From an uncultured bacterium (GTDB lineage Bacteria > Cyanobacteriota > Vampirovibrionia > Gastranaerophilales > Gastranaerophilaceae), in NCBI GenBank assembly GCA_949282195.1, contig CASDOW010000012.1, forward strand, positions 1 to 64,000: 64,000 bases of DNA, read 5' to 3'. How positions within the stretch are numbered: position 1 is the first letter of the stretch; each line of letters begins with the position of its first letter. A model generated the notes under the pieces. The model had not been told where the DNA came from, made no database searches, and was given only the letters and a program-made list of their open reading frames with translations. Shown here in pieces: positions 1 to 64,000 of the stretch. A program made the translations under genes and the position numbers.

Positions 1-137
1 TTTTTTTTAAAGATGTAACTAATATTAAATTATCTTCTTATTTATATATTGATGATAGAACAATTTGTTTTAAGGGAGATTACAATAAAACTTTAGATGA
101 GATTGAGAATTTTAGGGTTTATTGGAAACGATTTTGA
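1..137 (+). CDS. C-terminal end of a plus-strand protein (5' end outside window), possibly HAD-like
   Basis: An open frame enters from the left edge (codons from base 3) and stops with TGA at 135-137, giving 44 residues. It contains YIDDR followed by KGDYNKTLDEI and ends in VYWKRF. An 'IDDR' near the C terminus followed by a short helix is what I recall from small HAD-type phosphatases, but 44 residues are too few to assign a family. It converges on speB. No start is visible because the gene begins outside the window. Confidence 0.5.
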   Translation, partial: FFKDVTNIKLSSYLYIDDRTICFKGDYNKTLDEIENFRVYWKRF

Positions 138-226
138 AATTTTTGAGGTTTAGCAGTTTAATTCTTGTATTACGTTACCCTAAAATAAATTTAGCATAAC
201 TGATTTAAGTCGTTTTCATATAAGCT

Positions 227-1069
227 TTAAGCGTTTAAAAGCATTAAAACTTCTCTAATTAATTTACAAGCAGTTGCAGTAGATGTTTTAGTAGGGTCAA
301 CATCAGGAGCAAGTTCCATGATATCAGCTCCTACGATATTAAAATCTTTTAAATATAAAAGCCATTCCATAAGCTCAAGATAAGTTAATCCGCCCGCTTC
401 AGGAGTTCCCACCCCGCTCATTAATGAAGGATCTAAAACATCAAGATCTATTGTTAAAAATATATTTTTATTTTTAAATTTGTTGAGTTCTTCTTTTTTT
501 GTTTTTAGAGTGGAATATTTCTTAACTATTTCAAATTCTTCTTTTTCTCCGCTCCTTAACCCGATTTGAGCTATATTTTCATAGCCGATTAATTGAGCGA
601 TTTGATACATTACTCCGCTATGGGTCAATTCTTCGCCCAAATATTGTTCTCTAAGGTCTGTATGAGCGTCAAATTGAATAACAGCCACATTATCATATTT
701 TTTTAAAACTGATTTTACGCTTGCAAGGGTAATTAAGTGTTCTCCGCCTATTCCAAGAAGCTTTTTATTGTCATTATAGATTATATCAACATTTTCTTGC
801 GTAATATCAAGGGCTTTTTTGGCATTTCCGAAAGGATATTCTAAATCGCCCGCGTCATAAAATAAGGTATCAGACATTTCTCTGTCAAAATAAACGGAGT
901 ATTCTTCTATTCCTATGCTTTCAAGTCTTGCTGCCTGAGGACCAAAGCGAGTTCCTGCCCTGTTTGAACAAGTACAATCATAAGGCATACCAAGCATTAC
1001 AATTTTTGATGAATTATAATCAGGGTTTGCGCCTATAAAATCTTTTGATAAAAAAGGACCTTTAAGCAT
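227..1069 (-). CDS. speB: Agmatinase/ureohydrolase
   Basis: This 280-residue ureohydrolase is predicted to hydrolyse agmatine to putrescine and urea in the cytoplasm. The binuclear manganese site is intact: GGEH at 108-111, DAHTD at 134-138 and the DLDVLDP segment around 208-213, followed by the substrate-loop motif GTPEAGGL. Length and the GTPEAGG motif match bacterial SpeB agmatinases better than arginases. Its start codon overlaps the stop of pgi by one base (TAATG), so it is translationally coupled as the second gene of a pgi-speB operon. No speA or spermidine synthase lies nearby, so the precise substrate is by family similarity. Arginase or guanidinobutyrase activity cannot be excluded. 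Confidence 0.85.
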   Translation of the reverse strand: MLKGPFLSKDFIGANPDYNSSKIVMLGMPYDCTCSNRAGTRFGPQAARLESIGIEEYSVYFDREMSDTLFYDAGDLEYPFGNAKKALDITQENVDIIYNDNKKLLGIGGEHLITLASVKSVLKKYDNVAVIQFDAHTDLREQYLGEELTHSGVMYQIAQLIGYENIAQIGLRSGEKEEFEIVKKYSTLKTKKEELNKFKNKNIFLTIDLDVLDPSLMSGVGTPEAGGLTYLELMEWLLYLKDFNIVGADIMELAPDVDPTKTSTATACKLIREVLMLLNA

Positions 1070-2475
1070 TATATACTTTCCATTAATTCTTTATTGCGGT
1101 TGATTTTTTCTTTTAGTTCGGCTGCTGATTCTTCATAGCCTAATCTGCCCATTAGAGCATATGTATAGTTTTTAGCTTGTTCAACGCCGGGTTGATTAAA
1201 CGCATCTATATCATATAATTCGCCTATTATAGCGGTTTCCATTTCAAACATGTAAAATAGTTGCGCAAGATAATATTCATTAATTTTCGGCAGATGAATG
1301 GTTAAATTGGGACGCTGAAAATCAGCTAAAGTTGTTGCGGTTGCGTCAGCTTCAGCATTGATTAAACGATTGATTGATTTTCCGCCAAGATAATTTAAAC
1401 CTGTATATTCAAAAATATTAGGAATAGCAAGTTCATTATCAAATTCATCAACTCTGATAAAGGTTATCACTTTATCGTTTTTGCCTTCGTTATATAATTG
1501 AATTTGGCTGTGTTGGTCTGTTGCGCCGAGGGCTTTTATAGGCGTCGGACCGTTATTTATCTTTTCGCCTTTTCTGTTGTATTCTTTTCCTAAAGATTCT
1601 GCCCATAATTGAGCATACCAATCGGAAACATATTTTAATCTTGATGAATAAGGCATTATAACAGAAAGATATTTGCCTTTTTGTTTATCCATTAAATAAT
1701 GAATTAGGGCATTTTGGGCTGCTATATTTTTTTTGATGTCTGTGTTCTTAAGGGTTAAATCCATAATTTTAAACCCTTTAATGATTTCATCGATGTCAAG
1801 CCCCACAAGAGCAAGAGGTACAAGCCCAACAGCAGAAAATACGCTAAATCTTCCGCCCACATCATCAGGAACTACAAAAGTTTTGTATCCTTCTTCATTT
1901 GCAAGTTGTCTTAAAATACCGGCTTGTTTATCTGTTGTAGCTACAACATTTTTTCGATAATCGTCACCTAAAAGCTCATAAAGCCTGTCTTTTATTATCA
2001 TAAATTGGCTCATTGTTTCAGCGGTTGAGCCTGATTTTGTAATGACATTAACTAAAGTTTTCTTTAAATCCAGAATATCTAAGAGTCCGTTTATTTCATC
2101 GGGGTCAATGTTATCTAAAAAGAAAATGCGAGGAAAATTATCTCTTTTTTCTTTATCCAATAAATTCCAATAAGGTTTTAAAAGTGCTTCGGATAGTGCC
2201 ATAGCGCCAAGAGCAGAGCCGCCTATTCCTAATACAAGAATATTATCAAATCTACCGTCAACCATGGCGGCAAATTCTTTAACATACCAAACTGTTTCTT
2301 CGTTATAGCCTAAATTCATCCATTGGAGCCAAGCACCGGGCTTATCTTTGTTCATGTTTAAATTTGTGATAATTTCTTGAATTTTGGGCGCATATTCATC
2401 AAAACATTGTGCTAAATCAAGCCCTTGTTCACCAATAACTTTATTCGAAACATTTGTACAATCCAAAGTAATCAT
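1069..2475 (-). CDS. pgi: Glucose-6-phosphate isomerase
   Basis: This 468-residue cytoplasmic enzyme interconverts glucose-6-phosphate and fructose-6-phosphate. Family motifs are clear: the sugar-phosphate site VITKSGSTAET near residue 145, the GGRFSVFSAVGL segment near 210, and DQHSQIQLYNEG in the C-terminal half with the histidine used in ring opening. The length is that of the short bacterial/archaeal Pgi type. A TACAAT hexamer about 35 bases upstream (near 2510) could be its -10 element, and AAGG lies about ten bases before the ATG. It is the first gene of the pair with speB. Confidence 0.93.
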   Translation of the reverse strand: MITLDCTNVSNKVIGEQGLDLAQCFDEYAPKIQEIITNLNMNKDKPGAWLQWMNLGYNEETVWYVKEFAAMVDGRFDNILVLGIGGSALGAMALSEALLKPYWNLLDKEKRDNFPRIFFLDNIDPDEINGLLDILDLKKTLVNVITKSGSTAETMSQFMIIKDRLYELLGDDYRKNVVATTDKQAGILRQLANEEGYKTFVVPDDVGGRFSVFSAVGLVPLALVGLDIDEIIKGFKIMDLTLKNTDIKKNIAAQNALIHYLMDKQKGKYLSVIMPYSSRLKYVSDWYAQLWAESLGKEYNRKGEKINNGPTPIKALGATDQHSQIQLYNEGKNDKVITFIRVDEFDNELAIPNIFEYTGLNYLGGKSINRLINAEADATATTLADFQRPNLTIHLPKINEYYLAQLFYMFEMETAIIGELYDIDAFNQPGVEQAKNYTYALMGRLGYEESAAELKEKINRNKELMESI

Positions 2476-2645
2476 AAAATAAAAACCTTAATCACTCCGA
2501 CTATATCTATTGTAGCAGGTGATAATTTTTCGTAAAGTCTTTATGGGATTATTTGTTCGTATAATTTGAATTTGATTTCGCTTTTTTAAAATATTACCAA
2601 GCTGGGTAATATCTTTTTATTTTTTACAAGGTTAAATAATATGGT

Positions 2646-3275
2646 ATGGAAAAAATTTTAGATAAAACCAATCTGATTATTAACGAGAACGAGAAATTAA
2701 TTGCAAATATTTTGCATGATGTTAAAAGCCCCCTATACAGCATAAAAATCGGCTTGCAAAATAAGCTGGATACTGAATTAAATAAAGATGTTTTTGAAAC
2801 AATAATGGATGTTATTGAATATATTGAAAATTTTCTTGTTAATTACAGCTTTAAACAAGGTAAATTTGAAAACAAAATCATGCCTTGCGATATTAAACAA
2901 ATTATCAATAAAAAGATTGAAAATTATAAATATATTTTTATAAATAAAAATATTCATATTGATATTATGCTTGACAATAACAGTTATGAAACGGAAACTA
3001 TTCCGATATTTATCTCAAGCATAATCGGAAATGTGATTTCAAATATGGCGCTTCATGCCTGCAAAAATCAAACAGCATTAATCGAATTACACAAGAAAAA
3101 CGATTTTATTTGTGTAGACTTTAAAAATACTTATGACGCTCAAACAAATGATTTTTCTCTTGGATTGGATTTTTGCCGCAGATTAGCACAATCAACAAAA
3201 TCAGAACTCAAATTTTGCAAAACAAAAAATACTGTTTGCGTAAATTTAAAAATTCCAAAATTGAAGAAAAATTAA
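2646..3275 (+). CDS. Minimal soluble histidine-kinase-like protein
   Basis: The 209-residue protein has an H-box at the very N terminus (ANILHDVKSPL, candidate phospho-accepting His24), a helical dimerisation region, and a degenerate HATPase_c domain with an N-box-like segment around 126-138 (IIGNVISNMALHA) and a G2-like LGLDFCRRLA at 172-181. There is no sensor domain, membrane segment or HAMP domain, and the G1 box (DxGxG) is not recognisable. Catalytic activity is therefore uncertain. It could be a kinase sensing through a partner or a histidine phosphotransfer protein of the degraded-kinase type. No response regulator is adjacent. Its stop codon shares TTAA with the convergent gene. Confidence 0.65.
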   Translation: MEKILDKTNLIINENEKLIANILHDVKSPLYSIKIGLQNKLDTELNKDVFETIMDVIEYIENFLVNYSFKQGKFENKIMPCDIKQIINKKIENYKYIFINKNIHIDIMLDNNSYETETIPIFISSIIGNVISNMALHACKNQTALIELHKKNDFICVDFKNTYDAQTNDFSLGLDFCRRLAQSTKSELKFCKTKNTVCVNLKIPKLKKN

Positions 3276-3541
3276 AAAGAAATGTTGTCTTTGTCGTTTG
3301 GAGAGGTTGCTCTGGCTGAAATTTCAGCGATTAATCTTGAAATTTCATAGCCTGAAACCATAACTTCTAAGATTAGCTGCGAATTAATAAGGATTTTATC
3401 CCCATATTCCATAGTATCAGGATTTAACACTAAAAATTCAACAAAATCTTCTCCGACATATAAGATTTTGCCAAATTCAGCGTCTGTTGCCCATCTTAAA
3501 AAGACAACCATTTGTTCGAATAATTTTAGTTTTTGTATCAT
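3272..3541 (-). CDS. Small conserved-looking protein, possibly Sm/LSm-like fold
   Basis: I place the start at the ATG at 3541, giving 89 residues, rather than at the far upstream ATG that would run through the divergent gene. A TATAGT -10 hexamer sits exactly six bases before this ATG. The body has alternating strands: AEFGKILYVGEDFVEFLVL, then YGDKILINSQLILEVMVSG. This resembles the short five-stranded barrel of Sm-like proteins ('G-I-vG-D-v-l ... ilI-i-I--v'). The resemblance is by eye only. There is no signal peptide or membrane segment. The stop is shared as TTAA with the convergent kinase-like gene. Confidence 0.55.
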   Translation of the reverse strand: MIQKLKLFEQMVVFLRWATDAEFGKILYVGEDFVEFLVLNPDTMEYGDKILINSQLILEVMVSGYEISRLIAEISARATSPNDKDNISF

Positions 3542-3547
3542 CCTCAT

Positions 3548-3553
3548 ACTATA
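3548..3553 (-). promoter_or_regulatory. -10 element of leaderless small-protein gene
   Basis: On the minus strand TATAGT is followed by six bases and then the ATG at 3541. The -10 of the divergent gene lies only five bases away. Confidence 0.45.
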
Positions 3554-3558
3554 CATGA

Positions 3559-3564
3559 TATGAT
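3559..3564 (+). promoter_or_regulatory. -10 element of leaderless lipoate-transferase gene
   Basis: TATGAT is followed by seven bases and the ATG at 3572. No Shine-Dalgarno sequence is present. Confidence 0.45.
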
Positions 3565-3571
3565 TTATTTT

Positions 3572-4234
3572 ATGAATGTCAATTTTATCGAAGATAATTG
3601 TAACATTGTAAATAATGGGCAATTTAACATGGATTTTGATGTTAAAATGCTTGATTTTGCAATAAAAAATCAAATTGATTATGCGCTTATTAGGTTTTAT
3701 CAATGGTATCCAAAGTGCATTTCCTTGGGAAGAAATCAAAAAAAAGATTGCTATAATAATTTAGATATTGATGTTGTAGTCCGCCCAAGCGGAGGTAGAG
3801 CCTTATTGCATGATAGCGAGTTAACTTATTGTTTTATTTCAAGAGCATTTAAAGAAAGCATAATTGAAAGTTATAAAGATATTTCTGACGCTTTAATTTT
3901 AGGATTTAAAAAACTTGGAATTGAGCTTGAATATGCTAAAGGAGAACACAAAAACTTAAATTATTGCATGAATATTTCATCAGGTGCGGATATATCCTAT
4001 AATGGCAAAAAATTCATAGGTTCCGCGCAATATCGAAAGCAGGGGTATTTGTTGCAGCATGGCTCAATTCCTTATAATCTTGATTATGATTTAATTGAAA
4101 AAATATTTTCTCAAAAGGTTGAAAAAGATAAAATAATAACTCTGAATGAAATTAAAAAAGATTTATCTACAAGACAAATTATTGAGGCCTTAAAAGAAGG
4201 TTTTAGGGAAAAATTTGAAAACAAAAAACTTTAA
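3572..4234 (+). CDS. Lipoate/octanoate protein transferase family (LipM/LplA-like)
   Basis: The 220-residue protein has the biotin/lipoate transferase fold. It carries RPSGGRALLHDSELTY (the RRxGGGxVxHD-type acyl-binding loop) and KFIGSAQYRKQGYLLQHGSI (the GSAQ lysine-binding segment). Cys132, 18 residues before the glycine of GSAQ, falls where the acyl-thioester cysteine of LipM-type octanoyltransferases lies as I recall the family. That favours octanoyl transfer from acyl-carrier protein over an ATP-dependent ligase, and no ligase C-terminal domain is present. I chose the ATG at 3572 over in-frame ATGs at 3533 and 3560 because TATGAT precedes it by seven bases. It ends in a TTAA shared with uvrA. 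Confidence 0.75.
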   Translation: MNVNFIEDNCNIVNNGQFNMDFDVKMLDFAIKNQIDYALIRFYQWYPKCISLGRNQKKDCYNNLDIDVVVRPSGGRALLHDSELTYCFISRAFKESIIESYKDISDALILGFKKLGIELEYAKGEHKNLNYCMNISSGADISYNGKKFIGSAQYRKQGYLLQHGSIPYNLDYDLIEKIFSQKVEKDKIITLNEIKKDLSTRQIIEALKEGFREKFENKKL

Positions 4235-7062
4235 TTTTCTAAATATTTTTTCAAATATTTACCTGTATAACTTTTCTCGCATTTAACAATCTGTTCGGGA
4301 GTTCCTTTAAAAACAACTTCTCCGCCGTTATCTCCGCCATCGGGTCCAAGGTCAATAATCCAGTCTGCGCATTTAATTATATCCATATTATGTTCAATAA
4401 TTAAAACGGTGTTGCCGTTATCTGCTAATTGTTGGAGCATTTTCATTAATTTATCGATATCATAGAAATGCAGTCCTGTTGAGGGTTCATCTAATACATA
4501 AAGGGTTTTGCCTGTTGCTCTTTTGTTTAATTCTAAGGCAAGTTTTACTCTTTGAGCTTCTCCTCCTGATAGAGTTGTTGCGCTTTGACCTAATTTTATA
4601 TAGTCTAAGCCGACATCATAAAGAGTTTGCAATCTTGAAGCAATTTTTGGAACGTTTTTAAAAAACTCTAATGCTTCAGCTACACTCATATCCAAAACAT
4701 CGGCTATATTTTTTCCTTTATATTTAACCTCAAGAGTTTCTTGATTATACCTTTTACCCTTACAAACATCGCAAGTTACATACACATCAGATAAAAAGTT
4801 CATTTCAATTTTTAAAAGTCCGTCGCCTGAACATTTTTCGCAGCGTCCCCCTTTAACATTAAAAGAAAATCTTCCTTGTTTATATCCTCTCATTTTTGCT
4901 TCAGGAGTTTGAGAAAACAGTTCTCTAATGTGGGTAAAAACATCAGTATAAGTTGCAGGGTTGGACCTTGGAGTCCTTCCTATTGGCGATTGGTCAACTA
5001 CAACTAATTTATCAATATGATTAAACCCTTTTATTAAATCGACTCCTTGGGGTTTGGGTTTATTTTTTAATAATTCAGCCCTTGCATACTCTGAAATTAT
5101 ATCTTGAACAAGAGTTGATTTTCCTGAACCAGAAACACCTGTTATAGCAACGATTTTTCCTAGTGGAATATTTACATTTATATTTTTTAAATTGTTTAAT
5201 TTAGCGCCTTTTACTTCTAAAAATTCGCCGTTTCCTTTTCTTCTTTCTTTTGGAACTTCTATTTTTCTTTTTCCTGATAAATATTGTCCGGTTAGTGAAT
5301 TTGGTGCATTTTTTATATCTTCAAGAGAACCTTGCGCAACGATATTTCCTCCTTTTATTCCCGCATAAGGACCAATATCTACAATATAATCGGCATTTTG
5401 CATGGTGTCTTCATCATGTTCTACTACAATTAAAGTGTTTCCAAGATTTCTTAATTTTAAAAGAGTAGATATAAGCATATCGTTGTCTTTTTGATGAAGC
5501 CCTATTGAAGGCTCATCTAAAACATATAAAACCCCCGATAATCCTGAACCGATTTGGGTTGCAAGGCGTATTCTTTGAGCTTCTCCGCCTGATAGAGTAC
5601 CTGCGCTTCGAGCCAGTGTTAGATATCCAAGACCCACGTCAATTAAGAATTTAAGACGCGCTCTGATTTCATCTAGGACTTGTCGAACAATTTTTAATTT
5701 AAATTCATCTAAAGTAAGATATAGTTCTTGAATAAAATCGTATTCTTTTAAAACGGACATTGAACAAAATTCAAAAATATTTTTATCTGAAATTTTGACA
5801 CTTAAAGCAAAAGGGTTTAATCTTCCGCCGCCGCAAGCTTTACAGGGGTTTGTTATCATGTATTTTTCAATTTCCGCTCTAATCATTTCAGAATCTGATT
5901 CATATTTTTTAGATAAATAAGGAATAACACCCATATAACTCATAACATGGGTTCTATAGTGTTTTGTGCCAAAATCGGCGTATGTGATTTTAATTTTTTC
6001 ATCGCCGTTGCCATATAAAATTATTCCTTTTTGAGCAGGCGTTAAAGATTTAAAAGGTGCTTCAAAATCAATTTTATAGTGTTCGCATACACTTTTTAAA
6101 ACGTCTGAATAGTATGGGTTTGCTGTTTTTGCCCAAGGATAGATAGCTCCATCTTTAAGAGATTTTTCAGGGTCAGGAACAACTAAATCAGGTGAAATTT
6201 CATAATGAGCACCGATACCATTACAAACCTTACAAGCGCCGTAAGGATTGTTAAAACTCAATAACCTTGGAGTTAATTCTTCAAAACTTATATTGCAATT
6301 AGGGCAAGCTAATTTCTCGCTAAAAATAGTATCAGAGTTATTATCTAAATTATTTACAATTAAAAGTCCGTCAGAGTGCATAAGCGCAGTTTGAGCAGAA
6401 TCAAAAATTCTTGACTTGGCGCTTTCTTTAACAATAATTCTATCTACAACGATTTCAATTGTGTGTTTTTGGGTTTTATTCAGTTCAATTTCATCTTCTT
6501 CAAGATTATATATTGTTCCGTCAATCCTTGCTCTAATAAAGCCTTCAGATAAAAGCGCTTGAAGAGTTTGCTTATATTCACCTTTTTTTGAACGAATTAT
6601 GGGAGATAAAAGCTGAATTTTGGTTCCTTCTTTTAATGACATTATTTTTTCAACAATTTCATCAATTGTTTGAGGAGTTATCACATTTCCGCATTTTGGA
6701 CAATGAGGAGTACCCGCTCTTGCAAATAAAAGTCTTAAATAGTCGTAAATTTCAGTAATTGTACCAACCGTAGAACGAGGATTATTAGAGGTTGACTTTT
6801 GATCAATTGAAACAGCAGGAGAAAGTCCGTCAATTCGTTCAACATCAGGTTTATCCATTTGTCCTAAAAATTGGCGGGCATATGTTGAAAGGCTTTCGAC
6901 ATATCTTCTTTGTCCTTCGGCAAATATTGTGTCAAAAGCAAGAGAGCTTTTTCCTGAGCCTGAAACTCCCGTAAAAACAGTTAATTCGTTTTTAGGAATT
7001 TTAAGGTCAACAGCGTTTAGATTGTGTTCATTTGCCTTGTAGATTTCAATAAAGTCGTTCAT
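4231..7062 (-). CDS. uvrA: Excinuclease ABC subunit A
   Basis: This 943-residue protein is the DNA damage-recognition ATPase of nucleotide excision repair. Two ABC modules are complete. The first has Walker A GVSGSGKSSLAFDT near residue 35, a CPKC zinc site, a CPNC...CKVC zinc-finger pair and LSGGEAQRIRL. The second has GVSGSGKSTLV, a second CEKC...CDVC finger and LSGGEAQRVKLA, then LDEPSTGLH. An upstream ATG at 7089 is in frame, but the ATG at 7062 fits the usual UvrA N terminus and has TACAAT exactly six bases before it, predicting a leaderless transcript. uvrB and uvrC are not in the window. Confidence 0.96.
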   Translation of the reverse strand: MNDFIEIYKANEHNLNAVDLKIPKNELTVFTGVSGSGKSSLAFDTIFAEGQRRYVESLSTYARQFLGQMDKPDVERIDGLSPAVSIDQKSTSNNPRSTVGTITEIYDYLRLLFARAGTPHCPKCGNVITPQTIDEIVEKIMSLKEGTKIQLLSPIIRSKKGEYKQTLQALLSEGFIRARIDGTIYNLEEDEIELNKTQKHTIEIVVDRIIVKESAKSRIFDSAQTALMHSDGLLIVNNLDNNSDTIFSEKLACPNCNISFEELTPRLLSFNNPYGACKVCNGIGAHYEISPDLVVPDPEKSLKDGAIYPWAKTANPYYSDVLKSVCEHYKIDFEAPFKSLTPAQKGIILYGNGDEKIKITYADFGTKHYRTHVMSYMGVIPYLSKKYESDSEMIRAEIEKYMITNPCKACGGGRLNPFALSVKISDKNIFEFCSMSVLKEYDFIQELYLTLDEFKLKIVRQVLDEIRARLKFLIDVGLGYLTLARSAGTLSGGEAQRIRLATQIGSGLSGVLYVLDEPSIGLHQKDNDMLISTLLKLRNLGNTLIVVEHDEDTMQNADYIVDIGPYAGIKGGNIVAQGSLEDIKNAPNSLTGQYLSGKRKIEVPKERRKGNGEFLEVKGAKLNNLKNINVNIPLGKIVAITGVSGSGKSTLVQDIISEYARAELLKNKPKPQGVDLIKGFNHIDKLVVVDQSPIGRTPRSNPATYTDVFTHIRELFSQTPEAKMRGYKQGRFSFNVKGGRCEKCSGDGLLKIEMNFLSDVYVTCDVCKGKRYNQETLEVKYKGKNIADVLDMSVAEALEFFKNVPKIASRLQTLYDVGLDYIKLGQSATTLSGGEAQRVKLALELNKRATGKTLYVLDEPSTGLHFYDIDKLMKMLQQLADNGNTVLIIEHNMDIIKCADWIIDLGPDGGDNGGEVVFKGTPEQIVKCEKSYTGKYLKKYLEN

Positions 7063-7068
7063 ATTGAA

Positions 7069-7074
7069 ATTGTA
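7069..7074 (-). promoter_or_regulatory. Extended -10 element of leaderless uvrA
   Basis: TGCTACAAT on the minus strand (TG-n-TACAAT) ends six bases before the ATG at 7062. Confidence 0.5.
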
Positions 7075-7142
7075 GCACGTAAAAAACAACGAGTTTATTA
7101 AAAAATATTAAGAAAAATTTGTATTTTTTTTCATGTTTAAGC

Positions 7143-7148
7143 TACAAT
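7143..7148 (+). promoter_or_regulatory. -10 element of rpsO
   Basis: TACAAT lies 43 bases before the rpsO start codon. It leaves a short leader with a small ATAC/GTAT hairpin and an AAAGGA Shine-Dalgarno sequence near 7180. Confidence 0.4.
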
Positions 7149-7191
7149 TTAGAATACAAAAGTATAACAATTTAAAATAAAGGAATTTAAA

Positions 7192-7461
7192 ATGTCAATC
7201 AACTTGAAAAACAAACAAGAAATTATCAAAAAATTCGGTAAAACCGAAAAAGATAGCGGAAACATTGAAGTTCAAATCGCTATGTTATCTCAAAAAATTG
7301 CTGAGCTTACTGAACACTTAAAATCAAACAAAAAAGACTTCCAAGCAAAACGTGGTCTTTTGGTTATGGTTGGTAGAAGAAAAGGTATGCTTACTTATTT
7401 AAAAAATGCTAATCTTGAACAATATAGAAAACTTATTAAAGAATTAAATATCAGAGGTTAG
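7192..7461 (+). CDS. rpsO: 30S ribosomal protein S15
   Basis: The 89-residue protein matches S15 in length and motifs: GNIEVQIAMLSQKIAELTEHL, then LVMVGRRKGMLTYLK. S15 binds the central domain of 16S rRNA. An AAAGGA ribosome-binding site stands about eight bases before the ATG. Codons here are the less AT-extreme set expected of a highly expressed gene. It is monocistronic, closed by a strong terminator at 7490-7532. No pnp gene follows, although pnp is a common neighbour in other bacteria. Confidence 0.97.
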   Translation: MSINLKNKQEIIKKFGKTEKDSGNIEVQIAMLSQKIAELTEHLKSNKKDFQAKRGLLVMVGRRKGMLTYLKNANLEQYRKLIKELNIRG

Positions 7462-7489
7462 TTTTTTAAAATAAAATAATTTCAAGTTT

Positions 7490-7532
7490 GAATGTTACAA
7501 GAGTTATACCTTGTAACATTCTTTTTTCTTTT
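7490..7532 (+). terminator. Intrinsic terminator of rpsO
   Basis: A perfect 12-base-pair stem (7490-7501 with 7510-7521) and an eight-base loop are followed by TTTTTTCTTTT. Confidence 0.9.
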
Positions 7533-7622
7533 GAATTGTGGCGCTAGTCTGACCGAGTTAAAACCCCATGGCAAAAAATATTTTTCATAAGTTTTATTTT
7601 AATTACTTAAAAAGGCAGTCTT

Positions 7623-8720
7623 ATGAAAATACAATTTAGTCCCATTAATTTTTTAAAATTTCAAACTGTAAATAAATATAGTTCTAATTTTTTAAAATAC
7701 AGATATAATTTACCCTTTGATGCCATTTCTTTTACGGGTAAATCAATTTCTCAACAGGTCAAGGAATTACCCAAAGACGCTTTTTTATCAGAAGGCTTAA
7801 GAGAATATATTTTAGCTAATATTGATGAAAAAGATTTAATAACGCTTCATAAAGAATATTACGCTCAATTATCAGAATGTAAGACTCTTGATGAAGCAAA
7901 GGAATTATATCCTGAATTTAATTCGGTAATAGATATGAAGGATTTAGATGTTGACGGTCTTGATAGTTATACGATAAGAAAAATTTCAAGAGGAGAAATA
8001 GACGGTCTTGGAGTTGATAATGCTTCTTTGGAATTTTTGAAAAGATATGTTGCTAAATTGGAGCCTGTTTTAGATAACAAGGAAAATTATTTTTATATAA
8101 GTGCTTCTACGGTGAAAAAGCTGCTTGGGTATTTTCATATATCCATGGATAAAAGATATTTAAATGTTGTACTTAATCAAAAAAAATCGAAAGCAAAAAA
8201 AGCAAATTGGCAGGAAGAAGAATACAGGGAAAATATGCTTGCTCTGATGAATACTCCGGAAATAAGAAAAAAAAGATCGGAAATTACAACTTTGCGTTTT
8301 AAGGATCCCCAAAAAAGATTGGAGTTATCCGAAAGGTCGATATTGAATTGGCAAAATGATGAATATGTTGCAAAAACGATTGCCGCCATGCAAAGAAAAG
8401 AAACAAGAGAAAAACATTCAAGAAGTATAAAAGAAGCTTGTAAAAAACCTGAAACTATATCAAGAAAAAAAGCTGCAGCAAGAGCAAATTGGCAAAATGA
8501 AAGCTATAAAAATATACATGAGATTGTTGCGATAGCTAAAAAACTTGCTGCTCAAAAATTTCGTCAATCAGAAAATAACGGTGCAATTGATAGGATTGCC
8601 AAAATGCGGAAAATAGGAGAAATTCAAAGGCAAATTCTTGAAGAGTGGGGATTTTATGATAAAGATAGAAATATTGATGAAATATTGAAACTGGCACAAA
8701 GTTTTGAAGTAAATAATTAA
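7623..8720 (+). CDS. F-x-G-signature protein with three 47-residue NUMOD-like repeats
   Basis: This 365-residue protein is of unknown function. The N terminus is Asn/Phe-rich and ends in AISFTGK (residues 34-40), the F-x-G-K signature shared with other proteins in the window. The C-terminal half repeats exactly every 47 residues: the motif (A/L)NWQ(N/E) is at Trp196, Trp243 and Trp290. Between these are shorter 'TPExRKK' and 'DPQKR' units. Such short lysine-rich W-Q-x-x-x-Y repeats resemble nuclease-associated modular (NUMOD) DNA-binding motifs of homing endonucleases, but I see no GIY-YIG or HNH catalytic motif. AAAAGG lies seven bases before the ATG. The stop is shared as TTAA with the convergent ABC gene. 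Confidence 0.6.
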   Translation: MKIQFSPINFLKFQTVNKYSSNFLKYRYNLPFDAISFTGKSISQQVKELPKDAFLSEGLREYILANIDEKDLITLHKEYYAQLSECKTLDEAKELYPEFNSVIDMKDLDVDGLDSYTIRKISRGEIDGLGVDNASLEFLKRYVAKLEPVLDNKENYFYISASTVKKLLGYFHISMDKRYLNVVLNQKKSKAKKANWQEEEYRENMLALMNTPEIRKKRSEITTLRFKDPQKRLELSERSILNWQNDEYVAKTIAAMQRKETREKHSRSIKEACKKPETISRKKAAARANWQNESYKNIHEIVAIAKKLAAQKFRQSENNGAIDRIAKMRKIGEIQRQILEEWGFYDKDRNIDEILKLAQSFEVNN

Positions 8721-9508
8721 TTGCCTGTTTTTATTGTTCTGATTGAAGATAATAAAAATTTTGTATAATCGTCTTTGGGGTTATTAAAAAGTTCCATTGT
8801 AGGGCTGAATTCAACAATTTCACCTTTATTCATAACAGCAATTTTGTCGCTCAAATATCTTACAAGATTTAAGTCGTGTGAGATGAAAAGTATGGTTAAA
8901 TTCAATTTTTCTTTTAAATCAATTAAAAGATTAATAATAGAAGCGCAAATGCTTACATCAAGAGCGCTCACCGGTTCGTCTGCCACAATGAATTTTGGTT
9001 TTAAAATCAAAGCTCTTGCAATTGCAATTCTTTGCCTTTGTCCTCCTGAAAATTCGTGGGGATATTTTTCTAAATCTGTTTTTGAAATTCCCACAAGCTC
9101 AATTATTTCTTCTATTCTTTCTTCTTTATTTTTTTCTTTGTGAATGATTAAGGGTTCTAAAAGGGTTCCTTTGATTTTCATTTTGGGGTTTAGGCTTGAA
9201 TATGGATTTTGGAAAATCATTTGAATTTTTTTTCTGTATTCGAAAGTTTCTTTTTTGTTGAAATTTAAAATATTTTCATTTTCAAAAAGAATTTCGCCTT
9301 TTTCAGGTGTAATTAATTTTAAAATACAATTTGCTAAGGTTGATTTGCCGCAGCCTGATTCGCCAACTAAAGAAACAATTTCGCCTTTTTTTATATTAAG
9401 ATTGATGTTTTTTAAAACACGTAGAGAGTCTTTTTTGGGGCTCAAAAAAGACTGCTCATTTTTATATGTTTTTTCTAAGTTTTTAATTTCAATTAAAGTA
9501 TCGTTCAT
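8717..9508 (-). CDS. Orphan oligopeptide-type ABC transporter ATP-binding protein (OppF/DppF-like)
   Basis: The 263-residue protein is an ABC ATPase with Walker A GESGCGKST near residue 50, Q-loop MIFQNPYSSLNP, signature FSGGQRQRIAIARAL and Walker B FIVADEPVSALD. The QNPYSSLNP wording and overall pattern are those of peptide/nickel importer ATPases of the OppF/DppF class, which normally pair with OppD and two permeases. No permease or binding protein is present here. It begins seven bases after the sigma factor gene ends and is probably cotranscribed with it. Confidence 0.8.
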   Translation of the reverse strand: MNDTLIEIKNLEKTYKNEQSFLSPKKDSLRVLKNINLNIKKGEIVSLVGESGCGKSTLANCILKLITPEKGEILFENENILNFNKKETFEYRKKIQMIFQNPYSSLNPKMKIKGTLLEPLIIHKEKNKEERIEEIIELVGISKTDLEKYPHEFSGGQRQRIAIARALILKPKFIVADEPVSALDVSICASIINLLIDLKEKLNLTILFISHDLNLVRYLSDKIAVMNKGEIVEFSPTMELFNNPKDDYTKFLLSSIRTIKTGN

Positions 9509-9515
9509 TTTTTAA

Positions 9516-10436
9516 TTATACCAGATATTCTTTAAGGTATTGTGTTTCTTCAGATTTTCTTAATTTTTTCAAACTCTCCATTTCTATTTGTCTTATTCTT
9601 TCTTTTGAAAAGCCTAAAATATTCCCCAACTCTTCAAGCGTTTTTGTTTTTCTGTTGTCCAAGCCAAATCTGTTTAAAATTATAAATCTTTCTCGATTAT
9701 TCAATAAATCTAAGGCACTATGAATATCTTTTTTAAAATCTATTTTTTCAATTCTTTGGTTTGGTGCATTTTCAACAGTGTCTGCAATATAATCTTCTAA
9801 AGATAAGTCTTGTGCTACAGGTGTATCAAAGCTGATTGGTTCTTTTATTATTGATTCTTTTATCAGTTTAATTTTTTTAACTGTTGTTTTTAAATATTGT
9901 GCTAATTCTTCGTCGGTCGGTTCTCTATCTAAATCGACACTTAATTTTAATATGGCTCTTTTTAAGTTTCTTATTTTATCTCCCATATGAACAGGTATTC
10001 TGATTGAGCGCGAACTGTTTGCAATTGCTCTTATGATTGTTTGTTTAATCCACCATGTTGCATAAGTTGAAAATTTAAAACCCTTTTTGTAGTCAAATCT
10101 GCTTGCAGCTTTGATTAAACCTAAAGACCCTTCTTGAACTAAATCCATAAATAAAATGCCCTGACCTGTATATTTTTTGGCTATTGAAATAACCAGTCTT
10201 AAATTTGCTTGAATTAGCTTTTTTTTTGCAATTTGAGCTTCTTTTTTTGTTCCTTCTTTTATTTTCCTCCCTATTTCTTTTTCATCTTCTCGATTTAAAA
10301 GCTTTACTCTGCTTACATCTTTAAGATACATTTGAAGAACTTCATCTTTATTTATAATGGTGTTAAAAGTTTTTATTTCATCTTGTTCTTCTTTTTCATT
10401 AACATCCACAAACTCATAATTATACTCAGCATTCAT
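9516..10436 (-). CDS. RNA polymerase sigma-70 family factor (group 1/2)
   Basis: The 306-residue protein has region 1.2 ([20 protein letters not shown]), region 2 with [20 protein letters not shown] (promoter melting and -10 recognition), region 3 and a region 4 helix-turn-helix ([20 protein letters not shown]). It lacks region 1.1 and the long non-conserved insert. It could be a compact primary sigma factor or a cyanobacterial-type group 2 sigma. The window alone cannot decide. The ATG is preceded by GGAG and GAGG. The ABC ATPase follows directly. Confidence 0.88.
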
Positions 10437-10521
10437 TCCTCAGCTCCAATGTCTATCCTCTTACTTTTTTTGACGGATAGTTAAAAATTTTGTTTCAAAA
10501 ATATTAATTTTTGTAAAGTTC

Positions 10522-10548
10522 TGCTATTAAAATAGCAAAGTTTTTTTT
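10522..10548 (+). terminator. Terminator-like hairpin in the leader of the lysozyme-like gene
   Basis: A short TGCTATT/AATAGCA inverted repeat is followed by AAG and eight consecutive T residues. No plus-strand gene lies upstream of it, so if functional it acts as an attenuator for the gene at 10590. The stem is weak (AT-rich, seven pairs). Confidence 0.35.
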
Positions 10549-10589
10549 CAGCGGACTTTTAAGTCTTGTATTGCAAAAGGATAGATAAA

Positions 10590-11525
10590 ATGATTACACC
10601 GATTAGATTTTGTGCAAATTATGCAAAAAAAGATAACGCAATAGAAATAGAGTCTTGGATTAATGAGCCTTATAGAAGAAAAAGACAACAAATGGCAAAA
10701 CAAGCCATTCAATCAGACGTTTATATAAAAGAACTTAAAAATACAACAGCCCCAAGACACAGCAGAAAAAATGCTTCAACAAAAAACAAAAATACAGTAA
10801 CACTAAAGCAACTTGCAGCAATTGGTGCTGCTACACTTGCGCTTGCAGGTGTGACTTTTGTGCCTCGTATAACTAGAGGCGAAAGAACAGAAGAACAGCC
10901 TTCATCTTCTATTGTTGTTGAAGTTCCGACTTCGACCTCTGAGCTTATAGAAGAAGAAATCGTCGAAACTGTTCCGACTTTAAGTTTAGAAGAACAATAT
11001 AACATACCTGATTTTGAGATTAATTTGTCTGAAGAACAGCAAGCTTCACTTAAAAGTTTTATAGATAACTGGCATGAAAACAGGGAAAGATATGAGCAAG
11101 TGTCAAAACAAACAAATGTTCCTGCTCAATTAATTGCGGCAATTCATTGGCGTGAAAGCGGCGGAAATTTTGGAACTTATCTTCACAACGGAACAAAAAT
11201 CGGAGAATCTCTTGATACTATAAATGGTCCTAAAATATTTAATTCTTGGGAAGAGTCTGCACTTGACGCATTAGTAAATTATGGCGGAAATCCTGATAAT
11301 ATAATACAAGACGATTTTCAATCATATTGCGATTATGCTGAACATTATAACGGAATGGGCTACAGCAAATATCATAATATAAGTAGTCCCTATGTATGGG
11401 CGGGAACAGATAAATATACAAGCGGAAAATATGTTCAAGACGGAAGTTTTGACCCTAATACAACAGACAGACAGGTTGGTGTTGCTGTTATGCTCAAGAC
11501 CCTGCTTGAATTAGAAGAAGAATAG
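10590..11525 (+). CDS. Membrane-anchored lysozyme/transglycosylase-like protein
   Basis: The 311-residue protein has about 70 basic cytoplasmic residues, one membrane segment (QLAAIGAATLALAGVTFVP), a Ser/Thr/Glu-rich linker and a C-terminal lysozyme-like domain beginning VPAQLIAAIHWRESGGNFG, in which the glutamate of HWRESGG is the candidate catalytic acid. A role in peptidoglycan cleavage outside the inner membrane is inferred. I chose 10590 over an upstream ATG at 10566 because AAAAGGA stands seven to eight bases before it. The first residues MITPIRFCAN resemble MIQPIKAIAN of the 60-residue protein at 30117. Confidence 0.65.
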   Translation: MITPIRFCANYAKKDNAIEIESWINEPYRRKRQQMAKQAIQSDVYIKELKNTTAPRHSRKNASTKNKNTVTLKQLAAIGAATLALAGVTFVPRITRGERTEEQPSSSIVVEVPTSTSELIEEEIVETVPTLSLEEQYNIPDFEINLSEEQQASLKSFIDNWHENRERYEQVSKQTNVPAQLIAAIHWRESGGNFGTYLHNGTKIGESLDTINGPKIFNSWEESALDALVNYGGNPDNIIQDDFQSYCDYAEHYNGMGYSKYHNISSPYVWAGTDKYTSGKYVQDGSFDPNTTDRQVGVAVMLKTLLELEEE

Positions 11526-11570
11526 CTGATTTATATTTTTTTACAATTATATTTATTTTTTATAAATTAA

Positions 11571-11579
11571 TGGTATAAT
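11571..11579 (+). promoter_or_regulatory. Extended -10 promoter of rimP-nusA
   Basis: TGGTATAAT (TG-n-TATAAT) lies about 94 bases before rimP. No good -35 is visible, as expected for an extended -10 promoter. Confidence 0.5.
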
Positions 11580-11620
11580 AATTTTGTGAATTATTTCACG
11601 CTGGTTTTTATAAGATTTGA

Positions 11621-11657
11621 AACTGGGACGCACGAACAACGTTGCGTTCCTGTTTTA
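11621..11657 (+). promoter_or_regulatory. Leader hairpin upstream of rimP-nusA
   Basis: AAC-T-GGGACGCA (11621-11632) pairs with TGCGTTCC-T-GTT (11643-11654), with one G-T pair and one T-T mismatch around a ten-base loop, and a few T residues follow. It lies between the promoter and the rimP start, so it is a candidate attenuator or autoregulatory site for the NusA operon. Confidence 0.5.
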
Positions 11658-11672
11658 TATCAGGGCTAAAAT

Positions 11673-12185
11673 ATGAAAGAAATTTTTAACAGAAGAGAAA
11701 CTATTGAAACAATAACACCTGTCATTGAAAATACAGCAATGAGATACGGACTTATTCCGATTGAAATTTCTTTGGAAAAAGAAAATAATAAATGGTTTTT
11801 AAGAATTTTTATTTATTCAACAGACCATAATGTTTCTCATCTTGATTGTGAAAATATTTCCCGCAGTCTTGGGGATATGCTGGATGAATTAATTCCTTTT
11901 AAATATTATCTTGAAGTATCTTCTCCGGGGTTAGACAGGAAATTTAAGTCTGAAAAAGAATATTTAATCTTTAAAGGTCATGACGTAATAATAAAATTAA
12001 AAAATTCAATTGAAGGAATAGATGAAAAGACTTTTGAAGCTAAACTTCTTGATTATAATGAAAGTTTCGGAATAAAAATTGAATATAAAAACAATGAATT
12101 TATTATTCCGATAGAAAAAATTCACTACACTAAGTTAAACGATAAAATTCAAATAAATAAAAATAAAGGAGAAAGCGATGATTAA
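11673..12185 (+). CDS. rimP: Ribosome maturation factor RimP
   Basis: The 170-residue protein assists maturation of the 30S subunit. Recognisable features are LDCENISRSLGDMLDELIPFKYYLEVSSPGLDR, with the conserved Y-LEVSSPGLDR segment in the middle, and a C-terminal Sm-like barrel. An AGGG element precedes the ATG by seven bases. It overlaps nusA by eight bases, the usual rimP-nusA operon order, which supports the assignment. Confidence 0.93.
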   Translation: MKEIFNRRETIETITPVIENTAMRYGLIPIEISLEKENNKWFLRIFIYSTDHNVSHLDCENISRSLGDMLDELIPFKYYLEVSSPGLDRKFKSEKEYLIFKGHDVIIKLKNSIEGIDEKTFEAKLLDYNESFGIKIEYKNNEFIIPIEKIHYTKLNDKIQINKNKGESDD

Positions 12186-13419
12186 AATAGGAACAGCCCT
12201 GTTTGAAGCAGCTGAACAGTTTGAACGTGAAAAAGGCATTTCAAAAGAAATCTTAGTTAGCTCATTATGTGATGCACTTGTTGCAGCATATAAAAAACAT
12301 ATAAGAGATAAAGACGCAACGAATGTTGAAGCTATTTTAGACGAACAAAACGGCGAAATCGGAGTTTTCAGAACAAAAGTTGTTGTAGAAAATGTTGAAG
12401 ATGAAAATACACAAATTTCATTAACTGATGCAAAAGAAATTGATGAAGACGTTGAACTTGATGATGAAGTTAAAATCGAAGTAACTCCCGAAAACTTCGG
12501 CAGAGTTGCCGCTCAAAGCGCTAAACAAGTTATAACCCAAAGAATAAGAGAAGCAGAAAGAAAAATGGTTTTAGATGAGTTTATGTCTAAAAAAGGTACT
12601 CTTATTACGGGTATAATTCAAAGAAGAACAGACAGAGCGGTTATTGTTAATATCGGTAAAATTGACGCTGTTATGCCGACAAGAGAGCAAATCCCCGGTG
12701 AATATTATAAACCCGGAAATCGTATAAGAGTATTTGTTCTTGATGTTAAAGAAACATCTAAACTTCCTCAAGTTATTGTTTCTCAGGCTCATGCTGAAAT
12801 TGTCAGAGAATTGTTTGAGCTTGAAGTTCCTGAAATTGAAGACGGCATTGTAGAAATTAAATCAATCGCCCGTGAAGCAGGATTTAGAACAAAACTTGCT
12901 GTTTGGTCAAATGATCCTTCAGTTGATTGTGTTGGAGCTTGTATCGGACCTCGCGGTACAAGAATACAGACAATTGTTGGTGAATTAAAAAATGAAAAAA
13001 TAGATATCGTAAGATATTCTGAAGACCCTGTTGAATATATCGTTAATGCTTTGAGTCCTGCAAGAATTATTTCAGTGGACATTTTGGCTGACGAAGAAGA
13101 CAGAAAAGAAGCTTTTGTTATCGTTCCTGATGATCAATTATCTCTTGCAATAGGTAGAGAAGGGCAAAATGTTCGCCTTGCTCACAGATTAATTGGTTGG
13201 AAAATTGATATTAAATCTGAATCTCAGGCTCGCGAAATGGAAAACAAAGCGGCTGATATTCAATATGAAAAAGAAGAACCGATTGAGCAAGACTATATTG
13301 AAGAAGAAGATGATATTGATGAAATCGCTCAAGAAGCACTTGAAGAAACTTCTCAAACTGAAATAGATGAAGAAGATACTATTCAAGAAGAAGCTGAAGA
13401 AGAAACTCAAGAGGTATAG
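12178..13419 (+). CDS. nusA: Transcription termination/antitermination factor NusA
   Basis: The 413-residue protein has the NusA N-terminal RNA polymerase-binding domain, an S1 domain (near 135-200), and KH domains including VGACIGPRGTRIQTIVGEL and the LAIGREGQNVRLAHRLIGW segment. The last 50 or so residues are strongly acidic with runs of glutamate, a common lineage-specific tail. It modulates RNA polymerase pausing, termination and antitermination. It is translationally coupled to rimP and closed by a strong terminator. Confidence 0.95.
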   Translation: MIKIGTALFEAAEQFEREKGISKEILVSSLCDALVAAYKKHIRDKDATNVEAILDEQNGEIGVFRTKVVVENVEDENTQISLTDAKEIDEDVELDDEVKIEVTPENFGRVAAQSAKQVITQRIREAERKMVLDEFMSKKGTLITGIIQRRTDRAVIVNIGKIDAVMPTREQIPGEYYKPGNRIRVFVLDVKETSKLPQVIVSQAHAEIVRELFELEVPEIEDGIVEIKSIAREAGFRTKLAVWSNDPSVDCVGACIGPRGTRIQTIVGELKNEKIDIVRYSEDPVEYIVNALSPARIISVDILADEEDRKEAFVIVPDDQLSLAIGREGQNVRLAHRLIGWKIDIKSESQAREMENKAADIQYEKEEPIEQDYIEEEDDIDEIAQEALEETSQTEIDEEDTIQEEAEEETQEV

Positions 13420-13434
13420 CTGATTTTAAAACAT

Positions 13435-13474
13435 AAAAGAGGGTAGAAATTGTCTTTCTACCCTCTTTTGTTGT
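13435..13474 (+). terminator. Intrinsic terminator of rimP-nusA
   Basis: A perfect 15-base-pair stem (13435-13449 with 13455-13469) has a five-base loop. The right arm itself ends in four T residues and the following bases are T-rich. Confidence 0.9.
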
Positions 13475-13488
13475 GGTTGTTTTTATCG

Positions 13489-13494
13489 TATAAT
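13489..13494 (+). promoter_or_regulatory. -10 element of leaderless formyltransferase gene
   Basis: TATAAT is followed by six bases and the ATG at 13501. There is no room for a Shine-Dalgarno sequence. Confidence 0.55.
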
Positions 13495-13500
13495 AATTGA

Positions 13501-14370
13501 ATGGCACGTGTAGTTTTAGTCGGATATGGTCAAATGCTCTATTCTTTGATAGAAGGAGTGTTGAACAGTAAAAATGAAATTCTTGGAGTCTTTAGAAACG
13601 ACAGAATAAGATATTCGTCTTTTGAATTGTTCTTTAGGGATGTTTTCAATCCTTCAAAAGATTATACGATTATAAAATCTCACAAATTGCGCGATATTAA
13701 AGCACAAAGCGTTAATTCCGTTGAATTTATAGAAGAAATTAAGAAATTAAAGCCTGATTTAATAATGGTTGGTTCTTGGGCGGAAAAATTCAAAAAAGAT
13801 ATTTTATCTATTGTTCCTTGTGTTAATTTTCATCCTGCCTTGTTGCCTAAAAACAGAGGTGCAAATCCTTATTTTTGGTCGATTTATTTAAATCAAAAAG
13901 TTTCAGGACTTACAATTCATTTTATGAATGAAAAATTTGACAGAGGAGATATTATTCTTCAAGAAGCAATCACCATTGATGAAAATGAAACAGGAGAAAC
14001 CTTAAAAGATAAAACAACTGCCCTAGCTAAGGTAATGGTGGGAGAATTTTTAGATTTATATAATAAAAAACAACTTCAACCTATTAAGCAAAATGAAGAA
14101 TTTGCAAGTTATGAGGCGCAATTAGGCGAAAAAGAAGTTATAGTTGATTTATCAAAGCCAAAAGTTGATGTATATAGACACTTAAGAGCGCTTCATCCTT
14201 GGGCTTGTCCTTATGTGAAAATAGCCAGAAGATATGTTAAAATTCCAAATTACGAGTTTTTGGAAGTGAATGAAAAATTAAAAGATAAAAAACCTTATGA
14301 GATAATAGAAAATAACAGAAAATATTTTATATTAAAAGGGTATGATTTCTTAATAAAAGTCCATAAATAA
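13501..14370 (+). CDS. Formyltransferase-family protein (methionyl-tRNA formyltransferase-like)
   Basis: The 289-residue protein has a formyl-THF-dependent transferase domain with the catalytic triad Asn109, His111 (NFHPALLPKNRGANP) and Asp147 (DRGD), spaced as in Fmt, plus a C-terminal domain of Fmt_C type. The N terminus (VVLVGYGQMLYSLIEGVL) lacks the usual GTPxFA pattern of Fmt. It may therefore formylate a sugar nucleotide or another amine instead of Met-tRNA. Its position between nusA and the lipopolysaccharide transport genes fits either reading. The start follows a TATAAT by six bases, so the mRNA is probably leaderless. Confidence 0.7.
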   Translation: MARVVLVGYGQMLYSLIEGVLNSKNEILGVFRNDRIRYSSFELFFRDVFNPSKDYTIIKSHKLRDIKAQSVNSVEFIEEIKKLKPDLIMVGSWAEKFKKDILSIVPCVNFHPALLPKNRGANPYFWSIYLNQKVSGLTIHFMNEKFDRGDIILQEAITIDENETGETLKDKTTALAKVMVGEFLDLYNKKQLQPIKQNEEFASYEAQLGEKEVIVDLSKPKVDVYRHLRALHPWACPYVKIARRYVKIPNYEFLEVNEKLKDKKPYEIIENNRKYFILKGYDFLIKVHK

Positions 14371-14376
14371 TTATTT

Positions 14377-14387
14377 TATAATATAAT
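14377..14387 (+). promoter_or_regulatory. Promoter -10 region of the lpt group
   Basis: Two overlapping TATAAT hexamers (14377-14382 and 14382-14387) lie about 20 to 30 bases before lptB. An AGAGAGAAG ribosome-binding site follows. Confidence 0.4.
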
Positions 14388-14407
14388 TTATAAAAAAGAG
14401 AGAAGTT

Positions 14408-15148
14408 ATGAGAATAATTGCAAAAAATTTAGTTAAAATATATGGTGACCGTTCAGTTGTAAATGACGTTTCTTTTGATGTTAACAAAGGAGAGGTTGTC
14501 GGGCTTTTAGGTCCTAACGGTGCCGGCAAAACAACAACATTTTATATGGTTGTAGGGCTTGTTAGAGCAAACAAAGGTCAGGTATTAATTGAAGAAGATA
14601 ACGGAAATATAATCGATATAACAGAACTACCTATGAACGAAAGAGCTAAACTGGGTATAGGATATCTCCCTCAAGAAACTTCAATTTTTAGAAAATTAAA
14701 TGTTGAAGATAATTTAAAACTTGTTTTAGAGATGAATGAAAAACTTGACGAAACCCAAAAAAAAGATTTATTGGAAAGTTTGTTAACTGAATTTGGTGTT
14801 GCAAAATTAAGAACAGCGCCTTCTGTTGCTTTATCGGGGGGTGAAAGAAGAAGGGTTGAAATTGCAAGAGCACTGGCTGCAACTCCGTCTTTTATTTTAT
14901 TGGATGAGCCATTTACGGGGATTGACCCTATTGCAATCGGCGAAATTAAAGAAAATATCTATAAATTAGCAAAGCAAAAAGGAATAGGGATTTTGATTAC
15001 GGATCATAATCCTAAAGCAACCCTGTCAATTACAGATAGAGCAAATGTAATTTTTGACGGAAAAATAAAAATTTCAGGTAAAAGCACAGATGTTGCTGTT
15101 GACCCTGTTGCTAAAGAATTTTATCTTGGAAAAGATTTTGTACTGTAA
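14408..15148 (+). CDS. lptB: Lipopolysaccharide export ATPase LptB
   Basis: The 246-residue ABC ATPase powers extraction of lipopolysaccharide from the inner membrane. It has Walker A GPNGAGKTTTFYMVVGL, the LptB-type YLPQETSIFRKLNV Q-loop, signature LSGGERRRVEIARAL, Walker B FILLDEPFTGIDP and the switch histidine in ITDHN. The wording of these motifs is specific to LptB. Its TAA stop overlaps the ATG of the permease gene (TAATG), showing coupling. Confidence 0.93.
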   Translation: MRIIAKNLVKIYGDRSVVNDVSFDVNKGEVVGLLGPNGAGKTTTFYMVVGLVRANKGQVLIEEDNGNIIDITELPMNERAKLGIGYLPQETSIFRKLNVEDNLKLVLEMNEKLDETQKKDLLESLLTEFGVAKLRTAPSVALSGGERRRVEIARALAATPSFILLDEPFTGIDPIAIGEIKENIYKLAKQKGIGILITDHNPKATLSITDRANVIFDGKIKISGKSTDVAVDPVAKEFYLGKDFVL

Positions 15149-16278
15149 TGGAAAATGTAATAAATAAAATTAAAAATTATAGAATTTCACTTTTGGATAA
15201 ATTTATTTTATCTCAAGTGTTTGGCGCTACTTTGGTTTGTTTAATATTATTTATCATTGTTTGGATTGCGCCTGAAACTCTTTTTAAGATAATTAAAAAA
15301 GTTTTAAATGACCATATTGGAATATATACTGCCTGTAAGCTTTTAGTTTTGGAAGTTCCCAAGGTTTTAGCTAAAGCAATACCGGTTGGGATTTTATTGG
15401 GTTCAATTTTTACTTTTGACAGACTCTCAAAAAATTCCGAACTCTCAATTTTAAGAGGAATTGGTTTATCTTTTAACAGGATTATGGCGCCTGTGATTTG
15501 CTTTGGGTGTGTACTGTCAATTTTTTGCTACATGGTAAACGATAAACTTGTTCCTATTGCAAGCAATAAACTTGGCGAATCAAGAGGGGGCGGAAGTCAT
15601 TTTGTTTATATTGTTGAAAATGCAAATAAAACTCCTAAGCAAAATATAATTGTTTCTAATTTTTCGCCTGATGAAATTTATGATATTACGGTTATGAATT
15701 TTTCAGATGAAAAATATCAAGACGCAACAACTTTTAAAAGCATAGTTTTTGCTCCTGTTGCACATTTGAAAAACAATGCTTGGGTTTTGGATAATGCTTT
15801 AATTTATTATATTGATGATGACGGTATTTATCGCAGAGTTGAAAAAAAAGAAAAATATTCGATTCTGACAGAAGGAACGCAAGCTCAAGATGTGTTTGAT
15901 TTAATGCTTAATACAACAAGAAAAGAAAGAGTATTTACTAATCATCAAATATCAAAATATGCAAAATTATTAAAAGAAGCAAATTTTTCTGATGAATATC
16001 GTTATTTTAGAACAAAATTATATCAAAGATATCTTCATCCTCTAACTTGTATATTGTTTGCGATAATAGGATGTTTATTGGGGTTTGCGCCGCCTCGTTC
16101 TCAAAGGCTTATTGGTTTTACAATTGCGGTTGGTATAATTTTTGGTTATTACATTACACTGCCGTTCTTTGATTTATTGGCTCAAAAAGGAGTTTTGCCT
16201 TCTTTTGTGGCTGCGGCTTTACCAATGTTTTTATTTTTGGTATCTATTTTTGTAATTAAAAAAGTGAAGGATTTATAA
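15148..16278 (+). CDS. LptF/LptG family permease
   Basis: The 376-residue YjgP/YjgQ-type permease has six predicted membrane segments, three at each end, with a periplasmic beta-rich domain between them (about 130-270). The first segment follows LDKFILSQVFGATLVCLI, and the last group contains CILFAIIGCLLGFAPPRSQR, where PPRS-type wording is typical of the family. With LptB it forms the inner-membrane lipopolysaccharide extractor. Only one permease gene is present, so the partner is either elsewhere or the complex is homodimeric as in some cyanobacteria. Confidence 0.88.
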   Translation: MENVINKIKNYRISLLDKFILSQVFGATLVCLILFIIVWIAPETLFKIIKKVLNDHIGIYTACKLLVLEVPKVLAKAIPVGILLGSIFTFDRLSKNSELSILRGIGLSFNRIMAPVICFGCVLSIFCYMVNDKLVPIASNKLGESRGGGSHFVYIVENANKTPKQNIIVSNFSPDEIYDITVMNFSDEKYQDATTFKSIVFAPVAHLKNNAWVLDNALIYYIDDDGIYRRVEKKEKYSILTEGTQAQDVFDLMLNTTRKERVFTNHQISKYAKLLKEANFSDEYRYFRTKLYQRYLHPLTCILFAIIGCLLGFAPPRSQRLIGFTIAVGIIFGYYITLPFFDLLAQKGVLPSFVAAALPMFLFLVSIFVIKKVKDL

Positions 16279-17078
16279 TGAAAAAAATAATTGTTTTAAT
16301 TTTATTGTTAATATTTTCTTTGAGTCCTGTTTTTGCAAAAGAAAAAATTGAAATGACACAAGACGGAGCGGGTATTTATATTTTTAAAATTAATACAAAA
16401 AAATACGGTTCAAAAATAAAACCTTATGTATCCAGAAAATTAACTACTCCAAAAAAAGTTTATGACGATGAATGTTTTGATTTGGTGGTAAATGCGGGCT
16501 ATTACGACGTTAAAAACGGGAAAAGCGTATCTTATATTGTAATAGATAATGAACTAATTTCAGACCCTAAGGATAATCCTGAATTAATTGAAAGTTTAAA
16601 ACAAGAAGAAAGGCTTGAAAAAGTTTTATCAAGAGGCGAATTAAGAATTTTAGAAACTAAAAGACATAAATTAAAATTTGATATTGCTTATCATAATGAA
16701 CCCATAGCAAAAAAATACAAAGCAAAACATATATTACAAGCGGGTCCTATTCTTCTTCCTCAAATGGATTTAGTTAAAGAGGGGTTTGTTGTTTATGATG
16801 ATGATATGGTAAAATTTCAAAGTGCTGATATTTTAAAAAGGCGCGAAAGAACTGTTATAGGTTTGAAAGGAAAATATCTTTACATAGTTATATTTACGAA
16901 AGATAATAAAGTGGACGCAAAAGAAATGAAGGATTATTTGCTTGAAGAACTAAAGCTTGATAAGGCATTGGCTTTTGACGGGGGGTTATCTACAGCAATT
17001 AATTATAAAGATGTTTCAATTGGTTCACTTGGAAAATATCAAAGAAGAGTTAAATCTTTTCTTGTAATAGAAAGGTAA
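16278..17078 (+). CDS. Exported phosphodiester glycosidase-domain protein (NAGPA-like)
   Basis: The 266-residue protein has a Sec signal peptide (MKKIIVLILLLIFSLSPVFA) and a NAGPA/DUF2233 domain. Family signatures are VNAGYYD near residue 72, QAGPILLP near 155, RERTVIGLKG near 192 and ALAFDGGLSTA near 233. Members remove or trim phosphodiester-linked sugars, often in exopolysaccharide contexts. It starts on the last base of the permease gene, so it is in the same transcript and probably acts in the periplasm on envelope glycans. Confidence 0.75.
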   Translation: MKKIIVLILLLIFSLSPVFAKEKIEMTQDGAGIYIFKINTKKYGSKIKPYVSRKLTTPKKVYDDECFDLVVNAGYYDVKNGKSVSYIVIDNELISDPKDNPELIESLKQEERLEKVLSRGELRILETKRHKLKFDIAYHNEPIAKKYKAKHILQAGPILLPQMDLVKEGFVVYDDDMVKFQSADILKRRERTVIGLKGKYLYIVIFTKDNKVDAKEMKDYLLEELKLDKALAFDGGLSTAINYKDVSIGSLGKYQRRVKSFLVIER

Positions 17079-17081
17079 AAA

Positions 17082-17543
17082 ATGAAATTCCCGAAAATAG
17101 ATTTGTGTAAAATAAAAAAAATAACAGCTATTGAAATTACAACGATTTTTTTGGCATTCATTGCTTTGGGGGTATATTATTCACCTAAATTCATGCAAAA
17201 ACAAGAAATAATGAAAGCTGCTAAAATTAAAGCAGATAATGCTGTTTTTGCTTCAAAAGTGCTTGAAGAATTTTCTCAAAATAAAGATGCAAAACCTTCA
17301 ATTGTGACTCAAAAAGTGGCAGATGAATTAAATCTTATTGCTAAAAATCCCTATGACAAAAAAGCAAAGGCTTATACTTTTGATATAAATTGCAAGGCTT
17401 GTAACAGTATCGAATATGATGACAATTTGTCAATGGTTATTTTAACTACATACAACAAAAAAGGTGATTTAATAGCAAGAACGGTTATAAAACCCCCTTC
17501 TTTTGTTACTTATAATAAAATGGAAGAAGATAAGAATAATTAA
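17082..17543 (+). CDS. Single-pass membrane protein, unknown (pseudopilin-like architecture)
   Basis: The 153-residue protein has a short basic N terminus, one hydrophobic helix (ITTIFLAFIALGVYYSP), a coil and a small extracytoplasmic domain with the motif CKAC near 103-106. The layout (N-terminal helix followed by a helical spine with a conserved Glu just before the helix) recalls type IV pseudopilins, but no prepilin peptidase site is evident. It follows the phosphodiester glycosidase gene by three bases and closes this operon. Confidence 0.55.
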   Translation: MKFPKIDLCKIKKITAIEITTIFLAFIALGVYYSPKFMQKQEIMKAAKIKADNAVFASKVLEEFSQNKDAKPSIVTQKVADELNLIAKNPYDKKAKAYTFDINCKACNSIEYDDNLSMVILTTYNKKGDLIARTVIKPPSFVTYNKMEEDKNN

Positions 17544-17600
17544 AAATCGTATCATTCATTTATATTAATTTGTAGAAAAAATCAATCTTAGGGTTTATAA

Positions 17601-17632
17601 TAATAAAAAAAGCTCCTTAATAAATTAAGGAG
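17601..17632 (-). terminator. Terminator of the flagellar operon
   Basis: On the minus strand CTCCTTAA, four bases, TTAAGGAG is followed by C and seven T residues. It lies just past the flgL stop. Confidence 0.85.
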
Positions 17633-17662
17633 AAATAATGGTAAGTTAAACTTTTATTATTC

Positions 17663-18571
17663 TTAAATGTAATCTAATAACGATACACCTTGTAAGACCA
17701 TTGAGCCTATTTGATAGCTCATTTGAAGAGAATTTTGTGCGTTAGCCAGTTCTGTTGCTACTTTTATTATGTCCAAATCTTCTAAATCTGATTTATCTTC
17801 AGTTAAAGATACAATGGTTGAATCATTAATTGTTTTAGTGGAATCCAGTTTTGTGACTTGAGCTGAAACAGAGCCTTGAGCTTGTGTAACATTTTGGCTT
17901 GTTTTATCTAAAATTTTTATTTTTTCTCTTATGGCGTCATAATCAAGTTCGTCTGCATTTAATAAAGTATCCAATTCTTTCATCTGATTAAAGAAGTTGT
18001 CTGTTTCGTCAGAACCCATGATGTCTTCGCCTGTTATATTGTAAGTAAAAGTGGTGTCTTCTGATATTGTTAAATTCCTTTTCCCACCACTTGAAGGTGA
18101 CCCCTGATAAACAATATCCCCGTCAGCATTTTTGTCATAAGGTTTAGTTTCGGTGTATGTGCCTGAAAAAATATAGTTATCCATATATTTTGTGTTCATT
18201 TTATCCATTATGGTTGCAACTCTTTCTTTGATTTCAGTTGCAATAGCTTTAGCTGATTCAGGCGTAGTTGTTCCGTTTGCAGCTTCAACAACAAGAGAGT
18301 TAATTGCAGTTACTTCATCTTGAATATCGCCTAAAGTATCATAAGCTAATTCCATTTCATTTGTTGCAGCTTCAATGTTGCCTTGGTATAAATTCAATTT
18401 AGATAATTGTTCGTTTAATTTTAAAACGCGTGTTGCATCCACAGGGTTTTCGGAAATTTTTGTGAAATTTTTGCCTGAGGAAATTTTACTTATAATATCG
18501 CTATAGTTATTGTAAGCTCCTGTCATAGAGCCTGTTGCCATACTTGTAATTGTAGAGGTTGCTATACGCAT
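17663..18571 (-). CDS. flgL: Flagellar hook-associated protein 3 (hook-filament junction)
   Basis: The 302-residue protein has a flagellin-like N-terminal coiled coil (SDIISKISSGKNFTKISENP with DATRVLKLNEQL) and the matching C-terminal helix (NAQNSLQMSYQIGSMVLQGVSLLDYI). A central segment reads MDNYIFSGT, which is typical of FlgL. It joins hook to filament with FlgK and is exported by the flagellar type III apparatus without a signal peptide. It is the last gene of the operon. Confidence 0.9.
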   Translation of the reverse strand: MRIATSTITSMATGSMTGAYNNYSDIISKISSGKNFTKISENPVDATRVLKLNEQLSKLNLYQGNIEAATNEMELAYDTLGDIQDEVTAINSLVVEAANGTTTPESAKAIATEIKERVATIMDKMNTKYMDNYIFSGTYTETKPYDKNADGDIVYQGSPSSGGKRNLTISEDTTFTYNITGEDIMGSDETDNFFNQMKELDTLLNADELDYDAIREKIKILDKTSQNVTQAQGSVSAQVTKLDSTKTINDSTIVSLTEDKSDLEDLDIIKVATELANAQNSLQMSYQIGSMVLQGVSLLDYI

Positions 18572-18591
18572 AATAAAAATCCTTTTTTATT

Positions 18592-20139
18592 TTATACCAT
18601 GTTAAGAACTACGCCGAATAAATCGTTTACTGTTGAAAAGAGCTTTGCCGAAGCTTCATAGGCTCTTTGGTATCTAATCATGTCGGAGAGTTCTTCATCG
18701 ATATTTACGCCGATTAAGTTTGCATAATTCATTGCGCTTGAATCGGCAATATCTTGATATGTGTCTGCTTTTGAAGCAATATTAGCAGCGTCTAATCCGT
18801 TTTTGGCTGCGTTATTTATCAAAAATTGAGATAAAGTGCAATTATTGTTTCCGCCGCCATAAGAGCAAATTTTGGCGTTTTGAAGAGCTGTAATTTCTGT
18901 AGCATTGTCGGAGTTGCCTATTGCGTTAACCCAAGTCGGATCAACTGCGCCTGTTTCATCCTTAAAATCATTTAAATCAATTCTTGCGGCACTAACTAAA
19001 AACGGATTTTCAACAATATTGCTGTTTACTTTAATGTTTGAAGCATCAATTGTGCCTGAACCGTCGGAAGCTACAAACATCGGTTCTGTTGCTTTTTCTA
19101 AAATAACATTCCCGTCGGCGTCTGTTGTAAGAGAGGCTGCAAAAACATCTCCGTTGTCATAAGTTTGAATTCCGTTTAGAGCGTTAGCAAAAGCAGTTGC
19201 AGCGCTATTTAGCGCTTCTTTCATGTCGTTAATATTTGCAAATTTATCGCTTGAACCGTTAAGAAAATCAATATAGGCTTTCATTGAGCCTGATTTAATA
19301 GACTCATTAACTCCGTTTTCAATTATGTAGTCTTTGTTTTCTGTTGATTGAAGACTAAATTTAACTGTGTTATTAGCGTCATTGGGGTCGTATTGAGCGT
19401 TTAGCGTATATTTTTGTTCGCAGCCTTGAACAACTGCAACATTTCCGATATAAACATTAACTGTTCCGTTTGCATTTTTGTCTGTTGTAATATCGATATA
19501 ATTAGACAATTCTTCTAAAATGCTATCAATTTGAGTTTGAGTTGACGAGCCTTGGTTATTTTTGATATGGGCTTCATTGGCATCTGCCAGATTTTTTAAT
19601 AAGGAGTTTACAATTTCGGTATTTGTTTCAACGCTGTCAAATGTATCTTGCTGTAAGTTGTCATATTTTTTTGAAACTTCATTAAATTTATCACATACAT
19701 TTTGAGCGGCCAAAACATATTGTTGTCTTATAGACATATCTGTCGGATATTTTTCTAAATTAGCTGCAGCCGTATAAAATTCATTTAAGAGGTTATTTAA
19801 ACCGTTATCTCCTAAGTCGTCAGCAATATCTTCAAGCCCGCTTAAAGCATCATTTAGAGTGTTATAATATTGAGCTTCGGAATTTGTTTCCAGTTTATCC
19901 CTAAAAGCTCCTTCGTTGGCATAATCGGTTAAAGAAGAAATTGAAGCACCGTTCATACCTTTTATTGTTGAAATTACATTATTACAATTGGTTGTATATT
20001 CGTTTGTTTGAAAATCTACTCTTTGTTTTCTGTAGCCTTCTACGTTAATATTGGCAATATTTTGAGAAACAACAGTCATTGCATATTGGTTGTTTTTCAA
20101 AGAACCTAAGGCAATATTCATACTTTGATTTAGCGACAT
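18592..20139 (-). CDS. flgK: Flagellar hook-associated protein 1
   Basis: The 515-residue protein has a rod/hook N-terminal motif (ALGSLKNNQYAMTVVSQNIANINVEGYRKQRVDF), a variable middle and a C-terminal helix (EELSDMIRYQRAYEASAKLFSTVNDLFGVVLNM). The ANxNxxGYxRQ-type wording and the position before flgL identify FlgK. It is somewhat shorter than the enteric protein of about 547 residues. Confidence 0.92.
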   Translation of the reverse strand: MSLNQSMNIALGSLKNNQYAMTVVSQNIANINVEGYRKQRVDFQTNEYTTNCNNVISTIKGMNGASISSLTDYANEGAFRDKLETNSEAQYYNTLNDALSGLEDIADDLGDNGLNNLLNEFYTAAANLEKYPTDMSIRQQYVLAAQNVCDKFNEVSKKYDNLQQDTFDSVETNTEIVNSLLKNLADANEAHIKNNQGSSTQTQIDSILEELSNYIDITTDKNANGTVNVYIGNVAVVQGCEQKYTLNAQYDPNDANNTVKFSLQSTENKDYIIENGVNESIKSGSMKAYIDFLNGSSDKFANINDMKEALNSAATAFANALNGIQTYDNGDVFAASLTTDADGNVILEKATEPMFVASDGSGTIDASNIKVNSNIVENPFLVSAARIDLNDFKDETGAVDPTWVNAIGNSDNATEITALQNAKICSYGGGNNNCTLSQFLINNAAKNGLDAANIASKADTYQDIADSSAMNYANLIGVNIDEELSDMIRYQRAYEASAKLFSTVNDLFGVVLNMV

Positions 20140-20157
20140 AATAATAAATCCTTTTAG

Positions 20158-20553
20158 TTATGCTTCTTCCGTGATTGACGATATATCCAAACTTTCGCTA
20201 TTTGTGCAGCTTTCTCCTTTAGAGTTATAAGAAGAATTTTCTTGTTGCACTATATTTAAAATACCAGATAATATATTATTTATAACACCCAAAGAGTGTT
20301 TTATTAATATTTCGTTATTTTCTTGTATAACTTTTATTTCTTGGCCAAGAGCTTTTAATTCTTCTTTTTGTTCTTTTGTGAAGTCGTTTTGAGTGTTTTG
20401 AAGGTCAAATTTTTTAATTTGTTCACTTAACTCAATTGTCATTTCGTCGGTTTTATTTAATAAATCAAGATTTTTTTTGATGATAGCCTCTTTTTTTAAA
20501 ATTAAAGTTTCTTTCAATTTTGAATATGCTTCATATATTTCTTTATAGTTCAT
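20158..20553 (-). CDS. flgN: FlgN-like flagellar export chaperone
   Basis: The 131-residue, almost wholly helical protein has long heptad-like stretches (LKETLILKKEAIIKKNLDLL and EELKALGQEIKVIQENNEIL) and sits immediately before flgK, the usual place of the chaperone for FlgK and FlgL. The family diverges quickly, so the call depends on size, helicity and context. The C-terminal 25 residues are Ser/Glu-rich and probably disordered. Confidence 0.7.
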   Translation of the reverse strand: MNYKEIYEAYSKLKETLILKKEAIIKKNLDLLNKTDEMTIELSEQIKKFDLQNTQNDFTKEQKEELKALGQEIKVIQENNEILIKHSLGVINNILSGILNIVQQENSSYNSKGESCTNSESLDISSITEEA

Positions 20554-20566
20554 TTATTCCCCTATT

Positions 20567-20881
20567 TTATGCGGAATAATCCGCAATTACACTTCTGCCA
20601 TACATTAGACCGTAATTAATATCGTCTATGGATAGATTTTCACCCATTTGACTTGCATATTTTTGAATTTCTTCAACATCAATTTTTCGTCCTTGTTTGT
20701 CTAAATTTTGCTGCACCTCTTGTTCGTTTAAAAGGGCGATATCTTCCTGTTTGAAATCTTCGCTATTTGTTTCATTGGTGTCCATAGAGGCCTTAAAAGC
20801 TCTATTGGCGCTGTTTAGATTGATTTTTGAAACAGGATTAATATTTATTGAAGATATTTGAGAATTATTATTGATGTCCAT
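20567..20881 (-). CDS. Small flagellar-operon protein in the flgM position
   Basis: The 104-residue protein is not clearly recognisable. It has a disordered Asn/Ser-rich N terminus (including NRAFKAS), an acidic middle (NSEDFKQEDIALLNEQEV) and a C-terminal helical part: VEEIQKYASQMGENLSIDDI, then YGLMYGRSVIADYSA. It lies between flgJ and flgN, where the anti-sigma-28 factor FlgM usually sits. Size and a disordered N terminus fit FlgM, but the C-terminal helices do not show the FlgM consensus. A structural or export-control role is equally possible. Confidence 0.5.
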   Translation of the reverse strand: MDINNNSQISSININPVSKINLNSANRAFKASMDTNETNSEDFKQEDIALLNEQEVQQNLDKQGRKIDVEEIQKYASQMGENLSIDDINYGLMYGRSVIADYSA

Positions 20882-20883
20882 TT

Positions 20884-21219
20884 TTAACCTTTAACAGTTT
20901 TTTCTAATTGTGTGTATAATTGTTTTGCAATTCCTATGCTTGTATGAGGATTATTAGCAATATTTCTTGCAATATCATTATACATAAATGATTTTAGGTT
21001 ATCCATATATTTAGATTCTTGAAATAAAGACCCCTCTTTATCTACTGTTTTATCAAGTTCATGTAACATTTTTGCAACAAATATAGATTCAAATTCTTTT
21101 GAAACTTTTTCCAACTGTTCTTTTTCGTTTTTTGAAGTTCTTTTAATATTTTCAACTTCAGCCAAATCCGAACTGTTTTGAAAATAGCTTGAACCTATTG
21201 AGTTAACGTAATTATCCAT
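20884..21219 (-). CDS. flgJ: Rod-binding protein (FlgJ N-terminal domain type)
   Basis: The 111-residue protein consists only of the rod-binding domain. It contains VSKEFESIFVAKMLHELDKT, a SKYMDNLKSFMYNDIARNIA segment and a final IGIAKQLYTQLEK. These match the N-terminal half of enteric FlgJ (rod cap). The muramidase half is absent and is replaced by the separate transglycosylase gene that opens this operon. The start shares a base with the flgI stop (TAATG). Confidence 0.85.
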   Translation of the reverse strand: MDNYVNSIGSSYFQNSSDLAEVENIKRTSKNEKEQLEKVSKEFESIFVAKMLHELDKTVDKEGSLFQESKYMDNLKSFMYNDIARNIANNPHTSIGIAKQLYTQLEKTVKG

Positions 21220-22337
21220 TATATTACCTCGATTTCCGCTTGCAGACTGCCTGCTGATGATAATGCCTGTAAGATTGCAATTAAATCAAGGGGAGTAACC
21301 CCAATATTATTCAGTGCACTAACTAAATCAGATAAGCTGGAATTTGCTTCCATTTCAATTAAAGAACCTTGTTTTTCTGTTATTTGTATGGCTGCATTTT
21401 GTTGAATTGCGGTTTGCCCTTGAGCTAAAGGATTGGGCTGAACCACTTCATTTTGTGTTTGAATGGTTATTGTTATTCCGCCATGGGCAATAGCAGCAGG
21501 CATTAGCTTTGTATTTCCGCCTATAACTATTGTTCCTGTTCTTTCATTTACAACTACTTTTGCTTTTTCTGAAATTGCTCCTACAACTTGATTTTCAATT
21601 AACGATAAAAATGTTACTCTGTCGTTTCTGTATCTTTGAGGGATTGTAACCTTTACGGCACCGCCGTCAAGTGCTTGAGCAGGTGCGACTCTTGTTGAGA
21701 TTGTTTTTGATATTCTGCTTGCCATGGTGTAATCTGCTTTATCTAAAAGCAAGGTTAAACTTGTTTCATCACCGATTGTAGATAAAATATCTCTTTCTAC
21801 TATACCGCCGTTTGGAACTCTGCCTGTCGTGGTAACTCCTTTAGATGCACTTGCTCCGCCTTGAGAAGCTCTAATTCCGCCAACCGTAACAGGACCTTGT
21901 GCAACTGCTACTATTTCCCCGTTCGGTGCTCTTAATTGTGTTTGAACTAAAACTCCGCCTGCTAAGCTTTTGGCGTCTGCCATAGCAGAAACAGTAACAT
22001 CGATTTTATCTCCTTCTTTTGCAAACGGCGGAATATTAGCTGTAACAATAACAGCAGCTGATGTACCTTTTTGGATGTAGTTTGATTGGTCAATAACCGT
22101 TCCTAAAGCCAATAACATTTGTTGACTCGTCATTTGTGTATGACGAGAGTTATCACCCGTATTTTGTAAGCCGACTACAAGCCCATAGCCTACAACTTGG
22201 TTTTCCCTTATACCTTTTACGTGAGTTATATCTTTAATTCTTAAGGTTTGTTCTGATATTGCCTTAACTTCGCTGATAAAGCCAAAGAACATTATAAGAA
22301 TTAGAAATATTGCTGCTGTTATTTTTTTAGTTTTCAT
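21219..22337 (-). CDS. flgI: Flagellar P-ring protein
   Basis: The protein forms the periplasmic P-ring around the rod. It has a Sec signal peptide (hydrophobic AAIFLILIMFFGFISEVKA) and classic motifs: LRIKDITHVKGIRENQVVGYG near the mature N terminus and LVSALNNIGVTPLDLIAILQALSSAGSLQAEIEVI at the end. I prefer the ATG at 22337 (372 residues) over 22346 because AGGA stands eight bases before it. With the 22346 start the same AGGA would directly abut the codon. Confidence 0.94.
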   Translation of the reverse strand: MKTKKITAAIFLILIMFFGFISEVKAISEQTLRIKDITHVKGIRENQVVGYGLVVGLQNTGDNSRHTQMTSQQMLLALGTVIDQSNYIQKGTSAAVIVTANIPPFAKEGDKIDVTVSAMADAKSLAGGVLVQTQLRAPNGEIVAVAQGPVTVGGIRASQGGASASKGVTTTGRVPNGGIVERDILSTIGDETSLTLLLDKADYTMASRISKTISTRVAPAQALDGGAVKVTIPQRYRNDRVTFLSLIENQVVGAISEKAKVVVNERTGTIVIGGNTKLMPAAIAHGGITITIQTQNEVVQPNPLAQGQTAIQQNAAIQITEKQGSLIEMEANSSLSDLVSALNNIGVTPLDLIAILQALSSAGSLQAEIEVI

Positions 22338-22354
22338 TTTTATCATCCTATTTA

Positions 22355-22960
22355 TTAGAATATTGTTCTTATTGTTCTGTTTAAGATACCTTCGTTTTGA
22401 CCGCGAGAAACAGTTCCTGCGCCGTTCATGGCAAATTGAAGATTTGCTACTTGGCTTGAATAAATTTCTCCTGATTGATTAATCCATTTTGGGTCAACTA
22501 TGCCCGAGATAATTAAATCAAGTCTTTCATTTTGATTGACTAAACTTTTTTTGCCTTGTACCAATAAATTGCCGTTAGGTAAAACCTGTACAACCTGCGC
22601 TACAACAACATCCGATAATGTAAGGCTTCTGGATAGTTGAGTTTGTCCTTGAACGTCTAACGAGCCGTCAGTTCCGTTTAGTGCGCCTTTTAATTTTGTT
22701 TTGAATATTATATTAATTGCATTTGTGAAATTTTCGGCTAAAGAGCTTGATTTTTGAGTATTATAGGCTCCTGTATCCACCATATTAGGAGCTTCATCTA
22801 TTACAATTGAAACCAAATCCCCAACTCCTCTTGCTCTTACTGATGAATACAGTGCTCTTGGTTCAATCACTGCATTTTGAGAGGCGTTTAGGGAAAATAA
22901 GCTCTCGGCGTGAACCGATATTGTTGATAAAATTATTAAAGACACCATTAATTTTTTCAT
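22355..22960 (-). CDS. flgH: Flagellar L-ring protein without a lipobox
   Basis: The 201-residue protein forms the outer-membrane L-ring. It has a signal peptide (MKKLMVSLIILSTISVHA), VGDLVSIVIDEAPNMVDTGAYN, and the family end in which NGNLLVQGKKSLVNQNE and LIISGIVDPKWI are diagnostic. FlgH is normally a lipoprotein with an acylated N-terminal cysteine. Here no cysteine occurs at the predicted cleavage site or elsewhere in the first 40 residues, so it is probably processed by signal peptidase I. AAGGA precedes the ATG by eight bases. Confidence 0.9.
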   Translation of the reverse strand: MKKLMVSLIILSTISVHAESLFSLNASQNAVIEPRALYSSVRARGVGDLVSIVIDEAPNMVDTGAYNTQKSSSLAENFTNAINIIFKTKLKGALNGTDGSLDVQGQTQLSRSLTLSDVVVAQVVQVLPNGNLLVQGKKSLVNQNERLDLIISGIVDPKWINQSGEIYSSQVANLQFAMNGAGTVSRGQNEGILNRTIRTIF

Positions 22961-22963
22961 TTT

Positions 22964-23686
22964 TTATATCCTTACTATAACCTCTGATGATGAATGTACT
23001 ATTGCATTGTATGTTTTATTATATGTGTTTGAACGAACAGGGATTGCTTCTCCTATCGCTCCTTCTTTCAGGGCTTTTCCCTGTAATTTAATTTTTAAAC
23101 CTTTGTTTGACAAAAATACAATATCGACCATTGAATTTTTTGTTATGACAGATTTTTCTTTAATTCCGTTAGATAAAATGATGCTTCCTTTTGGGAAATT
23201 TCTCTTGGCAACTGAATTTAAAATATAAGAACTATATGTATTTCCTAAAAATTTTGAAATTTCCTTTTTGGCTAAAATTGTATTTTTGTTGTTTATTTCG
23301 CCATTAAAAGGAATTTGTTCATTAGCTACCAAAACATCTTTATAGACTAAAGTTTGAACATTTATATTGAAAATTTTAACAATATTATTGCAATTATCTT
23401 TTATAACTACTCTTTTATATGAATTAGGGCTAAAAGTTGTTTCTTGACTTATTAATTCAATTTTTGGAATTGAATTATCTTTTGTTATGATATTTTCCCT
23501 TGGAATACCTTGGATGTTTATTTTAATATCGGCATTATATGAAGATAAGGTCTTTTTTGCTTCATTTAAAGCTTTTGTTTTTATTATTGAATTTAAATTA
23601 TCATAAGTTAAGCAATAGCAAAAAGCGCTCTGTGTTGTTAAAACAAGAGTTAAAAATAATATTAAATTTTTAAACATCTTTTTCAT
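22964..23686 (-). CDS. flgA: P-ring assembly chaperone FlgA
   Basis: The 240-residue periplasmic protein has a signal peptide (LILFLTLVLTTQSAFC) and a C-terminal SAF domain with ILSNGIKEKSVITKNSMVDIV and KGLKIKLQGKALKEGAIGE, the characteristic FlgA ending with pattern 'G-v-v-v-n-Srk-i--a-v'. It helps FlgI assemble. It lies between flgG and flgH. An in-frame ATG three codons later (23677) is an alternative start. Confidence 0.88.
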   Translation of the reverse strand: MKKMFKNLILFLTLVLTTQSAFCYCLTYDNLNSIIKTKALNEAKKTLSSYNADIKINIQGIPRENIITKDNSIPKIELISQETTFSPNSYKRVVIKDNCNNIVKIFNINVQTLVYKDVLVANEQIPFNGEINNKNTILAKKEISKFLGNTYSSYILNSVAKRNFPKGSIILSNGIKEKSVITKNSMVDIVFLSNKGLKIKLQGKALKEGAIGEAIPVRSNTYNKTYNAIVHSSSEVIVRI

Positions 23687-23696
23687 ACTTTTTAGC

Positions 23697-24482
23697 CTAT
23701 ACTATTTGATTTGTTTGCTGCAATATGTTTGACCCTGCTGTAATTACCTTTGAATTTGATTCATAAGCACGTTCTGTTTTAATTAGTCCGATTAATTCTT
23801 CTACAGTTTGAACATTTGACCCTTCAATAAAGCATTGTTCAATTGTTCCATAGCCTTCTTCACCTGCTGTTCCTTGTAGTGGAGTGCCTGAAGCTTGCGT
23901 TTCACGATATAGATTGTGTCCTATCGCCAATAATCCTGAAGGATTTTGAAATTTAACAAGCTGAATTTGACCTAATTGAGTTTGTTCAGAGTTTGTTCCT
24001 GTTGTGCAAGATACAATCCCTGCTTGAGAAACAGAGATATCTTTAGCGTTAACGGGAATTGTTATAGGCGGTTGCAGTTGATAACCGTCTGAAGTTATCA
24101 ATGAACCGTTTGAGTCCATTTGCCAAGAACCGTCACGAGTATAGGCAATTGAGCCGTCATCAAGAGTAATTTGGAAAAAGCCGTCGCCTGCAATTGCCAT
24201 ATCAAGCTGTCTGTCTGTTGATTGGAGTGTTCCTGGAGTGAAAATTCTTGTTGTGGCGGAAGTTTTAACACCAAGACCAACTTCTATACCAACAGGCTGA
24301 TAAGTGCCTTGTCCCATTTGAGCACCAGGGGTTCTGTGTACTTGTGATAATAAATCTTGGAATTCCGCTCTAACTTTTTTATATCCATAGGTGGATAAGT
24401 TTGCGATATTATTTGAAATAACATCTAAATTATTTTGTTGTGCTATCATCCCTGTTGCTGCTGTTGTAAGTGCTCTAAGCAT
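23697..24482 (-). CDS. flgG: Flagellar distal rod protein
   Basis: The 261-residue protein is the distal rod subunit. Diagnostic segments are LTTAATGMIAQQNNLDVISN with ANLSTYGYKKVRAEFQDL at the N terminus, TPGTLQSTDRQLDMAIAG in the middle and VNVQTVEELIGLIKTERAYE-like wording at the C terminus. The length equals that of typical FlgG (about 260). It follows flgF by 12 bases and precedes flgA. Confidence 0.95.
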   Translation of the reverse strand: MLRALTTAATGMIAQQNNLDVISNNIANLSTYGYKKVRAEFQDLLSQVHRTPGAQMGQGTYQPVGIEVGLGVKTSATTRIFTPGTLQSTDRQLDMAIAGDGFFQITLDDGSIAYTRDGSWQMDSNGSLITSDGYQLQPPITIPVNAKDISVSQAGIVSCTTGTNSEQTQLGQIQLVKFQNPSGLLAIGHNLYRETQASGTPLQGTAGEEGYGTIEQCFIEGSNVQTVEELIGLIKTERAYESNSKVITAGSNILQQTNQIV

Positions 24483-24494
24483 TCTATCCTCTTT

Positions 24495-25352
24495 CTATCG
24501 TGAAATATTTCCTAAGTTGATGGCTTGTGAGACAGTGTCGCTTTGAGTTTTTAAGATTTTACTCATAGATTCATAGCCTCTTGATATATTGATTGAATTC
24601 AACATTTCTTGTATTGTATTGGCATTTGACATTTCGACCATACCTTGTTGAATGTTGTATGTGCCTTCTGCCATAGTGTAAAGTCCTGCGTCTTTACCAT
24701 ATATCGGAAGAAATTTACCTTCTCCTATGGCTGAAACATTTGTTTTGTCCATAAAATCACATACTTGAATTTTTTGCAGTGTTGCCCTATACATTGCATT
24801 ATTTATCTCGATTAAACCGTTTTCGCCGATAATTAAATCTTTTTGGATGTCTAATCTGTTCATTTCTTGCAAATTATCAGCGTCAGGGTTTCTTGTAATT
24901 CTAATTCTTTTGTTTTGAACATCCATTACATAATCGCCTTCTTTATTTACAAGGTAATTGTCTGATGTAATGGCAAAATTGCCTGTTCTTTGGTAATAAT
25001 AATTTCTTTCGTCATAAGGAGCGTCATCAGGAATGTCGTTATAGCGAACTTTAAAAAATCCATTTCCTTGAAAAGCTAAATCAAGTTTGTTTGCTGATTC
25101 TTGTAATCCGCCTTGAGAAAAATCGATATATGTTCTATCGGCTCTTGTTCCGTTGCTTAATTCGCCCACATTTTTATAGGAGCTACTTACATCTTTTGCT
25201 TGAACTTGAGCTTTCATGATGTCTTGAAAAGTTATATTTGTTCTTTTGAAGCCTGATGTTGTAACGTTTGCAAGGTTGTGTGCGGTTACATCTTCAAAAT
25301 CAATTAAAGCCTGCATACCTTTTGCAACGGTGCCAATTCCTCTTGTTATCAT
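24495..25352 (-). CDS. flgF: Flagellar proximal rod protein (FlgF-like)
   Basis: The 285-residue protein has the rod-protein N terminus (DFEDVTAHNLANVTTSGFKR) and the C-terminal motif MVEMSNANTIQEMLNSINIS followed by a helix. It differs from the neighbouring FlgG and is longer, as FlgF or FlhO-type proximal rod proteins are. It starts within the stop of the transglycosylase gene (ATGA overlap). Confidence 0.8.
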   Translation of the reverse strand: MITRGIGTVAKGMQALIDFEDVTAHNLANVTTSGFKRTNITFQDIMKAQVQAKDVSSSYKNVGELSNGTRADRTYIDFSQGGLQESANKLDLAFQGNGFFKVRYNDIPDDAPYDERNYYYQRTGNFAITSDNYLVNKEGDYVMDVQNKRIRITRNPDADNLQEMNRLDIQKDLIIGENGLIEINNAMYRATLQKIQVCDFMDKTNVSAIGEGKFLPIYGKDAGLYTMAEGTYNIQQGMVEMSNANTIQEMLNSINISRGYESMSKILKTQSDTVSQAINLGNISR

Positions 25353-26050
25353 ATTTTTGCCCCCTTAAGTTTTTCATAAGTTGACATTATGGATTTAACA
25401 TAGTTTTGTGTTTCTTTATAAGGCGGTATTCCGCCATATCTTTTAACGGCATTAGGACCCGCATTATAGGCGGCAAGAGCTAATTTTTCATCGTTATTAA
25501 ATCTGTCCATTAAGCCTTTAATATATTTCACTCCGCCTTCAATGTTTTCCCAAGGATTATAAGCGTCATTTACTCCAAGGCTTTTAGCAGTGGATGGCAT
25601 TAATTGCATTAAGCCCATAGCACCTTTTTTACTTGTAGCATTAGGATTAAAGCCTGATTCTTGTTTAATCATTGCTTTAATGAAATCGCCGTCTATATTG
25701 TATTTTTGGGCGAATGTTTCAACAATTTCATCTATATTTGCTTTTTGACTCATTAAATCAACTTTTGATTTTAAATCGACATTTTCTTTTTTATTGGCTT
25801 CAATTTTTTTAGTGTACTCATCAATCGGTCCAAGCTCGATTTCTTCTTTTGGTGTTTCTTCTTTTTTGACATTCTCGTTGATTTTTCCGTCTAATACTGA
25901 CTGAAAATTATTATTATCATTTTTAGCAATTTTATTATTATTTATTGAATTAATTTGACCCATAACATTTTCTAAAGCTTGAAAATTGCTTTCAATTGCA
26001 TTTAATCTTGCAAGCGTCAAATTAAGGCTGGAAGATATGCCTTGTGTCAT
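25349..26050 (-). CDS. Flagellar-operon lytic transglycosylase (SLT domain)
   Basis: The 233-residue protein has a helical, Asn-rich N-terminal 100 residues and a C-terminal SLT domain: IKAMIKQESGFNPNATSKKG (catalytic Glu), AMGLMQLMPSTAKSLGV, LALAAYNAGPNAVKRYGGIP. It would open the peptidoglycan for the rod. There is no Sec signal peptide, so export through the flagellar type III system is the likely route, as for the FlgJ muramidase. It opens the operon and supplies the activity missing from the short FlgJ. Confidence 0.85.
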   Translation of the reverse strand: MTQGISSSLNLTLARLNAIESNFQALENVMGQINSINNNKIAKNDNNNFQSVLDGKINENVKKEETPKEEIELGPIDEYTKKIEANKKENVDLKSKVDLMSQKANIDEIVETFAQKYNIDGDFIKAMIKQESGFNPNATSKKGAMGLMQLMPSTAKSLGVNDAYNPWENIEGGVKYIKGLMDRFNNDEKLALAAYNAGPNAVKRYGGIPPYKETQNYVKSIMSTYEKLKGAKI

Positions 26051-26162
26051 CCTTGCTAATTCTACCTCTTACCATTATCTAGTTTTTTGTGAAATATAAA
26101 CCTTCACATCAATAATATAGACTAATTTCACTTAAAAGCTCATCAATCAAAAGATGTAATTT

Positions 26163-26195
26163 AATAAAAAAACTAAACCCTAAGGTTTAGTTTTT
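26163..26195 (-). terminator. Terminator after apt
   Basis: A 12-base-pair stem (26168-26179 with 26184-26195) has a four-base loop and a T-rich tract following on the minus strand. It separates apt from the flagellar operon. Confidence 0.85.
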
Positions 26196-26221
26196 AATTT
26201 ATATATGAATAAAATTTATTT

Positions 26222-26749
26222 TTAATATTTAACCAAAGAAACAACTTTGATATCTTTTGGAAGTTTTTCTCTGCCTGATAAATCTTCAAGCTCAATTACA
26301 AAGGCAATTCCAACAGGTTCAGCAACTTGAGATACTAATTTTATTGCAGCTTGGGCAGTTCCCCCTGTTGCTAAAAGGTCGTCTACTACAAGAACTCTGT
26401 CGCCTTTTTTTAGTGCATCTTTATGCATTTCAATTTTATCTGTACCATATTCAAGCTCATATTCTTGAGAAATAACCTCACAAGGAAGTTTTTTTGGCTT
26501 TCTTATGGGAATAAAACCGCAATTTAATTTATAAGCTAAAGGCATGCCATAGATAAAACCTCTTGATTCAATTCCTGCTACATAATCAATTTTTTCATCT
26601 TTAAAAGCTTCATATATTTCATCAACCGTTAACTTAAGAGTTTGAGCGTCTTTAAGCGCGGTTGTAATATCTCTAAACATTATTCCTTCTTTTGGAAAAT
26701 CAGGAACATTTCTTATCATAGATTTAATTTTTTCGATATTTGAGCTCAT
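26222..26749 (-). CDS. apt: Adenine phosphoribosyltransferase
   Basis: The 175-residue enzyme salvages adenine to AMP with PRPP. It has the N-terminal [18 protein letters not shown] motif, the [13 protein letters not shown] segment and the PRPP-binding loop [14 protein letters not shown]. Length and motifs match Apt. An AAGGGA ribosome-binding site precedes the ATG. It is divergent from prfB with an 81-base gap. Confidence 0.95.
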
Positions 26750-26818
26750 CTTAAATTCCCTTATTTTTTAACCATTAATTATTTTATCAAAAACACAAGA
26801 AAATAACTATTTTTATAG

Positions 26819-26824
26819 TAAAAT
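26819..26824 (+). promoter_or_regulatory. -10 element of leaderless prfB
   Basis: TAAAAT is followed by six bases and the ATG at 26831. Confidence 0.45.
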
Positions 26825-26830
26825 TATTCT

Positions 26831-27926
26831 ATGGACAATCTTTTAACTGACGAATTAAAACAAAAAATAAATACCTTATCAGATAGATTTAACGCTATAG
26901 AAAGGTGTCTTTGACGTAGATAAATTAAATATGCGTCAAAAAGAAATTGATGAAGAATTAAAAAAAGAAAATATCTGGTCTAATCAAGAATTATCTTCAA
27001 AACTTTTAAAGGAACAAAAAGAAATAAAATCCAAGCTTGAAAATCATTCAAATTGGCTCTCAACACTTGAAGATTCTAAAATCGCTCTTGAATTAGAAGA
27101 TGAAAATTTAATTTTGGAATGTCAAAATAATCTTAATCTTTTAGAAAAAGACTTTGATAAATTCGACCTTGAAAACATGCTAAACGGAGAATATGATAAA
27201 TCTGACGCAATTTTAACGGTTAACTCAGGAGCCGGCGGCACTGATGCTCAAGATTGGGCAGATATGCTTTTAAGAATGTATTTAAGATGGGCACAATTAA
27301 AAGAATATAAAACAGAATTATTAGATAAATCAGACGGAGATGAAGCAGGAATTAAATCTGCCACAATTAAAATCTCAGGATTATATGCATATGGTTACAT
27401 AAAAGCCGAAAAAGGCGTACATAGGCTTGTTAGAATTTCTCCTTTTAACGCTAACGGAAAAAGGCAAACAAGTTTTGCTTCTGTTGAAGTTTCTCCTGTC
27501 ATTGAAGATTTTGAAAAAGAAATTAATATTCCGCCACAAGATATAGAGGTTGACACCATGCGCTCAGGCGGTGCCGGCGGGCAAAATGTGAATAAAGTTG
27601 AAACAGCAGTCAGGATAAAACATATCCCCACAGGTATTGTTGTAAAATGCCAGCAGCAGCGTTCACAATTGCAAAACAAAGAAACGGCTATGCAAATGCT
27701 TGCTTCAAAACTTCTTTTAATTAAACAGCAAGAACACGAAAAAAAACTTGGACAATTAAAAGGTGAAGTAATGGATGCTAACTTCGGCTCTCAAATAAGA
27801 AGTTATGTTTTTCATCCTTATAAAATGGTTAAAGACCATAGAACAAATTTTGAAACAGCAAATGTTGAAGCGGTTATGAATGGCGAAATAGACGGGTTTA
27901 TTGAAAGTTATTTAAGAAAAAAATAA
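26831..27926 (+). CDS. prfB: Peptide chain release factor 2, made by programmed +1 frameshift
   Basis: The gene starts at 26831 ([11 protein letters not shown]...) and reads 27 codons to an in-frame UGA at 26912-26914. A +1 slip on CUU reads GAC and continues to 27926, giving 364 residues, the family length. RF2 releases peptides at UGA and UAA. The SPF codon-recognition tripeptide ([12 protein letters not shown]) and the GGQ catalytic motif ([19 protein letters not shown]) are intact. A start at the later ATG 26931 would remove the conserved N terminus and is rejected. Confidence 0.95.
26901..26915 (+). promoter_or_regulatory. RF2 programmed frameshift site
   Basis: AAAGG (internal Shine-Dalgarno), three bases, then CTT TGA C. 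Slip of the CUU codon by one base bypasses the UGA. This is the standard autoregulatory arrangement of prfB. Confidence 0.93.
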
Positions 27927-27927
27927 G

Positions 27928-29166
27928 CTAAAATCCTCTCAATAATCTTTTAGAATTTTTCTCAACCGCAGCTAAAATATTTTTCCCGATATTATTCGGA
28001 ATTTCATTTATAACTTGACTCACTATATCGGGGAGTTTTTCACATTGATTTTTTATAATCTTTTTTAATTGTGTAAAATTGATATTATTTTCTTTTGCCA
28101 ATCTTTCAAAATATCTTAATAAAATTTTATCATGTTCATAGTATCCCCCTATTTTCATCGCCATTTTTTTGGTCATTTCAGGATAAACTTGAGAACATAA
28201 AATATCATAAGCGGGCGCCAAGATAATATTTTCGTTATCATAATGCAATATTGAAAAATTCTTGCCATGGGCATCATTATTGCCTATTAAATAGTTAAAG
28301 ACCATTAATTCTAAAAATTGATTTATAGCTTTAGCCGGAAAAGTTGTTTTTCTTAAAATTTCAAAACATCTGCTAAAATCAACTCCGCCTTCTGCTTGAT
28401 ATTTATAGGCGCTTATTATATTCGACGCTTGGCAAAAATCTTCTTGGTGAATTCTTTTTATTTTATTATCAATAATTTCTCTATCATATCTTTCAATTAA
28501 AAAATATTTTAAATTATTTACATGACCAATCTCAACATTGGGAACTTTTATCCCTAATTTTTGCGCTGATTTTATACAAATATATTCATTTTCAACAGTT
28601 TCATCCAATCCCAATATTATCGGTTTTAGAATATGAGTTGTAGGAGTATTATTTTTTGGTATTGCAATTTTGCCGTCAACAGCGATAACCGATGTTTTAT
28701 CTTGCGCTCCCGCCAATGACAATCTTAAATCCTTATAAGAAGTATATAAAGGTTTTTTGGGTAATTCATTAATATATCTTTCTAATTCATCATCAGATAA
28801 AATTTTATAGTCTAATTCATAACTGTCTTTTAAATATTTTTCGGATAATCCATAATCATCACTATCAAAAAAAGAAACAGCACCCGCGCAGTCATAACCT
28901 ATAGCTTTTAAAATTGAAAAATCATTCTTCGGGTTTATTCCATATTGTTTTCCTATTGCAATTCTAGTGTGTTCACTTTCAGGCAAAAGCCCGTTAAAAA
29001 AACCTCTGCAATCCTTATTCTCAAAAGGTTCATTTTGAACAGGCAAACTTAAAGATAAAATTCTATTTGCATTTTTGCAATACTGAAAAGTTATTCCGCC
29101 ATTATTATCTTTATATAATTTGCCTATTAATTTATCATTTAAAAAAACGTCTAAAGAATTACTCAA
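27928..29166 (-). CDS. hipA: HipA-family Ser/Thr kinase toxin
   Basis: The 412-residue protein has the HipA N-terminal and kinase domains. Motifs include RGFFNGLLPES, the P-loop-like RLSLAGAQDKTSVI, the catalytic NNDAHGKNFS and the metal-binding APAYDILCS (DFD-like). HipA kinases phosphorylate targets such as glutamyl-tRNA synthetase and cause growth arrest. The gene overlaps hipB by eight bases. Its stop lies one base from the prfB stop. Confidence 0.9.
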   Translation of the reverse strand: MSNSLDVFLNDKLIGKLYKDNNGGITFQYCKNANRILSLSLPVQNEPFENKDCRGFFNGLLPESEHTRIAIGKQYGINPKNDFSILKAIGYDCAGAVSFFDSDDYGLSEKYLKDSYELDYKILSDDELERYINELPKKPLYTSYKDLRLSLAGAQDKTSVIAVDGKIAIPKNNTPTTHILKPIILGLDETVENEYICIKSAQKLGIKVPNVEIGHVNNLKYFLIERYDREIIDNKIKRIHQEDFCQASNIISAYKYQAEGGVDFSRCFEILRKTTFPAKAINQFLELMVFNYLIGNNDAHGKNFSILHYDNENIILAPAYDILCSQVYPEMTKKMAMKIGGYYEHDKILLRYFERLAKENNINFTQLKKIIKNQCEKLPDIVSQVINEIPNNIGKNILAAVEKNSKRLLRGF

Positions 29167-29398
29167 AATTTACCTCGCTAGATATCTTAAAAGAAGATTG
29201 AATATCAATTTTAAGCCCCAAAGCAAGGCAAACATCAATTACTTTGCCAATTTGTGCTGTAGTTTTACCGTTTTCTATATCAACAAGAAACCTTATCCCA
29301 ACATTAGCCGCAAGAGCCAAATCAGCCTGTGTTAATTTTTGGCTTTTTCGAGTTTCTTTAATAATTATCCCTAATTTTTTTGCGCCATCTATTATCAT
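29159..29398 (-). CDS. hipB: HipB-family antitoxin and operon repressor
   Basis: The 79-residue XRE-type helix-turn-helix protein contains KLTQADLALAANVGIRFLVDIENGK and ends in a short strand (LGLKIDIQS), as HipB does. It should neutralise HipA and repress the operon by binding the three palindromes upstream. The ATG is almost in contact with the proximal operator. Confidence 0.88.
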   Translation of the reverse strand: MIIDGAKKLGIIIKETRKSQKLTQADLALAANVGIRFLVDIENGKTTAQIGKVIDVCLALGLKIDIQSSFKISSEVNFE

Positions 29399-29399
29399 T

Positions 29400-29518
29400 T
29401 TTTTACCTATCGGTAAAAATTTACCTTATTTTTTAGAAAAAAGCAAGTATTTTTACCGCTCGGTAAAAAATAACTCAATACTAACTAAATTAATCCAAAA
29501 TTTTACCGCTCGGGAAAA
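29400..29518 (-). promoter_or_regulatory. hipBA promoter with three palindromic operators spaced 50 bases apart
   Basis: TTTTTACC-N4-GGTAAAAA occurs at 29400-29419 and 29450-29469, and with one mismatch (TTTTACC-N4-GGGAAAA) at 29501-29518. Centres are exactly 50 bases apart. On the minus strand a promoter fits between the first two: -35 TTGCTT (29441-29446), 17 bases, -10 TAAATT (29418-29423). The proximal operator covers the -10 and start point, and the middle one abuts the -35. Confidence 0.85.
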
Positions 29519-29559
29519 AATGCATTAAACTTTAATTTAATAAAAAAATAAAATTTCTA

Positions 29560-29568
29560 TGATATAAT
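29560..29568 (+). promoter_or_regulatory. Extended -10 promoter
   Basis: TGATATAAT (TG-n-TATAAT) lies 28 bases before the gene at 29597. GATGGGGA serves as ribosome-binding site. Confidence 0.5.
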
Positions 29569-29596
29569 GACTCTGTAATATAGATGGGGAATTAAA

Positions 29597-30061
29597 ATGA
29601 AAAAGTTATTTTTGATTTTATCTATGGTGATAATGGGTGCAACAATTGCATTTGCAAATGATAATAAAACAGAAGTTTTAAATACTTTTGACAAATACGT
29701 AAATGACGCGAATTCATATTCGGAAAATTTAGCAAATTATTATGTTGACAACGCAAAAATTATTCGCGTGGTAAACAGGAAACAAGGCGGACAAAAAACC
29801 GTTATAATTCCTTTTGACAGGTACGTAAAAGAATTAAAACAACACGCAGCACTAGCAAAAACTGTAAAATATAAAAACACTTATACAAACAGAAAAGTTG
29901 AAAAAATAAATAAAGACTATAAAGTTAGCGCAAAAAGAATTCCAAGAAATGATAAAACAGGGCTTGATTGTTACTTTATTTTCACAAAAACCAATTCAGG
30001 TTGGAAAATTAAAGAAGAAAGCATGACAACCAATGTTCAAACTTTTTTAAATGCAAAATAA
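29597..30061 (+). CDS. Exported protein with NTF2-like appearance
   Basis: The 154-residue protein has a Sec signal peptide (MKKLFLILSMVIMGATIAFA) and a single small domain: a helical start (TEVLNTFDKYVNDANSYSENLANYYVDNA) followed by beta-rich segments ending YFIFTKTNSGWKIKEESM. This order resembles the NTF2/SnoaL cone fold used in many small secreted proteins. No catalytic residue can be named. It stands alone with its own promoter and a terminator at 30072-30101. Confidence 0.6.
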   Translation: MKKLFLILSMVIMGATIAFANDNKTEVLNTFDKYVNDANSYSENLANYYVDNAKIIRVVNRKQGGQKTVIIPFDRYVKELKQHAALAKTVKYKNTYTNRKVEKINKDYKVSAKRIPRNDKTGLDCYFIFTKTNSGWKIKEESMTTNVQTFLNAK

Positions 30062-30071
30062 TTAAAACAAA

Positions 30072-30101
30072 AAAATGCGAGAGTCAAAGCTCTCGCATTT
30101 T
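30072..30101. terminator. Bidirectional terminator
   Basis: AAAATGCGAGAG (30072-30083) pairs perfectly with CTCTCGCATTTT (30090-30101) around a six-base loop. Short A/T runs on both sides let it serve the convergent genes at 29597 and 30117. Confidence 0.85.
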
Positions 30102-30116
30102 AGTATAATAAGCAAA

Positions 30117-30299
30117 TTATGCTAAAATATCCAATTTTTGCCCGTTTCTTGATAATGAACGGCAATCATTGCAGTTGATGTTTAACTTTTCCCCACGGAA
30201 TGCAAAATTTGTATTATTTTTGTATGCCATTTGAGGATTAACTGCAATAGGATTAGACATCATAGTCCTATTTGCAATTGCTTTAATAGGTTGTATCAT
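30117..30299 (-). CDS. 60-residue F-x-G-signature protein
   Basis: This small protein is of unknown function. It begins MIQPIKAIANRTMM, has the signature NFAFRGEK (F34-x-G36-E-K), and ends with a short tail containing CNDC and RNGQKLDILA. It is a real gene: AAGGAGG, the strongest ribosome-binding site in the window, precedes the ATG, with a TGGTATAAT promoter upstream and a terminator downstream. The CxxC pair could bind metal or form a disulfide. Expression is probably high. Confidence 0.7.
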   Translation of the reverse strand: MIQPIKAIANRTMMSNPIAVNPQMAYKNNTNFAFRGEKLNINCNDCRSLSRNGQKLDILA

Positions 30300-30332
30300 A
30301 CTAACCTCCTTTTAAGCACACACTACACTTAT

Positions 30333-30341
30333 ATTATACCA
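30333..30341 (-). promoter_or_regulatory. Extended -10 promoter of the 60-residue protein gene
   Basis: TGGTATAAT on the minus strand, about 34 bases before the ATG at 30299. Confidence 0.55.
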
Positions 30342-30404
30342 TGAACTATAAAACCGCTCAATACAAAAAATTGCCATGGGTTTTTAAAATATTCCTTTTT
30401 ATAT

Positions 30405-30410
30405 TATAAT
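30405..30410 (+). promoter_or_regulatory. -10 element of leaderless der
   Basis: TATAAT is followed by six bases and the ATG at 30417. Confidence 0.55.
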
Positions 30411-30416
30411 TTTTCT

Positions 30417-31736
30417 ATGAAGGAAAAAGTTATAGCTGTTATAGGACGTCCAAACGTCGGAAAATCAACTCTTGTTAACAGAATTGCAGGAAAAAGACTC
30501 TCTATTGTTGATGATATGCCAAATATAACAAGAGATAGGATTTATATTAACGCCTCTTGGCAGGATAAAAATTTTGTTTTAATTGATACAGGCGGTATTG
30601 TTGAAGACAACGAAGATGAATTTGTTAAAAATATTAACGCTCAAGTTGACCTTGCGATTGAAGAAGCGGATTTAATATTGTTTATCGTTGACGCAAAAAC
30701 AGGCTTAAATCCTTATGATTATGATATAGCTAATAAATTAAGGCAAATTAAAAAAGAAGTTTTATTAGTTGTAAATAAAGTTGATTCAAAGGCTCAAAAA
30801 GACTTAGCAAGTGAATTTTGGGCATTAGGATTTGACAATATGCACCTTTTATCAGCTCTCCATGGCGACGGCGGAGTGGGTGATTTATTGGATATCGTAA
30901 CAAAAGATATAAAAAATGAAGAAATAGAACAAAAAGAAGATGATAACGCAATAAAAATTGCTATAGTGGGAAAACCGAATGCAGGCAAAAGCTCAATTTT
31001 GAACAATCTTTTAAAAAAACAAAGAGCGATTGTAAGTAATGTTTCAGGTACTACAAGAGATAGCATTGATGAAGAAATAATTTTTGAAGATAGAGTTTTC
31101 AGACTTGTTGATACGGCAGGCATCAGAAAAAAATCAAAAGTTGATTATGGTGTTGAGATGTTTGCGGTAGATAGAGCTATAAGAGCAATAAGAGAGTGTG
31201 ATGTTGCGCTTTTGGTTATTGATAGTGCTGAAGGTTTATCAGACCAAGACAAAAAAATAGCAAGTATATGCGAAGAAGCAGGCTGCGGTTTAATTCTAGC
31301 TTTTAATAAATGGGATTTGATTAAGAATGTTCAAACCCATAAATTTGAAGAAGAAATTGAAAAAGATGCACCTTTCTTAAATTACGCCCAAAAAATCTTT
31401 ATAAGTGCAAAAACAGGTCAAAGACTGGATAACATCTTTAAAACCGCAATTGAAGTTCAAGAACAAAGAGAAAAAAGAATTTCAACAGGGCTTTTAAATA
31501 AAGTTATTAATGAAGCATATAACTTAAATCCGCCTTCATCCATTAAAGGCAAAACTCTTAGAATTTATTATTCAACACAAGCAAAAAATAACCCTCCGAC
31601 TTTTGTTATTTTCATCAACAATAAAGATTTAATCCAAGACCACTATAAAAGATATTTATCAAAAAAATTGAGAGAAAACTTTGGTTTCAAGGGTACTCCG
31701 ATAGTGGTTTCATACAGGCAAAAAGGAGATAAATAA
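30417..31736 (+). CDS. der: Ribosome-assembly GTPase Der (EngA)
   Basis: The 439-residue protein has two tandem GTPase domains: G1 motifs GRPNVGKST near residue 9 and GKPNAGKSS near 182, with DTGG and DTAG switch motifs and NKVD/NKWD. A C-terminal KH-like domain follows. Der acts in late 50S subunit assembly. Its stop overlaps the plsY start (TAATG). The start lies six bases after a TATAAT, predicting a leaderless mRNA. Confidence 0.96.
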   Translation: MKEKVIAVIGRPNVGKSTLVNRIAGKRLSIVDDMPNITRDRIYINASWQDKNFVLIDTGGIVEDNEDEFVKNINAQVDLAIEEADLILFIVDAKTGLNPYDYDIANKLRQIKKEVLLVVNKVDSKAQKDLASEFWALGFDNMHLLSALHGDGGVGDLLDIVTKDIKNEEIEQKEDDNAIKIAIVGKPNAGKSSILNNLLKKQRAIVSNVSGTTRDSIDEEIIFEDRVFRLVDTAGIRKKSKVDYGVEMFAVDRAIRAIRECDVALLVIDSAEGLSDQDKKIASICEEAGCGLILAFNKWDLIKNVQTHKFEEEIEKDAPFLNYAQKIFISAKTGQRLDNIFKTAIEVQEQREKRISTGLLNKVINEAYNLNPPSSIKGKTLRIYYSTQAKNNPPTFVIFINNKDLIQDHYKRYLSKKLRENFGFKGTPIVVSYRQKGDK

Positions 31737-32332
31737 TGAATTATTTATATATTTTGGCTTTTATAATTGCTGCATATTTAATCGGCTCTATTCCAACAGG
31801 TTATATAATTGTTAAATTAAAAACCAATCAAGACATTAGAACAATAGGCTCAGGTTCAACAGGTGCAACAAATGTAAAAAGAGTTTTAGGTAAAAAATGG
31901 TTTTTTATTGTAATGCTTCTTGATGCACTAAAAGGTGCTTTGCCTGTTGTTTTAGCAAAAACATTAACGGTAGATACTTATGGAATTTACGCTGTAATAA
32001 GCGCTATATTTGTTATTATAGGACATTCTAAACCTGTATTTTTACAATTCAAAGGCGGAAAATCCGTTGCGTCAGGAGTGGGTACGATTTTAGCCCTTAA
32101 TCCCCTTGTTGGGCTTTTAATTGCTCTTATATGGGGAGTTATAACCTATGTTTCAAAATACGTTTCATTAGGTTCAATTATTGCTTTAATTTTATCACCC
32201 TTTTTAATGTATTTATTTAAAAATCCCATAGGTTATATTGTATATTGCTTAATTGCAGCTATATATATCGTTTGGCTGCATAGAGAAAACATTGTAAGAT
32301 TAATCAAAGGCGAAGAAAATAAAGTTCGCTAA
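31736..32332 (+). CDS. plsY: Acyl-phosphate glycerol-3-phosphate acyltransferase
   Basis: The 198-residue inner-membrane enzyme acylates glycerol-3-phosphate, the first step of phospholipid synthesis. The three conserved loops are visible: GSIPTGYI, GSGSTGATNVKRVLG and FKGGKSVASGVGT. Five membrane segments are predicted. It is translationally coupled to der. Confidence 0.94.
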   Translation: MNYLYILAFIIAAYLIGSIPTGYIIVKLKTNQDIRTIGSGSTGATNVKRVLGKKWFFIVMLLDALKGALPVVLAKTLTVDTYGIYAVISAIFVIIGHSKPVFLQFKGGKSVASGVGTILALNPLVGLLIALIWGVITYVSKYVSLGSIIALILSPFLMYLFKNPIGYIVYCLIAAIYIVWLHRENIVRLIKGEENKVR

Positions 32333-32427
32333 TTACCTTGACTTTTAGGATAAAAACATTAAAAAATCAATAAAATATATTATAGAATTTCTCTCAACTA
32401 TCTAATAAACTATATATTGAGGTAATT

Positions 32428-33243
32428 ATGTCTTACAAAAATGACCATGAATTAACAATTGCAAACAGATATGGCGGGGCGAGTTCCGCTGCAAAAGCTG
32501 AATTATATGAAACTTATGACAGATTAAGAGATTTGACTGTTTCAGGTTCAACTGCAACAGGTGCCGGTTTTGGTACGGCAGGCGGTTTTTTATGGCAGTT
32601 AGCTAATCTCTTTTCACCCTCTACTTTTATGACTACACTGGGTGGTTCATCAATGATGAATATACCGGGGACTTCCTATTGGTCTCCTAATTATGCCTCA
32701 AAGTCTTATTACGATTCAGGAACAAATTCCTTTGGCGTTTCAGGTTTATCAAGTTACACAGGTTTTCCGTCAGGAGCTGCGGGAATTTCATTAGGTTTTG
32801 GAACTGAAGGCGCTCCCACAGGCGGAGCCGCAGGCATGGCAACAGGTTATGCCGTATCTGCCGCTGGAATTGCAGCGCTAAACAGTGCATCATATGCCGC
32901 AGGCGCAACTTCCGGTTTTGGCTTTGGGCAAAATATACTTTTGCCTATTGCAGGTTTAGTATCAGGTTGGGGCGGTATTTTGCAAGCAATTGCGCCTTAT
33001 GCAGGTGAATTTGGTTTAGGGGCAATTGTTGCAGGTAATTTGATGCAAGGTACAGGTTCGGCTGCTTTATCAGCTTATCAAAATATTACAGGCAACATCA
33101 CAAATAACGCTGACGTAATTCTAGAAGATAAAGTAAGAAATATCGAAACAATCTGTAAAATGCTTGATACTCAAGCAGACATTGTTCGACAAACTCTAAA
33201 ATCCAATATGGAATCTGATTCAAAACTTGTTGATGATCTATAA
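32428..33243 (+). CDS. Gly/Ala/Ser-rich protein of unknown function
   Basis: The 271-residue protein has no signal peptide. Residues 1-45 are polar and helical. The central 160 residues are rich in Gly, Ala, Ser and Tyr with low-complexity stretches (GFGTEGAPTGGAAGMATGYA) and a few moderately hydrophobic segments (ILLPIAGLVSGWGGILQAI). The last 50 residues form an amphipathic helix (RNIETICKMLDTQADIVRQT). The helix-glycine-helix layout could suit a secreted assembly or surface protein exported by a signal-peptide-independent system. GAGGT precedes the ATG. I do not recognise the family. Confidence 0.6.
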   Translation: MSYKNDHELTIANRYGGASSAAKAELYETYDRLRDLTVSGSTATGAGFGTAGGFLWQLANLFSPSTFMTTLGGSSMMNIPGTSYWSPNYASKSYYDSGTNSFGVSGLSSYTGFPSGAAGISLGFGTEGAPTGGAAGMATGYAVSAAGIAALNSASYAAGATSGFGFGQNILLPIAGLVSGWGGILQAIAPYAGEFGLGAIVAGNLMQGTGSAALSAYQNITGNITNNADVILEDKVRNIETICKMLDTQADIVRQTLKSNMESDSKLVDDL

Positions 33244-33256
33244 AAATTTATAAATT

Positions 33257-33273
33257 AAAACCCTAAAACTGAT
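33257..33273 (+). repeat. 17-base direct repeat, copy 1
   Basis: AAAACCCTAAAACTGAT occurs here and again at 33616-33632, flanking the XRE regulator gene. The second copy is the left arm of a terminator. Confidence 0.6.
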
Positions 33274-33293
33274 ATTGTGGTTTATAAATAGTT

Positions 33294-33617
33294 ATGGAAG
33301 ATAGAAATTTTAAAAAATTATTCGGCGCAAGGGTGCGATATTTAAGAAAAATAGCAGGGTTAAGTCAAGAAAAATTAGCTGAATTAACGGGCTTGTCAAC
33401 AAAAACTATTTCATATATTGAAAATTCTAAAAACACTTTAAGTTTTAATAAATTACCCTTGCTGGCAAAAGCTTTAAATGTCCCTGTTTATAAGTTGTTT
33501 GTATTTGAGGCTGATATAGACAATAAAGAAAAGCTGGAGTATCTCTTAAATTCTGCGACTGAAAAAGAAATTAATGCATTAGCAGAAATAATAAAAACCA
33601 TTCTGGCTATTAAATAA
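33294..33617 (+). CDS. XRE-family transcriptional regulator
   Basis: The 107-residue protein has an N-terminal helix-turn-helix (LRKIAGLSQEKLAELTGLSTKTISYIENSK) and a C-terminal helical part (KEKLEYLLNSATEKEINALAEII) probably for dimerisation. It is monocistronic. A TATAAA five bases before the ATG suggests a very short or absent leader. Targets are unknown. The 17-base repeat on both sides of the gene is more likely terminator sequence than operator. Confidence 0.8.
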   Translation: MEDRNFKKLFGARVRYLRKIAGLSQEKLAELTGLSTKTISYIENSKNTLSFNKLPLLAKALNVPVYKLFVFEADIDNKEKLEYLLNSATEKEINALAEIIKTILAIK

Positions 33618-33660
33618 AACCCTAAAACTGATTTATTTTTCAGATATTAGGGTTTTAGTT
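33616..33660. terminator. Bidirectional terminator between the XRE gene and the GH13-like gene
   Basis: AAAACCCTAA (33616-33625) pairs with TTAGGGTTTT (33647-33656), with an inner CTG/CAG pairing. Both flanks are A/T-rich, so it can serve both convergent genes. Confidence 0.75.
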
Positions 33661-33671
33661 TATTTAAGCTT

Positions 33672-36002
33672 TTAAACCATTTTATATACTTTGAATTCTC
33701 CGGGGCGAAGTTCATTAAATGTGATTTCTTTTGTTATGTCGTTTTCAAGTTGTTTTTCAACAAAAAGACATTTGTTTAATTCGTCTAATTCAAAGTCAAA
33801 GTATGAAATAAGCTTTTTGCCTTCCTTGATTTTAACGGTATTATTTTTTGTTATTGTTCCTCTTACGTTTTTCTTTTCGATGTGTCCTAAGTTGTCTTGA
33901 ACATCTTTTATTTCAGAGGGTGAAAAATAATTGGCAACAATTAAATAAGTAGCTTGCTTTTCATCTTTTTTGAGTTTTTGTTTGTCATTATCTGCTACCA
34001 CTTCCCAACATACAAAGCCGTTATTTTCTTGATTATGTAAAACAGCTCTGCCTTGATTTAAGAGTTTGTCGTGTTGAGCAAAATAATTAATGGCGTTAAA
34101 TTTTTCAAAGAAATTCCAATCATAATTTCTTACCATTGATGTTTCTTTTGAAATAATTCTTTCAATTCCGACTTTGGTAAAGCTTTCATCTCCGTCAATT
34201 AATAATGTCGGGCGAGATGCAAATTTTCCGCCGGGGATAAATTTCATCTTAAACCATTTAAATAAAGCTCCTTGAGCGCCCAATTGTCCGGGGTATTGAT
34301 TAATATCTCTAAATTCGCCGTCTTGATTATTATATCCTTTTAGAATAGATAAAGGATTTGATTTTGAATTTTTTTGATTGTAGGTTGATAATCTTAAGTT
34401 ATCGTTTATGATTTGCTCAGGAGTTTTAATGCTTTGAGCAACAATATCATCGCCCCAAAGTAAATCAAATTTCATATCCTTATGATATTCCTTAAAATAT
34501 CCGTCCCATAACATGTATTCAGCTAAGGTTGCAAAATAAGGAATTTTCTTTTTGAGGTTAGCGTTAACTTTACCCAGAACTTTAGCAGGAATTCTATAAC
34601 TCAAGGGTTGACCTTTTTTGTCTTGTGATACTTCATCCACAATGTGGTCAATATGATCGACTCTATAACCGTCAAAATTAAATTCTTTTTGTAGATTTTC
34701 AGTGTAATCTATATAAAAATCAACAACATCATTGTTATATTTATTTAATTCAAAATGATAGAAGTAATATGGAGTTTGGCAGTCTAAATTCGCAAAATGC
34801 GTTACATCTTCACCTTTGTAGTTGTAGTGTTTACATATTGGATATTTAGCGCCTTTGCTCATTTTATCAAAAACGGGAACTCCTGCTGAACACCAAGCAC
34901 CGCCTGACATTGTCCAAAGACCTTGTTTGATTAATTCGTTTACAATTTCGTCTTGGTTTTCGATGTCTGATTCTGATTTAATATGTTTTTTTGCGGTTTT
35001 TGAAATTATTTCTTCCGCCCTTTTTTGAAGTTCTTCTTGTTTTTGAGCAAAGCTCATTTGGTATGAAACTAAAATTTTATATTCTTTGATATCTTTTTCA
35101 ATTTCATCTATGATTTTTTGTTCGGTGGTGTTATATTTCTTATAGTTGCCTTTTAAGTTTTCAAGATATAACTTTTGAACATTTAGTACATCTTCATCTT
35201 TATATGTTCTTTTTTGCATTAACTGGGCGCACAATGCGTTAAAATAGCCTGAAATGCTTTGAATTAGTTCATTTACATCCATCCACCTTGCAACATGGGG
35301 CTTTGATAAAACAATTTTAGAAAATCTTGCAGTTTGGGGCAAAATATCATAAATTACAGGATGATTGCATAATTGCGCTAATTCAATGAATAATTTAACT
35401 TGGCTTGTTGCGTCAAGTCCTAAGAATTTCAACAGATTATCATCTTGTAATTTATCAGATACTTCTGATGATTTTGGTAAATAAGCACAATCAAATTCGC
35501 GCTTAAAGAAAGGAATTAAATATAATGTTGCAGGTAAAATATCCAATTCATCATTTCCGTTGTCTAATGTAATTAAACATTTTACCCAATCAATAAAGTG
35601 CCCAGGGTAATCTGAAGCATTGCCGTCCCCTAGTGCACTTAAAGATAAGAGTTTTATGTTATGACCTTCTTTTTTAAACCAATTTGAATTTTTAATGTTT
35701 CTTCTATATAAAACAGAAGGATTTGAAAAATCTATGAATTTATTTTCGCTATATGTTTTTGCTTTTGTTAATTTTTGAATAAGGCAAAATATTGTTTCAG
35801 AGTCTGTTAACTCTTGCAGAACTTTGAATTGAGGATATGGTAAATAACCATATTTTTCAATGGTTTCCGATAAATATTTTTTTCTGTTTTCACAGATTTC
35901 ATCTATTCTATAAATTTGTGCCATTTTGGCAATTAATAAACTAAGTTCGCAAGACTTAAAATTTGCTTCGTGTCTGTTTTTCTTTGCTAATAAATTCAAC
36001 AT
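33672..36002 (-). CDS. Large GH13 (alpha-amylase superfamily)-like protein
   Basis: The 776-residue cytoplasmic protein has weak but ordered GH13 signatures: HPVIYDILPQ near 214-223 (region I position), FDGYRVDHIDHI at 443-454 with candidate nucleophile Asp449, TLAEYMLWD at 492-500 with candidate acid Glu495, and NYFAQHDK near 640 (region IV). A long, mostly helical insertion (about 240-360) separates regions I and II. The last 90 residues look like a beta C-domain. A glycan-active role is likely, probably on alpha-glucan, but the substrate is unknown. AGAGG precedes the start. Confidence 0.6.
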   Translation of the reverse strand: MLNLLAKKNRHEANFKSCELSLLIAKMAQIYRIDEICENRKKYLSETIEKYGYLPYPQFKVLQELTDSETIFCLIQKLTKAKTYSENKFIDFSNPSVLYRRNIKNSNWFKKEGHNIKLLSLSALGDGNASDYPGHFIDWVKCLITLDNGNDELDILPATLYLIPFFKREFDCAYLPKSSEVSDKLQDDNLLKFLGLDATSQVKLFIELAQLCNHPVIYDILPQTARFSKIVLSKPHVARWMDVNELIQSISGYFNALCAQLMQKRTYKDEDVLNVQKLYLENLKGNYKKYNTTEQKIIDEIEKDIKEYKILVSYQMSFAQKQEELQKRAEEIISKTAKKHIKSESDIENQDEIVNELIKQGLWTMSGGAWCSAGVPVFDKMSKGAKYPICKHYNYKGEDVTHFANLDCQTPYYFYHFELNKYNNDVVDFYIDYTENLQKEFNFDGYRVDHIDHIVDEVSQDKKGQPLSYRIPAKVLGKVNANLKKKIPYFATLAEYMLWDGYFKEYHKDMKFDLLWGDDIVAQSIKTPEQIINDNLRLSTYNQKNSKSNPLSILKGYNNQDGEFRDINQYPGQLGAQGALFKWFKMKFIPGGKFASRPTLLIDGDESFTKVGIERIISKETSMVRNYDWNFFEKFNAINYFAQHDKLLNQGRAVLHNQENNGFVCWEVVADNDKQKLKKDEKQATYLIVANYFSPSEIKDVQDNLGHIEKKNVRGTITKNNTVKIKEGKKLISYFDFELDELNKCLFVEKQLENDITKEITFNELRPGEFKVYKMV

Positions 36003-36074
36003 AAATAACCTCTATCCTAATGAGATTATTGTATCAAAAACACAGCTTTTAATCCGCATTTGATACAATAATTA

Positions 36075-36110
36075 ACAAAAAAACGGTAAAAGATTTATCT
36101 TTTACCGTTT
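36075..36110 (-). terminator. Terminator of the Ehr operon
   Basis: A 14-base-pair perfect inverted repeat (36081-36094 with 36097-36110) is followed on the minus strand by a run of seven T residues counting the arm end. Confidence 0.85.
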
Positions 36111-36127
36111 AAAATTTTCAATTTAAT

Positions 36128-36886
36128 TTATTTTTTTCTTATAAAATCCAATACCGCGTTTATGAAGGTTAATGGGTGTGTCGGGCATCCGGGAATATAT
36201 AAATCAATTTTATATTTATCAATAAATTCTCTATTTAATTCTTGAGAATTTTGGAAAATTCCGCCTGAAATAGCGCAAGCTCCGCACAAAACCACGACCT
36301 TAGGGTCAGGACAAGATTTATAACAATCTTCTAAAGCATAGGCCATATTTTTTGAAATCGGACCTGTAACAACAATGCCGTCTGCGTGGCGAGCTGAGGC
36401 TACAAAGTCAATTCCAAATCTGCCCATGTCAAAATTGGCGTTTCCTGCGGCATTTAATTCCATTTCGCAACCGTTACATCCGCCTGCTGAAACTTGGCGG
36501 AATTTTATTGAACGATTGAAAATTGAATAGATTTCTTTTCTTATTTCAATTGCTTTTTTATTATATTCTTCAGGAGTCATTTCTTCGGTTATAATCAATT
36601 TTTCTCTTTTATCTGCTCCTAATTTATAGTAGTTTGTAAAATCAATTGCGTGGTTTTCGCAAAATCTTTTACATTTGCCGCATAGTGTGCATTTGCCTAA
36701 ATCAATTGACAATGGGTTAACATTTAGTGCGCCTGTTGGGCAAATTTTGGCACATTCGCCACAATTATTGCATTTTGAATTATCGAGTTTCGGTAATCCC
36801 CTAAATGCCGTTCTCATTGGTGCATTTTGAATATCAGGTATAAATTGATTTTTTTGCCATAATTTCATTTTTAAAGTATCAAACAT
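36128..36886 (-). CDS. Ehr complex small subunit with fused 2[4Fe-4S] ferredoxin (HyfI/NuoB-like)
   Basis: The 252-residue protein fuses a two-cluster ferredoxin domain (Cys39, 42, 45, 49 and 66, 69, 72, 76) to a NuoB/HyfI-type subunit. The N2-type cluster ligands are present: GGCNGCE (Cys137, Cys140), VLCGAC (Cys201/204) and IPGCP (Cys234). In the complex I lineage this subunit passes electrons to the quinone or active-site pocket. The fusion merges the roles of HyfH and HyfI. It is the last gene of the operon. Confidence 0.85.
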   Translation of the reverse strand: MFDTLKMKLWQKNQFIPDIQNAPMRTAFRGLPKLDNSKCNNCGECAKICPTGALNVNPLSIDLGKCTLCGKCKRFCENHAIDFTNYYKLGADKREKLIITEEMTPEEYNKKAIEIRKEIYSIFNRSIKFRQVSAGGCNGCEMELNAAGNANFDMGRFGIDFVASARHADGIVVTGPISKNMAYALEDCYKSCPDPKVVVLCGACAISGGIFQNSQELNREFIDKYKIDLYIPGCPTHPLTFINAVLDFIRKK

Positions 36887-36903
36887 AATATTTTTTCCTT
36901 AAA

Positions 36904-38355
36904 TTACAAATCAAATCCACAGTATGAAAGGTCAAATCCTTTGTTGCACAAAGGAAAATCAGAAATTCCGTTTCCTCTTACTGCCATTGATAAACCATAC
37001 CAATTGTTAAAAGACGGGTCTTTAATTTTATAACGTGTTAATTTTCCTGTTTCGTCAGTTGTTGCTATGTGAACTAATTCGCCTCTCCAGCCTTCAACAA
37101 TGCTCAGCGCAAAAGAGTTTGGAATTAAGTTTTTTGCTTCAACTTTGATTTCCTCGTCTTTATAGTTTTCAAGTTTGTTTAGCAATTTTTTAATATATGA
37201 AATAGAATCAATTGTTTCTTTGTATCTTATTCTAAAGCGAGAATATGCGTCATTGGTTGCTTTAAAGGGTTTACGCTCAAAATCTTTATAAAATTCATCA
37301 CAAAAATCAAAGCGAGAATCCAGCTCTAATCCGCAGGCTCTACCCATTAAACCAACTAAATTCAACTCTTGAGCGGTTTCTCTGCTTACTGTACCTGTTT
37401 TTTCAAATCTTGACATAACAGTAGCGCTTTTAAATACGGCCTTTGTCATTTTATTAACTGTCTTTTTAACGCCGTCAAGAACGCTTATAATTTTATCTGA
37501 CATTTCTTTATCAATATCAAAGTTTACACCGCCAAAAGTGATTAATCCTCTGCCAAATCTGCTTCCTGAGATTTCAAGCATAGTATTAATAACTAAAGTT
37601 CTTGTAACGGCATATACTTCCTTGCCCATTAAATAAGCAATATCACCCAAAATTGCGCCCATATCGCCGATATGTATAGCACATCTTTCCATTTCAAGCG
37701 CAATTCTTCTGATTAATTTTGCTTTTGTTGAAATTTTTGTGTCGGATAATTCTTCCATAATTTGTGAATATGCCATATTATAAGCTATAACACTATCACC
37801 GCATATTGATTCAGCTAATTGATTAGAAGGATTTTTAACCATTAAATCTTCGCAGCCCCTGTGTTGATAACCAAGCATAATTTCAAGATTATATACTTTT
37901 TCGCCTTGGCACATAAATCTGAAATGCCCGGGCTCAATAACCCCTGCGTGGATTGGTCCGACTGCCACTTGGTGGGTTGCTTCTCCTTCCATTTCAAAGA
38001 ATTTATAATCATCTTGATTTTTTCTAACAGGTTTTAACCAAGGATGACCTTTTGGTTCAATATTGAATTGTTCGTAAAATTCACGCTCGAACATGTGATA
38101 TTGAGGATTATCTTTTGTAATGGATTCATATTCTTTTATGTTTTTGTTAATCAAGGAAGAAGTTAGTAAAATTTCTCCTTTTTCGTCGTCTGCTAAAGCA
38201 ACAAACAATTTAACATTTTCACCCCAATCACATCCGAAAAATGATAGCGGTCTTAGATTGCTTGCTGCAAGCCTTGCTCTTAGGGCGTCAAGCTCTAAAG
38301 TCGGAATATCCAATAAATTTATTCTTTGATTGTTTTTTATAGTATAGTAATTCAT
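36904..38355 (-). CDS. Ehr complex large subunit (HyfG/NuoCD-like, NiFe ligands lost)
   Basis: The 483-residue protein has a short NuoC-like N-terminal domain (about 1-115) and a NuoD/HycE-like large subunit (EPGHFRF, MLGYQHRGCEDL, ERCAIHIGDMGAI). In a [NiFe]-hydrogenase the first motif is CxxC. Here it is Cys185-Gly-Asp-Ser. The C-terminal DPCxxC is replaced by DPSFNNW at 446-452. At most one of four nickel-iron ligands remains, so hydrogen activation is not expected. This is the hallmark of Ehr complexes. The end FPLCNKGFDLSYCGFDL fits the same group. Confidence 0.88.
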   Translation of the reverse strand: MNYYTIKNNQRINLLDIPTLELDALRARLAASNLRPLSFFGCDWGENVKLFVALADDEKGEILLTSSLINKNIKEYESITKDNPQYHMFEREFYEQFNIEPKGHPWLKPVRKNQDDYKFFEMEGEATHQVAVGPIHAGVIEPGHFRFMCQGEKVYNLEIMLGYQHRGCEDLMVKNPSNQLAESICGDSVIAYNMAYSQIMEELSDTKISTKAKLIRRIALEMERCAIHIGDMGAILGDIAYLMGKEVYAVTRTLVINTMLEISGSRFGRGLITFGGVNFDIDKEMSDKIISVLDGVKKTVNKMTKAVFKSATVMSRFEKTGTVSRETAQELNLVGLMGRACGLELDSRFDFCDEFYKDFERKPFKATNDAYSRFRIRYKETIDSISYIKKLLNKLENYKDEEIKVEAKNLIPNSFALSIVEGWRGELVHIATTDETGKLTRYKIKDPSFNNWYGLSMAVRGNGISDFPLCNKGFDLSYCGFDL

Positions 38356-38376
38356 TTTATCTCCTAACCCTCTAAA

Positions 38377-39810
38377 TTAACCTATAAGGGTATTTTTTAT
38401 AATTACATCTAAAAATTTTGGTATATATACCCCAAGAATGAATGCTAATGTTAACATTGCAACTTGTGGAATATACATTGTTTTTGAAATTTTTGTGATA
38501 TTTTTCTTTGCTAATTCAAATTTTTCTTCACTTTTCTTGCCATATACCATTTTAATAACAACTCTTGCCATTCCAAAAAGAACAACCGTTAGCAAGAATA
38601 AAAACAAAGCGCATAATATAAAATGCTTTTGGATTAAAAACGCTTTTACAATTAAAAATTCACTCAAAAATAACATGCTTGGAGGAAATGCGCAAATTCC
38701 AAGGAAAGAAGCTATCCAAAGCCAAGCTGTTTTCTTGTCGATTAAACCCAATGAACGGATTGATTTAATTCTTTTTGTTTCAAATAATTCTAAAACATTT
38801 CCTGAAGTAAGGAAGAATGAAGCTTTTATTAAAGAATGACCGATTAAATGGATAATTAAGGCAAAATATGCAATTCCGCCTAACGCTGTTGCGATTGCTA
38901 AAATACCCATATTTTCAATTGATGAATAAGCAAGCATTCTTTTGTAGTTTGTTGTGTGATACAAAAATACCGCTGTTACAAATAATGATAAAAAGCCCAT
39001 TATTAAAAGCATAGTTCTTGCGAAAATTACGCAATTAGCACAAAGCATAACTTTATACACATTCAAAATAACTAAAAATGCACAATTTAACAATGTTGCT
39101 GATAATAAGGCTGAAATCGGGCTTGGAGCTTCTGAGTGTGCGTCAGGCAGCCAAAAATGTACAGGTGCAAGACCCATTTTTGTGCCAAGACCAAACAAAA
39201 TAAATACGAAAGATACATTCAACCAAAAATGGCTGAAGGATTTTGCATTGTTCATTAAATCGTTATAATTTAGTGTATTAATATCGCCTGTCGCAATAGT
39301 TAAAAGAATTATGCCCACAAACGCCAGAGCAATACCGATTGAACAGATAAATACATATTTCCAAGCTGCTTCAATAGAGTGTTTTGTTTTATTGAAATAA
39401 ATTAAGTATGCACTTGCTAAAGTTGTGCCTTCAATGAATATCCAAGCTAAGCCAAGGTTATTAGATAAGATACCGCCTGTCATAGAAAAGACAAATATTA
39501 GTATCATTATGCTATATAACATCATTTTTTTAGCGGGAAATTCTTTGGCTAAATTCTTGCTATAACCGCAGTTATAAACGGAAACCGCAAGAAAGACAAT
39601 TGATAATACAAGGTAAAATACAATATTTGACGAACCCAAACCAAAATAATTACATTCGCCCAAAAGTTCGGGTTTTAGAAAATATGCAATACCTACGCTT
39701 GAATGTAAAAGCGCATATAAAGTAATTAATATATTATTTAGTGTATTATTTTTGAAGAAAAATAATATTAAACAAAAAATTATTGGTAATATTAAAACTA
39801 AACTAATCAT
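38377..39810 (-). CDS. Ehr complex antiporter-like subunit (HyfF/NuoN-like)
   Basis: The 477-residue, multi-spanning protein (about 14 helices) belongs to the Mrp/complex I antiporter family. The family segment GTKMGLAPVHFWLPDAHSEAPSPISALLSA has the key lysine and histidine region, and LAYSSIENMGILAIATALGG follows. It is one of two such subunits and is predicted to translocate ions. It overlaps the next upstream gene by eight bases. Confidence 0.87.
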   Translation of the reverse strand: MISLVLILPIIFCLILFFFKNNTLNNILITLYALLHSSVGIAYFLKPELLGECNYFGLGSSNIVFYLVLSIVFLAVSVYNCGYSKNLAKEFPAKKMMLYSIMILIFVFSMTGGILSNNLGLAWIFIEGTTLASAYLIYFNKTKHSIEAAWKYVFICSIGIALAFVGIILLTIATGDINTLNYNDLMNNAKSFSHFWLNVSFVFILFGLGTKMGLAPVHFWLPDAHSEAPSPISALLSATLLNCAFLVILNVYKVMLCANCVIFARTMLLIMGFLSLFVTAVFLYHTTNYKRMLAYSSIENMGILAIATALGGIAYFALIIHLIGHSLIKASFFLTSGNVLELFETKRIKSIRSLGLIDKKTAWLWIASFLGICAFPPSMLFLSEFLIVKAFLIQKHFILCALFLFLLTVVLFGMARVVIKMVYGKKSEEKFELAKKNITKISKTMYIPQVAMLTLAFILGVYIPKFLDVIIKNTLIG

Positions 39811-40453
39811 TGTTTTCGCTATCCTTTAAGTCTGATAAATGTGCTACTTCCATATCCCCAAGTTCTTTGTTGATTTGAGAAACAAATAAACCTAAGATAT
39901 AAATTGCAATAAATACATCCAGTAAAACACCGATGTTAACCAGCATTGGCATTTCTTTTGCAACAGATAACGATAGTAAGAATATACCGTTTTCCATTGT
40001 AATAAATTCAATAACATTTGATAAAATCTTTTGTTTAATTGTAATTAGCCATAAGCTTATTATTATTGTTGCTAAGGCAATTCCAAAACACATTGGATTT
40101 ATCATAGATAAAGAAGGGATATCTAAAACGGAAACCATAAAACCGCCAAATAATATTGCGCTTGAAATAAATAAGCAATAGAAATGGGCGATATTAGCGT
40201 CCGTATCTCTTTTTAGGTGCGTCTTTTTTAAAACTTTATTTAAAAATAAAGGAATTAATATTGCTTTAACAAGCAATGTTTCAATTGTTAAAAATAAAAT
40301 AATAAACCAAGGCATATGATGAAATCCCGCTGCACAAATTAAAAACAGCAATATACCTTGAGCCACAAGGGCGTCAACATGCGCTTTTAATCTACTTGTT
40401 GTAGATAAATAGAGCATTGTTAAACCAAATAATATTATAAAGCCGTTAACCAT
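39803..40453 (-). CDS. Ehr complex membrane subunit (HyfE-like)
   Basis: The 216-residue membrane protein has about six to seven helices and a polar C-terminal tail. Size, position between the HyfC-like and HyfF-like genes, and a NuoK-like pattern (FITMENGIFLLSLSVAKEMPMLVNIGVLLDVF) match HyfE, which fuses NuoJ/K-like elements. The start lies two bases before the HyfC-like gene stop. Confidence 0.8.
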   Translation of the reverse strand: MVNGFIILFGLTMLYLSTTSRLKAHVDALVAQGILLFLICAAGFHHMPWFIILFLTIETLLVKAILIPLFLNKVLKKTHLKRDTDANIAHFYCLFISSAILFGGFMVSVLDIPSLSMINPMCFGIALATIIISLWLITIKQKILSNVIEFITMENGIFLLSLSVAKEMPMLVNIGVLLDVFIAIYILGLFVSQINKELGDMEVAHLSDLKDSENND

Positions 40454-40455
40454 TT

Positions 40456-41385
40456 TTATACTCCATACATTTTTACAGCTACTAAAGAAGCAATAACAAG
40501 AGCAAATGAACTCATTACAAATACAAATTCAAATACGTGGCTCATTCTTAGTCTTGCTATTCCTGATTCAATTGTTCCGACTAAAACAGATATAACAAAC
40601 ATCATTAATAAAAATGCTGCTATTGAAGCGCCTAAGCCTAAACTTGAAGGTAAAATTAAATTAGATATTAATGATGCAAGTAAAAACATTTTCATATATG
40701 CGCTCCATGAAATTAGCGCTAATTCAGATGAGCAATTATCCAATATCATAACTTCGTGAATCATTGTTAATTCCAAGTGTGTGGCAGGGTCATCAACAGG
40801 AACTCTGCAACCTTCGGTTAAAAGCATAATTAATAGTGCTAAAACAGCAAAAATTATTATCAAATAGCCGATACTTCCGGCATTTTGGATTACAAGAGCT
40901 AAACTGTCAAATGTGTATATTTTACACATTGCCATTATTGAAGCAATAACAATAAAAAACGCAGGCTCAATTATTGTTGTAAAACAAGCTTCACGAGATG
41001 CGCCCATTCCTTCAAAGCTGCTTGCTGTTTCCATTGCAGCCAATAAAGAAATAAATTTAGATAAACCCAAGGCATAAGCAAAAATAATTAAACCGCCTTG
41101 AATATTAATTATCGTTGTTCCTCCTACAATCGGAATAAATAAGCAAGCAAAGATTGTGCAAGCAAGACCAACTAAAGGAGAAAATCTGAAAATCCAAGTT
41201 GTTGTGTTTGAAAAGGTTGAGGTTTTTTTCATTAATTTGATAAAATCATATAACGGTTGAAAAACACTTGCGCCTTTTCTTCCTCCAAAGAATGCCTTTG
41301 TTTTTCTGATTATTCCTGTCATTAAAAAAGGAATAACAAGTAAGAATAAAATATTTAAAATTTTCATTAACATTTCTTCTGTCAT
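40456..41385 (-). CDS. Ehr complex membrane subunit (HyfC/NuoH-like)
   Basis: The 309-residue protein has about eight membrane helices. It contains GRKGASVFQPLYDFIKLMKK and LTEGCRVPVDDPATHLELTM, the classic NuoH/HyfC cytoplasmic loops with the conserved acidic residues that couple redox chemistry to ion movement. It follows the HyfB-like gene by 16 bases. Confidence 0.9.
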   Translation of the reverse strand: MTEEMLMKILNILFLLVIPFLMTGIIRKTKAFFGGRKGASVFQPLYDFIKLMKKTSTFSNTTTWIFRFSPLVGLACTIFACLFIPIVGGTTIINIQGGLIIFAYALGLSKFISLLAAMETASSFEGMGASREACFTTIIEPAFFIVIASIMAMCKIYTFDSLALVIQNAGSIGYLIIIFAVLALLIMLLTEGCRVPVDDPATHLELTMIHEVMILDNCSSELALISWSAYMKMFLLASLISNLILPSSLGLGASIAAFLLMMFVISVLVGTIESGIARLRMSHVFEFVFVMSSFALVIASLVAVKMYGV

Positions 41386-41401
41386 AATAAATTATCCTAT
41401 A

Positions 41402-43372
41402 TTAACCTAAAATCAGTGCGGCAATTAAAGCTATTGCCAAGAATATTAACCCTACACGAATGTATTGTTGAATATCTCCGTTTTGAATTTTTTCAAATTT
41501 AGATAAGAATTTTTCATCTAATTTTATTATCGGATTAATAACATAAACTTCTTCAATGTCGTCAAATTCAGCTTCGTAGTGTGCTTCTTTTGGGAATAAT
41601 CCTTTTGCTTTTCTAACATCTGTATTTCTTTTAAATAAAGGTTTTAAAATGCTTGAAAAAGGACTAACGTAAGATGCTGCACTATATTGAACTTTGCTTG
41701 TCAATTTGTTATATCCGCAACCCCAAGTTGAATAAATTTGAGGAGTTTTTGAGATTAATTTTTTAACTATTGTAATAACTAAAATTAAGCCGACAAGAAT
41801 TAAAATATATTTTGAAACAGATGATAAAAATGCAATTGTTTCACCTGCTTGCGGGTTTTCAATTAAAACTGACGCAGGTTTTAGGGCATACTGGAATATA
41901 TATTGAGGAAATAAACCGATTACAAAACAAGCTGAGCCTAATAAACCCATTGGAATTAGCATTGATTTAGGGTTGTCGGTTTCAATACTTTGCGCTTTTT
42001 CGCTTCTTTCAAGACCCAAAAAGGTTATACTTATTGTTTTTGTGAAACATAATATAGCCATCGTTCCAACTAAAGCTAAAGCAGAAAAAGCGAATAGTAT
42101 TGCAATAAATACTCCAAAGTTATCAATTGCCAAAGCTTTAATAAAGCTCAAATATATTAAAAATTCACTTACGAAACCGTTAAAAGGAGGTAGGGCACAA
42201 ATTGCAATACCGCCAATTATAAAACACAATGCAGTCATTGGCATTTTTTTAATCAAACCGCCTAAAACTTCCATATCTTTTGTGTGAGTTTTAACATATA
42301 CACTGCCTGCGCTTAAGAATAATAATTCTTTAAATATTGAGTGGTTTAATATATGAACTAAGCTTCCGCATAAGCCTAAAAGAGCCATTATCGGATGATT
42401 AAAGTATGTTGCTAACATATAAATTGAAATACCGATACCTATAATTCCTATATTTTCAATTGATGAATAAGCAAGCATTTTTTTGATGTCTTTTTGAACT
42501 GTTGCATAAGCAATGCCGTAAAGTGCTGTTATTGCCGTTAAGATTAATATAGCGTATATAACAGCAATTTTTGGAATTGAAGTGAATTGAATTGTTCTTA
42601 AAATACCATAGATACCTGTTTTAATCATAACGCCGCTCATCATTGCACTAACATGAGAGGGTGCTTGAGGGTGGGCATCAGGCAGCCAATTATGGAAAGG
42701 AACAAAACCTGCTTTTATTCCAAAACCGATAAATCCAAAAATAAATATCAAATTTGCCAAATTGGCGTTATCTTTGATTGCTTCTTTGAATGTCATAAAG
42801 TCAAGGCTCATGGCATTTGTTGAAAGTAATACAAAGAATAAAATTATAAATATTACGGATACATGCATATAAACAAGGTATTTAATGCCTGAATTAATAA
42901 CTTCTTTTTTCTCGTGTTCAAAAATAACAAGGAAAAATGAAGATAATGACATTAATTCCCAAATAATTAAAAATAACAATGCGTTTTGACAAGTTACAAC
43001 CAAAAGCATTGAAGCCATTAACATAGCTAAAAATATACAATGAGCTGAAACATCTTTCCCTTTGTTAATGTAAGGAGTTAGATATCCGTTTGAATAAATA
43101 ATTGCCAAAGTTGACATTATTGAAATGAAAATTACAAAAAATGCGCTTAAATTATCAAGCACAAATCTTACATTTTGAAATATGGAACCAAGGTGCAATA
43201 TACATTCTTGATTTCCGACAATTAAGGCTTTAGTTGCTGCGCTAACTGTTGCACAAGCTGCTAAAATTGCTCCGATTGATACACATTTTAATTTTGTTGA
43301 TTGATTTTTGAAAAATAAACTAATAATCGCACTGCAAATTAAAACCGCTATTCCTATAAAATAGTTTTCCAT
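41402..43372 (-). CDS. Ehr complex antiporter-like subunit (HyfB/NuoL-like)
   Basis: The 656-residue protein has about 16 membrane helices. Family motifs are LIIWELMSLSSFFLVIFEHE, GIKAGFVPFHNWLPDAHPQAPSHVSAMMSG and MLAYSSIENIGIIGIGI, followed by LVHILNHSIFKELLFL. It opens the operon, and AGAGG stands eight bases before the ATG. Order (HyfB, C, E, F, G, I) is the standard hydrogenase-4-like order without HyfD. Confidence 0.9.
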   Translation of the reverse strand: MENYFIGIAVLICSAIISLFFKNQSTKLKCVSIGAILAACATVSAATKALIVGNQECILHLGSIFQNVRFVLDNLSAFFVIFISIMSTLAIIYSNGYLTPYINKGKDVSAHCIFLAMLMASMLLVVTCQNALLFLIIWELMSLSSFFLVIFEHEKKEVINSGIKYLVYMHVSVIFIILFFVLLSTNAMSLDFMTFKEAIKDNANLANLIFIFGFIGFGIKAGFVPFHNWLPDAHPQAPSHVSAMMSGVMIKTGIYGILRTIQFTSIPKIAVIYAILILTAITALYGIAYATVQKDIKKMLAYSSIENIGIIGIGISIYMLATYFNHPIMALLGLCGSLVHILNHSIFKELLFLSAGSVYVKTHTKDMEVLGGLIKKMPMTALCFIIGGIAICALPPFNGFVSEFLIYLSFIKALAIDNFGVFIAILFAFSALALVGTMAILCFTKTISITFLGLERSEKAQSIETDNPKSMLIPMGLLGSACFVIGLFPQYIFQYALKPASVLIENPQAGETIAFLSSVSKYILILVGLILVITIVKKLISKTPQIYSTWGCGYNKLTSKVQYSAASYVSPFSSILKPLFKRNTDVRKAKGLFPKEAHYEAEFDDIEEVYVINPIIKLDEKFLSKFEKIQNGDIQQYIRVGLIFLAIALIAALILG

Positions 43373-43490
43373 TGTTTCCTCTTTTTTGTTAATAGTAATT
43401 CAGCTAACTTTTTAATTTTGTATCAAATAGAAATCATAATCAAGATGAAAATACGAGTTTGAAAAATTATTTTTTTGAATATATGTTTTT

Positions 43491-44045
43491 TTAAAAAAGC
43501 AACGCTATTGCGTTATCAATCTTGTTGTTTAAGGTTGCAATATCAGAATTATTTTCAATTATTATATCTGCTTTTGTTTTGTTTTTGTCGTTTTGACAAT
43601 TTATTCTTTGAAGAGCTGTATTTTTATCAATATTATTTCTTTTCATTAAGCGAGATAATCTTAGTTCTTTTTTCGAGTCGATAAAGATTATTTTATCAAA
43701 TAAGTCTTGAAATCCTGCTTCATATATAAGAGCGCCTGAAACAATAACAGCTTTTTTATCTTTATTTATTTCGAAAATATTTATAATATATTCTTTTAAT
43801 TTTGGATAAATAATGTTTTCCAGATTTTTTTTCTTGTTTAGGTCGCTAAAAACAATCTTTGCCAATTCAGTTCTTTTTAGGGTTTCAAATTCGCCTAAAA
43901 TTTTCTTTTTAATTTCGTCATCTTTTTCTAATAATTGATGAGAAATTTTATCTAAATCAACTACAACAAACCCTTTTTTTAAAAGGATATTTTCAACTTC
44001 TGATTTACCTGAAGCAATATTACCTGTTAAACCTATTTTTATCAT
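43491..44045 (-). CDS. coaE: Dephospho-CoA kinase
   Basis: The 184-residue P-loop kinase performs the last step of coenzyme A synthesis. It has GLTGNIASGKSEVENIL, VVDLDKISHQLL and the NIIYPKLKEYI segment, plus RLSRLMKRNNIDKNTALQRI in the lid region. It is monocistronic. TAAAAT stands six bases before the ATG, with no Shine-Dalgarno. Confidence 0.92.
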   Translation of the reverse strand: MIKIGLTGNIASGKSEVENILLKKGFVVVDLDKISHQLLEKDDEIKKKILGEFETLKRTELAKIVFSDLNKKKNLENIIYPKLKEYIINIFEINKDKKAVIVSGALIYEAGFQDLFDKIIFIDSKKELRLSRLMKRNNIDKNTALQRINCQNDKNKTKADIIIENNSDIATLNNKIDNAIALLF

Positions 44046-44051
44046 GGCTTT

Positions 44052-44057
44052 ATTTTA
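44052..44057 (-). promoter_or_regulatory. -10 element of leaderless coaE
   Basis: TAAAAT on the minus strand ends six bases before the ATG at 44045. Confidence 0.45.
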
Positions 44058-44071
44058 GCTTAAAATTATTG

Positions 44072-44077
44072 TATAAT
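44072..44077 (+). promoter_or_regulatory. -10 element of the Bax inhibitor-1-like gene
   Basis: TATAAT lies 33 bases before the ATG at 44111, with AAGGAGGAG as ribosome-binding site. Confidence 0.5.
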
Positions 44078-44110
44078 TCAAATTGATATTTTTATTAAGG
44101 AGGAGAAAAT

Positions 44111-44839
44111 ATGACATCAAATCCGATGTTAAACTCAAGAGTCCAAGAAAACGTTATTTTAGACGCTAAACCAATGACAGTTCAAGGTGCTGTTAATAAA
44201 ACATTGATTTTGTTGGCTGTTGTTGTTTTATCAGGTGTTTATACTTGGTATTTATGTGCTACAGGTTTTGCTGATAAAGCCTCATTATTATCCATAGTGG
44301 GTGCTGTTGCAGGGTTTATTTTGGCAATTATAACTTCTTTTAATCCAAAAGCTTCTAAATATACTGCTCCCGCTTATGCAATCTGCGAAGGGCTTTTGGT
44401 TGGTGCGGTAAGCTATATGTATAACGTTGCATATAATGGTATTGTGGTTAATGCTGTCGGAATAACTTTTCTTGCTTTATTTACAATGCTTTTATTGTAT
44501 AAATCAAGAGTAATTCAAGCAACTCCGACATTTAGAAAGGTTATTCTTATTTCAACAATTGCAATCGCAATATTTTATTTTGTAGGTTTGATAGGCGCAC
44601 TTTTGGGTCATCCTATGACAATTTTTAACGGTTCAATGATTGGAATAGTTGTGAGCCTTGTAATATGTGTTATTGCAGCTTTGAATTTTGTTTTGGATTT
44701 TGATTTTATAGAACAAGGTGCCAATAATAATATTCCTGATTATTTTGAATGGTATGGCGGTTTTGCTCTTTTGGTTACCGTTATTTGGTTATATTTTGAG
44801 ATTTTAAGATTATTGGCTCAATTAAGCCGCAGAGATTAA
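44111..44839 (+). CDS. Bax inhibitor-1/YccA family membrane protein
   Basis: The 242-residue protein has a polar N terminus of about 25 residues and seven predicted membrane helices. The ending DFIEQGANNNIPDYFEWYGGF with a following ILRLLAQLSRRD is characteristic of the family (UPF0005). Members are thought to act as pH-sensitive calcium leak channels or to modulate membrane proteolysis. The exact role here is unknown. AAGGAGGAG is a strong ribosome-binding site. recJ follows by eight bases. Confidence 0.9.
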   Translation: MTSNPMLNSRVQENVILDAKPMTVQGAVNKTLILLAVVVLSGVYTWYLCATGFADKASLLSIVGAVAGFILAIITSFNPKASKYTAPAYAICEGLLVGAVSYMYNVAYNGIVVNAVGITFLALFTMLLLYKSRVIQATPTFRKVILISTIAIAIFYFVGLIGALLGHPMTIFNGSMIGIVVSLVICVIAALNFVLDFDFIEQGANNNIPDYFEWYGGFALLVTVIWLYFEILRLLAQLSRRD

Positions 44840-44847
44840 TAAAAATA

Positions 44848-47208
44848 ATGCAATATAGAAAAATAAAAGTAAAAGAAAACAAAAATAAGATTAAAAGCTC
44901 AACTAAGGACTCATTCTTAGATGAGCTTTTGGCATTAAGAAATATAGTCGATGAAAAAGATATAGACAAATTTTTAAATCCGACAAGAAAAGATTTAATT
45001 TCTCCTTATGCTTTTTTAGATATGGAAAAAGCTAAAAATCGTATATTTGAGGCGATTGAAAAAAAACAAAAAATTCTTATCTGGGGCGATTTTGATTGTG
45101 ACGGAGTAACTTCAAGCGCTATATTATATAAAGCATTAAAAAAAATAAATGCAGATTTTATTAATTTTATTCCGGATAGATTACTGCACGGGCACGGGCT
45201 AAATTCAAAAGAGCTTTTAAAATTCATCTCAAAAGAAAAGGTCAAACTTGTAATAACGGTTGATTGCGGAATTTCAAATGTTTCTGAAATTAATCTTTTA
45301 AGAAGTTTTAATGTTGATACGATAATCACTGATCATCACGCAACGGATACAGAACTTCCTAATGCGTATTGCATTATTAATCCTCAGGTTAAAAACGCCC
45401 TTAGTGAAGATTTATCTTTTGAAGATATTCAATCTCTAAGCTCCAATTGCGGAGCAGGAATTGCTTATAAGCTTGCTATGGCATTATTGGAAAATATTGA
45501 TGATGATAGTTTAAAAGATGAATTAATGTTGATAGCAGCTTTAGGGACTATCGCTGATGTCGTGTCATTATTGGGCGAAAATAGGGCTTTAGTTAATGAA
45601 GCGTTGAATATTTTAAATTTCAAAAAAGAAAATTCTCATAAGGGAATTTATCAATTGTTATCTAAGAATATTAATTCTATAATCACAAGTTATGATATCG
45701 CTTTTATTTTAGCCCCAAGAATAAATGCGGTCGGAAGATTGGCAAATGCAAAATTGTCTTTTGATTTTTTAACTACTGATGACGATACAAAGTTATCTAT
45801 GATTATCGAAAAATTAGATAGCTATAATAAAATCCGACAATCAAAATGTTCTGAAACTTTTGAAGAAGTTAATAATTATTTAAAACAACATAAAGATGAA
45901 CAAAATAATCCGGCTATAATTCTCCTAAATCCTGATTGGCATATTGGAATTATAGGGATAGTTGCAGCTAAAATTGTTGAAGAATACAATAAGCCCTGTT
46001 TTTTAATGACGGTTGATGAAAATAATAATGCAAGATGTTCTATAAGAAGTAATGATTTAATTAATGTTTATAATGTCTTAAAAGAAAATGAAAATCTGTT
46101 TTTAGGTTTTGGCGGTCATAAATTGGCAGGGGGATGTTCTTTTAATAAAGATGATTTTGAAAATGTAAAAAAATCTCTTTTAAAAACAATAAAAGAACAA
46201 ATGCCTGATGAAAAGCAGGAAAATATTTTATATGTTGATATGGAAATGAAGCCTGATGATGTTGAACTTAATATTTTAGACAGTATAAATCAATTAGAGC
46301 CTTTTGGACAAGATAATCAAGCGCCTGTGTTTGCAATGTTTGATGTTAATTTAGACGAATTTAAGTTAATTGGTAAAGAACAAAATCACTTAAGGCTTGT
46401 TTTTTCAAAAGATGATAAAAAATTCCAATGTGTAAAATGGAATGAAAATGATGTTAAAATTCCTCTTGGGGCTAAGTGTGATATTGCTTTTTACCCAAGA
46501 TTAAATGAATTTAATGACGTTAAAAATATACAGCTTGAAATTGTTGATATTTATTCTTCTCAATATTCCGGCAGATTACAAAATGAAATCAAGATGTTTG
46601 ACCATAGAAAAAAAACAGGAATTTTATCTCAAATTTCATCTTATTTAGAGCGCGATAATATTGATATTGCGGTTTGGGCAAAAAACCCTCTAACAAAAGA
46701 GCTGCTATCTAAATATCAAAAAATAAAAGAAAATATTATAGATAAATTGAATAATCATAAAGGTTTGATGTTTTTTGACTACCCAAGCTCTTATGAAGAA
46801 ATGACTAAAATTTTATCTCAAATTCATCCTGATAAAATTCATTTTATGAATCATAAAATTGATGAAAATTTGGAAAATTACATTAAACAAATAAATGGTA
46901 TGATAAAATTTTGCCACAATAAAATGGAAGGTAAAATTGAAGTTCAAAGATTAGCGCAAGCTCTTGGAGTGAATGAAAATTTTATTCAAATTACTCTTGA
47001 AATTTTGGAAAATATTAATTCAATAAAGATATTGGATATAGATAAAATTGAATATTTAAAACCTTTTAACTATGAAGATTTTAAAAATGACTCATTGTTT
47101 GAAGTTTTAGGGGAAGAATTTGATAATATAATCAATTTTAAAAAATCACTCCTAAATTGTAATTTTTCAGAAATTGAAGATATGGTTATTTCTATTCTTA
47201 AAAAATAA
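44848..47208 (+). CDS. recJ: Single-stranded-DNA exonuclease RecJ
   Basis: The 786-residue DHH-family nuclease degrades single-stranded DNA 5' to 3' in recombination and repair. It has WGDFDCDGVTSSAIL near residue 80, the DHH motif in IITDHHATD, DCGIS, and the DHHA1 region with FGGHKLAGG. The C-terminal 200 residues are extra to the core and poorly conserved. No Shine-Dalgarno is visible before the ATG, so coupling to the upstream gene is likely. Confidence 0.93.
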   Translation: MQYRKIKVKENKNKIKSSTKDSFLDELLALRNIVDEKDIDKFLNPTRKDLISPYAFLDMEKAKNRIFEAIEKKQKILIWGDFDCDGVTSSAILYKALKKINADFINFIPDRLLHGHGLNSKELLKFISKEKVKLVITVDCGISNVSEINLLRSFNVDTIITDHHATDTELPNAYCIINPQVKNALSEDLSFEDIQSLSSNCGAGIAYKLAMALLENIDDDSLKDELMLIAALGTIADVVSLLGENRALVNEALNILNFKKENSHKGIYQLLSKNINSIITSYDIAFILAPRINAVGRLANAKLSFDFLTTDDDTKLSMIIEKLDSYNKIRQSKCSETFEEVNNYLKQHKDEQNNPAIILLNPDWHIGIIGIVAAKIVEEYNKPCFLMTVDENNNARCSIRSNDLINVYNVLKENENLFLGFGGHKLAGGCSFNKDDFENVKKSLLKTIKEQMPDEKQENILYVDMEMKPDDVELNILDSINQLEPFGQDNQAPVFAMFDVNLDEFKLIGKEQNHLRLVFSKDDKKFQCVKWNENDVKIPLGAKCDIAFYPRLNEFNDVKNIQLEIVDIYSSQYSGRLQNEIKMFDHRKKTGILSQISSYLERDNIDIAVWAKNPLTKELLSKYQKIKENIIDKLNNHKGLMFFDYPSSYEEMTKILSQIHPDKIHFMNHKIDENLENYIKQINGMIKFCHNKMEGKIEVQRLAQALGVNENFIQITLEILENINSIKILDIDKIEYLKPFNYEDFKNDSLFEVLGEEFDNIINFKKSLLNCNFSEIEDMVISILKK

Positions 47209-47237
47209 TGTTAAAAAATGTAATAATTAGGCTATAT

Positions 47238-47243
47238 TATAAT
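47238..47243 (+). promoter_or_regulatory. -10 element of the fliN gene
   Basis: TATAAT lies 34 bases before the ATG at 47278. AGAGGGGA is the ribosome-binding site. Confidence 0.45.
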
Positions 47244-47277
47244 TCTATGTTATAAGTAATATTATAGAGGGGATATA

Positions 47278-47592
47278 ATGCCGCAAGATGTAACCAATAG
47301 TATTATAGAAAATTTTAAGAATATTTCTAAAGTCGGAAATGTAGAAGTAACTCTTTGTGCTGAGCTTGGTAGAGCTAAAATATCCCTAAGAGATGCAATT
47401 GAATATGATGAGGGTTCAATTGTAATGCTTGATAAATTTGAAGATGAGCCTGTTGATGTTTATGTTGATGATATTTTAATTGCAAAAGCAAAAATAGTTG
47501 CAATAGAAGATACATATGGAATAAAAATAGTTGAAATAATCGAAAACAAAAACTTAGAAAACGAAAAAAATGACACAACTAACCAGATATAA
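47278..47592 (+). CDS. fliN: Flagellar motor switch protein FliN-like
   Basis: The 104-residue protein is a single SpoA/FliN domain. It contains VEVTLCAELGRAKISLRDAI (the 'v-v-lG-t-i-l-dll-l--G' consensus), VMLDKFEDEPVDVYVDDILIAKAKIVAIED, and ends in a charged tail. It would form the base of the switch C-ring and bind FliM. It is isolated from the main flagellar operon and overlaps the next gene by 23 bases. Confidence 0.88.
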   Translation: MPQDVTNSIIENFKNISKVGNVEVTLCAELGRAKISLRDAIEYDEGSIVMLDKFEDEPVDVYVDDILIAKAKIVAIEDTYGIKIVEIIENKNLENEKNDTTNQI

Positions 47593-48307
47593 AAGAAATT
47601 TTGAAGAAAATGGCATCACTCAAGCTGCTCAAGAAAAGCTTTTGAATTCAAGAGTGCTTATTATGGGAGCAGGCGGACTTGGTTCGGGTGTAATTATGAA
47701 TTTAGCCGCGCTTGGTGTCGGACAAATAAAGATAATAGACGGCGATATTGTTGAAGAAAGCAATTTAAACAGGCAAATTATCCACAAATACAAAAATATT
47801 GGCAGAGCAAAGGTAATTTCTGCAAAAGACTGGGTTCAGGAATTTAATCCTGATATTAGAGTTGAGCTTGATAAAATTAAAATTAATGAATTAAATTATT
47901 TTAATGTAATTCAAGGTTATGATGTAATTGTGGATTGTTTTGATACTTATGAATCAAAATATATGTTAAATGAAATTGCACTAAGACATAAAAAAATTCT
48001 TATCCATGGTGCAACACAAGGTTTTTATGGTCAAGTTACTACCATTATTCCCGATAAAACAGGGTGTTTAGAGTGCGTAATGCAAAAGCCTGCTAATTAT
48101 AATGAAATCACTTTGGCTTCATTGTCTTCGGTTGTTAATACAATTTCAGCCCTGCAAGCTCAAGAGGTTCTTAAAGTTTTAACTAATACAGGTAAACCTT
48201 TATTGGATAAATTACTTGTATTTGACGGATTAACTTCAGAATTTAAAACTTTGAGTTATGCAAAAAATCTTGCTTGTCCAGTTTGTTCAGCCAATAATAT
48301 ATATTAA
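47570..48307 (+). CDS. ThiF/MoeB-family E1-like adenylyltransferase
   Basis: The 245-residue protein has the nucleotide-binding GAGGLGSGVIMNLAALGVG, DGDIVEESNLNRQI, the catalytic DCFDTYESKYMLN segment and two CxxC pairs (CLEC and CPVC) for structural zinc. Such enzymes adenylate the C-terminal glycine of a sulfur-carrier protein (MoaD or ThiS). No rhodanese domain is fused, and no carrier or sulfurtransferase gene is adjacent. ThiF, MoeB or HesA cannot be told apart here. It overlaps fliN by 23 bases. Confidence 0.88.
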   Translation: MTQLTRYKRNFEENGITQAAQEKLLNSRVLIMGAGGLGSGVIMNLAALGVGQIKIIDGDIVEESNLNRQIIHKYKNIGRAKVISAKDWVQEFNPDIRVELDKIKINELNYFNVIQGYDVIVDCFDTYESKYMLNEIALRHKKILIHGATQGFYGQVTTIIPDKTGCLECVMQKPANYNEITLASLSSVVNTISALQAQEVLKVLTNTGKPLLDKLLVFDGLTSEFKTLSYAKNLACPVCSANNIY

Positions 48308-48312
48308 CAACA

Positions 48313-48771
48313 ATGTATCATTCAAGTCTAAAATACGCTAAAATATTATTATTTTTTTCAATCTTAATGGCACTTTTAACGATAACTGCCAAACAAACTC
48401 TGACGGCAGAAATGGAAAAGGCTGAAATTGCTCAGCAAATCAGAAGACAAGAAGAACAACAGATAATAAAGCAATTCTTGGAAAATAATAATCAACCCAA
48501 GGAAACCCAACTGCAGCAACAAGTTCAAATTTCAAAAGAACAACTTGCCAAAGATGAATTTAATAATGGAAATATAGATAATGCTATTTCAATCTATCAG
48601 GAGTTATTAAACCAGCCTGAAGCAAACAAAGCAGAAATTAAAAATAAGCTTATTGAATGTTACAGACAAAAAGGCTTAAATGAAGAAGCTGATAAATTAT
48701 TGAGTGAAGATATAGAAAATTCTGTGAATAATAACGATGAAGTTATTTTAAATCAAAATAATCAAGAATAA
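48313..48771 (+). CDS. Membrane-anchored helical repeat protein, unknown
   Basis: The 152-residue protein has one N-terminal membrane helix (AKILLFFSILMALLTITA), a Gln/Glu-rich coiled coil, and one to two TPR-like helical pairs (AKDEFNNGNIDNAISIYQELL, then LIECYRQKGLNEEADKLL). It probably acts as a scaffold in the periplasm or at the membrane. It follows the ThiF-like gene by five bases and overlaps the convergent wecB gene by 29 bases at the stop end. Confidence 0.6.
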   Translation: MYHSSLKYAKILLFFSILMALLTITAKQTLTAEMEKAEIAQQIRRQEEQQIIKQFLENNNQPKETQLQQQVQISKEQLAKDEFNNGNIDNAISIYQELLNQPEANKAEIKNKLIECYRQKGLNEEADKLLSEDIENSVNNNDEVILNQNNQE

Positions 48772-49861
48772 TTTTTTCTATATATTGACAGGCTTTTCCG
48801 TCCCCATAAGGATTTACTGCTTTCGACATTTTTTCATATTTTTCTTCATTTAAAAGAAGCTCGCTAACTTTATTGACAATTTTTTCTTTATTTGTTCCAA
48901 CTAAGCACACTCCGCCATATTCAAGAGCTTCAGGGCGTTCTGTTTCATCCCTTAAAACCAAAACAGGAACTCCTAAAGCGGGAGCTTCTTCTTGAACTCC
49001 GCCTGAATCGGTTAATATAATATGTGATTTTTTCATTAAATTGCAAAATGGAACATAATCCAACGGTTCAATTAATTTAACTCTTTCAACATTTTCTAAT
49101 ATAGGTTTAACCGTATTTCTGACATTAGGGTTTAAATGTAGAGGATAAACTACTTGAATGTCTTTATGTTTTTCAATTAATTCTTTTATTGCATAACAAA
49201 TATTTTCTAACGGTTTTCCAAAGTTTTCTCTTCTGTGGGATGTTAATAGAATTGTTTTTAAATCAGAATTTAGATTTATAAAATCAAGATTGGCTTTTTT
49301 GTTTTCAACAACATATAATAAAGCGTCAATTACAGTGTTACCTGTTTTATATATGCCTTTTTTAATTCCTGATTTTTCAATATTTTCGCAGGCTCTATCA
49401 GTAGGGCAAAACATTAAGTCAGAAACAGAGTCTACTATCACGCGATTAATTTCTTCAGGGAAGGGATAATCTTTGTCAAAAGTTCTTAATCCTGCTTCAA
49501 CGTGTCCTATTTTAATTCTTGAATAAAATGCACTTAGGGCGCTAATTCCTGCTGTTGTCGTGTCGCCATGGACTAAAACTAAGTCGGGTTTTTCTTTTTC
49601 AAAGACCTTTCTGGTTTCGGTCAATATTTCGCAAGATAAATCCCAAAGATTTTGATTGGGCTTCATTAGATTTAAGTCATAATCAGGAGTTACTTCAAAA
49701 AGTTCCAGTACGCTATCAAGCATTTGTCTGTGTTGAGCGGTAACTATGGTTAGAACTTCAAAATTGTTATTTTCCTTTAATTTCTTAACTAAAGGACACA
49801 TTTTAATCGCTTCGGGGCGAGTTCCAAAAACTAATGCAATTTTAATTTTATTGTTTGACAT
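48743..49861 (-). CDS. wecB: UDP-N-acetylglucosamine 2-epimerase (non-hydrolysing)
   Basis: The 372-residue enzyme converts UDP-GlcNAc to UDP-ManNAc for surface polysaccharides. It has VFGTRPEAIKMCPLVKKL at the N terminus, HRRENFGKPL, and SGGVQEEAPALGVPVLVLRD with ETERPEALEYGG. All are family signatures. The start is preceded by an A/T-rich stretch with TAAAAT nine bases upstream. The gene for the glycosyltransferase lies upstream on the same strand, 34 bases away. Confidence 0.94.
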   Translation of the reverse strand: MSNNKIKIALVFGTRPEAIKMCPLVKKLKENNNFEVLTIVTAQHRQMLDSVLELFEVTPDYDLNLMKPNQNLWDLSCEILTETRKVFEKEKPDLVLVHGDTTTAGISALSAFYSRIKIGHVEAGLRTFDKDYPFPEEINRVIVDSVSDLMFCPTDRACENIEKSGIKKGIYKTGNTVIDALLYVVENKKANLDFINLNSDLKTILLTSHRRENFGKPLENICYAIKELIEKHKDIQVVYPLHLNPNVRNTVKPILENVERVKLIEPLDYVPFCNLMKKSHIILTDSGGVQEEAPALGVPVLVLRDETERPEALEYGGVCLVGTNKEKIVNKVSELLLNEEKYEKMSKAVNPYGDGKACQYIEKIILDYFDLK

Positions 49862-49895
49862 AATGTTTTTATTTTACTATAAAAAATTTAATTTG

Positions 49896-51131
49896 TTATT
49901 TAATCCCAAATCTTGAATAGAAGAACTTAACCAAGGATTCAATAGCCTTAACGCCTCTAACATGTTGAATAGCAGAGTTTTTGCAGTATAGAAAATCATA
50001 ATAACTCAATTGATAATTTCTTTGTGTGGCTAAATCCAGCCATAAGTTTTCATGAACTGCACCTTTTTCATAGCCAACAAGGTTATTATGATAATAAGGC
50101 AGATAATCCACCAAGGTGTTGATAAAGTTTTTTCTTCCGCTGTATTTTAAATAGCTTTCTCTTGGTTCATAATATTCAGGGTGAGAAATTATTTTATGAA
50201 TAGCATCAGCCATACATTCTGCGGAAAATACTTCTGCGTATTCGCCGCTCTTTTCCCTTAAAATCGGATGTCCGCCCCTTGCCCATTTGTTGTGGTCACG
50301 AAAAACAACTACAGGAGTATCGCAAGCATTTGCTTCGCCTATGGAGCGATTTTTTCCCTCAATTAGCGAAGCTAAAATTAAGCACCTTGAGGCGGTGTAA
50401 TATTTTAACAATTCTTTGTGGTCAATCCATGGGTAAAAATCAACATTTTTAATTGAAGGACCTAAAATTTTAATAACTTCATCCAGTTGTTGTTTTTGAC
50501 TTTCGGGAAGGTTTTGGTAATTAATTTCGCCGTTTTCTGCTTTAATTACCTTTTTTGTACCTAACACAAAAGCCGTTTTTAAGGTTTTATTGTATTTTCT
50601 TTCATATTCTTTAATTATAGAAGCCACCATTGGAAGATTTTTAACTTCCAGCGGCGTTGAAACACAAATTAAGTCAATTGTTTTCGGGGTATTAAAAGTC
50701 GGTGCTATTTTGTATTCATTTGTAAAATCAACATCCTGCAATGGAATAAAAGGAATATGTCTTTTGTGGGGATATTTGTTTTTATAATATTCTTCTCTTG
50801 CCTTGTTTTTATAACAAGTTAAATAAAAATCGGCATTATTTGACCAAGAATAATTTGACCACATTGTATATGCGCCGGCAAAAAATATTTTTTTTATATC
50901 AGGAAATAATTTTAAAAGATATTCGCAGCCTTGTGAATAGAAAATTCCTTTTAAGAACCTGTTTTTGTATCTTAATGGAGGCAGAGGAATAACAAAATCA
51001 ATTTTTTCGTGTAGATTTTTTTCATCTTCGAAAAATTCTCCTGTGTATGCATCAATGTCGTCCCATATTTCTTCAATGGGTTTTGCAACATGAGGAGCCT
51101 TAAAATATTTTTTTGGATAAACGCCTTTCAT
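49896..51131 (-). CDS. Glycosyltransferase (GT-B, GT4-like)
   Basis: The 411-residue protein has a GT4-type C-terminal half: LICVSTPLEVKNLPMVASII, FYPWIDHKELLKYYTASRCL, LASLIEGKNRSIGEANACDTPVVVF (the E-x7-E type nucleotide-sugar site). The N-terminal half has a Rossmann-like domain without the usual glycine-rich start. I chose the ATG at 51131 (MKGVYPKK) over 51167 because TAAAAT lies seven bases before it. Adjacent wecB suggests surface polysaccharide synthesis. The acceptor is unknown. Confidence 0.75.
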   Translation of the reverse strand: MKGVYPKKYFKAPHVAKPIEEIWDDIDAYTGEFFEDEKNLHEKIDFVIPLPPLRYKNRFLKGIFYSQGCEYLLKLFPDIKKIFFAGAYTMWSNYSWSNNADFYLTCYKNKAREEYYKNKYPHKRHIPFIPLQDVDFTNEYKIAPTFNTPKTIDLICVSTPLEVKNLPMVASIIKEYERKYNKTLKTAFVLGTKKVIKAENGEINYQNLPESQKQQLDEVIKILGPSIKNVDFYPWIDHKELLKYYTASRCLILASLIEGKNRSIGEANACDTPVVVFRDHNKWARGGHPILREKSGEYAEVFSAECMADAIHKIISHPEYYEPRESYLKYSGRKNFINTLVDYLPYYHNNLVGYEKGAVHENLWLDLATQRNYQLSYYDFLYCKNSAIQHVRGVKAIESLVKFFYSRFGIK

Positions 51132-51138
51132 AAGATAA

Positions 51139-51144
51139 ATTTTA
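51139..51144 (-). promoter_or_regulatory. -10 element of leaderless glycosyltransferase gene
   Basis: TAAAAT on the minus strand ends seven bases before the ATG at 51131. Confidence 0.4.
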
Positions 51145-51182
51145 TATAATTCTTTATGATTTTTCAAGTTTTAATTATGATT

Positions 51183-51211
51183 TTGCGCTTAAAAATTTTT
51201 TATTATATAAT
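51183..51211 (+). promoter_or_regulatory. gyrA promoter
   Basis: -35 TTGCGC (51183-51188), 17 bases, -10 TATAAT (51206-51211). The leader carries GAGGAG at 51231-51236. Confidence 0.65.
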
Positions 51212-51244
51212 ATTGTTAACAGACTGTTTAGAGGAGAGTGTATT

Positions 51245-53785
51245 TTGGCTCAAACTAGCTTATTTGATGACGGAAAAATAATCCCCGTTAATATACGTGA
51301 CGAGATGAAACGTTGTTATATAGATTATGCAATGAGCGTAATTGTAGGTCGTGCCTTGCCCGATGTTAGAGATGGTTTAAAGCCTGTTCACAGACGTATT
51401 TTATTTGCGATGAATGAACTTGGCATGGCGCCTGATAAACCGTTTAAAAAATGCGCAAGAATAGTTGGGGAAGTTCTTGGTAAATATCACCCCCATGGCG
51501 ATAGCTCCGTATATGAAGCTCTTGTTCGTATGGCTCAAGACTTTTCTACCAGATATTTAACCGTAGACGGGCATGGTAACTTTGGTTCGGTGGATGGTGA
51601 CGGTGCTGCCGCAATGCGTTATACGGAAGCAAGAATGCACAAGATTACTACCGCAATGCTTGCAGATATTGATTGTGAAACGGTTAATTTTGTACCTAAT
51701 TTTGACGGTTCCTTAGAAGAGCCTTCCGTTTTACCTACCAGACTTCCTATGCTTTTATTGAATGGAACTTCAGGTATTGCAGTCGGTATGGCAACAAACA
51801 TTCCTCCGCATAACTTAAATGAAGTTGTAGACGGCGTTATAGCATTAATTGATAACCCGGATATTACAACGGAAGGATTAATGCAATATATTAAAGGACC
51901 TGATTTCCCTACTGCCGCAACAATTGTGGGCACGTCTGAAATTAAAAAAGCATATGAAACAGGCAGAGGTTCAATAAAAATGCGTGCCGTTTCATCAATT
52001 GAAGAACTTCAAGGCGGAGGCGGACGTCAAGGCAGAAGCGCTATTGTAGTAACAGAAATTCCTTATCAGGTTAATAAAGCGGAATTAATCAGAAAAATTG
52101 CCGAACTTGTTAAAGACGGTAAAATTCAAGGCATTTCAGACCTTCGAGATGAATCAGACAGAGAAGGTATGAGAATTGTTATTGAATTAAAACGTGATGC
52201 TAAACCTGATGTTGTAAGAAATAATTTATATAAACAAACCGCACTATCTACAAGCTTTGGCTTTAATATGGTAGCTTTAGTCGGTCAGCAGCCGAGATTG
52301 TTAAATCTTTATGAAGTTTTGACAGAATTTGTTGAACATAGGGTTGAAGTAATAACGAGAAGAACAATGTTTTTCTTGAAAAAAGCTAAATCTCGCGCTC
52401 ATATCTTAGAAGGTTTGATGATTGCACTAAATTCACTTGATGAAGTTATTGAATTAATCAAAAAATCTCCTAATACAGAGGCTGCTCGTTCAGGCTTAAT
52501 CAATCGCTTCGGATTAGATGTTGAGCAAGCAAATGCAATCCTTGAAATGCAATTAAGACGCTTGACAGGATTGGAGCAAGATAAAATCAGAGCGGAACAC
52601 GCTGAATTATTGAAGAAAATTGCCGAATATGAAGAACTTTTATCTTCAAGAGATAAGATTTTAGCTTTAATTAAAGTCGAATTAAACGAAGATAAAGAAA
52701 AATACGGGGATGAAAGAAAAACTCAAATTATTCCTGAAGAAGGCGAAGTTACAATTGAGGATTTAACTCCTAATACTCAAATGGCGGTATTTATTACTCG
52801 TCAAGGTTATATTAAGAGAATTTCTCTTGATACTTTTGTTCGTCAAAATAGGGCAACAAGAGGAAAAGGCGGAATGAAAACCAAAGAAGATGATGATGTA
52901 GCTCATTTCTTTACTGCTATGATGCATGACAAGGTTCTGTTCTTCTCATCTAAAGGTCTTGTTTATTCTTTATCTGTTTATGATTTCCCTGAAGGCTCAA
53001 GACAATCAAAGGGATTACCTATCATAAACGTTCTTCCTTTGGAACAAGACGAACAAATTACGGCAATTGTACCGGTTTCAGAGTTTAAAGAAGATTTGAA
53101 TTTAATTATGTTAACTAAGAAAGGTTATATTAAGAGAATTTCTCTTGATAACTTTACTTCAATTCGAAGAAACGGTTTAATTGCAATCGGTTTAGAAGAA
53201 AATGATACATTGAATTGGGTTAAACTTGCAAAAGGAAATGATGAAATCATAATCGGTACATCTTGCGGTATGGCAATTCGCTTCCCGATTGAGGACTTAA
53301 GACCTCTGGGCAGAAGTGCTCGCGGAGTTAACTCAATGAAATTAAGAGCTTCTGATGAAATTATCGGCTGCGATGTTGTTCCAAAAGATTATGACGCTGA
53401 TTTATTGGTTGTGACATCAGACGGTTTTGGAAAACGTTCAAAAATTTCTGAATTTAGAACACAAAACAGAGGCGGAATGGGTCTTATTGCAACCAAATTT
53501 AAATCAACAGCTTCAAGACTGGTTGATTTATCCATAGTTAAAGAAGAAGATGAAATCATGGTTGTAACGGCAAATGGTGTTGTTACAAGGGTTAGCGCTT
53601 CTGATATTTCTCGTCAAGGCAGACCCGCCACAGGTGTTAGAGTTCAAACTCTTGATGGAGATGATTATGTTGTATCCGTAAATAAAATCATAAACACGGA
53701 TGACGAAGAAAAAGATAAAGATATTGTTCAAGAGGCAAAAGAAGAAATTGCAAATTCTGTTGAACAAGGTAATATCTTTGAATAA
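51245..53785 (+). CDS. gyrA: DNA gyrase subunit A (TTG start)
   Basis: The 846-residue topoisomerase subunit has [28 protein letters not shown], the active-site tyrosine in [10 protein letters not shown], and a C-terminal beta-pinwheel with six repeats of the 'iT--G--kR' type. A degenerate GyrA box ([10 protein letters not shown]) supports GyrA over ParC. The start is TTG at 51245, chosen because GAGGAG stands eight bases before it and the [17 protein letters not shown] start is family-like. The tail is acidic. Confidence 0.92.
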
Positions 53786-53795
53786 TGTTATATTA

Positions 53796-53825
53796 AAAGA
53801 GGGTCAGATGACCCTCTTTAATTAT
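53796..53825. terminator. Terminator of gyrA, probably bidirectional
   Basis: AAAGAGGGTCA (53796-53806) pairs with TGACCCTCTTT (53809-53819), folding around a small loop. T residues follow on the plus strand and on the minus strand for the convergent kinase gene. Confidence 0.85.
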
Positions 53826-53831
53826 TAAAAA

Positions 53832-54503
53832 CTATTTAATTTCTCCGCTATTTAGTAATTTTTCTACTTCATTTTTTATTTTCTGATGAATTTCATCTTG
53901 GCTTTTTGTTCCGTCAAGCTCAATAAATCCATATTCTTTGATTAATTTTTTATATTCATCAAGACATCTTTTTTGATAAATTTCAAAACTGTTGTAAATA
54001 TCGGTTGATAAACCAATATCGCGTCCTGATTCAAAATAATCCAATGCGCCATTTTTAGCTATTAATCTTTTAATTAAAACATCGGGAGCAACATTTAAAT
54101 AAAAAACTAAATCAGGCTTTGGAGCAAAGCTATATAGATTTTTTACCCAATTTATATCATGACCTCTTACCGAGTCACGCACAAAGGCAGTGTAGACATA
54201 TCTATCCATTAAGACTACAAATCCTGCTTTTAAGGCGGGAATTATTTCGTTTTCCAATCTGTCTGTGTAATCTGCCGCATACAAAAGAGAGTATGTGGTA
54301 GTGTTTAGCATGTTTTTTTCTTTTGCTTCGTTGATTATTCCTGAAATTAATCTTGAAGTTTTCCATTCTGAAACAGTGCAGCCATAACATCTGTCTATAA
54401 TATATTGAGATAATAAATTAACTTGAGTTGATTTACCTGAGCCGTCTGTTCCCTCAATAACAATCAAAAGCCCGTCATAACCATGTTTTGTATTATTTTT
54501 CAT
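53832..54503 (-). CDS. Thymidylate-kinase-like protein, copy 2 of a tandem pair
   Basis: The 223-residue P-loop kinase has EGTDGSGKSTQVNLLSQYI, LYAADYTDRLE and DRYVYTAFVRD. True Tmk uses DRY-x-(D/H)-SxxAYQ at the last position. The VYTAFxRD version here and in the neighbour departs from that. It phosphorylates a nucleoside monophosphate, dTMP being the family substrate. It overlaps its paralogue by 11 bases and is about 40% identical to it by eye. Which of the two is the true dTMP kinase cannot be decided. Confidence 0.75.
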   Translation of the reverse strand: MKNNTKHGYDGLLIVIEGTDGSGKSTQVNLLSQYIIDRCYGCTVSEWKTSRLISGIINEAKEKNMLNTTTYSLLYAADYTDRLENEIIPALKAGFVVLMDRYVYTAFVRDSVRGHDINWVKNLYSFAPKPDLVFYLNVAPDVLIKRLIAKNGALDYFESGRDIGLSTDIYNSFEIYQKRCLDEYKKLIKEYGFIELDGTKSQDEIHQKIKNEVEKLLNSGEIK

Positions 54504-55182
54504 TTTGTTCCTTTAAAATTTTTCTTGATTTTAATAGTTCAGATACTTTCTGTCTGATAAATTCTTGCTTGCTATGTATTGACTGCATTGCATCTATTTT
54601 TATTAAATCAAATTCATCAATCATTGCTTTATATTGTTCAACTATGCGGTTTTGAAACAAGACATAGCTCTTATAAGGATTATTTGATAATTTCATATCC
54701 ATGCCTGCTTCATAAAATTTTGGCTGCCTGTTAGAGCAAATTCTTTCCAAACTATCTTTCGGGCTGACATCAAAATAAAATGTCATATCGGGTTTAATTG
54801 CAAAGCCGTACATATTTCTAACCCACTTAGGATCAACTTCTCTTGCGACATCTCTTGCAAAAGCAGTGTAAACATATCTGTCTGCTAAAACCACAAACCC
54901 TGCTTTTAGGGCAGGTTTGATTGTTCTTTCCAATCTGTCTGCAAAATCAACTGCATGTAACAGTGAAAAAGTTCTTCCTGATAAAAGATTTTTCTTTTTT
55001 GCTTTTTTTGTTGTATTTGAAATTAATTCAGAAGAATTCCATTGAGTTAAAATCACGTCAATTCCTTTGGATTTTAGCCAATTGTGCAATAATTCAATTT
55101 GCGTTGACTTACCTGAACCGTCAATCCCTTCTACACAAATCAGCACCCCTGAATAGGTATGTTTTTTTGAAAATCTTAACAT
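54493..55182 (-). CDS. Thymidylate-kinase-like protein, copy 1 of a tandem pair
   Basis: The 229-residue paralogue has EGIDGSGKSTQIELLHNWL, LLHAVDFADRLER, and LKAGFVVLADRYVYTAFARD. It shares all blocks with the downstream copy, including the unusual YTAFxRD after the DRY motif, so the two arose by tandem duplication. The C terminus is more basic (LLKSRKILKEQNEK). It is the first gene of the pair. Loss or gain of dTMP specificity in one copy is plausible. Confidence 0.75.
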   Translation of the reverse strand: MLRFSKKHTYSGVLICVEGIDGSGKSTQIELLHNWLKSKGIDVILTQWNSSELISNTTKKAKKKNLLSGRTFSLLHAVDFADRLERTIKPALKAGFVVLADRYVYTAFARDVAREVDPKWVRNMYGFAIKPDMTFYFDVSPKDSLERICSNRQPKFYEAGMDMKLSNNPYKSYVLFQNRIVEQYKAMIDEFDLIKIDAMQSIHSKQEFIRQKVSELLKSRKILKEQNEK

Positions 55183-55286
55183 TTTTTACCTTGTTTTTTT
55201 AGTTGCACGTAATATATTAATAATAGATTAGATTAATAAAATTGTAAATCTGATTTAAATGACATTGAAATATTAGAGGCTTTATA

Positions 55287-56171
55287 ATGAAAATATTAGA
55301 TTTAGTAAAAAAATCCTTTTATACGGTGGTAGAAAATCCGACAATAACATTGTTTTTTGTTTTGTTTTTAATAATAAGCAATTTTTTAGCTCCTTATATA
55401 ATGATTGTTCAATCTAAAATTACGGCTTTAGTTATTGCTTTGTGTATATTCTTCTTAACAACCGTCTTTTTGTCAGGCTGGTTTCAAATGCTTAAAGAAA
55501 CAGCAAAAGAAGAAGATATTTCAAAATTAAAAGATAAAAATTATTTAGCGATATTTTTGGAAGGAATTTCTAAAAATGGCGTAGCTGTTACAATTGGCGT
55601 TGTTTTATATTTATTATTGCTTTCCGTTGTTTTATTTTTAACAAGCGAGATTGCTTTTAGATTGTTCGGCAGTCTTGATTTCATTTTTAAAGATATGATG
55701 ATAAACGCCGCAGGCACTATAGACAATGCTATTAATTATATACAAAATCTTTCAGATGATCAAAAATTCACAATATATGGTTGGCAATTCAGCTTTGTTG
55801 TTGCGAGCATGATTTATAATTTCTTCTTCTTATTCTTGGCTCCTTCTGTAGTTAAAGATGATAATAAAAACCAATTTATTAAGCCTTTTGTTGCGTTTGT
55901 TTCATCAGTTTGCTTTGCGTTTAAAAATTTCTTTGGAACATTGGGTGTGTTTTTTATAATATATTCGCTATATTTCTTTCTTGGGGTTGCAAAAGCGATA
56001 ATCGGCCCTAATGTGATTTTATCTATATTGATTTTATTTATTTACATTTATTTTATCTCAGGTGCGCTTGTGTTAATATTTAACTATTATGAACAAAAAA
56101 CTGATAGTGTTAACAGGTGCGACTGCATCGGGGAAGACAAGCCTGTCAATAGCGTTGGCGAAGCAAATTAA
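55287..56171 (+). CDS. Multi-spanning membrane protein, unknown
   Basis: The 294-residue protein has about six hydrophobic helices in three pairs (about 20-60, 95-125, 165-190, 215-275), with no recognised catalytic motif. The layout resembles the glycerophosphoryl diester phosphodiesterase membrane-domain/DUF975-type proteins, which also have six helices, but I cannot assign it. The final 27 codons overlap the start of miaA in another frame. AGAGG precedes the ATG by about eight bases. Confidence 0.65.
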   Translation: MKILDLVKKSFYTVVENPTITLFFVLFLIISNFLAPYIMIVQSKITALVIALCIFFLTTVFLSGWFQMLKETAKEEDISKLKDKNYLAIFLEGISKNGVAVTIGVVLYLLLLSVVLFLTSEIAFRLFGSLDFIFKDMMINAAGTIDNAINYIQNLSDDQKFTIYGWQFSFVVASMIYNFFFLFLAPSVVKDDNKNQFIKPFVAFVSSVCFAFKNFFGTLGVFFIIYSLYFFLGVAKAIIGPNVILSILILFIYIYFISGALVLIFNYYEQKTDSVNRCDCIGEDKPVNSVGEAN

Positions 56172-56958
56172 TGCTATAATCATTTGTGCTGATTCAAGAA
56201 TTGTTTATAAAGATTTTGATATTGTGAGCGCAAAGCCAACTATCAAGGAGCGTTCTAATGTTCCTCATTTTTTAATTGATATAATAGACCCTAATCAGGA
56301 TTTTTCAGCAGGCGATTTTGTATCTGAAGCTAAAAAAATTATAGATAATACTAATCAAAATATAATTATTACAGGGGGCACTTGGTTTTATATCAAGAGC
56401 CTTCTTGATGAAAAAATGCTTCCAGATTGCCCTATTGATAAAGTTTTAAGAGAAGAATTATCAACTTATGATAATAAAGAGTTATGGGAAAAATTAAACA
56501 AAATTGACCCTAAAAGAGCTTCTTTAATTCATCATAATAATAAAGATAAAATTATCCGCTCAATTGAAATGTGTAAGGCGCTAAATATGCCAATAAGCGA
56601 ATATGTAAGAGAAGATAATAATGCTTACAGCGCAAAATGGTATATGCCCGATATAACAAGAGAAAAATTGTACGATAGAATTAATCAAAGAGTAGATGAA
56701 ATGATGAATTTAGGCTTATATGATGAATGGGCAAAAATTTCAAAAAAATATCCTAACTCAAAAGTTGCTAAAAATACAATCGGATATAAAGAATTTTTTG
56801 AACTAGAAGAAGGCATATATCAAAGCAGAAACGAAGCAATAGAAAAAATAAAGCAACACACAAGAAATTTTGCAAAAAGACAGTTAACCTATTTTAGAAG
56901 TAACCAAAATATTAAACCTGTTCAATCTATTGAAGAAATTTTAGAGGATATAGAATGA
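56089..56958 (+). CDS. miaA: tRNA dimethylallyltransferase
   Basis: The 289-residue enzyme adds an isopentenyl group to adenosine 37 of tRNAs reading codons that begin with U. It has LTGATASGKTSLSIALA, ADSRIVYKDFDIVSAKPT, HFLIDIIDPNQDFSAGDF and the C-terminal KNTIGYKEF with KQHTRNFAKRQLTYFR. All key motifs are intact, so the start at 56089 is secure even though it lies 83 bases inside the upstream gene. The stop overlaps the next start (ATGA). Confidence 0.95.
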   Translation: MNKKLIVLTGATASGKTSLSIALAKQINAIIICADSRIVYKDFDIVSAKPTIKERSNVPHFLIDIIDPNQDFSAGDFVSEAKKIIDNTNQNIIITGGTWFYIKSLLDEKMLPDCPIDKVLREELSTYDNKELWEKLNKIDPKRASLIHHNNKDKIIRSIEMCKALNMPISEYVREDNNAYSAKWYMPDITREKLYDRINQRVDEMMNLGLYDEWAKISKKYPNSKVAKNTIGYKEFFELEEGIYQSRNEAIEKIKQHTRNFAKRQLTYFRSNQNIKPVQSIEEILEDIE

Positions 56959-57509
56959 TAAGAAAAATTTTAATAATATTTATTATATTTTTATTTTCTT
57001 TTGCTTTAGCTGATGAACCAATTAAAGCCAAAGTCAAATATAATGAAAAAAGCGCTCGAATTGAAGCATTTAAAGATGTTGAAAAGAAAATTGATAAAGA
57101 TTTTTATAAGGATTATTTGAAAGACAAAAATAAAAAAGAAAATCTTGAAGCAATTTCAAAAAAGACTTATGAACTTGATAACAGGGTTTTATGTCCTTTT
57201 TATGTTAAGAGTATATTACTTGCCTATGGTGTAACATATTTTGAAAAATTCGATACAACTTTTTATTATAACCCCATGGGTAATTTAATTAAATTTGAAA
57301 TCACAAAAGACACTAAATCATATCCTAAGAAAACTTATGGCTACAGTCAATATGGAAATTTAATCAGTGTTAGTTTTGAAGTAGATGAAAAAGAGCAATA
57401 TGTATATAATAAAAATGGTAAATTAATTGCCCATTGGCAAGATGACAAAATGCAAAATAAAGACGATAAAACCCCAAAACTATTGCAATTAAAAAGAGGA
57501 GGAAATTAA
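56955..57509 (+). CDS. Exported protein with YD-like repeats
   Basis: The 184-residue protein has a signal peptide (ILIIFIIFLFSFALA) and, in its C-terminal third, three short repeats: YYNPMGNLIKFEI, YGYSQYGNLISVSFE and YVYNKNGKLIAHW. The pattern Y-Y-N-x-x-G-N/K-L-I is that of YD/RHS or MORN-like strands. A helical, Lys-rich domain precedes them. The role is unknown. It starts within the miaA stop and is cotranscribed with it. The stop is shared as TTAA with ldcA. Confidence 0.65.
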   Translation: MIRKILIIFIIFLFSFALADEPIKAKVKYNEKSARIEAFKDVEKKIDKDFYKDYLKDKNKKENLEAISKKTYELDNRVLCPFYVKSILLAYGVTYFEKFDTTFYYNPMGNLIKFEITKDTKSYPKKTYGYSQYGNLISVSFEVDEKEQYVYNKNGKLIAHWQDDKMQNKDDKTPKLLQLKRGGN

Positions 57510-58315
57510 ATTTCCAATTCAATTCCGTAAGGAATTGTTATGTTTGTGTTTTTGTGGGTGATATCTTTTGTATAATAAGCTCCGCATTGAAATAGTTCAC
57601 TATATTCTTTTAATACAGGCATAATTTCATCATCTTCCAAATAAAAATCTCCAAAAATCACCCCTTTTATTTTTGATTTTAAATTTTCATTTCGATAAAT
57701 CTCATAAAGCATTTTGTCTATTTTATATAAAGGTTCGTTTAAATCTTCTAAAAATAAAATTATATTCTCTTGGGGCAAATAGCTCTCGCCTGATAACACA
57801 GAAACCACGCTTGATAAATTTCCACCCCATAAAATTCCTTTCATTTGTTTTTTTATTATGGGTTTTAAATCTATTTTAAAAATATTATTTTGAACTATAT
57901 TAATATTTTCATCTAAATTATCAATAAATCCATTCATAAGCATTAAAGAATGAAAACATTTTATATTTGTTTTTTTATTTAACGCTGCTAACAATATTGA
58001 AGCGTCAGAACTTCCTAAGTAATATTTTGAACAATTTTTAATTAAATCATAGTTTATTTTATCTACAATCCTGATTGCGCCATATCCGCCTCTAATTGAT
58101 AAAACTAAATCAACCTCATCATCCAAAAAAGCATTTTCAAAATATCTAACCCTGTTTTCATCGTAATCAGCTAAATATCTAAATTGAGCATTTTCGTTAT
58201 AATATTTTTTAACTTTAAAATATTTTTCTAAAGTCAAAATATTACTATTGATTAAATCAATGTTTCTAATATTCCCGCTTGGCGCAACAAGAGCTATGGT
58301 TTTAATTTTTTTCAT
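57506..58315 (-). CDS. ldcA: LD-carboxypeptidase (S66 family)
   Basis: The 269-residue serine peptidase cleaves the L,D bond of murein tetrapeptides during cell-wall recycling. The S66 pattern is present: VALVAPSG at the N terminus (as KTIALVAPSG), SIRGGYGAIRIVDKI, the nucleophile serine in YLGSSDASILL, LEDLNEPLYKIDKML (Glu) and a final histidine in THKNTNITIPYG. There is no signal peptide, so it is cytoplasmic. TAAACT stands six bases before the ATG. Confidence 0.88.
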   Translation of the reverse strand: MKKIKTIALVAPSGNIRNIDLINSNILTLEKYFKVKKYYNENAQFRYLADYDENRVRYFENAFLDDEVDLVLSIRGGYGAIRIVDKINYDLIKNCSKYYLGSSDASILLAALNKKTNIKCFHSLMLMNGFIDNLDENINIVQNNIFKIDLKPIIKKQMKGILWGGNLSSVVSVLSGESYLPQENIILFLEDLNEPLYKIDKMLYEIYRNENLKSKIKGVIFGDFYLEDDEIMPVLKEYSELFQCGAYYTKDITHKNTNITIPYGIELEI

Positions 58316-58321
58316 AGAATT

Positions 58322-58327
58322 AGTTTA
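58322..58327 (-). promoter_or_regulatory. -10 element of leaderless ldcA
   Basis: TAAACT on the minus strand ends six bases before the ATG at 58315. Confidence 0.4.
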
Positions 58328-58415
58328 GCTTAAAAAAACAAGAAATGAAATTGGCAAAATATTTTTTTACAGGTATTAAATAGATACTAACTTTTGCTAT
58401 CAAGAAAGGGATAAT

Positions 58416-58766
58416 ATGAGAATAGGCGCAATTAATCAAGTAAGCTATAAGAATAGAATAGCTAAAACTTCTTTTAAAAAAACAAACAATGTAACACCTG
58501 CAATTAATAACCAAAATCTTAAAACACCTACTCTAAGCCAAACACAGGCTTTTTGGGGTATAGAGTTTAAAGGCGAAAAAGAAGTTTTGGATTTAACAAG
58601 ACAAGATGAACATGGTAATACTATAGTGCACGACATATATCCTGAAAGCATTAAAGCTTTTTCTAAAGCATTAGGCGATAAGGCGCCTGAAACATTTGCG
58701 CGTGCTTTAATAATACGAAATCAAAACGGTAATACAGCGTTGCACTTAGGAAGTTTCAAAAAATAA
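58416..58766 (+). CDS. F-x-G-signature protein with a truncated ankyrin domain
   Basis: The 116-residue protein starts MRIGAINQVSYKNR, has the signature IEFKGEK (Phe51-Lys-Gly53-Glu-Lys), and then two ankyrin-like turns: DEHGNTIVHD and NQNGNTALHL. It stops after GSFKK, one turn into the second repeat. Reading past the TAA, the same frame stays open for 21 codons (SFSEVFENKACK...) to a second stop at 58830. A nonsense mutation or decay of a longer ankyrin protein is likely. AAAGGGA precedes the ATG. Confidence 0.55.
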   Translation: MRIGAINQVSYKNRIAKTSFKKTNNVTPAINNQNLKTPTLSQTQAFWGIEFKGEKEVLDLTRQDEHGNTIVHDIYPESIKAFSKALGDKAPETFARALIIRNQNGNTALHLGSFKK

Positions 58767-59079
58767 AGTTTCTCTGAAGTGTTTGAAAATAAGGCGTGTA
58801 AAACAAAGAAGGAATACTTTGATACTTTATAATAGACGTTGATAAAATTTTGTTAATTACGAACAATAAAATAAGATTGAATATCTTTCTGTCAACAAAA
58901 GGTTTTAGCTCAAGGAAATTTCTTGCTTTGGTCGAGGCAGATTAAACGCGCCAAAGCTTTAAAAAAGCTTGCAAGGATTTTCGGCTTTATAAATTAAGAT
59001 ATGAATATAATTAAAGCTTTTGGAAAAAATTTTTAGACGAGTATACTAAATAAAACGATTAATCAAAGAAAGGAATAGT
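58767..59079. other. Non-coding or decayed stretch
   Basis: No gene of credible length is seen here. The first 63 bases continue the frame of the preceding ankyrin-like gene. The rest has scattered stops in every frame and no terminator. Together with the remnants that follow, this looks like gene debris. Confidence 0.4.
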
Positions 59080-59184
59080 ATGAAAATAGGCGCCATTAAT
59101 CAGGCAAGCTACAGTAGAATAGTTGATAATATAATATTTTTAATTAATAATCAACAAATTTCGCAAACAGAAATAATTTTGTAA
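59080..59184 (+). pseudogene. Remnant copy of an F-x-G protein N terminus
   Basis: The 34-codon frame starts MKIGAINQASYSR, nearly the same as MRIGAINQVSYKN at 58416. The upstream bases match too (ATCAAGAAAGG versus ATCAAAGAAAGG). After about 13 residues the similarity ends, and a stop follows before any F-x-G. It is a truncated tandem duplicate of the start of the preceding gene, possibly still translated. Confidence 0.6.
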
Positions 59185-59210
59185 AGTTTTGTAAAGAAAT
59201 AAATAAAAAC

Positions 59211-59283
59211 TGAAATCTCATCTTCAATATATACTTTATATATATGTAAGCAGTTACTAAAGGATATTAAAGATGAGATTACA
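59211..59283. repeat. Long inverted repeat covering a small ORF start
   Basis: The left arm 59211-59229 and right arm 59265-59283 are 19 bases each, with two mismatches, separated by 35 bases. The right arm contains the ATG at 59273, so the hairpin in RNA would bury that start. Confidence 0.6.
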
Positions 59284-59353
59284 AATTACTGAAGATTTCG
59301 ATAAAAAATTAGCAGAACTTTATTTGGAATTCAATGGAATTAATCGCAGTTAA
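59273..59353 (+). CDS. Possible 26-residue peptide
   Basis: A short frame (MRLQITEDFDKKLAELYLEF...) ends at TAA 59351-59353. AAAGGA stands eight to nine bases before the ATG, and the start lies in the inverted repeat. The sequence looks like a natural helical protein start. It may be a small peptide gene or the remnant of a longer one. Coding status is uncertain. Confidence 0.3.
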   Translation: MRLQITEDFDKKLAELYLEFNGINRS

Positions 59354-59454
59354 CCACAAAGCAATGATTAACTTCAGAATAGCAAGATAATAAAAAGAGT
59401 TTAAGAATATAGAAAATAAATTCTATATATTTGATAGAGGAAGATAAATTTGAT

Positions 59455-59483
59455 AATCCGCACCTTTTACGGGTGCGGATTTA
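59455..59483 (-). terminator. Terminator after the TSCPD gene
   Basis: AATCCGCACC (59455-59464) pairs with GGTGCGGATT (59472-59481) around a seven-base loop, just past the minus-strand stop at 59489. The T tract is weak. Confidence 0.6.
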
Positions 59484-59488
59484 GTATG

Positions 59489-59767
59489 TTAAACGTTTGC
59501 TTTTTGTTCTGCTTTGATTTTTAAATATTCTTCAAGGCAAATTGCTAATTGATCAGGACAGCTTGTAGATTTTGAACCGCACATAATTCCTTTTAGTTTA
59601 GCTCTTACATCATTTATATTCATTCCAATAATTAAATTTTTAATACCTTTTAAATTGCCGTTACAGCCGCCGATAAATTCAACATCTTTTATGATATCAT
59701 TTTCAATTTCTACATTCATTTGCCTGCAACAAGTGCCGCTTGTCATGTAATTAATTATTTCAGACAT
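59489..59767 (-). CDS. TSCPD-domain protein (TIGR03905-like)
   Basis: The 92-residue protein has a TSGTCCRQMNVEIENDI start, a GGCNGNLKGIKNLI middle and the signature SKSTSCPDQLAICLEEYL. This is the small TSCPD family also found as a domain at the end of some ribonucleotide reductases. The conserved cysteines suggest metal binding. Function is not established. I start it at 59767 because GAGG stands six bases before that ATG. The ATG at 59779 lacks a site. Confidence 0.82.
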   Translation of the reverse strand: MSEIINYMTSGTCCRQMNVEIENDIIKDVEFIGGCNGNLKGIKNLIIGMNINDVRAKLKGIMCGSKSTSCPDQLAICLEEYLKIKAEQKANV

Positions 59768-59806
59768 ATAAAACCTCATTTCTTCTATAATTTAATTTTA
59801 CCATGG

Positions 59807-59812
59807 TATAAT
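59807..59812 (+). promoter_or_regulatory. Extended -10 element of leaderless pgeF
   Basis: TGGTATAAT (TG-n-TATAAT) ends seven bases before the ATG at 59820. Confidence 0.55.
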
Positions 59813-59819
59813 TTTTTAG

Positions 59820-60506
59820 ATGTTTGAAATTAAAAAAATTCAAAATAAAAATGTATATTATTCAACTTTGCTTGATGTTGAGCATTTTTTCACATCAAGA
59901 GATTTATTAGTTAAAGATAATATTGATTTAATTTGTGATTATTTAAAAATCGAGCCAAAAAATCTTATTAAACCAAGCCAAACTCATAGCGCAAATATTG
60001 AAATTGTAGAGGAAAATAAAAAAGAATACGAAAATTGCGACGCTTTAATTTTAGATAAAAAAGATTATGCAATTTATCTTAATTTTGCAGATTGTACACC
60101 TGTAATTTTATATGATTTAAAAAATAATATAGCTGCAATTTCTCATGCGGGCTGGCGAGGAACTGCGCAAAAAATTGCCCCAAAGACAGTCTTAAAAATG
60201 AAAGAAATATATAACACAAACCCTGATGATGTTATAGCACTAATTGGTCCTTGTATTTCTTTTGAATATTTTGAAACGTCAAGAGAAGTAATAGAACAAT
60301 TATCTTCAACAATTGAAAATAAAGAAGGATTATTTAAGGATAATTTTGCCGATTTAAAGGGTATCAACAGGCGCCAGCTTGAAGAAGTCGGAGTTAAGAA
60401 TATAGATATTTGCCCTTATTGCACAATAAAAGACAATGATAAATTTTTTTCTTATAGAAAAGAAAACAAAACCCAAAACAGGCACTCGGCTCTAATTAAA
60501 CTATAA
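59820..60506 (+). CDS. pgeF: Peptidoglycan editing factor / purine nucleoside phosphorylase-like (YfiH, laccase domain)
   Basis: The 228-residue protein has the Cu-oxidase_4/DUF152 fold: PSQTHSANIEIVEE, NFADCTPVILYD, ISHAGWRGTAQKIAPKTVLKM and IGPCISFEYFE, ending with FFSYRKENKTQNRHSALI. The metal-site Cys and two His residues are present. Members proofread peptidoglycan precursors (PgeF) or act on purine nucleosides. Substrate is not decided by sequence. It is leaderless by prediction and overlaps the convergent TPR-NHL gene by six bases. Confidence 0.9.
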   Translation: MFEIKKIQNKNVYYSTLLDVEHFFTSRDLLVKDNIDLICDYLKIEPKNLIKPSQTHSANIEIVEENKKEYENCDALILDKKDYAIYLNFADCTPVILYDLKNNIAAISHAGWRGTAQKIAPKTVLKMKEIYNTNPDDVIALIGPCISFEYFETSREVIEQLSSTIENKEGLFKDNFADLKGINRRQLEEVGVKNIDICPYCTIKDNDKFFSYRKENKTQNRHSALIKL

Positions 60507-61358
60507 ATCAAATTTGATTAATTTATTGGTTTCTTGTTCTGTCACAAATAATTTATTGTTTTGATTATCATAATTTAAGCAATAGGGTTTCTGAACTTTT
60601 GAAAATATGCTTGCATTACCTTCAGAGGTGATTTTAACAATTGTATTTGCGCTGTAATTTGCAACATAAATATTGTCATTTTTATCTATGGCAAGTCCGA
60701 TTGGTCCTCTAATTAAAACAGAGTTTGAAAATACGGACTTTTGACCATATATTGAAATTTTATGAATAGTGTTATCCAAAAAGCTTGCTATGAATATATT
60801 TCCTCTGCTATCAAGGGCAATTCCTGACGGCGCTTCAAAATCGCCTAATTCTACCCCAAGAGCAAGCCCTTGAGCGTCATAGGTTGTTTTATTTTGCTTG
60901 ATTTTATTTTCAAGTTCTAATTCTTTTTGTCTTTTTTCAATCTTATCAATTAAAAGTTTGGCTGATTCATATTGAGGGGCACTATTTGTAATTTTTATCA
61001 AATAGCTGTGTGCGCTTGAAAGATAGCCTCTTTTGTATTGAATTTTGCCTATGTTGTATAATGCTTCAGGGTCATTAGGTTTTAATTTTATAATTTCCAA
61101 CAATGATTTATATGCTTCATCGTTTTTATTAATTGACATTAAAATTTGCGCTAAATTATAATGCGCTTCATAAAAATCTTGTTTTAATTCTATTGCTTGC
61201 TTAAACAATTCAATTGAGCGATTGATATCATCTTGTTTGTATAAATCAATTGCTTCATTATAAAGCATGGCAGCTTCTTCTTCATTATCAGCAAAAGAAG
61301 GATTAAAACTAATAATACTTAATAAAATAAAAAATGAAATTAGAATATTCTTTTTCAT
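60501..61358 (-). CDS. Exported TPR plus NHL-repeat protein
   Basis: The 285-residue protein has a signal peptide (ISFFILLSIISFNPSFA), then three TPR pairs (about 28-135: EAAMLYNEAIDLYKQDDINR, AHYNLAQILMSINKNDEAYK, ALYNIGKIQYKRGYLSSAHS), a coiled linker and NHL/beta-propeller repeats (PSGIALDSRGNIFIASFLDN, PIGLAIDKNDNIYVANYSAN). Only two to three blades are present, fewer than a full propeller, so it may dimerise or be incomplete. A periplasmic scaffold role is inferred. TATAAT lies six bases before the ATG. Confidence 0.8.
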   Translation of the reverse strand: MKKNILISFFILLSIISFNPSFADNEEEAAMLYNEAIDLYKQDDINRSIELFKQAIELKQDFYEAHYNLAQILMSINKNDEAYKSLLEIIKLKPNDPEALYNIGKIQYKRGYLSSAHSYLIKITNSAPQYESAKLLIDKIEKRQKELELENKIKQNKTTYDAQGLALGVELGDFEAPSGIALDSRGNIFIASFLDNTIHKISIYGQKSVFSNSVLIRGPIGLAIDKNDNIYVANYSANTIVKITSEGNASIFSKVQKPYCLNYDNQNNKLFVTEQETNKLIKFDL

Positions 61359-61361
61359 GCT

Positions 61362-61370
61362 ATCATTATA
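61362..61370 (-). promoter_or_regulatory. -10 element of leaderless TPR-NHL gene
   Basis: On the minus strand TATAAT (61365-61370), preceded by TG and one base as in an extended -10, ends six bases before the ATG at 61358. Confidence 0.5.
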
Positions 61371-61416
61371 ACAAAAGTTAATAAAACTACAACAAAAATT
61401 TTAAAGGAAAAATAAA

Positions 61417-62391
61417 TTGTTAATTTTAGGTTTAGAATCAAGCTGTGATGAAACAGCGTGCGCTATTGTAAAAGACGGGCGGGAAGTATTAGCCAATGTT
61501 GTGTCCAGTCAAATTAAGACCCATGAAAAATTTGGCGGAGTTGTTCCTGAAGTTGCCGCAAGAGAACATTTAAATTCAATAAATTTAGTTATTAAAGAAG
61601 CCTATAAACAAGCTAAAATTACTCCTGATGAATTGGATTGCTTTTCTTCAACGGTTGGTCCTGGGTTGGTTGGATGTTTGCTTGTCGGTTTAAATGCAGC
61701 TAAAACTCTTTCAATTGTCCACAATAAGCCGTTTCTTGGAGTAAATCACCTAAATGCGCATGTTTGTGCTAATTTCATAGATTCAAACCTAAAACCTCCT
61801 TTTATTTGTTTATTGGTTTCAGGCGGACACACTCAAATTATCCGCGTTAAAAATTACTCCGAACAAGAAATTTTAGCTCAAACAATAGATGATGCTGTTG
61901 GTGAAGTTTATGATAAAGTCGCAAGACTATGTTCAATTCCTTATCCCGGGGGGATTTTGCTTGATAAAATGGCGCAAGAGGGAAATAAAAAAGCCTTCAA
62001 TTTTCCAAAAGCTAAAGTCGGAGTTGATGAATTTTCTTTTTCAGGCTTAAAAACGGCAGTTTTAAGAGAAATTAAAAAATTTAAGCCCGATGAACTTCCC
62101 AAAAAAGATATTGCAGCAAGTTTTCAGTATATTGTTGCAGATACTTTAATTGAAAAAACTAAATATTTTGCTGATGAACTAAATTGCAAGACAATAGTTA
62201 TGGCGGGCGGAGTTGCTGCTAACTCCGAGCTTAGAAAAAGACTTGAAGAGTTAAAAGCTCAAGGTTACATAACCCATGCTCCGGCTTTAAAATATTGCAC
62301 TGATAATGCTGCAATGGTGGCATCTTGTGCTTATTTCAACCCGATTAAATCAGACAATCCTTTAATGTTGGAGGTTTTTTCAAGAGAATAA
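61417..62391 (+). CDS. tsaD: tRNA N6-adenosine threonylcarbamoyltransferase (TTG start)
   Basis: The 324-residue Kae1/TsaD enzyme transfers threonylcarbamoyl to adenosine 37 of ANN-reading tRNAs. It has LGLESSCDETACAIV, the metal-site FGGVVPEVAAREH, VNHLNAHV, LVSGGHTQI and a DNAAMVA ending. The start is TTG at 61417 with AAAGGA eight bases before it, and the motif LGLESSCDET must lie within five residues of the start as it does here. tsaB and tsaE are not in the window. Confidence 0.95.
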   Translation: MLILGLESSCDETACAIVKDGREVLANVVSSQIKTHEKFGGVVPEVAAREHLNSINLVIKEAYKQAKITPDELDCFSSTVGPGLVGCLLVGLNAAKTLSIVHNKPFLGVNHLNAHVCANFIDSNLKPPFICLLVSGGHTQIIRVKNYSEQEILAQTIDDAVGEVYDKVARLCSIPYPGGILLDKMAQEGNKKAFNFPKAKVGVDEFSFSGLKTAVLREIKKFKPDELPKKDIAASFQYIVADTLIEKTKYFADELNCKTIVMAGGVAANSELRKRLEELKAQGYITHAPALKYCTDNAAMVASCAYFNPIKSDNPLMLEVFSRE

Positions 62392-63570
62392 TTAAATTTC
62401 AACTCTTGCAATTAAATTATCAATTAATTGTCTGGCAATTCTTGGGCTTGTTGAGCCTTTTATTAAGGCTATTCTTTGGGCTTTTTCGATTAAGATTTTT
62501 TCATCTATATCTAAATTGTAATCCTTTGCCAAATCTAAAACGATTTGAATATAGTCGTTATTGCTTGGTTTTGAAAATAATAGATTAATTCCAAAACGCT
62601 CTGACAATGAATTTAATTCATTAATTGTATCGTTAAGATGTATTTCATCTCCTTTTCTGGCTTTAAAAGATTCTTTTACCAAGTGACGCCTGTTTGATGT
62701 GGCGTAAATTACGGCATTTTTAGGGCATTGAATTAAAGAACCGTCTAAAACAGCCTTCATTGTCGAAAAAGTATCATCTGCCTCATCAAAAGAAATATCG
62801 TCCGCAAAAATAATAAATTCATAAGGAAGATTTTTTAATTTTTCATATAATTTGTCAAGATTAATTAAATTATTCTTAAATATTTGAACAATTTTCAGGT
62901 TGTTAAATTCATTTAACAAAGCTCTGACACTTGATGATTTTCCACATCCTGCGTCGCCATATAATAAAATATTGTTAACTTTTATGCCTTCAAGTAATGC
63001 TTTTGTGTTTTTATAGAGCACTTTTTTTTGTTCTGTGTATCCTTTTAAATTTTTAAAAGATAATTTTTCATTTATTTCTATGGGTCTAACTTCTAGGTTG
63101 TTATCAAAAATAAATGCTCGATTTTTTTCAAATAACTCATCAAACTGCATTTTAATTTCTTCAAAATCTGAAATTTTAAATTCATATGGAGTATTTTTAA
63201 ATTCGGGCAAATTCTTTAATAAATCAGAATATTTGTCAAATTTTTTGTTTAGTTCATCTTGAATTGTTTTAAAAGAAATAGAGGTTAATTTTGAAATTAT
63301 ATTCAATTCTTTTTCAATTCTTTCTTTAAAAGTCAAATCAATTTTTGTTTTATAAACCAATTTTTTTATATAAAAAGAAAAATCATCACATTTTTCATCG
63401 TTAATTGATGAAACAAAATCACAATATGTTTCAATGGAGTCTTCAAAGTTATCTTCATTTTCAAAAGTTTTCAAAAAAGAGAGAAATTTTTTAATTATAT
63501 AATCATTTTTAAAATTTTTAAAAATGATTAAAAAATAAACCAAAAAATAAGTTTTTAATAAATCATTCAT
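62392..63570 (-). CDS. AAA ATPase of the DUF815 family
   Basis: The 392-residue protein has a helical N-terminal 160 residues and an AAA ATPase domain: LLYGDAGCGKSSSVRALLNEF (Walker A near 208), FIIFADDISFDEAD (Walker B), YATSNRRHLVKESF (sensor), and an arginine-rich end (GSTSPRIARQLIDNLIARVE). This is the DUF815 family, whose function is not known to me. The stop directly abuts the tsaD stop. It starts two bases after the debranching-enzyme gene. Confidence 0.85.
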   Translation of the reverse strand: MNDLLKTYFLVYFLIIFKNFKNDYIIKKFLSFLKTFENEDNFEDSIETYCDFVSSINDEKCDDFSFYIKKLVYKTKIDLTFKERIEKELNIISKLTSISFKTIQDELNKKFDKYSDLLKNLPEFKNTPYEFKISDFEEIKMQFDELFEKNRAFIFDNNLEVRPIEINEKLSFKNLKGYTEQKKVLYKNTKALLEGIKVNNILLYGDAGCGKSSSVRALLNEFNNLKIVQIFKNNLINLDKLYEKLKNLPYEFIIFADDISFDEADDTFSTMKAVLDGSLIQCPKNAVIYATSNRRHLVKESFKARKGDEIHLNDTINELNSLSERFGINLLFSKPSNNDYIQIVLDLAKDYNLDIDEKILIEKAQRIALIKGSTSPRIARQLIDNLIARVEI

Positions 63571-63572
63571 TT

Positions 63573-64000
63573 TTATACTTCCATAAACACCGCTAATCCT
63601 TGCGGATTAATTATATATTTTTTTTCAATGTAGTCTTTAATTTCAAGGTCAATATTTGAAAAATCTGTTGTATCAAGACATTTGTGCCAAGATTTTCCTT
63701 CAAGATTATCTGGCAGCATGATGTTCAAAGGTTCATCATTTTTAGATGTTGCAATATATATTCTGTTGGGAATTGAATTAATTAAAACCCCAAAAAATAA
63801 ATCGCAATTGTTATCCCAATAACCTCTATTATCGAGTGGTGCAATTTTTCCGTTGTCATAGTGGTATGTAAGAGATTTCCTAAATTCTCTGCTTCTAAAA
63901 ATAGGGTGTTCATTTCTGAACTTAATTAAATTTCTGACATATTCCATTATTCTATTTTCAAAAGTATCTTTTCTGGTTGCTTTTTCCCAGTTTAGATAGT
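63573..64000 (-). CDS. C-terminal part of a glycogen-debranching/pullulanase-type GH13 enzyme
   Basis: The frame continues to the window edge on the minus strand. The ATG at 63947 is internal, since upstream codons read YLNWEKATRKDTFENRI in frame. The segment MEYVRNLIKFRNEHPIFRSREF is the typical last helix of GlgX/TreX-type enzymes ('LI-lRr-HPvFrr'), followed by the beta-sandwich C-domain. It probably debranches glycogen. The catalytic domain lies outside the window. Confidence 0.75.
   Translation of the reverse strand, partial: YLNWEKATRKDTFENRIMEYVRNLIKFRNEHPIFRSREFRKSLTYHYDNGKIAPLDNRGYWDNNCDLFFGVLINSIPNRIYIATSKNDEPLNIMLPDNLEGKSWHKCLDTTDFSNIDLEIKDYIEKKYIINPQGLAVFMEV

Follow-up and report, generated by a model that had tools for sequence, protein, structure and literature searches.

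An Ehr complex of the formate-hydrogenlyase/hydrogenase-4 type without [NiFe] ligands in Gastranaerophilales, with a conserved replacement site and a possible role as a ferredoxin sink

Ehr complexes (energy-converting, or Ech, hydrogenase-related complexes; GSU0739-0745 in G. sulfurreducens) were reportedly treated by Coppi in 2005 and by Marreiros in 2013, and, to our knowledge, their reaction has been without assignment since the former. The locus described here shares with them group-4 hydrogenase-like subunits, HyfE-like and NuoL-like membrane subunits, and the lack of [NiFe] ligands. Such complexes occur across numerous phyla (one scan gave at least 572 relatives of our query by sequence) and have already been noted in this lineage, as a six-subunit NiFe-like complex (Di Rienzi 2013; PMC3787301) and as a Melainabacteria Ehr (Matheus Carnevali 2019). 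The Melainabacteria complex of these two papers has six subunits and missing motifs and occurs with neither Rnf nor formate dehydrogenase, as is the case here, and is very probably the one in our window; similarly, the "NiFe hydrogenases" of relatives from the koala gut (PMC4040986) are probably the Ehr complex. Our analysis suggests that annotating "NiFe hydrogenase" in these gut bacteria is a mistake; if so, this has consequences for models of H2 metabolism in the gut.

The window (the whole 64,000-nucleotide stretch analysed, from contig CASDOW010000012.1 of an uncultured member of the Gastranaerophilales) carries six co-directional genes at 36128-43372 on the minus strand, with gaps of at most 21 bp and intrinsic-terminator-like stems on both sides (43515-43500 and 36110-36081). 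The order, B-C-E-F-G-I, is the HyfB-C-E-F-G-I order read by a first-pass annotation, and the genes lie where it had placed them:

43500..43515, minus strand: terminator-like hairpin where the upstream gene coaE ends, setting coaE apart from the operon
41402..43372, minus strand: HyfB/NuoL-like antiporter-type subunit, 656 aa (NCBIfam PRK06521, hydrogenase 4 subunit B, 7e-163, below the curated cut-off)
40456..41385, minus strand: HyfC/NuoH-like subunit anchoring the peripheral arm in the membrane, 309 aa (PF00146, 2e-30)
39803..40453, minus strand: HyfE-like membrane subunit, 216 aa (NCBIfam PRK11492, hydrogenase 4 membrane subunit, 8e-16, below the curated cut-off)
38377..39810, minus strand: HyfF-like antiporter-type subunit, 477 aa (NCBIfam PRK06458, hydrogenase 4 subunit F, 1e-90, below the curated cut-off)
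36904..38355, minus strand: large subunit EhrL, 483 aa, a NuoC-like N-terminus fused to a NuoD/HycE-like domain without [NiFe] ligands (PDB 7z0s_E, HycE, 8e-37)
37792..37803, minus strand: EhrL codons C185-G-D-S188, the first CxxC position (by alignment)
36913..36933, minus strand: EhrL codons D475-LSYCG-F481, the true C-terminal DPCxxC position (by alignment)
36128..36886, minus strand: small subunit EhrS, 252 aa, in which a ferredoxin domain with two [4Fe-4S] clusters at the N-terminus is fused to a HyfI/NuoB-like domain with the proximal cluster (PF01058, 1e-27, plus Fer4; PDB matches 6cfw_J, MbhJ, 2e-26, and 7z0s_G, HycG, 1e-23)
36081..36110, minus strand: terminator-like hairpin of 13 pairs with a T tail, closing the operon

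Because the block is intact in 22 of 23 inspected relatives from the host's order, this arrangement is not a matter of chance; in relative L043, the small subunit is missing from its contig.

Aligned to HycE, Cys185-Gly-Asp-Ser of EhrL falls on Cys241-Gly-Ile-Cys244, the placement given in the first-pass annotation. Its assignment of DPSFNNW (446-452) to DPCxxC has to be corrected: this stretch aligns with AATYANW of HycE, about 30 residues upstream of the motif, and the true counterpart of HycE DPCYSC (529-534) is DLSYCG (475-480), with Ser477 for Cys531 and Gly480 for Cys534. Where group 4 [NiFe] hydrogenases carry CxxC ... DPCxxC, EhrL therefore has CGDS and DLSYCG, with cysteine at one of the four ligand positions. 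No cysteines from elsewhere fill these sites in the alignment, the counter-evidence that the annotation had named; Cys470 and Cys479 are near in sequence but off the ligand positions. The protein stops two residues after DLSYCGF (475-481) and lacks the C-terminal extension on which a maturation protease acts, a feature previously overlooked. Its AlphaFold model (pLDDT 91) finds its best fold match in HycE (7z0s_E, TM 0.89).

In the tree, 109 large subunits, including Geobacter homologues though not the published Ehr sequences themselves, form one clade (SH-aLRT 100). Across these sequences from many phyla, none of the four ligand positions is conserved as cysteine: the first, occupied by Cys185 in the window, is Ala in 82, Cys in 19, Ser in seven and Thr in one, a variability that had also been missed; the second is Thr in 83, Ser in 22 and another residue in four; and the third and fourth are Ser and Gly, respectively, in all 109. 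Asp187, Glu141, His136, Asn471 and Lys472 are likewise present in 109/109. Because the place once taken by the metal differs from that of hydrogenases yet is strictly conserved in all of these large subunits, it is, as read from the alignment, repurposed rather than decayed, with Asp187, Ser477, Gly480, Asn471-Lys472, Glu141 and His136 as its replacement residues, and the complex now poses the question of a new, conserved active site rather than of a damaged hydrogenase.

The remaining parts were said to have kept their iron-sulfur ligands and ion-channel residues, and both statements hold. EhrS has all twelve Fe-S cysteines (C39/42/45/49, C66/69/72/76 and C137/140/204/234), which are conserved in most of 104 homologues, and alignment to NuoL/NuoM finds Glu139, Lys220, Lys251, Lys348 and Glu403 in HyfB and Glu127, Lys211, Lys329 and Glu384 in HyfF. 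In addition, HyfC keeps the equivalents of NuoH D63, E157, D213 and E220, with His203 at the position of E218.

The absence of maturation genes, claimed for the window, extends to the genome and to the order: HypD, and with it the Hyp maturation system that accompanies group 4 [NiFe] hydrogenases, was found in 0/192 genomes in a search whose positive controls matched, so that no [NiFe] hydrogenase could be matured in this order. Together with the alignment, the tree and the structure model, this supports the first-pass identification of an Ehr complex that has lost its [NiFe] ligands and reacts with something other than hydrogen. Among 64 genomes of the order, neither Rnf nor Mo-formate dehydrogenase (Mo-FDH) was detected (0/64 each) and ferredoxin-reducing oxoacid oxidoreductases were present in 64/64; the window's own genome retains 2-oxoacid oxidoreductase operons of this kind, their subunits read by eye.

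Surveying 192 genomes of the order (60 with and 132 without Ehr, with phylogenetic correction by genus only), we found FeFe hydrogenase to be absent from 26/60 Ehr-positive and 0/132 Ehr-negative genomes (Fisher 7e-16), with modest support after stratification by genus (permutation p 0.008); 34 Ehr-positive genomes keep the enzyme. Among genomes encoding pyruvate formate-lyase (PFL), it is missing from 20/25 with Ehr and 0/7 without (p 2e-4). The presence of Ehr in every genome that lacks FeFe hydrogenase points to a possible role. The hydrogenase-less genomes sampled all encode PFL (20/20) and 19/20 have lost the one-chain pyruvate:ferredoxin oxidoreductase, so that the supply of reduced ferredoxin may be smaller there.

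The formate channel FocA, often adjoining an OprP-fold porin, shows a similar distribution (47/60 with Ehr versus 1/132 without; p 1e-31, genus-stratified 5e-5), even though FocA and Ehr lie more than 10 kb apart or on separate contigs in 31 of the 47 genomes. The protein, of the FNT family, is closest to FocA (1e-55, versus 4e-23 for HSC and 6e-20 for NirC), and its nine pore residues are all FocA-like save for Asp88 to Glu, making nitrite or hydrosulfide a less likely cargo. One alternative, possible but improbable, is that PFL-based fermentation to formate is the sole reason for FocA and its porin in these lineages, the link to Ehr being a metabolic coincidence. PFL occurs in all 20 sampled hydrogenase-less genomes, and in the window's genome a PFL activase is encoded at a distance of 1.5 kb from FocA, but FocA follows Ehr within each PFL class. 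Among PFL-negative genomes, it is found in 12/16 with Ehr and 0/16 without (p 2e-5), and seven PFL-positive genomes without Ehr lack FocA; stratification thus rejects PFL as the explanation of FocA. These co-occurrences establish linkage, not direction. The tracking of FocA with Ehr, with or without PFL, the confinement of FeFe hydrogenase loss to Ehr-positive genomes and the invariant replacement residues are not reported in the accessible parts of Di Rienzi 2013 and Matheus Carnevali 2019.

Beside the operon itself, no conserved redox partner occurs in 23 loci of the order, and 86 loci outside it hold no conserved acceptor enzyme or cofactor gene, an EIIA/HTH regulator being their sole recurrent neighbour (43/86). 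Neither Rnf nor Mo-formate dehydrogenase nor HypD, each considered as a possible partner or competitor, occurs in the genomes tested. UbiA, taken as a marker of quinone synthesis, does not discriminate, as it is present in 190/192 genomes regardless of Ehr.

We favour, at a probability of roughly 0.58, a reading in which the six genes encode an Ehr complex that oxidises ferredoxin, pumps ions and releases electrons to a small acceptor. Descended from the formate-hydrogenlyase/hydrogenase-4 line, the complex would take electrons from reduced ferredoxin at the fused ferredoxin domain, a plausible entry point, already proposed in the first-pass annotation, that fits the loss of FeFe hydrogenase only in Ehr-positive genomes, and pass them through a pair of [4Fe-4S] clusters on to the proximal one, also [4Fe-4S]. 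From there they would enter the acceptor at the remodelled pocket, predicted to hold no Ni-Fe and to present an invariant polar set (Asp187, Ser/Thr188, Ser477, Asn471-Lys472, Glu141, His136 and Arg424), and their release would drive ion export through HyfC-E-F-B. The complex could thereby serve as a cellular ferredoxin sink able to replace H2 evolution. We count in favour of this reading the greater abundance of Ehr subunits in Geobacter sulfurreducens on formate than in hydrogen-containing conditions (PMC7894505), and against it the lack of a conserved acceptor enzyme or cofactor gene in the 86 loci outside the order, the modest genus-stratified support for hydrogenase loss, and the coincidence of that loss with PFL and, mostly, with loss of the one-chain pyruvate:ferredoxin oxidoreductase. 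Because FocA tracks Ehr independently of PFL, CO2/formate or another small monovalent anion is a tentative first candidate for the acceptor couple, with a low likelihood. The bolder proposal, that Ehr is itself a ferredoxin-dependent, ion-pumping converter of CO2/formate (or of another small anion carried by FocA), working with only an Fe-S cluster and a polar pocket and without Mo, W, Ni or flavin, so that formate takes over from H2 as electron sink and exits via FocA and the anion porin even without PFL or formate dehydrogenase, is highly speculative.

The same parts could run backwards, an ion gradient being spent on reducing ferredoxin for FeFe hydrogenase or biosynthesis; Di Rienzi et al. 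2013 (PMC3787301) suggested this for the lineage, and 34 Ehr-positive genomes do retain FeFe hydrogenase. However, the 26 genomes that lack this proposed consumer all retain Ehr, and ferredoxin-reducing oxoacid oxidoreductases are encoded in 64/64 genomes tested, leaving reverse operation unlikely. A quinone reductase like complex I would have the same fold and pump, and the genome encodes a MenA-like prenyltransferase, but the headgroup residues His38 and Tyr87 of Nqo4 are Ile140 and Gly186 in EhrL, UbiA-family genes occur whatever the Ehr status, and true complex I-type NuoD proteins with both quinone residues occur separately in the order; we regard this as quite improbable.

Reduction of sulfane sulfur (polysulfide), with the proximal cluster offering a free coordination site, is modelled on MBS: in this characterised relative, too, some of the [NiFe] ligands are gone while pumping persists (PMC7684303). 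The activity of MBS depends on a CxxC-bearing loop shortened by three residues, which leaves three Cys ligands and frees one iron (PMC7684303), whereas the GGCNGC spacing of EhrS is of the hydrogenase type with four conserved cysteines, and MbhL Glu21, missing in MBS, is invariant in Ehr large subunits, so that such chemistry is very doubtful here. Hardly credible is a decaying hydrogenase relic without function: three of four ligands are indeed lost and L043 has no small subunit on its contig, but the new residues are invariant across the 109 sequences, which span many phyla, the wire and pump residues are all kept, and the operon is intact in 22/23 relatives.

These data tie Ehr, read here as a probable ferredoxin-oxidising ion pump, to two testable traits, hydrogenase loss and a FocA/porin route for anions. 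Compared with E. coli formate hydrogenlyase/hydrogenase-4 (Hyc/Hyf), the complex has the same subunits and B-C-E-F-G-I gene order, the same large-subunit fold (TM 0.89), the same proximal cluster motif and, in EhrL, the counterpart of HycE Glu193, but it is without the [NiFe] ligands, HyfA, HyfD, a separate HyfH, FdhF, maturation genes and the C-terminal extension. With MBS (Mbx) of P. furiosus it shares the standing of an ion-pumping relative with partial loss of the [NiFe] cysteines and ferredoxin as donor (PMC7684303), yet Ehr differs in its proximal-cluster loop, its Glu21 equivalent and a membrane arm of Hyf rather than Mrp type. Among Ehr complexes elsewhere, the EIIA/HTH regulator stands beside half of the loci; in the host's order, which is without it, Ehr is linked instead to FocA and an OprP-fold porin.

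The six-gene order given in the first-pass annotation holds; the genes form an operon on the minus strand, bounded by terminator-like stems at both ends:

41402-43372, minus strand, hyfB
40456-41385, minus strand, hyfC
39803-40453, minus strand, hyfE
38377-39810, minus strand, hyfF
36904-38355, minus strand, large subunit (EhrL), fused nuoC-nuoD type
36128-36886, minus strand, small subunit, fused ferredoxin-hyfI

The six-gene Ehr block forms a self-contained unit, being present in 22 of 23 relatives inspected amid varying neighbouring genes. In the exception (locus L043, on contig C43 of genome G124), a PIG-L/LmbE-type deacetylase gene, read by eye, follows hyfG, and the small-subunit gene was not found within the stretch examined, through either genuine loss or misassembly. 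A 776-residue protein (33672-36002, minus strand) adjoins Ehr both in the window and in locus L033; searches of Pfam, NCBIfam, PHROGs and PDB sequences left it unmatched, and its GYRVDHID stretch recalls glycoside hydrolase 13. Outside the window's order, inferred to be Gastranaerophilales, a helix-turn-helix protein with a PTS EIIA-2 domain lies upstream of hyfB at 43 of 86 Ehr loci (among L119-L198 and L103-L107), so that in those lineages a PTS-type regulator may govern Ehr.

The assignment to Ehr was borne out by phylogeny: in a tree built by a quick method, with long complex I branches flagged by a warning, 109 Ehr sequences from many phyla, Geobacter homologues among them, form a single clade (SH-aLRT 100), inside which those of the order form one clade. 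The AlphaFold model of EhrL (residue numbers one lower than in the protein) is confident (pLDDT 91) except for pocket loop 134-141 and the C-terminus, and among solved structures it most resembles the formate hydrogenlyase subunit HycE (TM 0.89). Passages of Di Rienzi 2013 (PMC3787301) and Matheus Carnevali 2019 (PMC6349859) already describe Ehr in this lineage.

The CGDS motif (residues 185-188) aligns with HycE CGIC as annotated, but DPSFNNW (446-452), previously taken for the DPCxxC motif, pairs with HycE AATYANW; the real counterpart is DLSYCGF (475-481), two residues before the stop codon. Among 109 Ehr large subunits, ligand column 1 holds Ala, Cys, Ser or Thr (Cys185 being a minority state, 19/109), column 2 Thr, Ser or other residues, and columns 3 and 4 invariably Ser and Gly; Asp187, Glu141, His136, Asn471 and Lys472 are invariant, and Arg424 is at least 98% conserved. 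The former metal site is thus replaced and strongly constrained, not eroded. Both the Fe-S ligands of the small subunit and the residues for pumping are retained, as annotated.

Three order-wide surveys, all covering one set of 192 genomes (60 with Ehr, 132 without), were merged. FeFe hydrogenase is absent from 26 genomes, including the window's, all of which encode Ehr, and from none of the 132 lacking Ehr, an association that holds within genera (p 0.008). In a 64-genome sample, hydrogenase loss is restricted to genomes with both Ehr and pyruvate formate-lyase (PFL; 20/25, versus 0/7 with PFL alone). All 20 hydrogenase-less genomes sampled have PFL, and the one-chain pyruvate:ferredoxin oxidoreductase of 1180 residues is gone from all of them but G118; the positions recorded for this pattern are G000:C14:14376-16133 and G118:C1:39690-40247. 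The window's genome retains two ferredoxin-reducing oxoacid oxidoreductase operons, read by eye as 3- and 4-subunit types. Neither Rnf nor a molybdopterin formate dehydrogenase was detected in the 64 genomes. Cells without hydrogenase or Rnf must re-oxidise reduced ferredoxin, and the sole known ferredoxin-linked pump detected in them is Ehr, whose retention fits a ferredoxin sink. The same persistence speaks against the older idea that Ehr supplies ferredoxin to FeFe hydrogenase.

A FocA-type channel occurs in 47/60 genomes with Ehr versus 1/132 without (stratified p 5e-5, the test floor), and tracks Ehr within the 64-genome sample both with PFL (21/25 versus 0/7) and without it (12/16 versus 0/16). 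Because FocA and Ehr lie more than 10 kb apart or on separate contigs in 31 of the 47, simple physical hitch-hiking is insufficient. Usually next after FocA is a porin-like protein whose model resembles anion porin OprP (pLDDT 78, TM 0.63). In the window's genome some 29 kb separate the pair from the Ehr operon:

G000:C12:72547-73302 (L083:12499-13380), FocA-type formate channel, nine pore residues FocA-like, Asp88 replaced by Glu
L083:11206-12435, OprP-fold porin after FocA (predicted model)

At a distance of 1.5 kb from FocA there is also a pyruvate formate-lyase activase. The candidate acceptor suggested by the FocA link, by the greater abundance of Ehr in Geobacter on formate (PMC7894505) and by the origin of Ehr from formate hydrogenlyase is formate/CO2 or a different small anion. 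Our general reading, at a probability of roughly 0.58, is that Ehr is a pump that oxidises ferredoxin and takes a small acceptor into its pocket. That Ehr itself converts formate/CO2 or another small anion is very improbable, since formate chemistry that dispenses with Mo/W, a nicotinamide and a flavin has no mechanism known to us.

The maturation genes noted as missing from the window are missing more widely: HypD was found nowhere among the order's 192 genomes in a search that did detect its positive controls, which rules out a [NiFe] hydrogenase. The MBS family is ruled out by the proximal-cluster loop, under the defining rule of PMC7684303, together with the MbhL Glu21 equivalent, and the complex I family at the Nqo4 His38 and Tyr87 positions. 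Separate, true complex I-type NuoD proteins exist in the order; one genome with Ehr also encodes a divergent, long-branch NuoD-like protein (G151:C48:233348-234763, L063) with EKIDYF replacing DRVDYL.

Six loci from a different family within the class carry a complex that is sister to Ehr (SH-aLRT 98):

L108:8712-16989, sister complex
L109:9097-16685, sister complex
L110:2551-10839, sister complex
L111:3646-11953, sister complex
L112:3102-11331, sister complex
L114:8696-16602, sister complex

At most of these loci the neighbours are an ArsR regulator and a transporter of the SatP/YaaH acetate type, and HypD was found in none of 7 genomes searched in that family. The pattern in the sister complex is the converse of that in Ehr: four ligand-like cysteines are present in the large subunit (CGMC ... 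NLCYAC), and the small subunit has lost its [4Fe-4S] ligands and the ferredoxin domain. The usual electron wire is not available to the sister complex, which may be a machine built on a metal site and lacking redox function.
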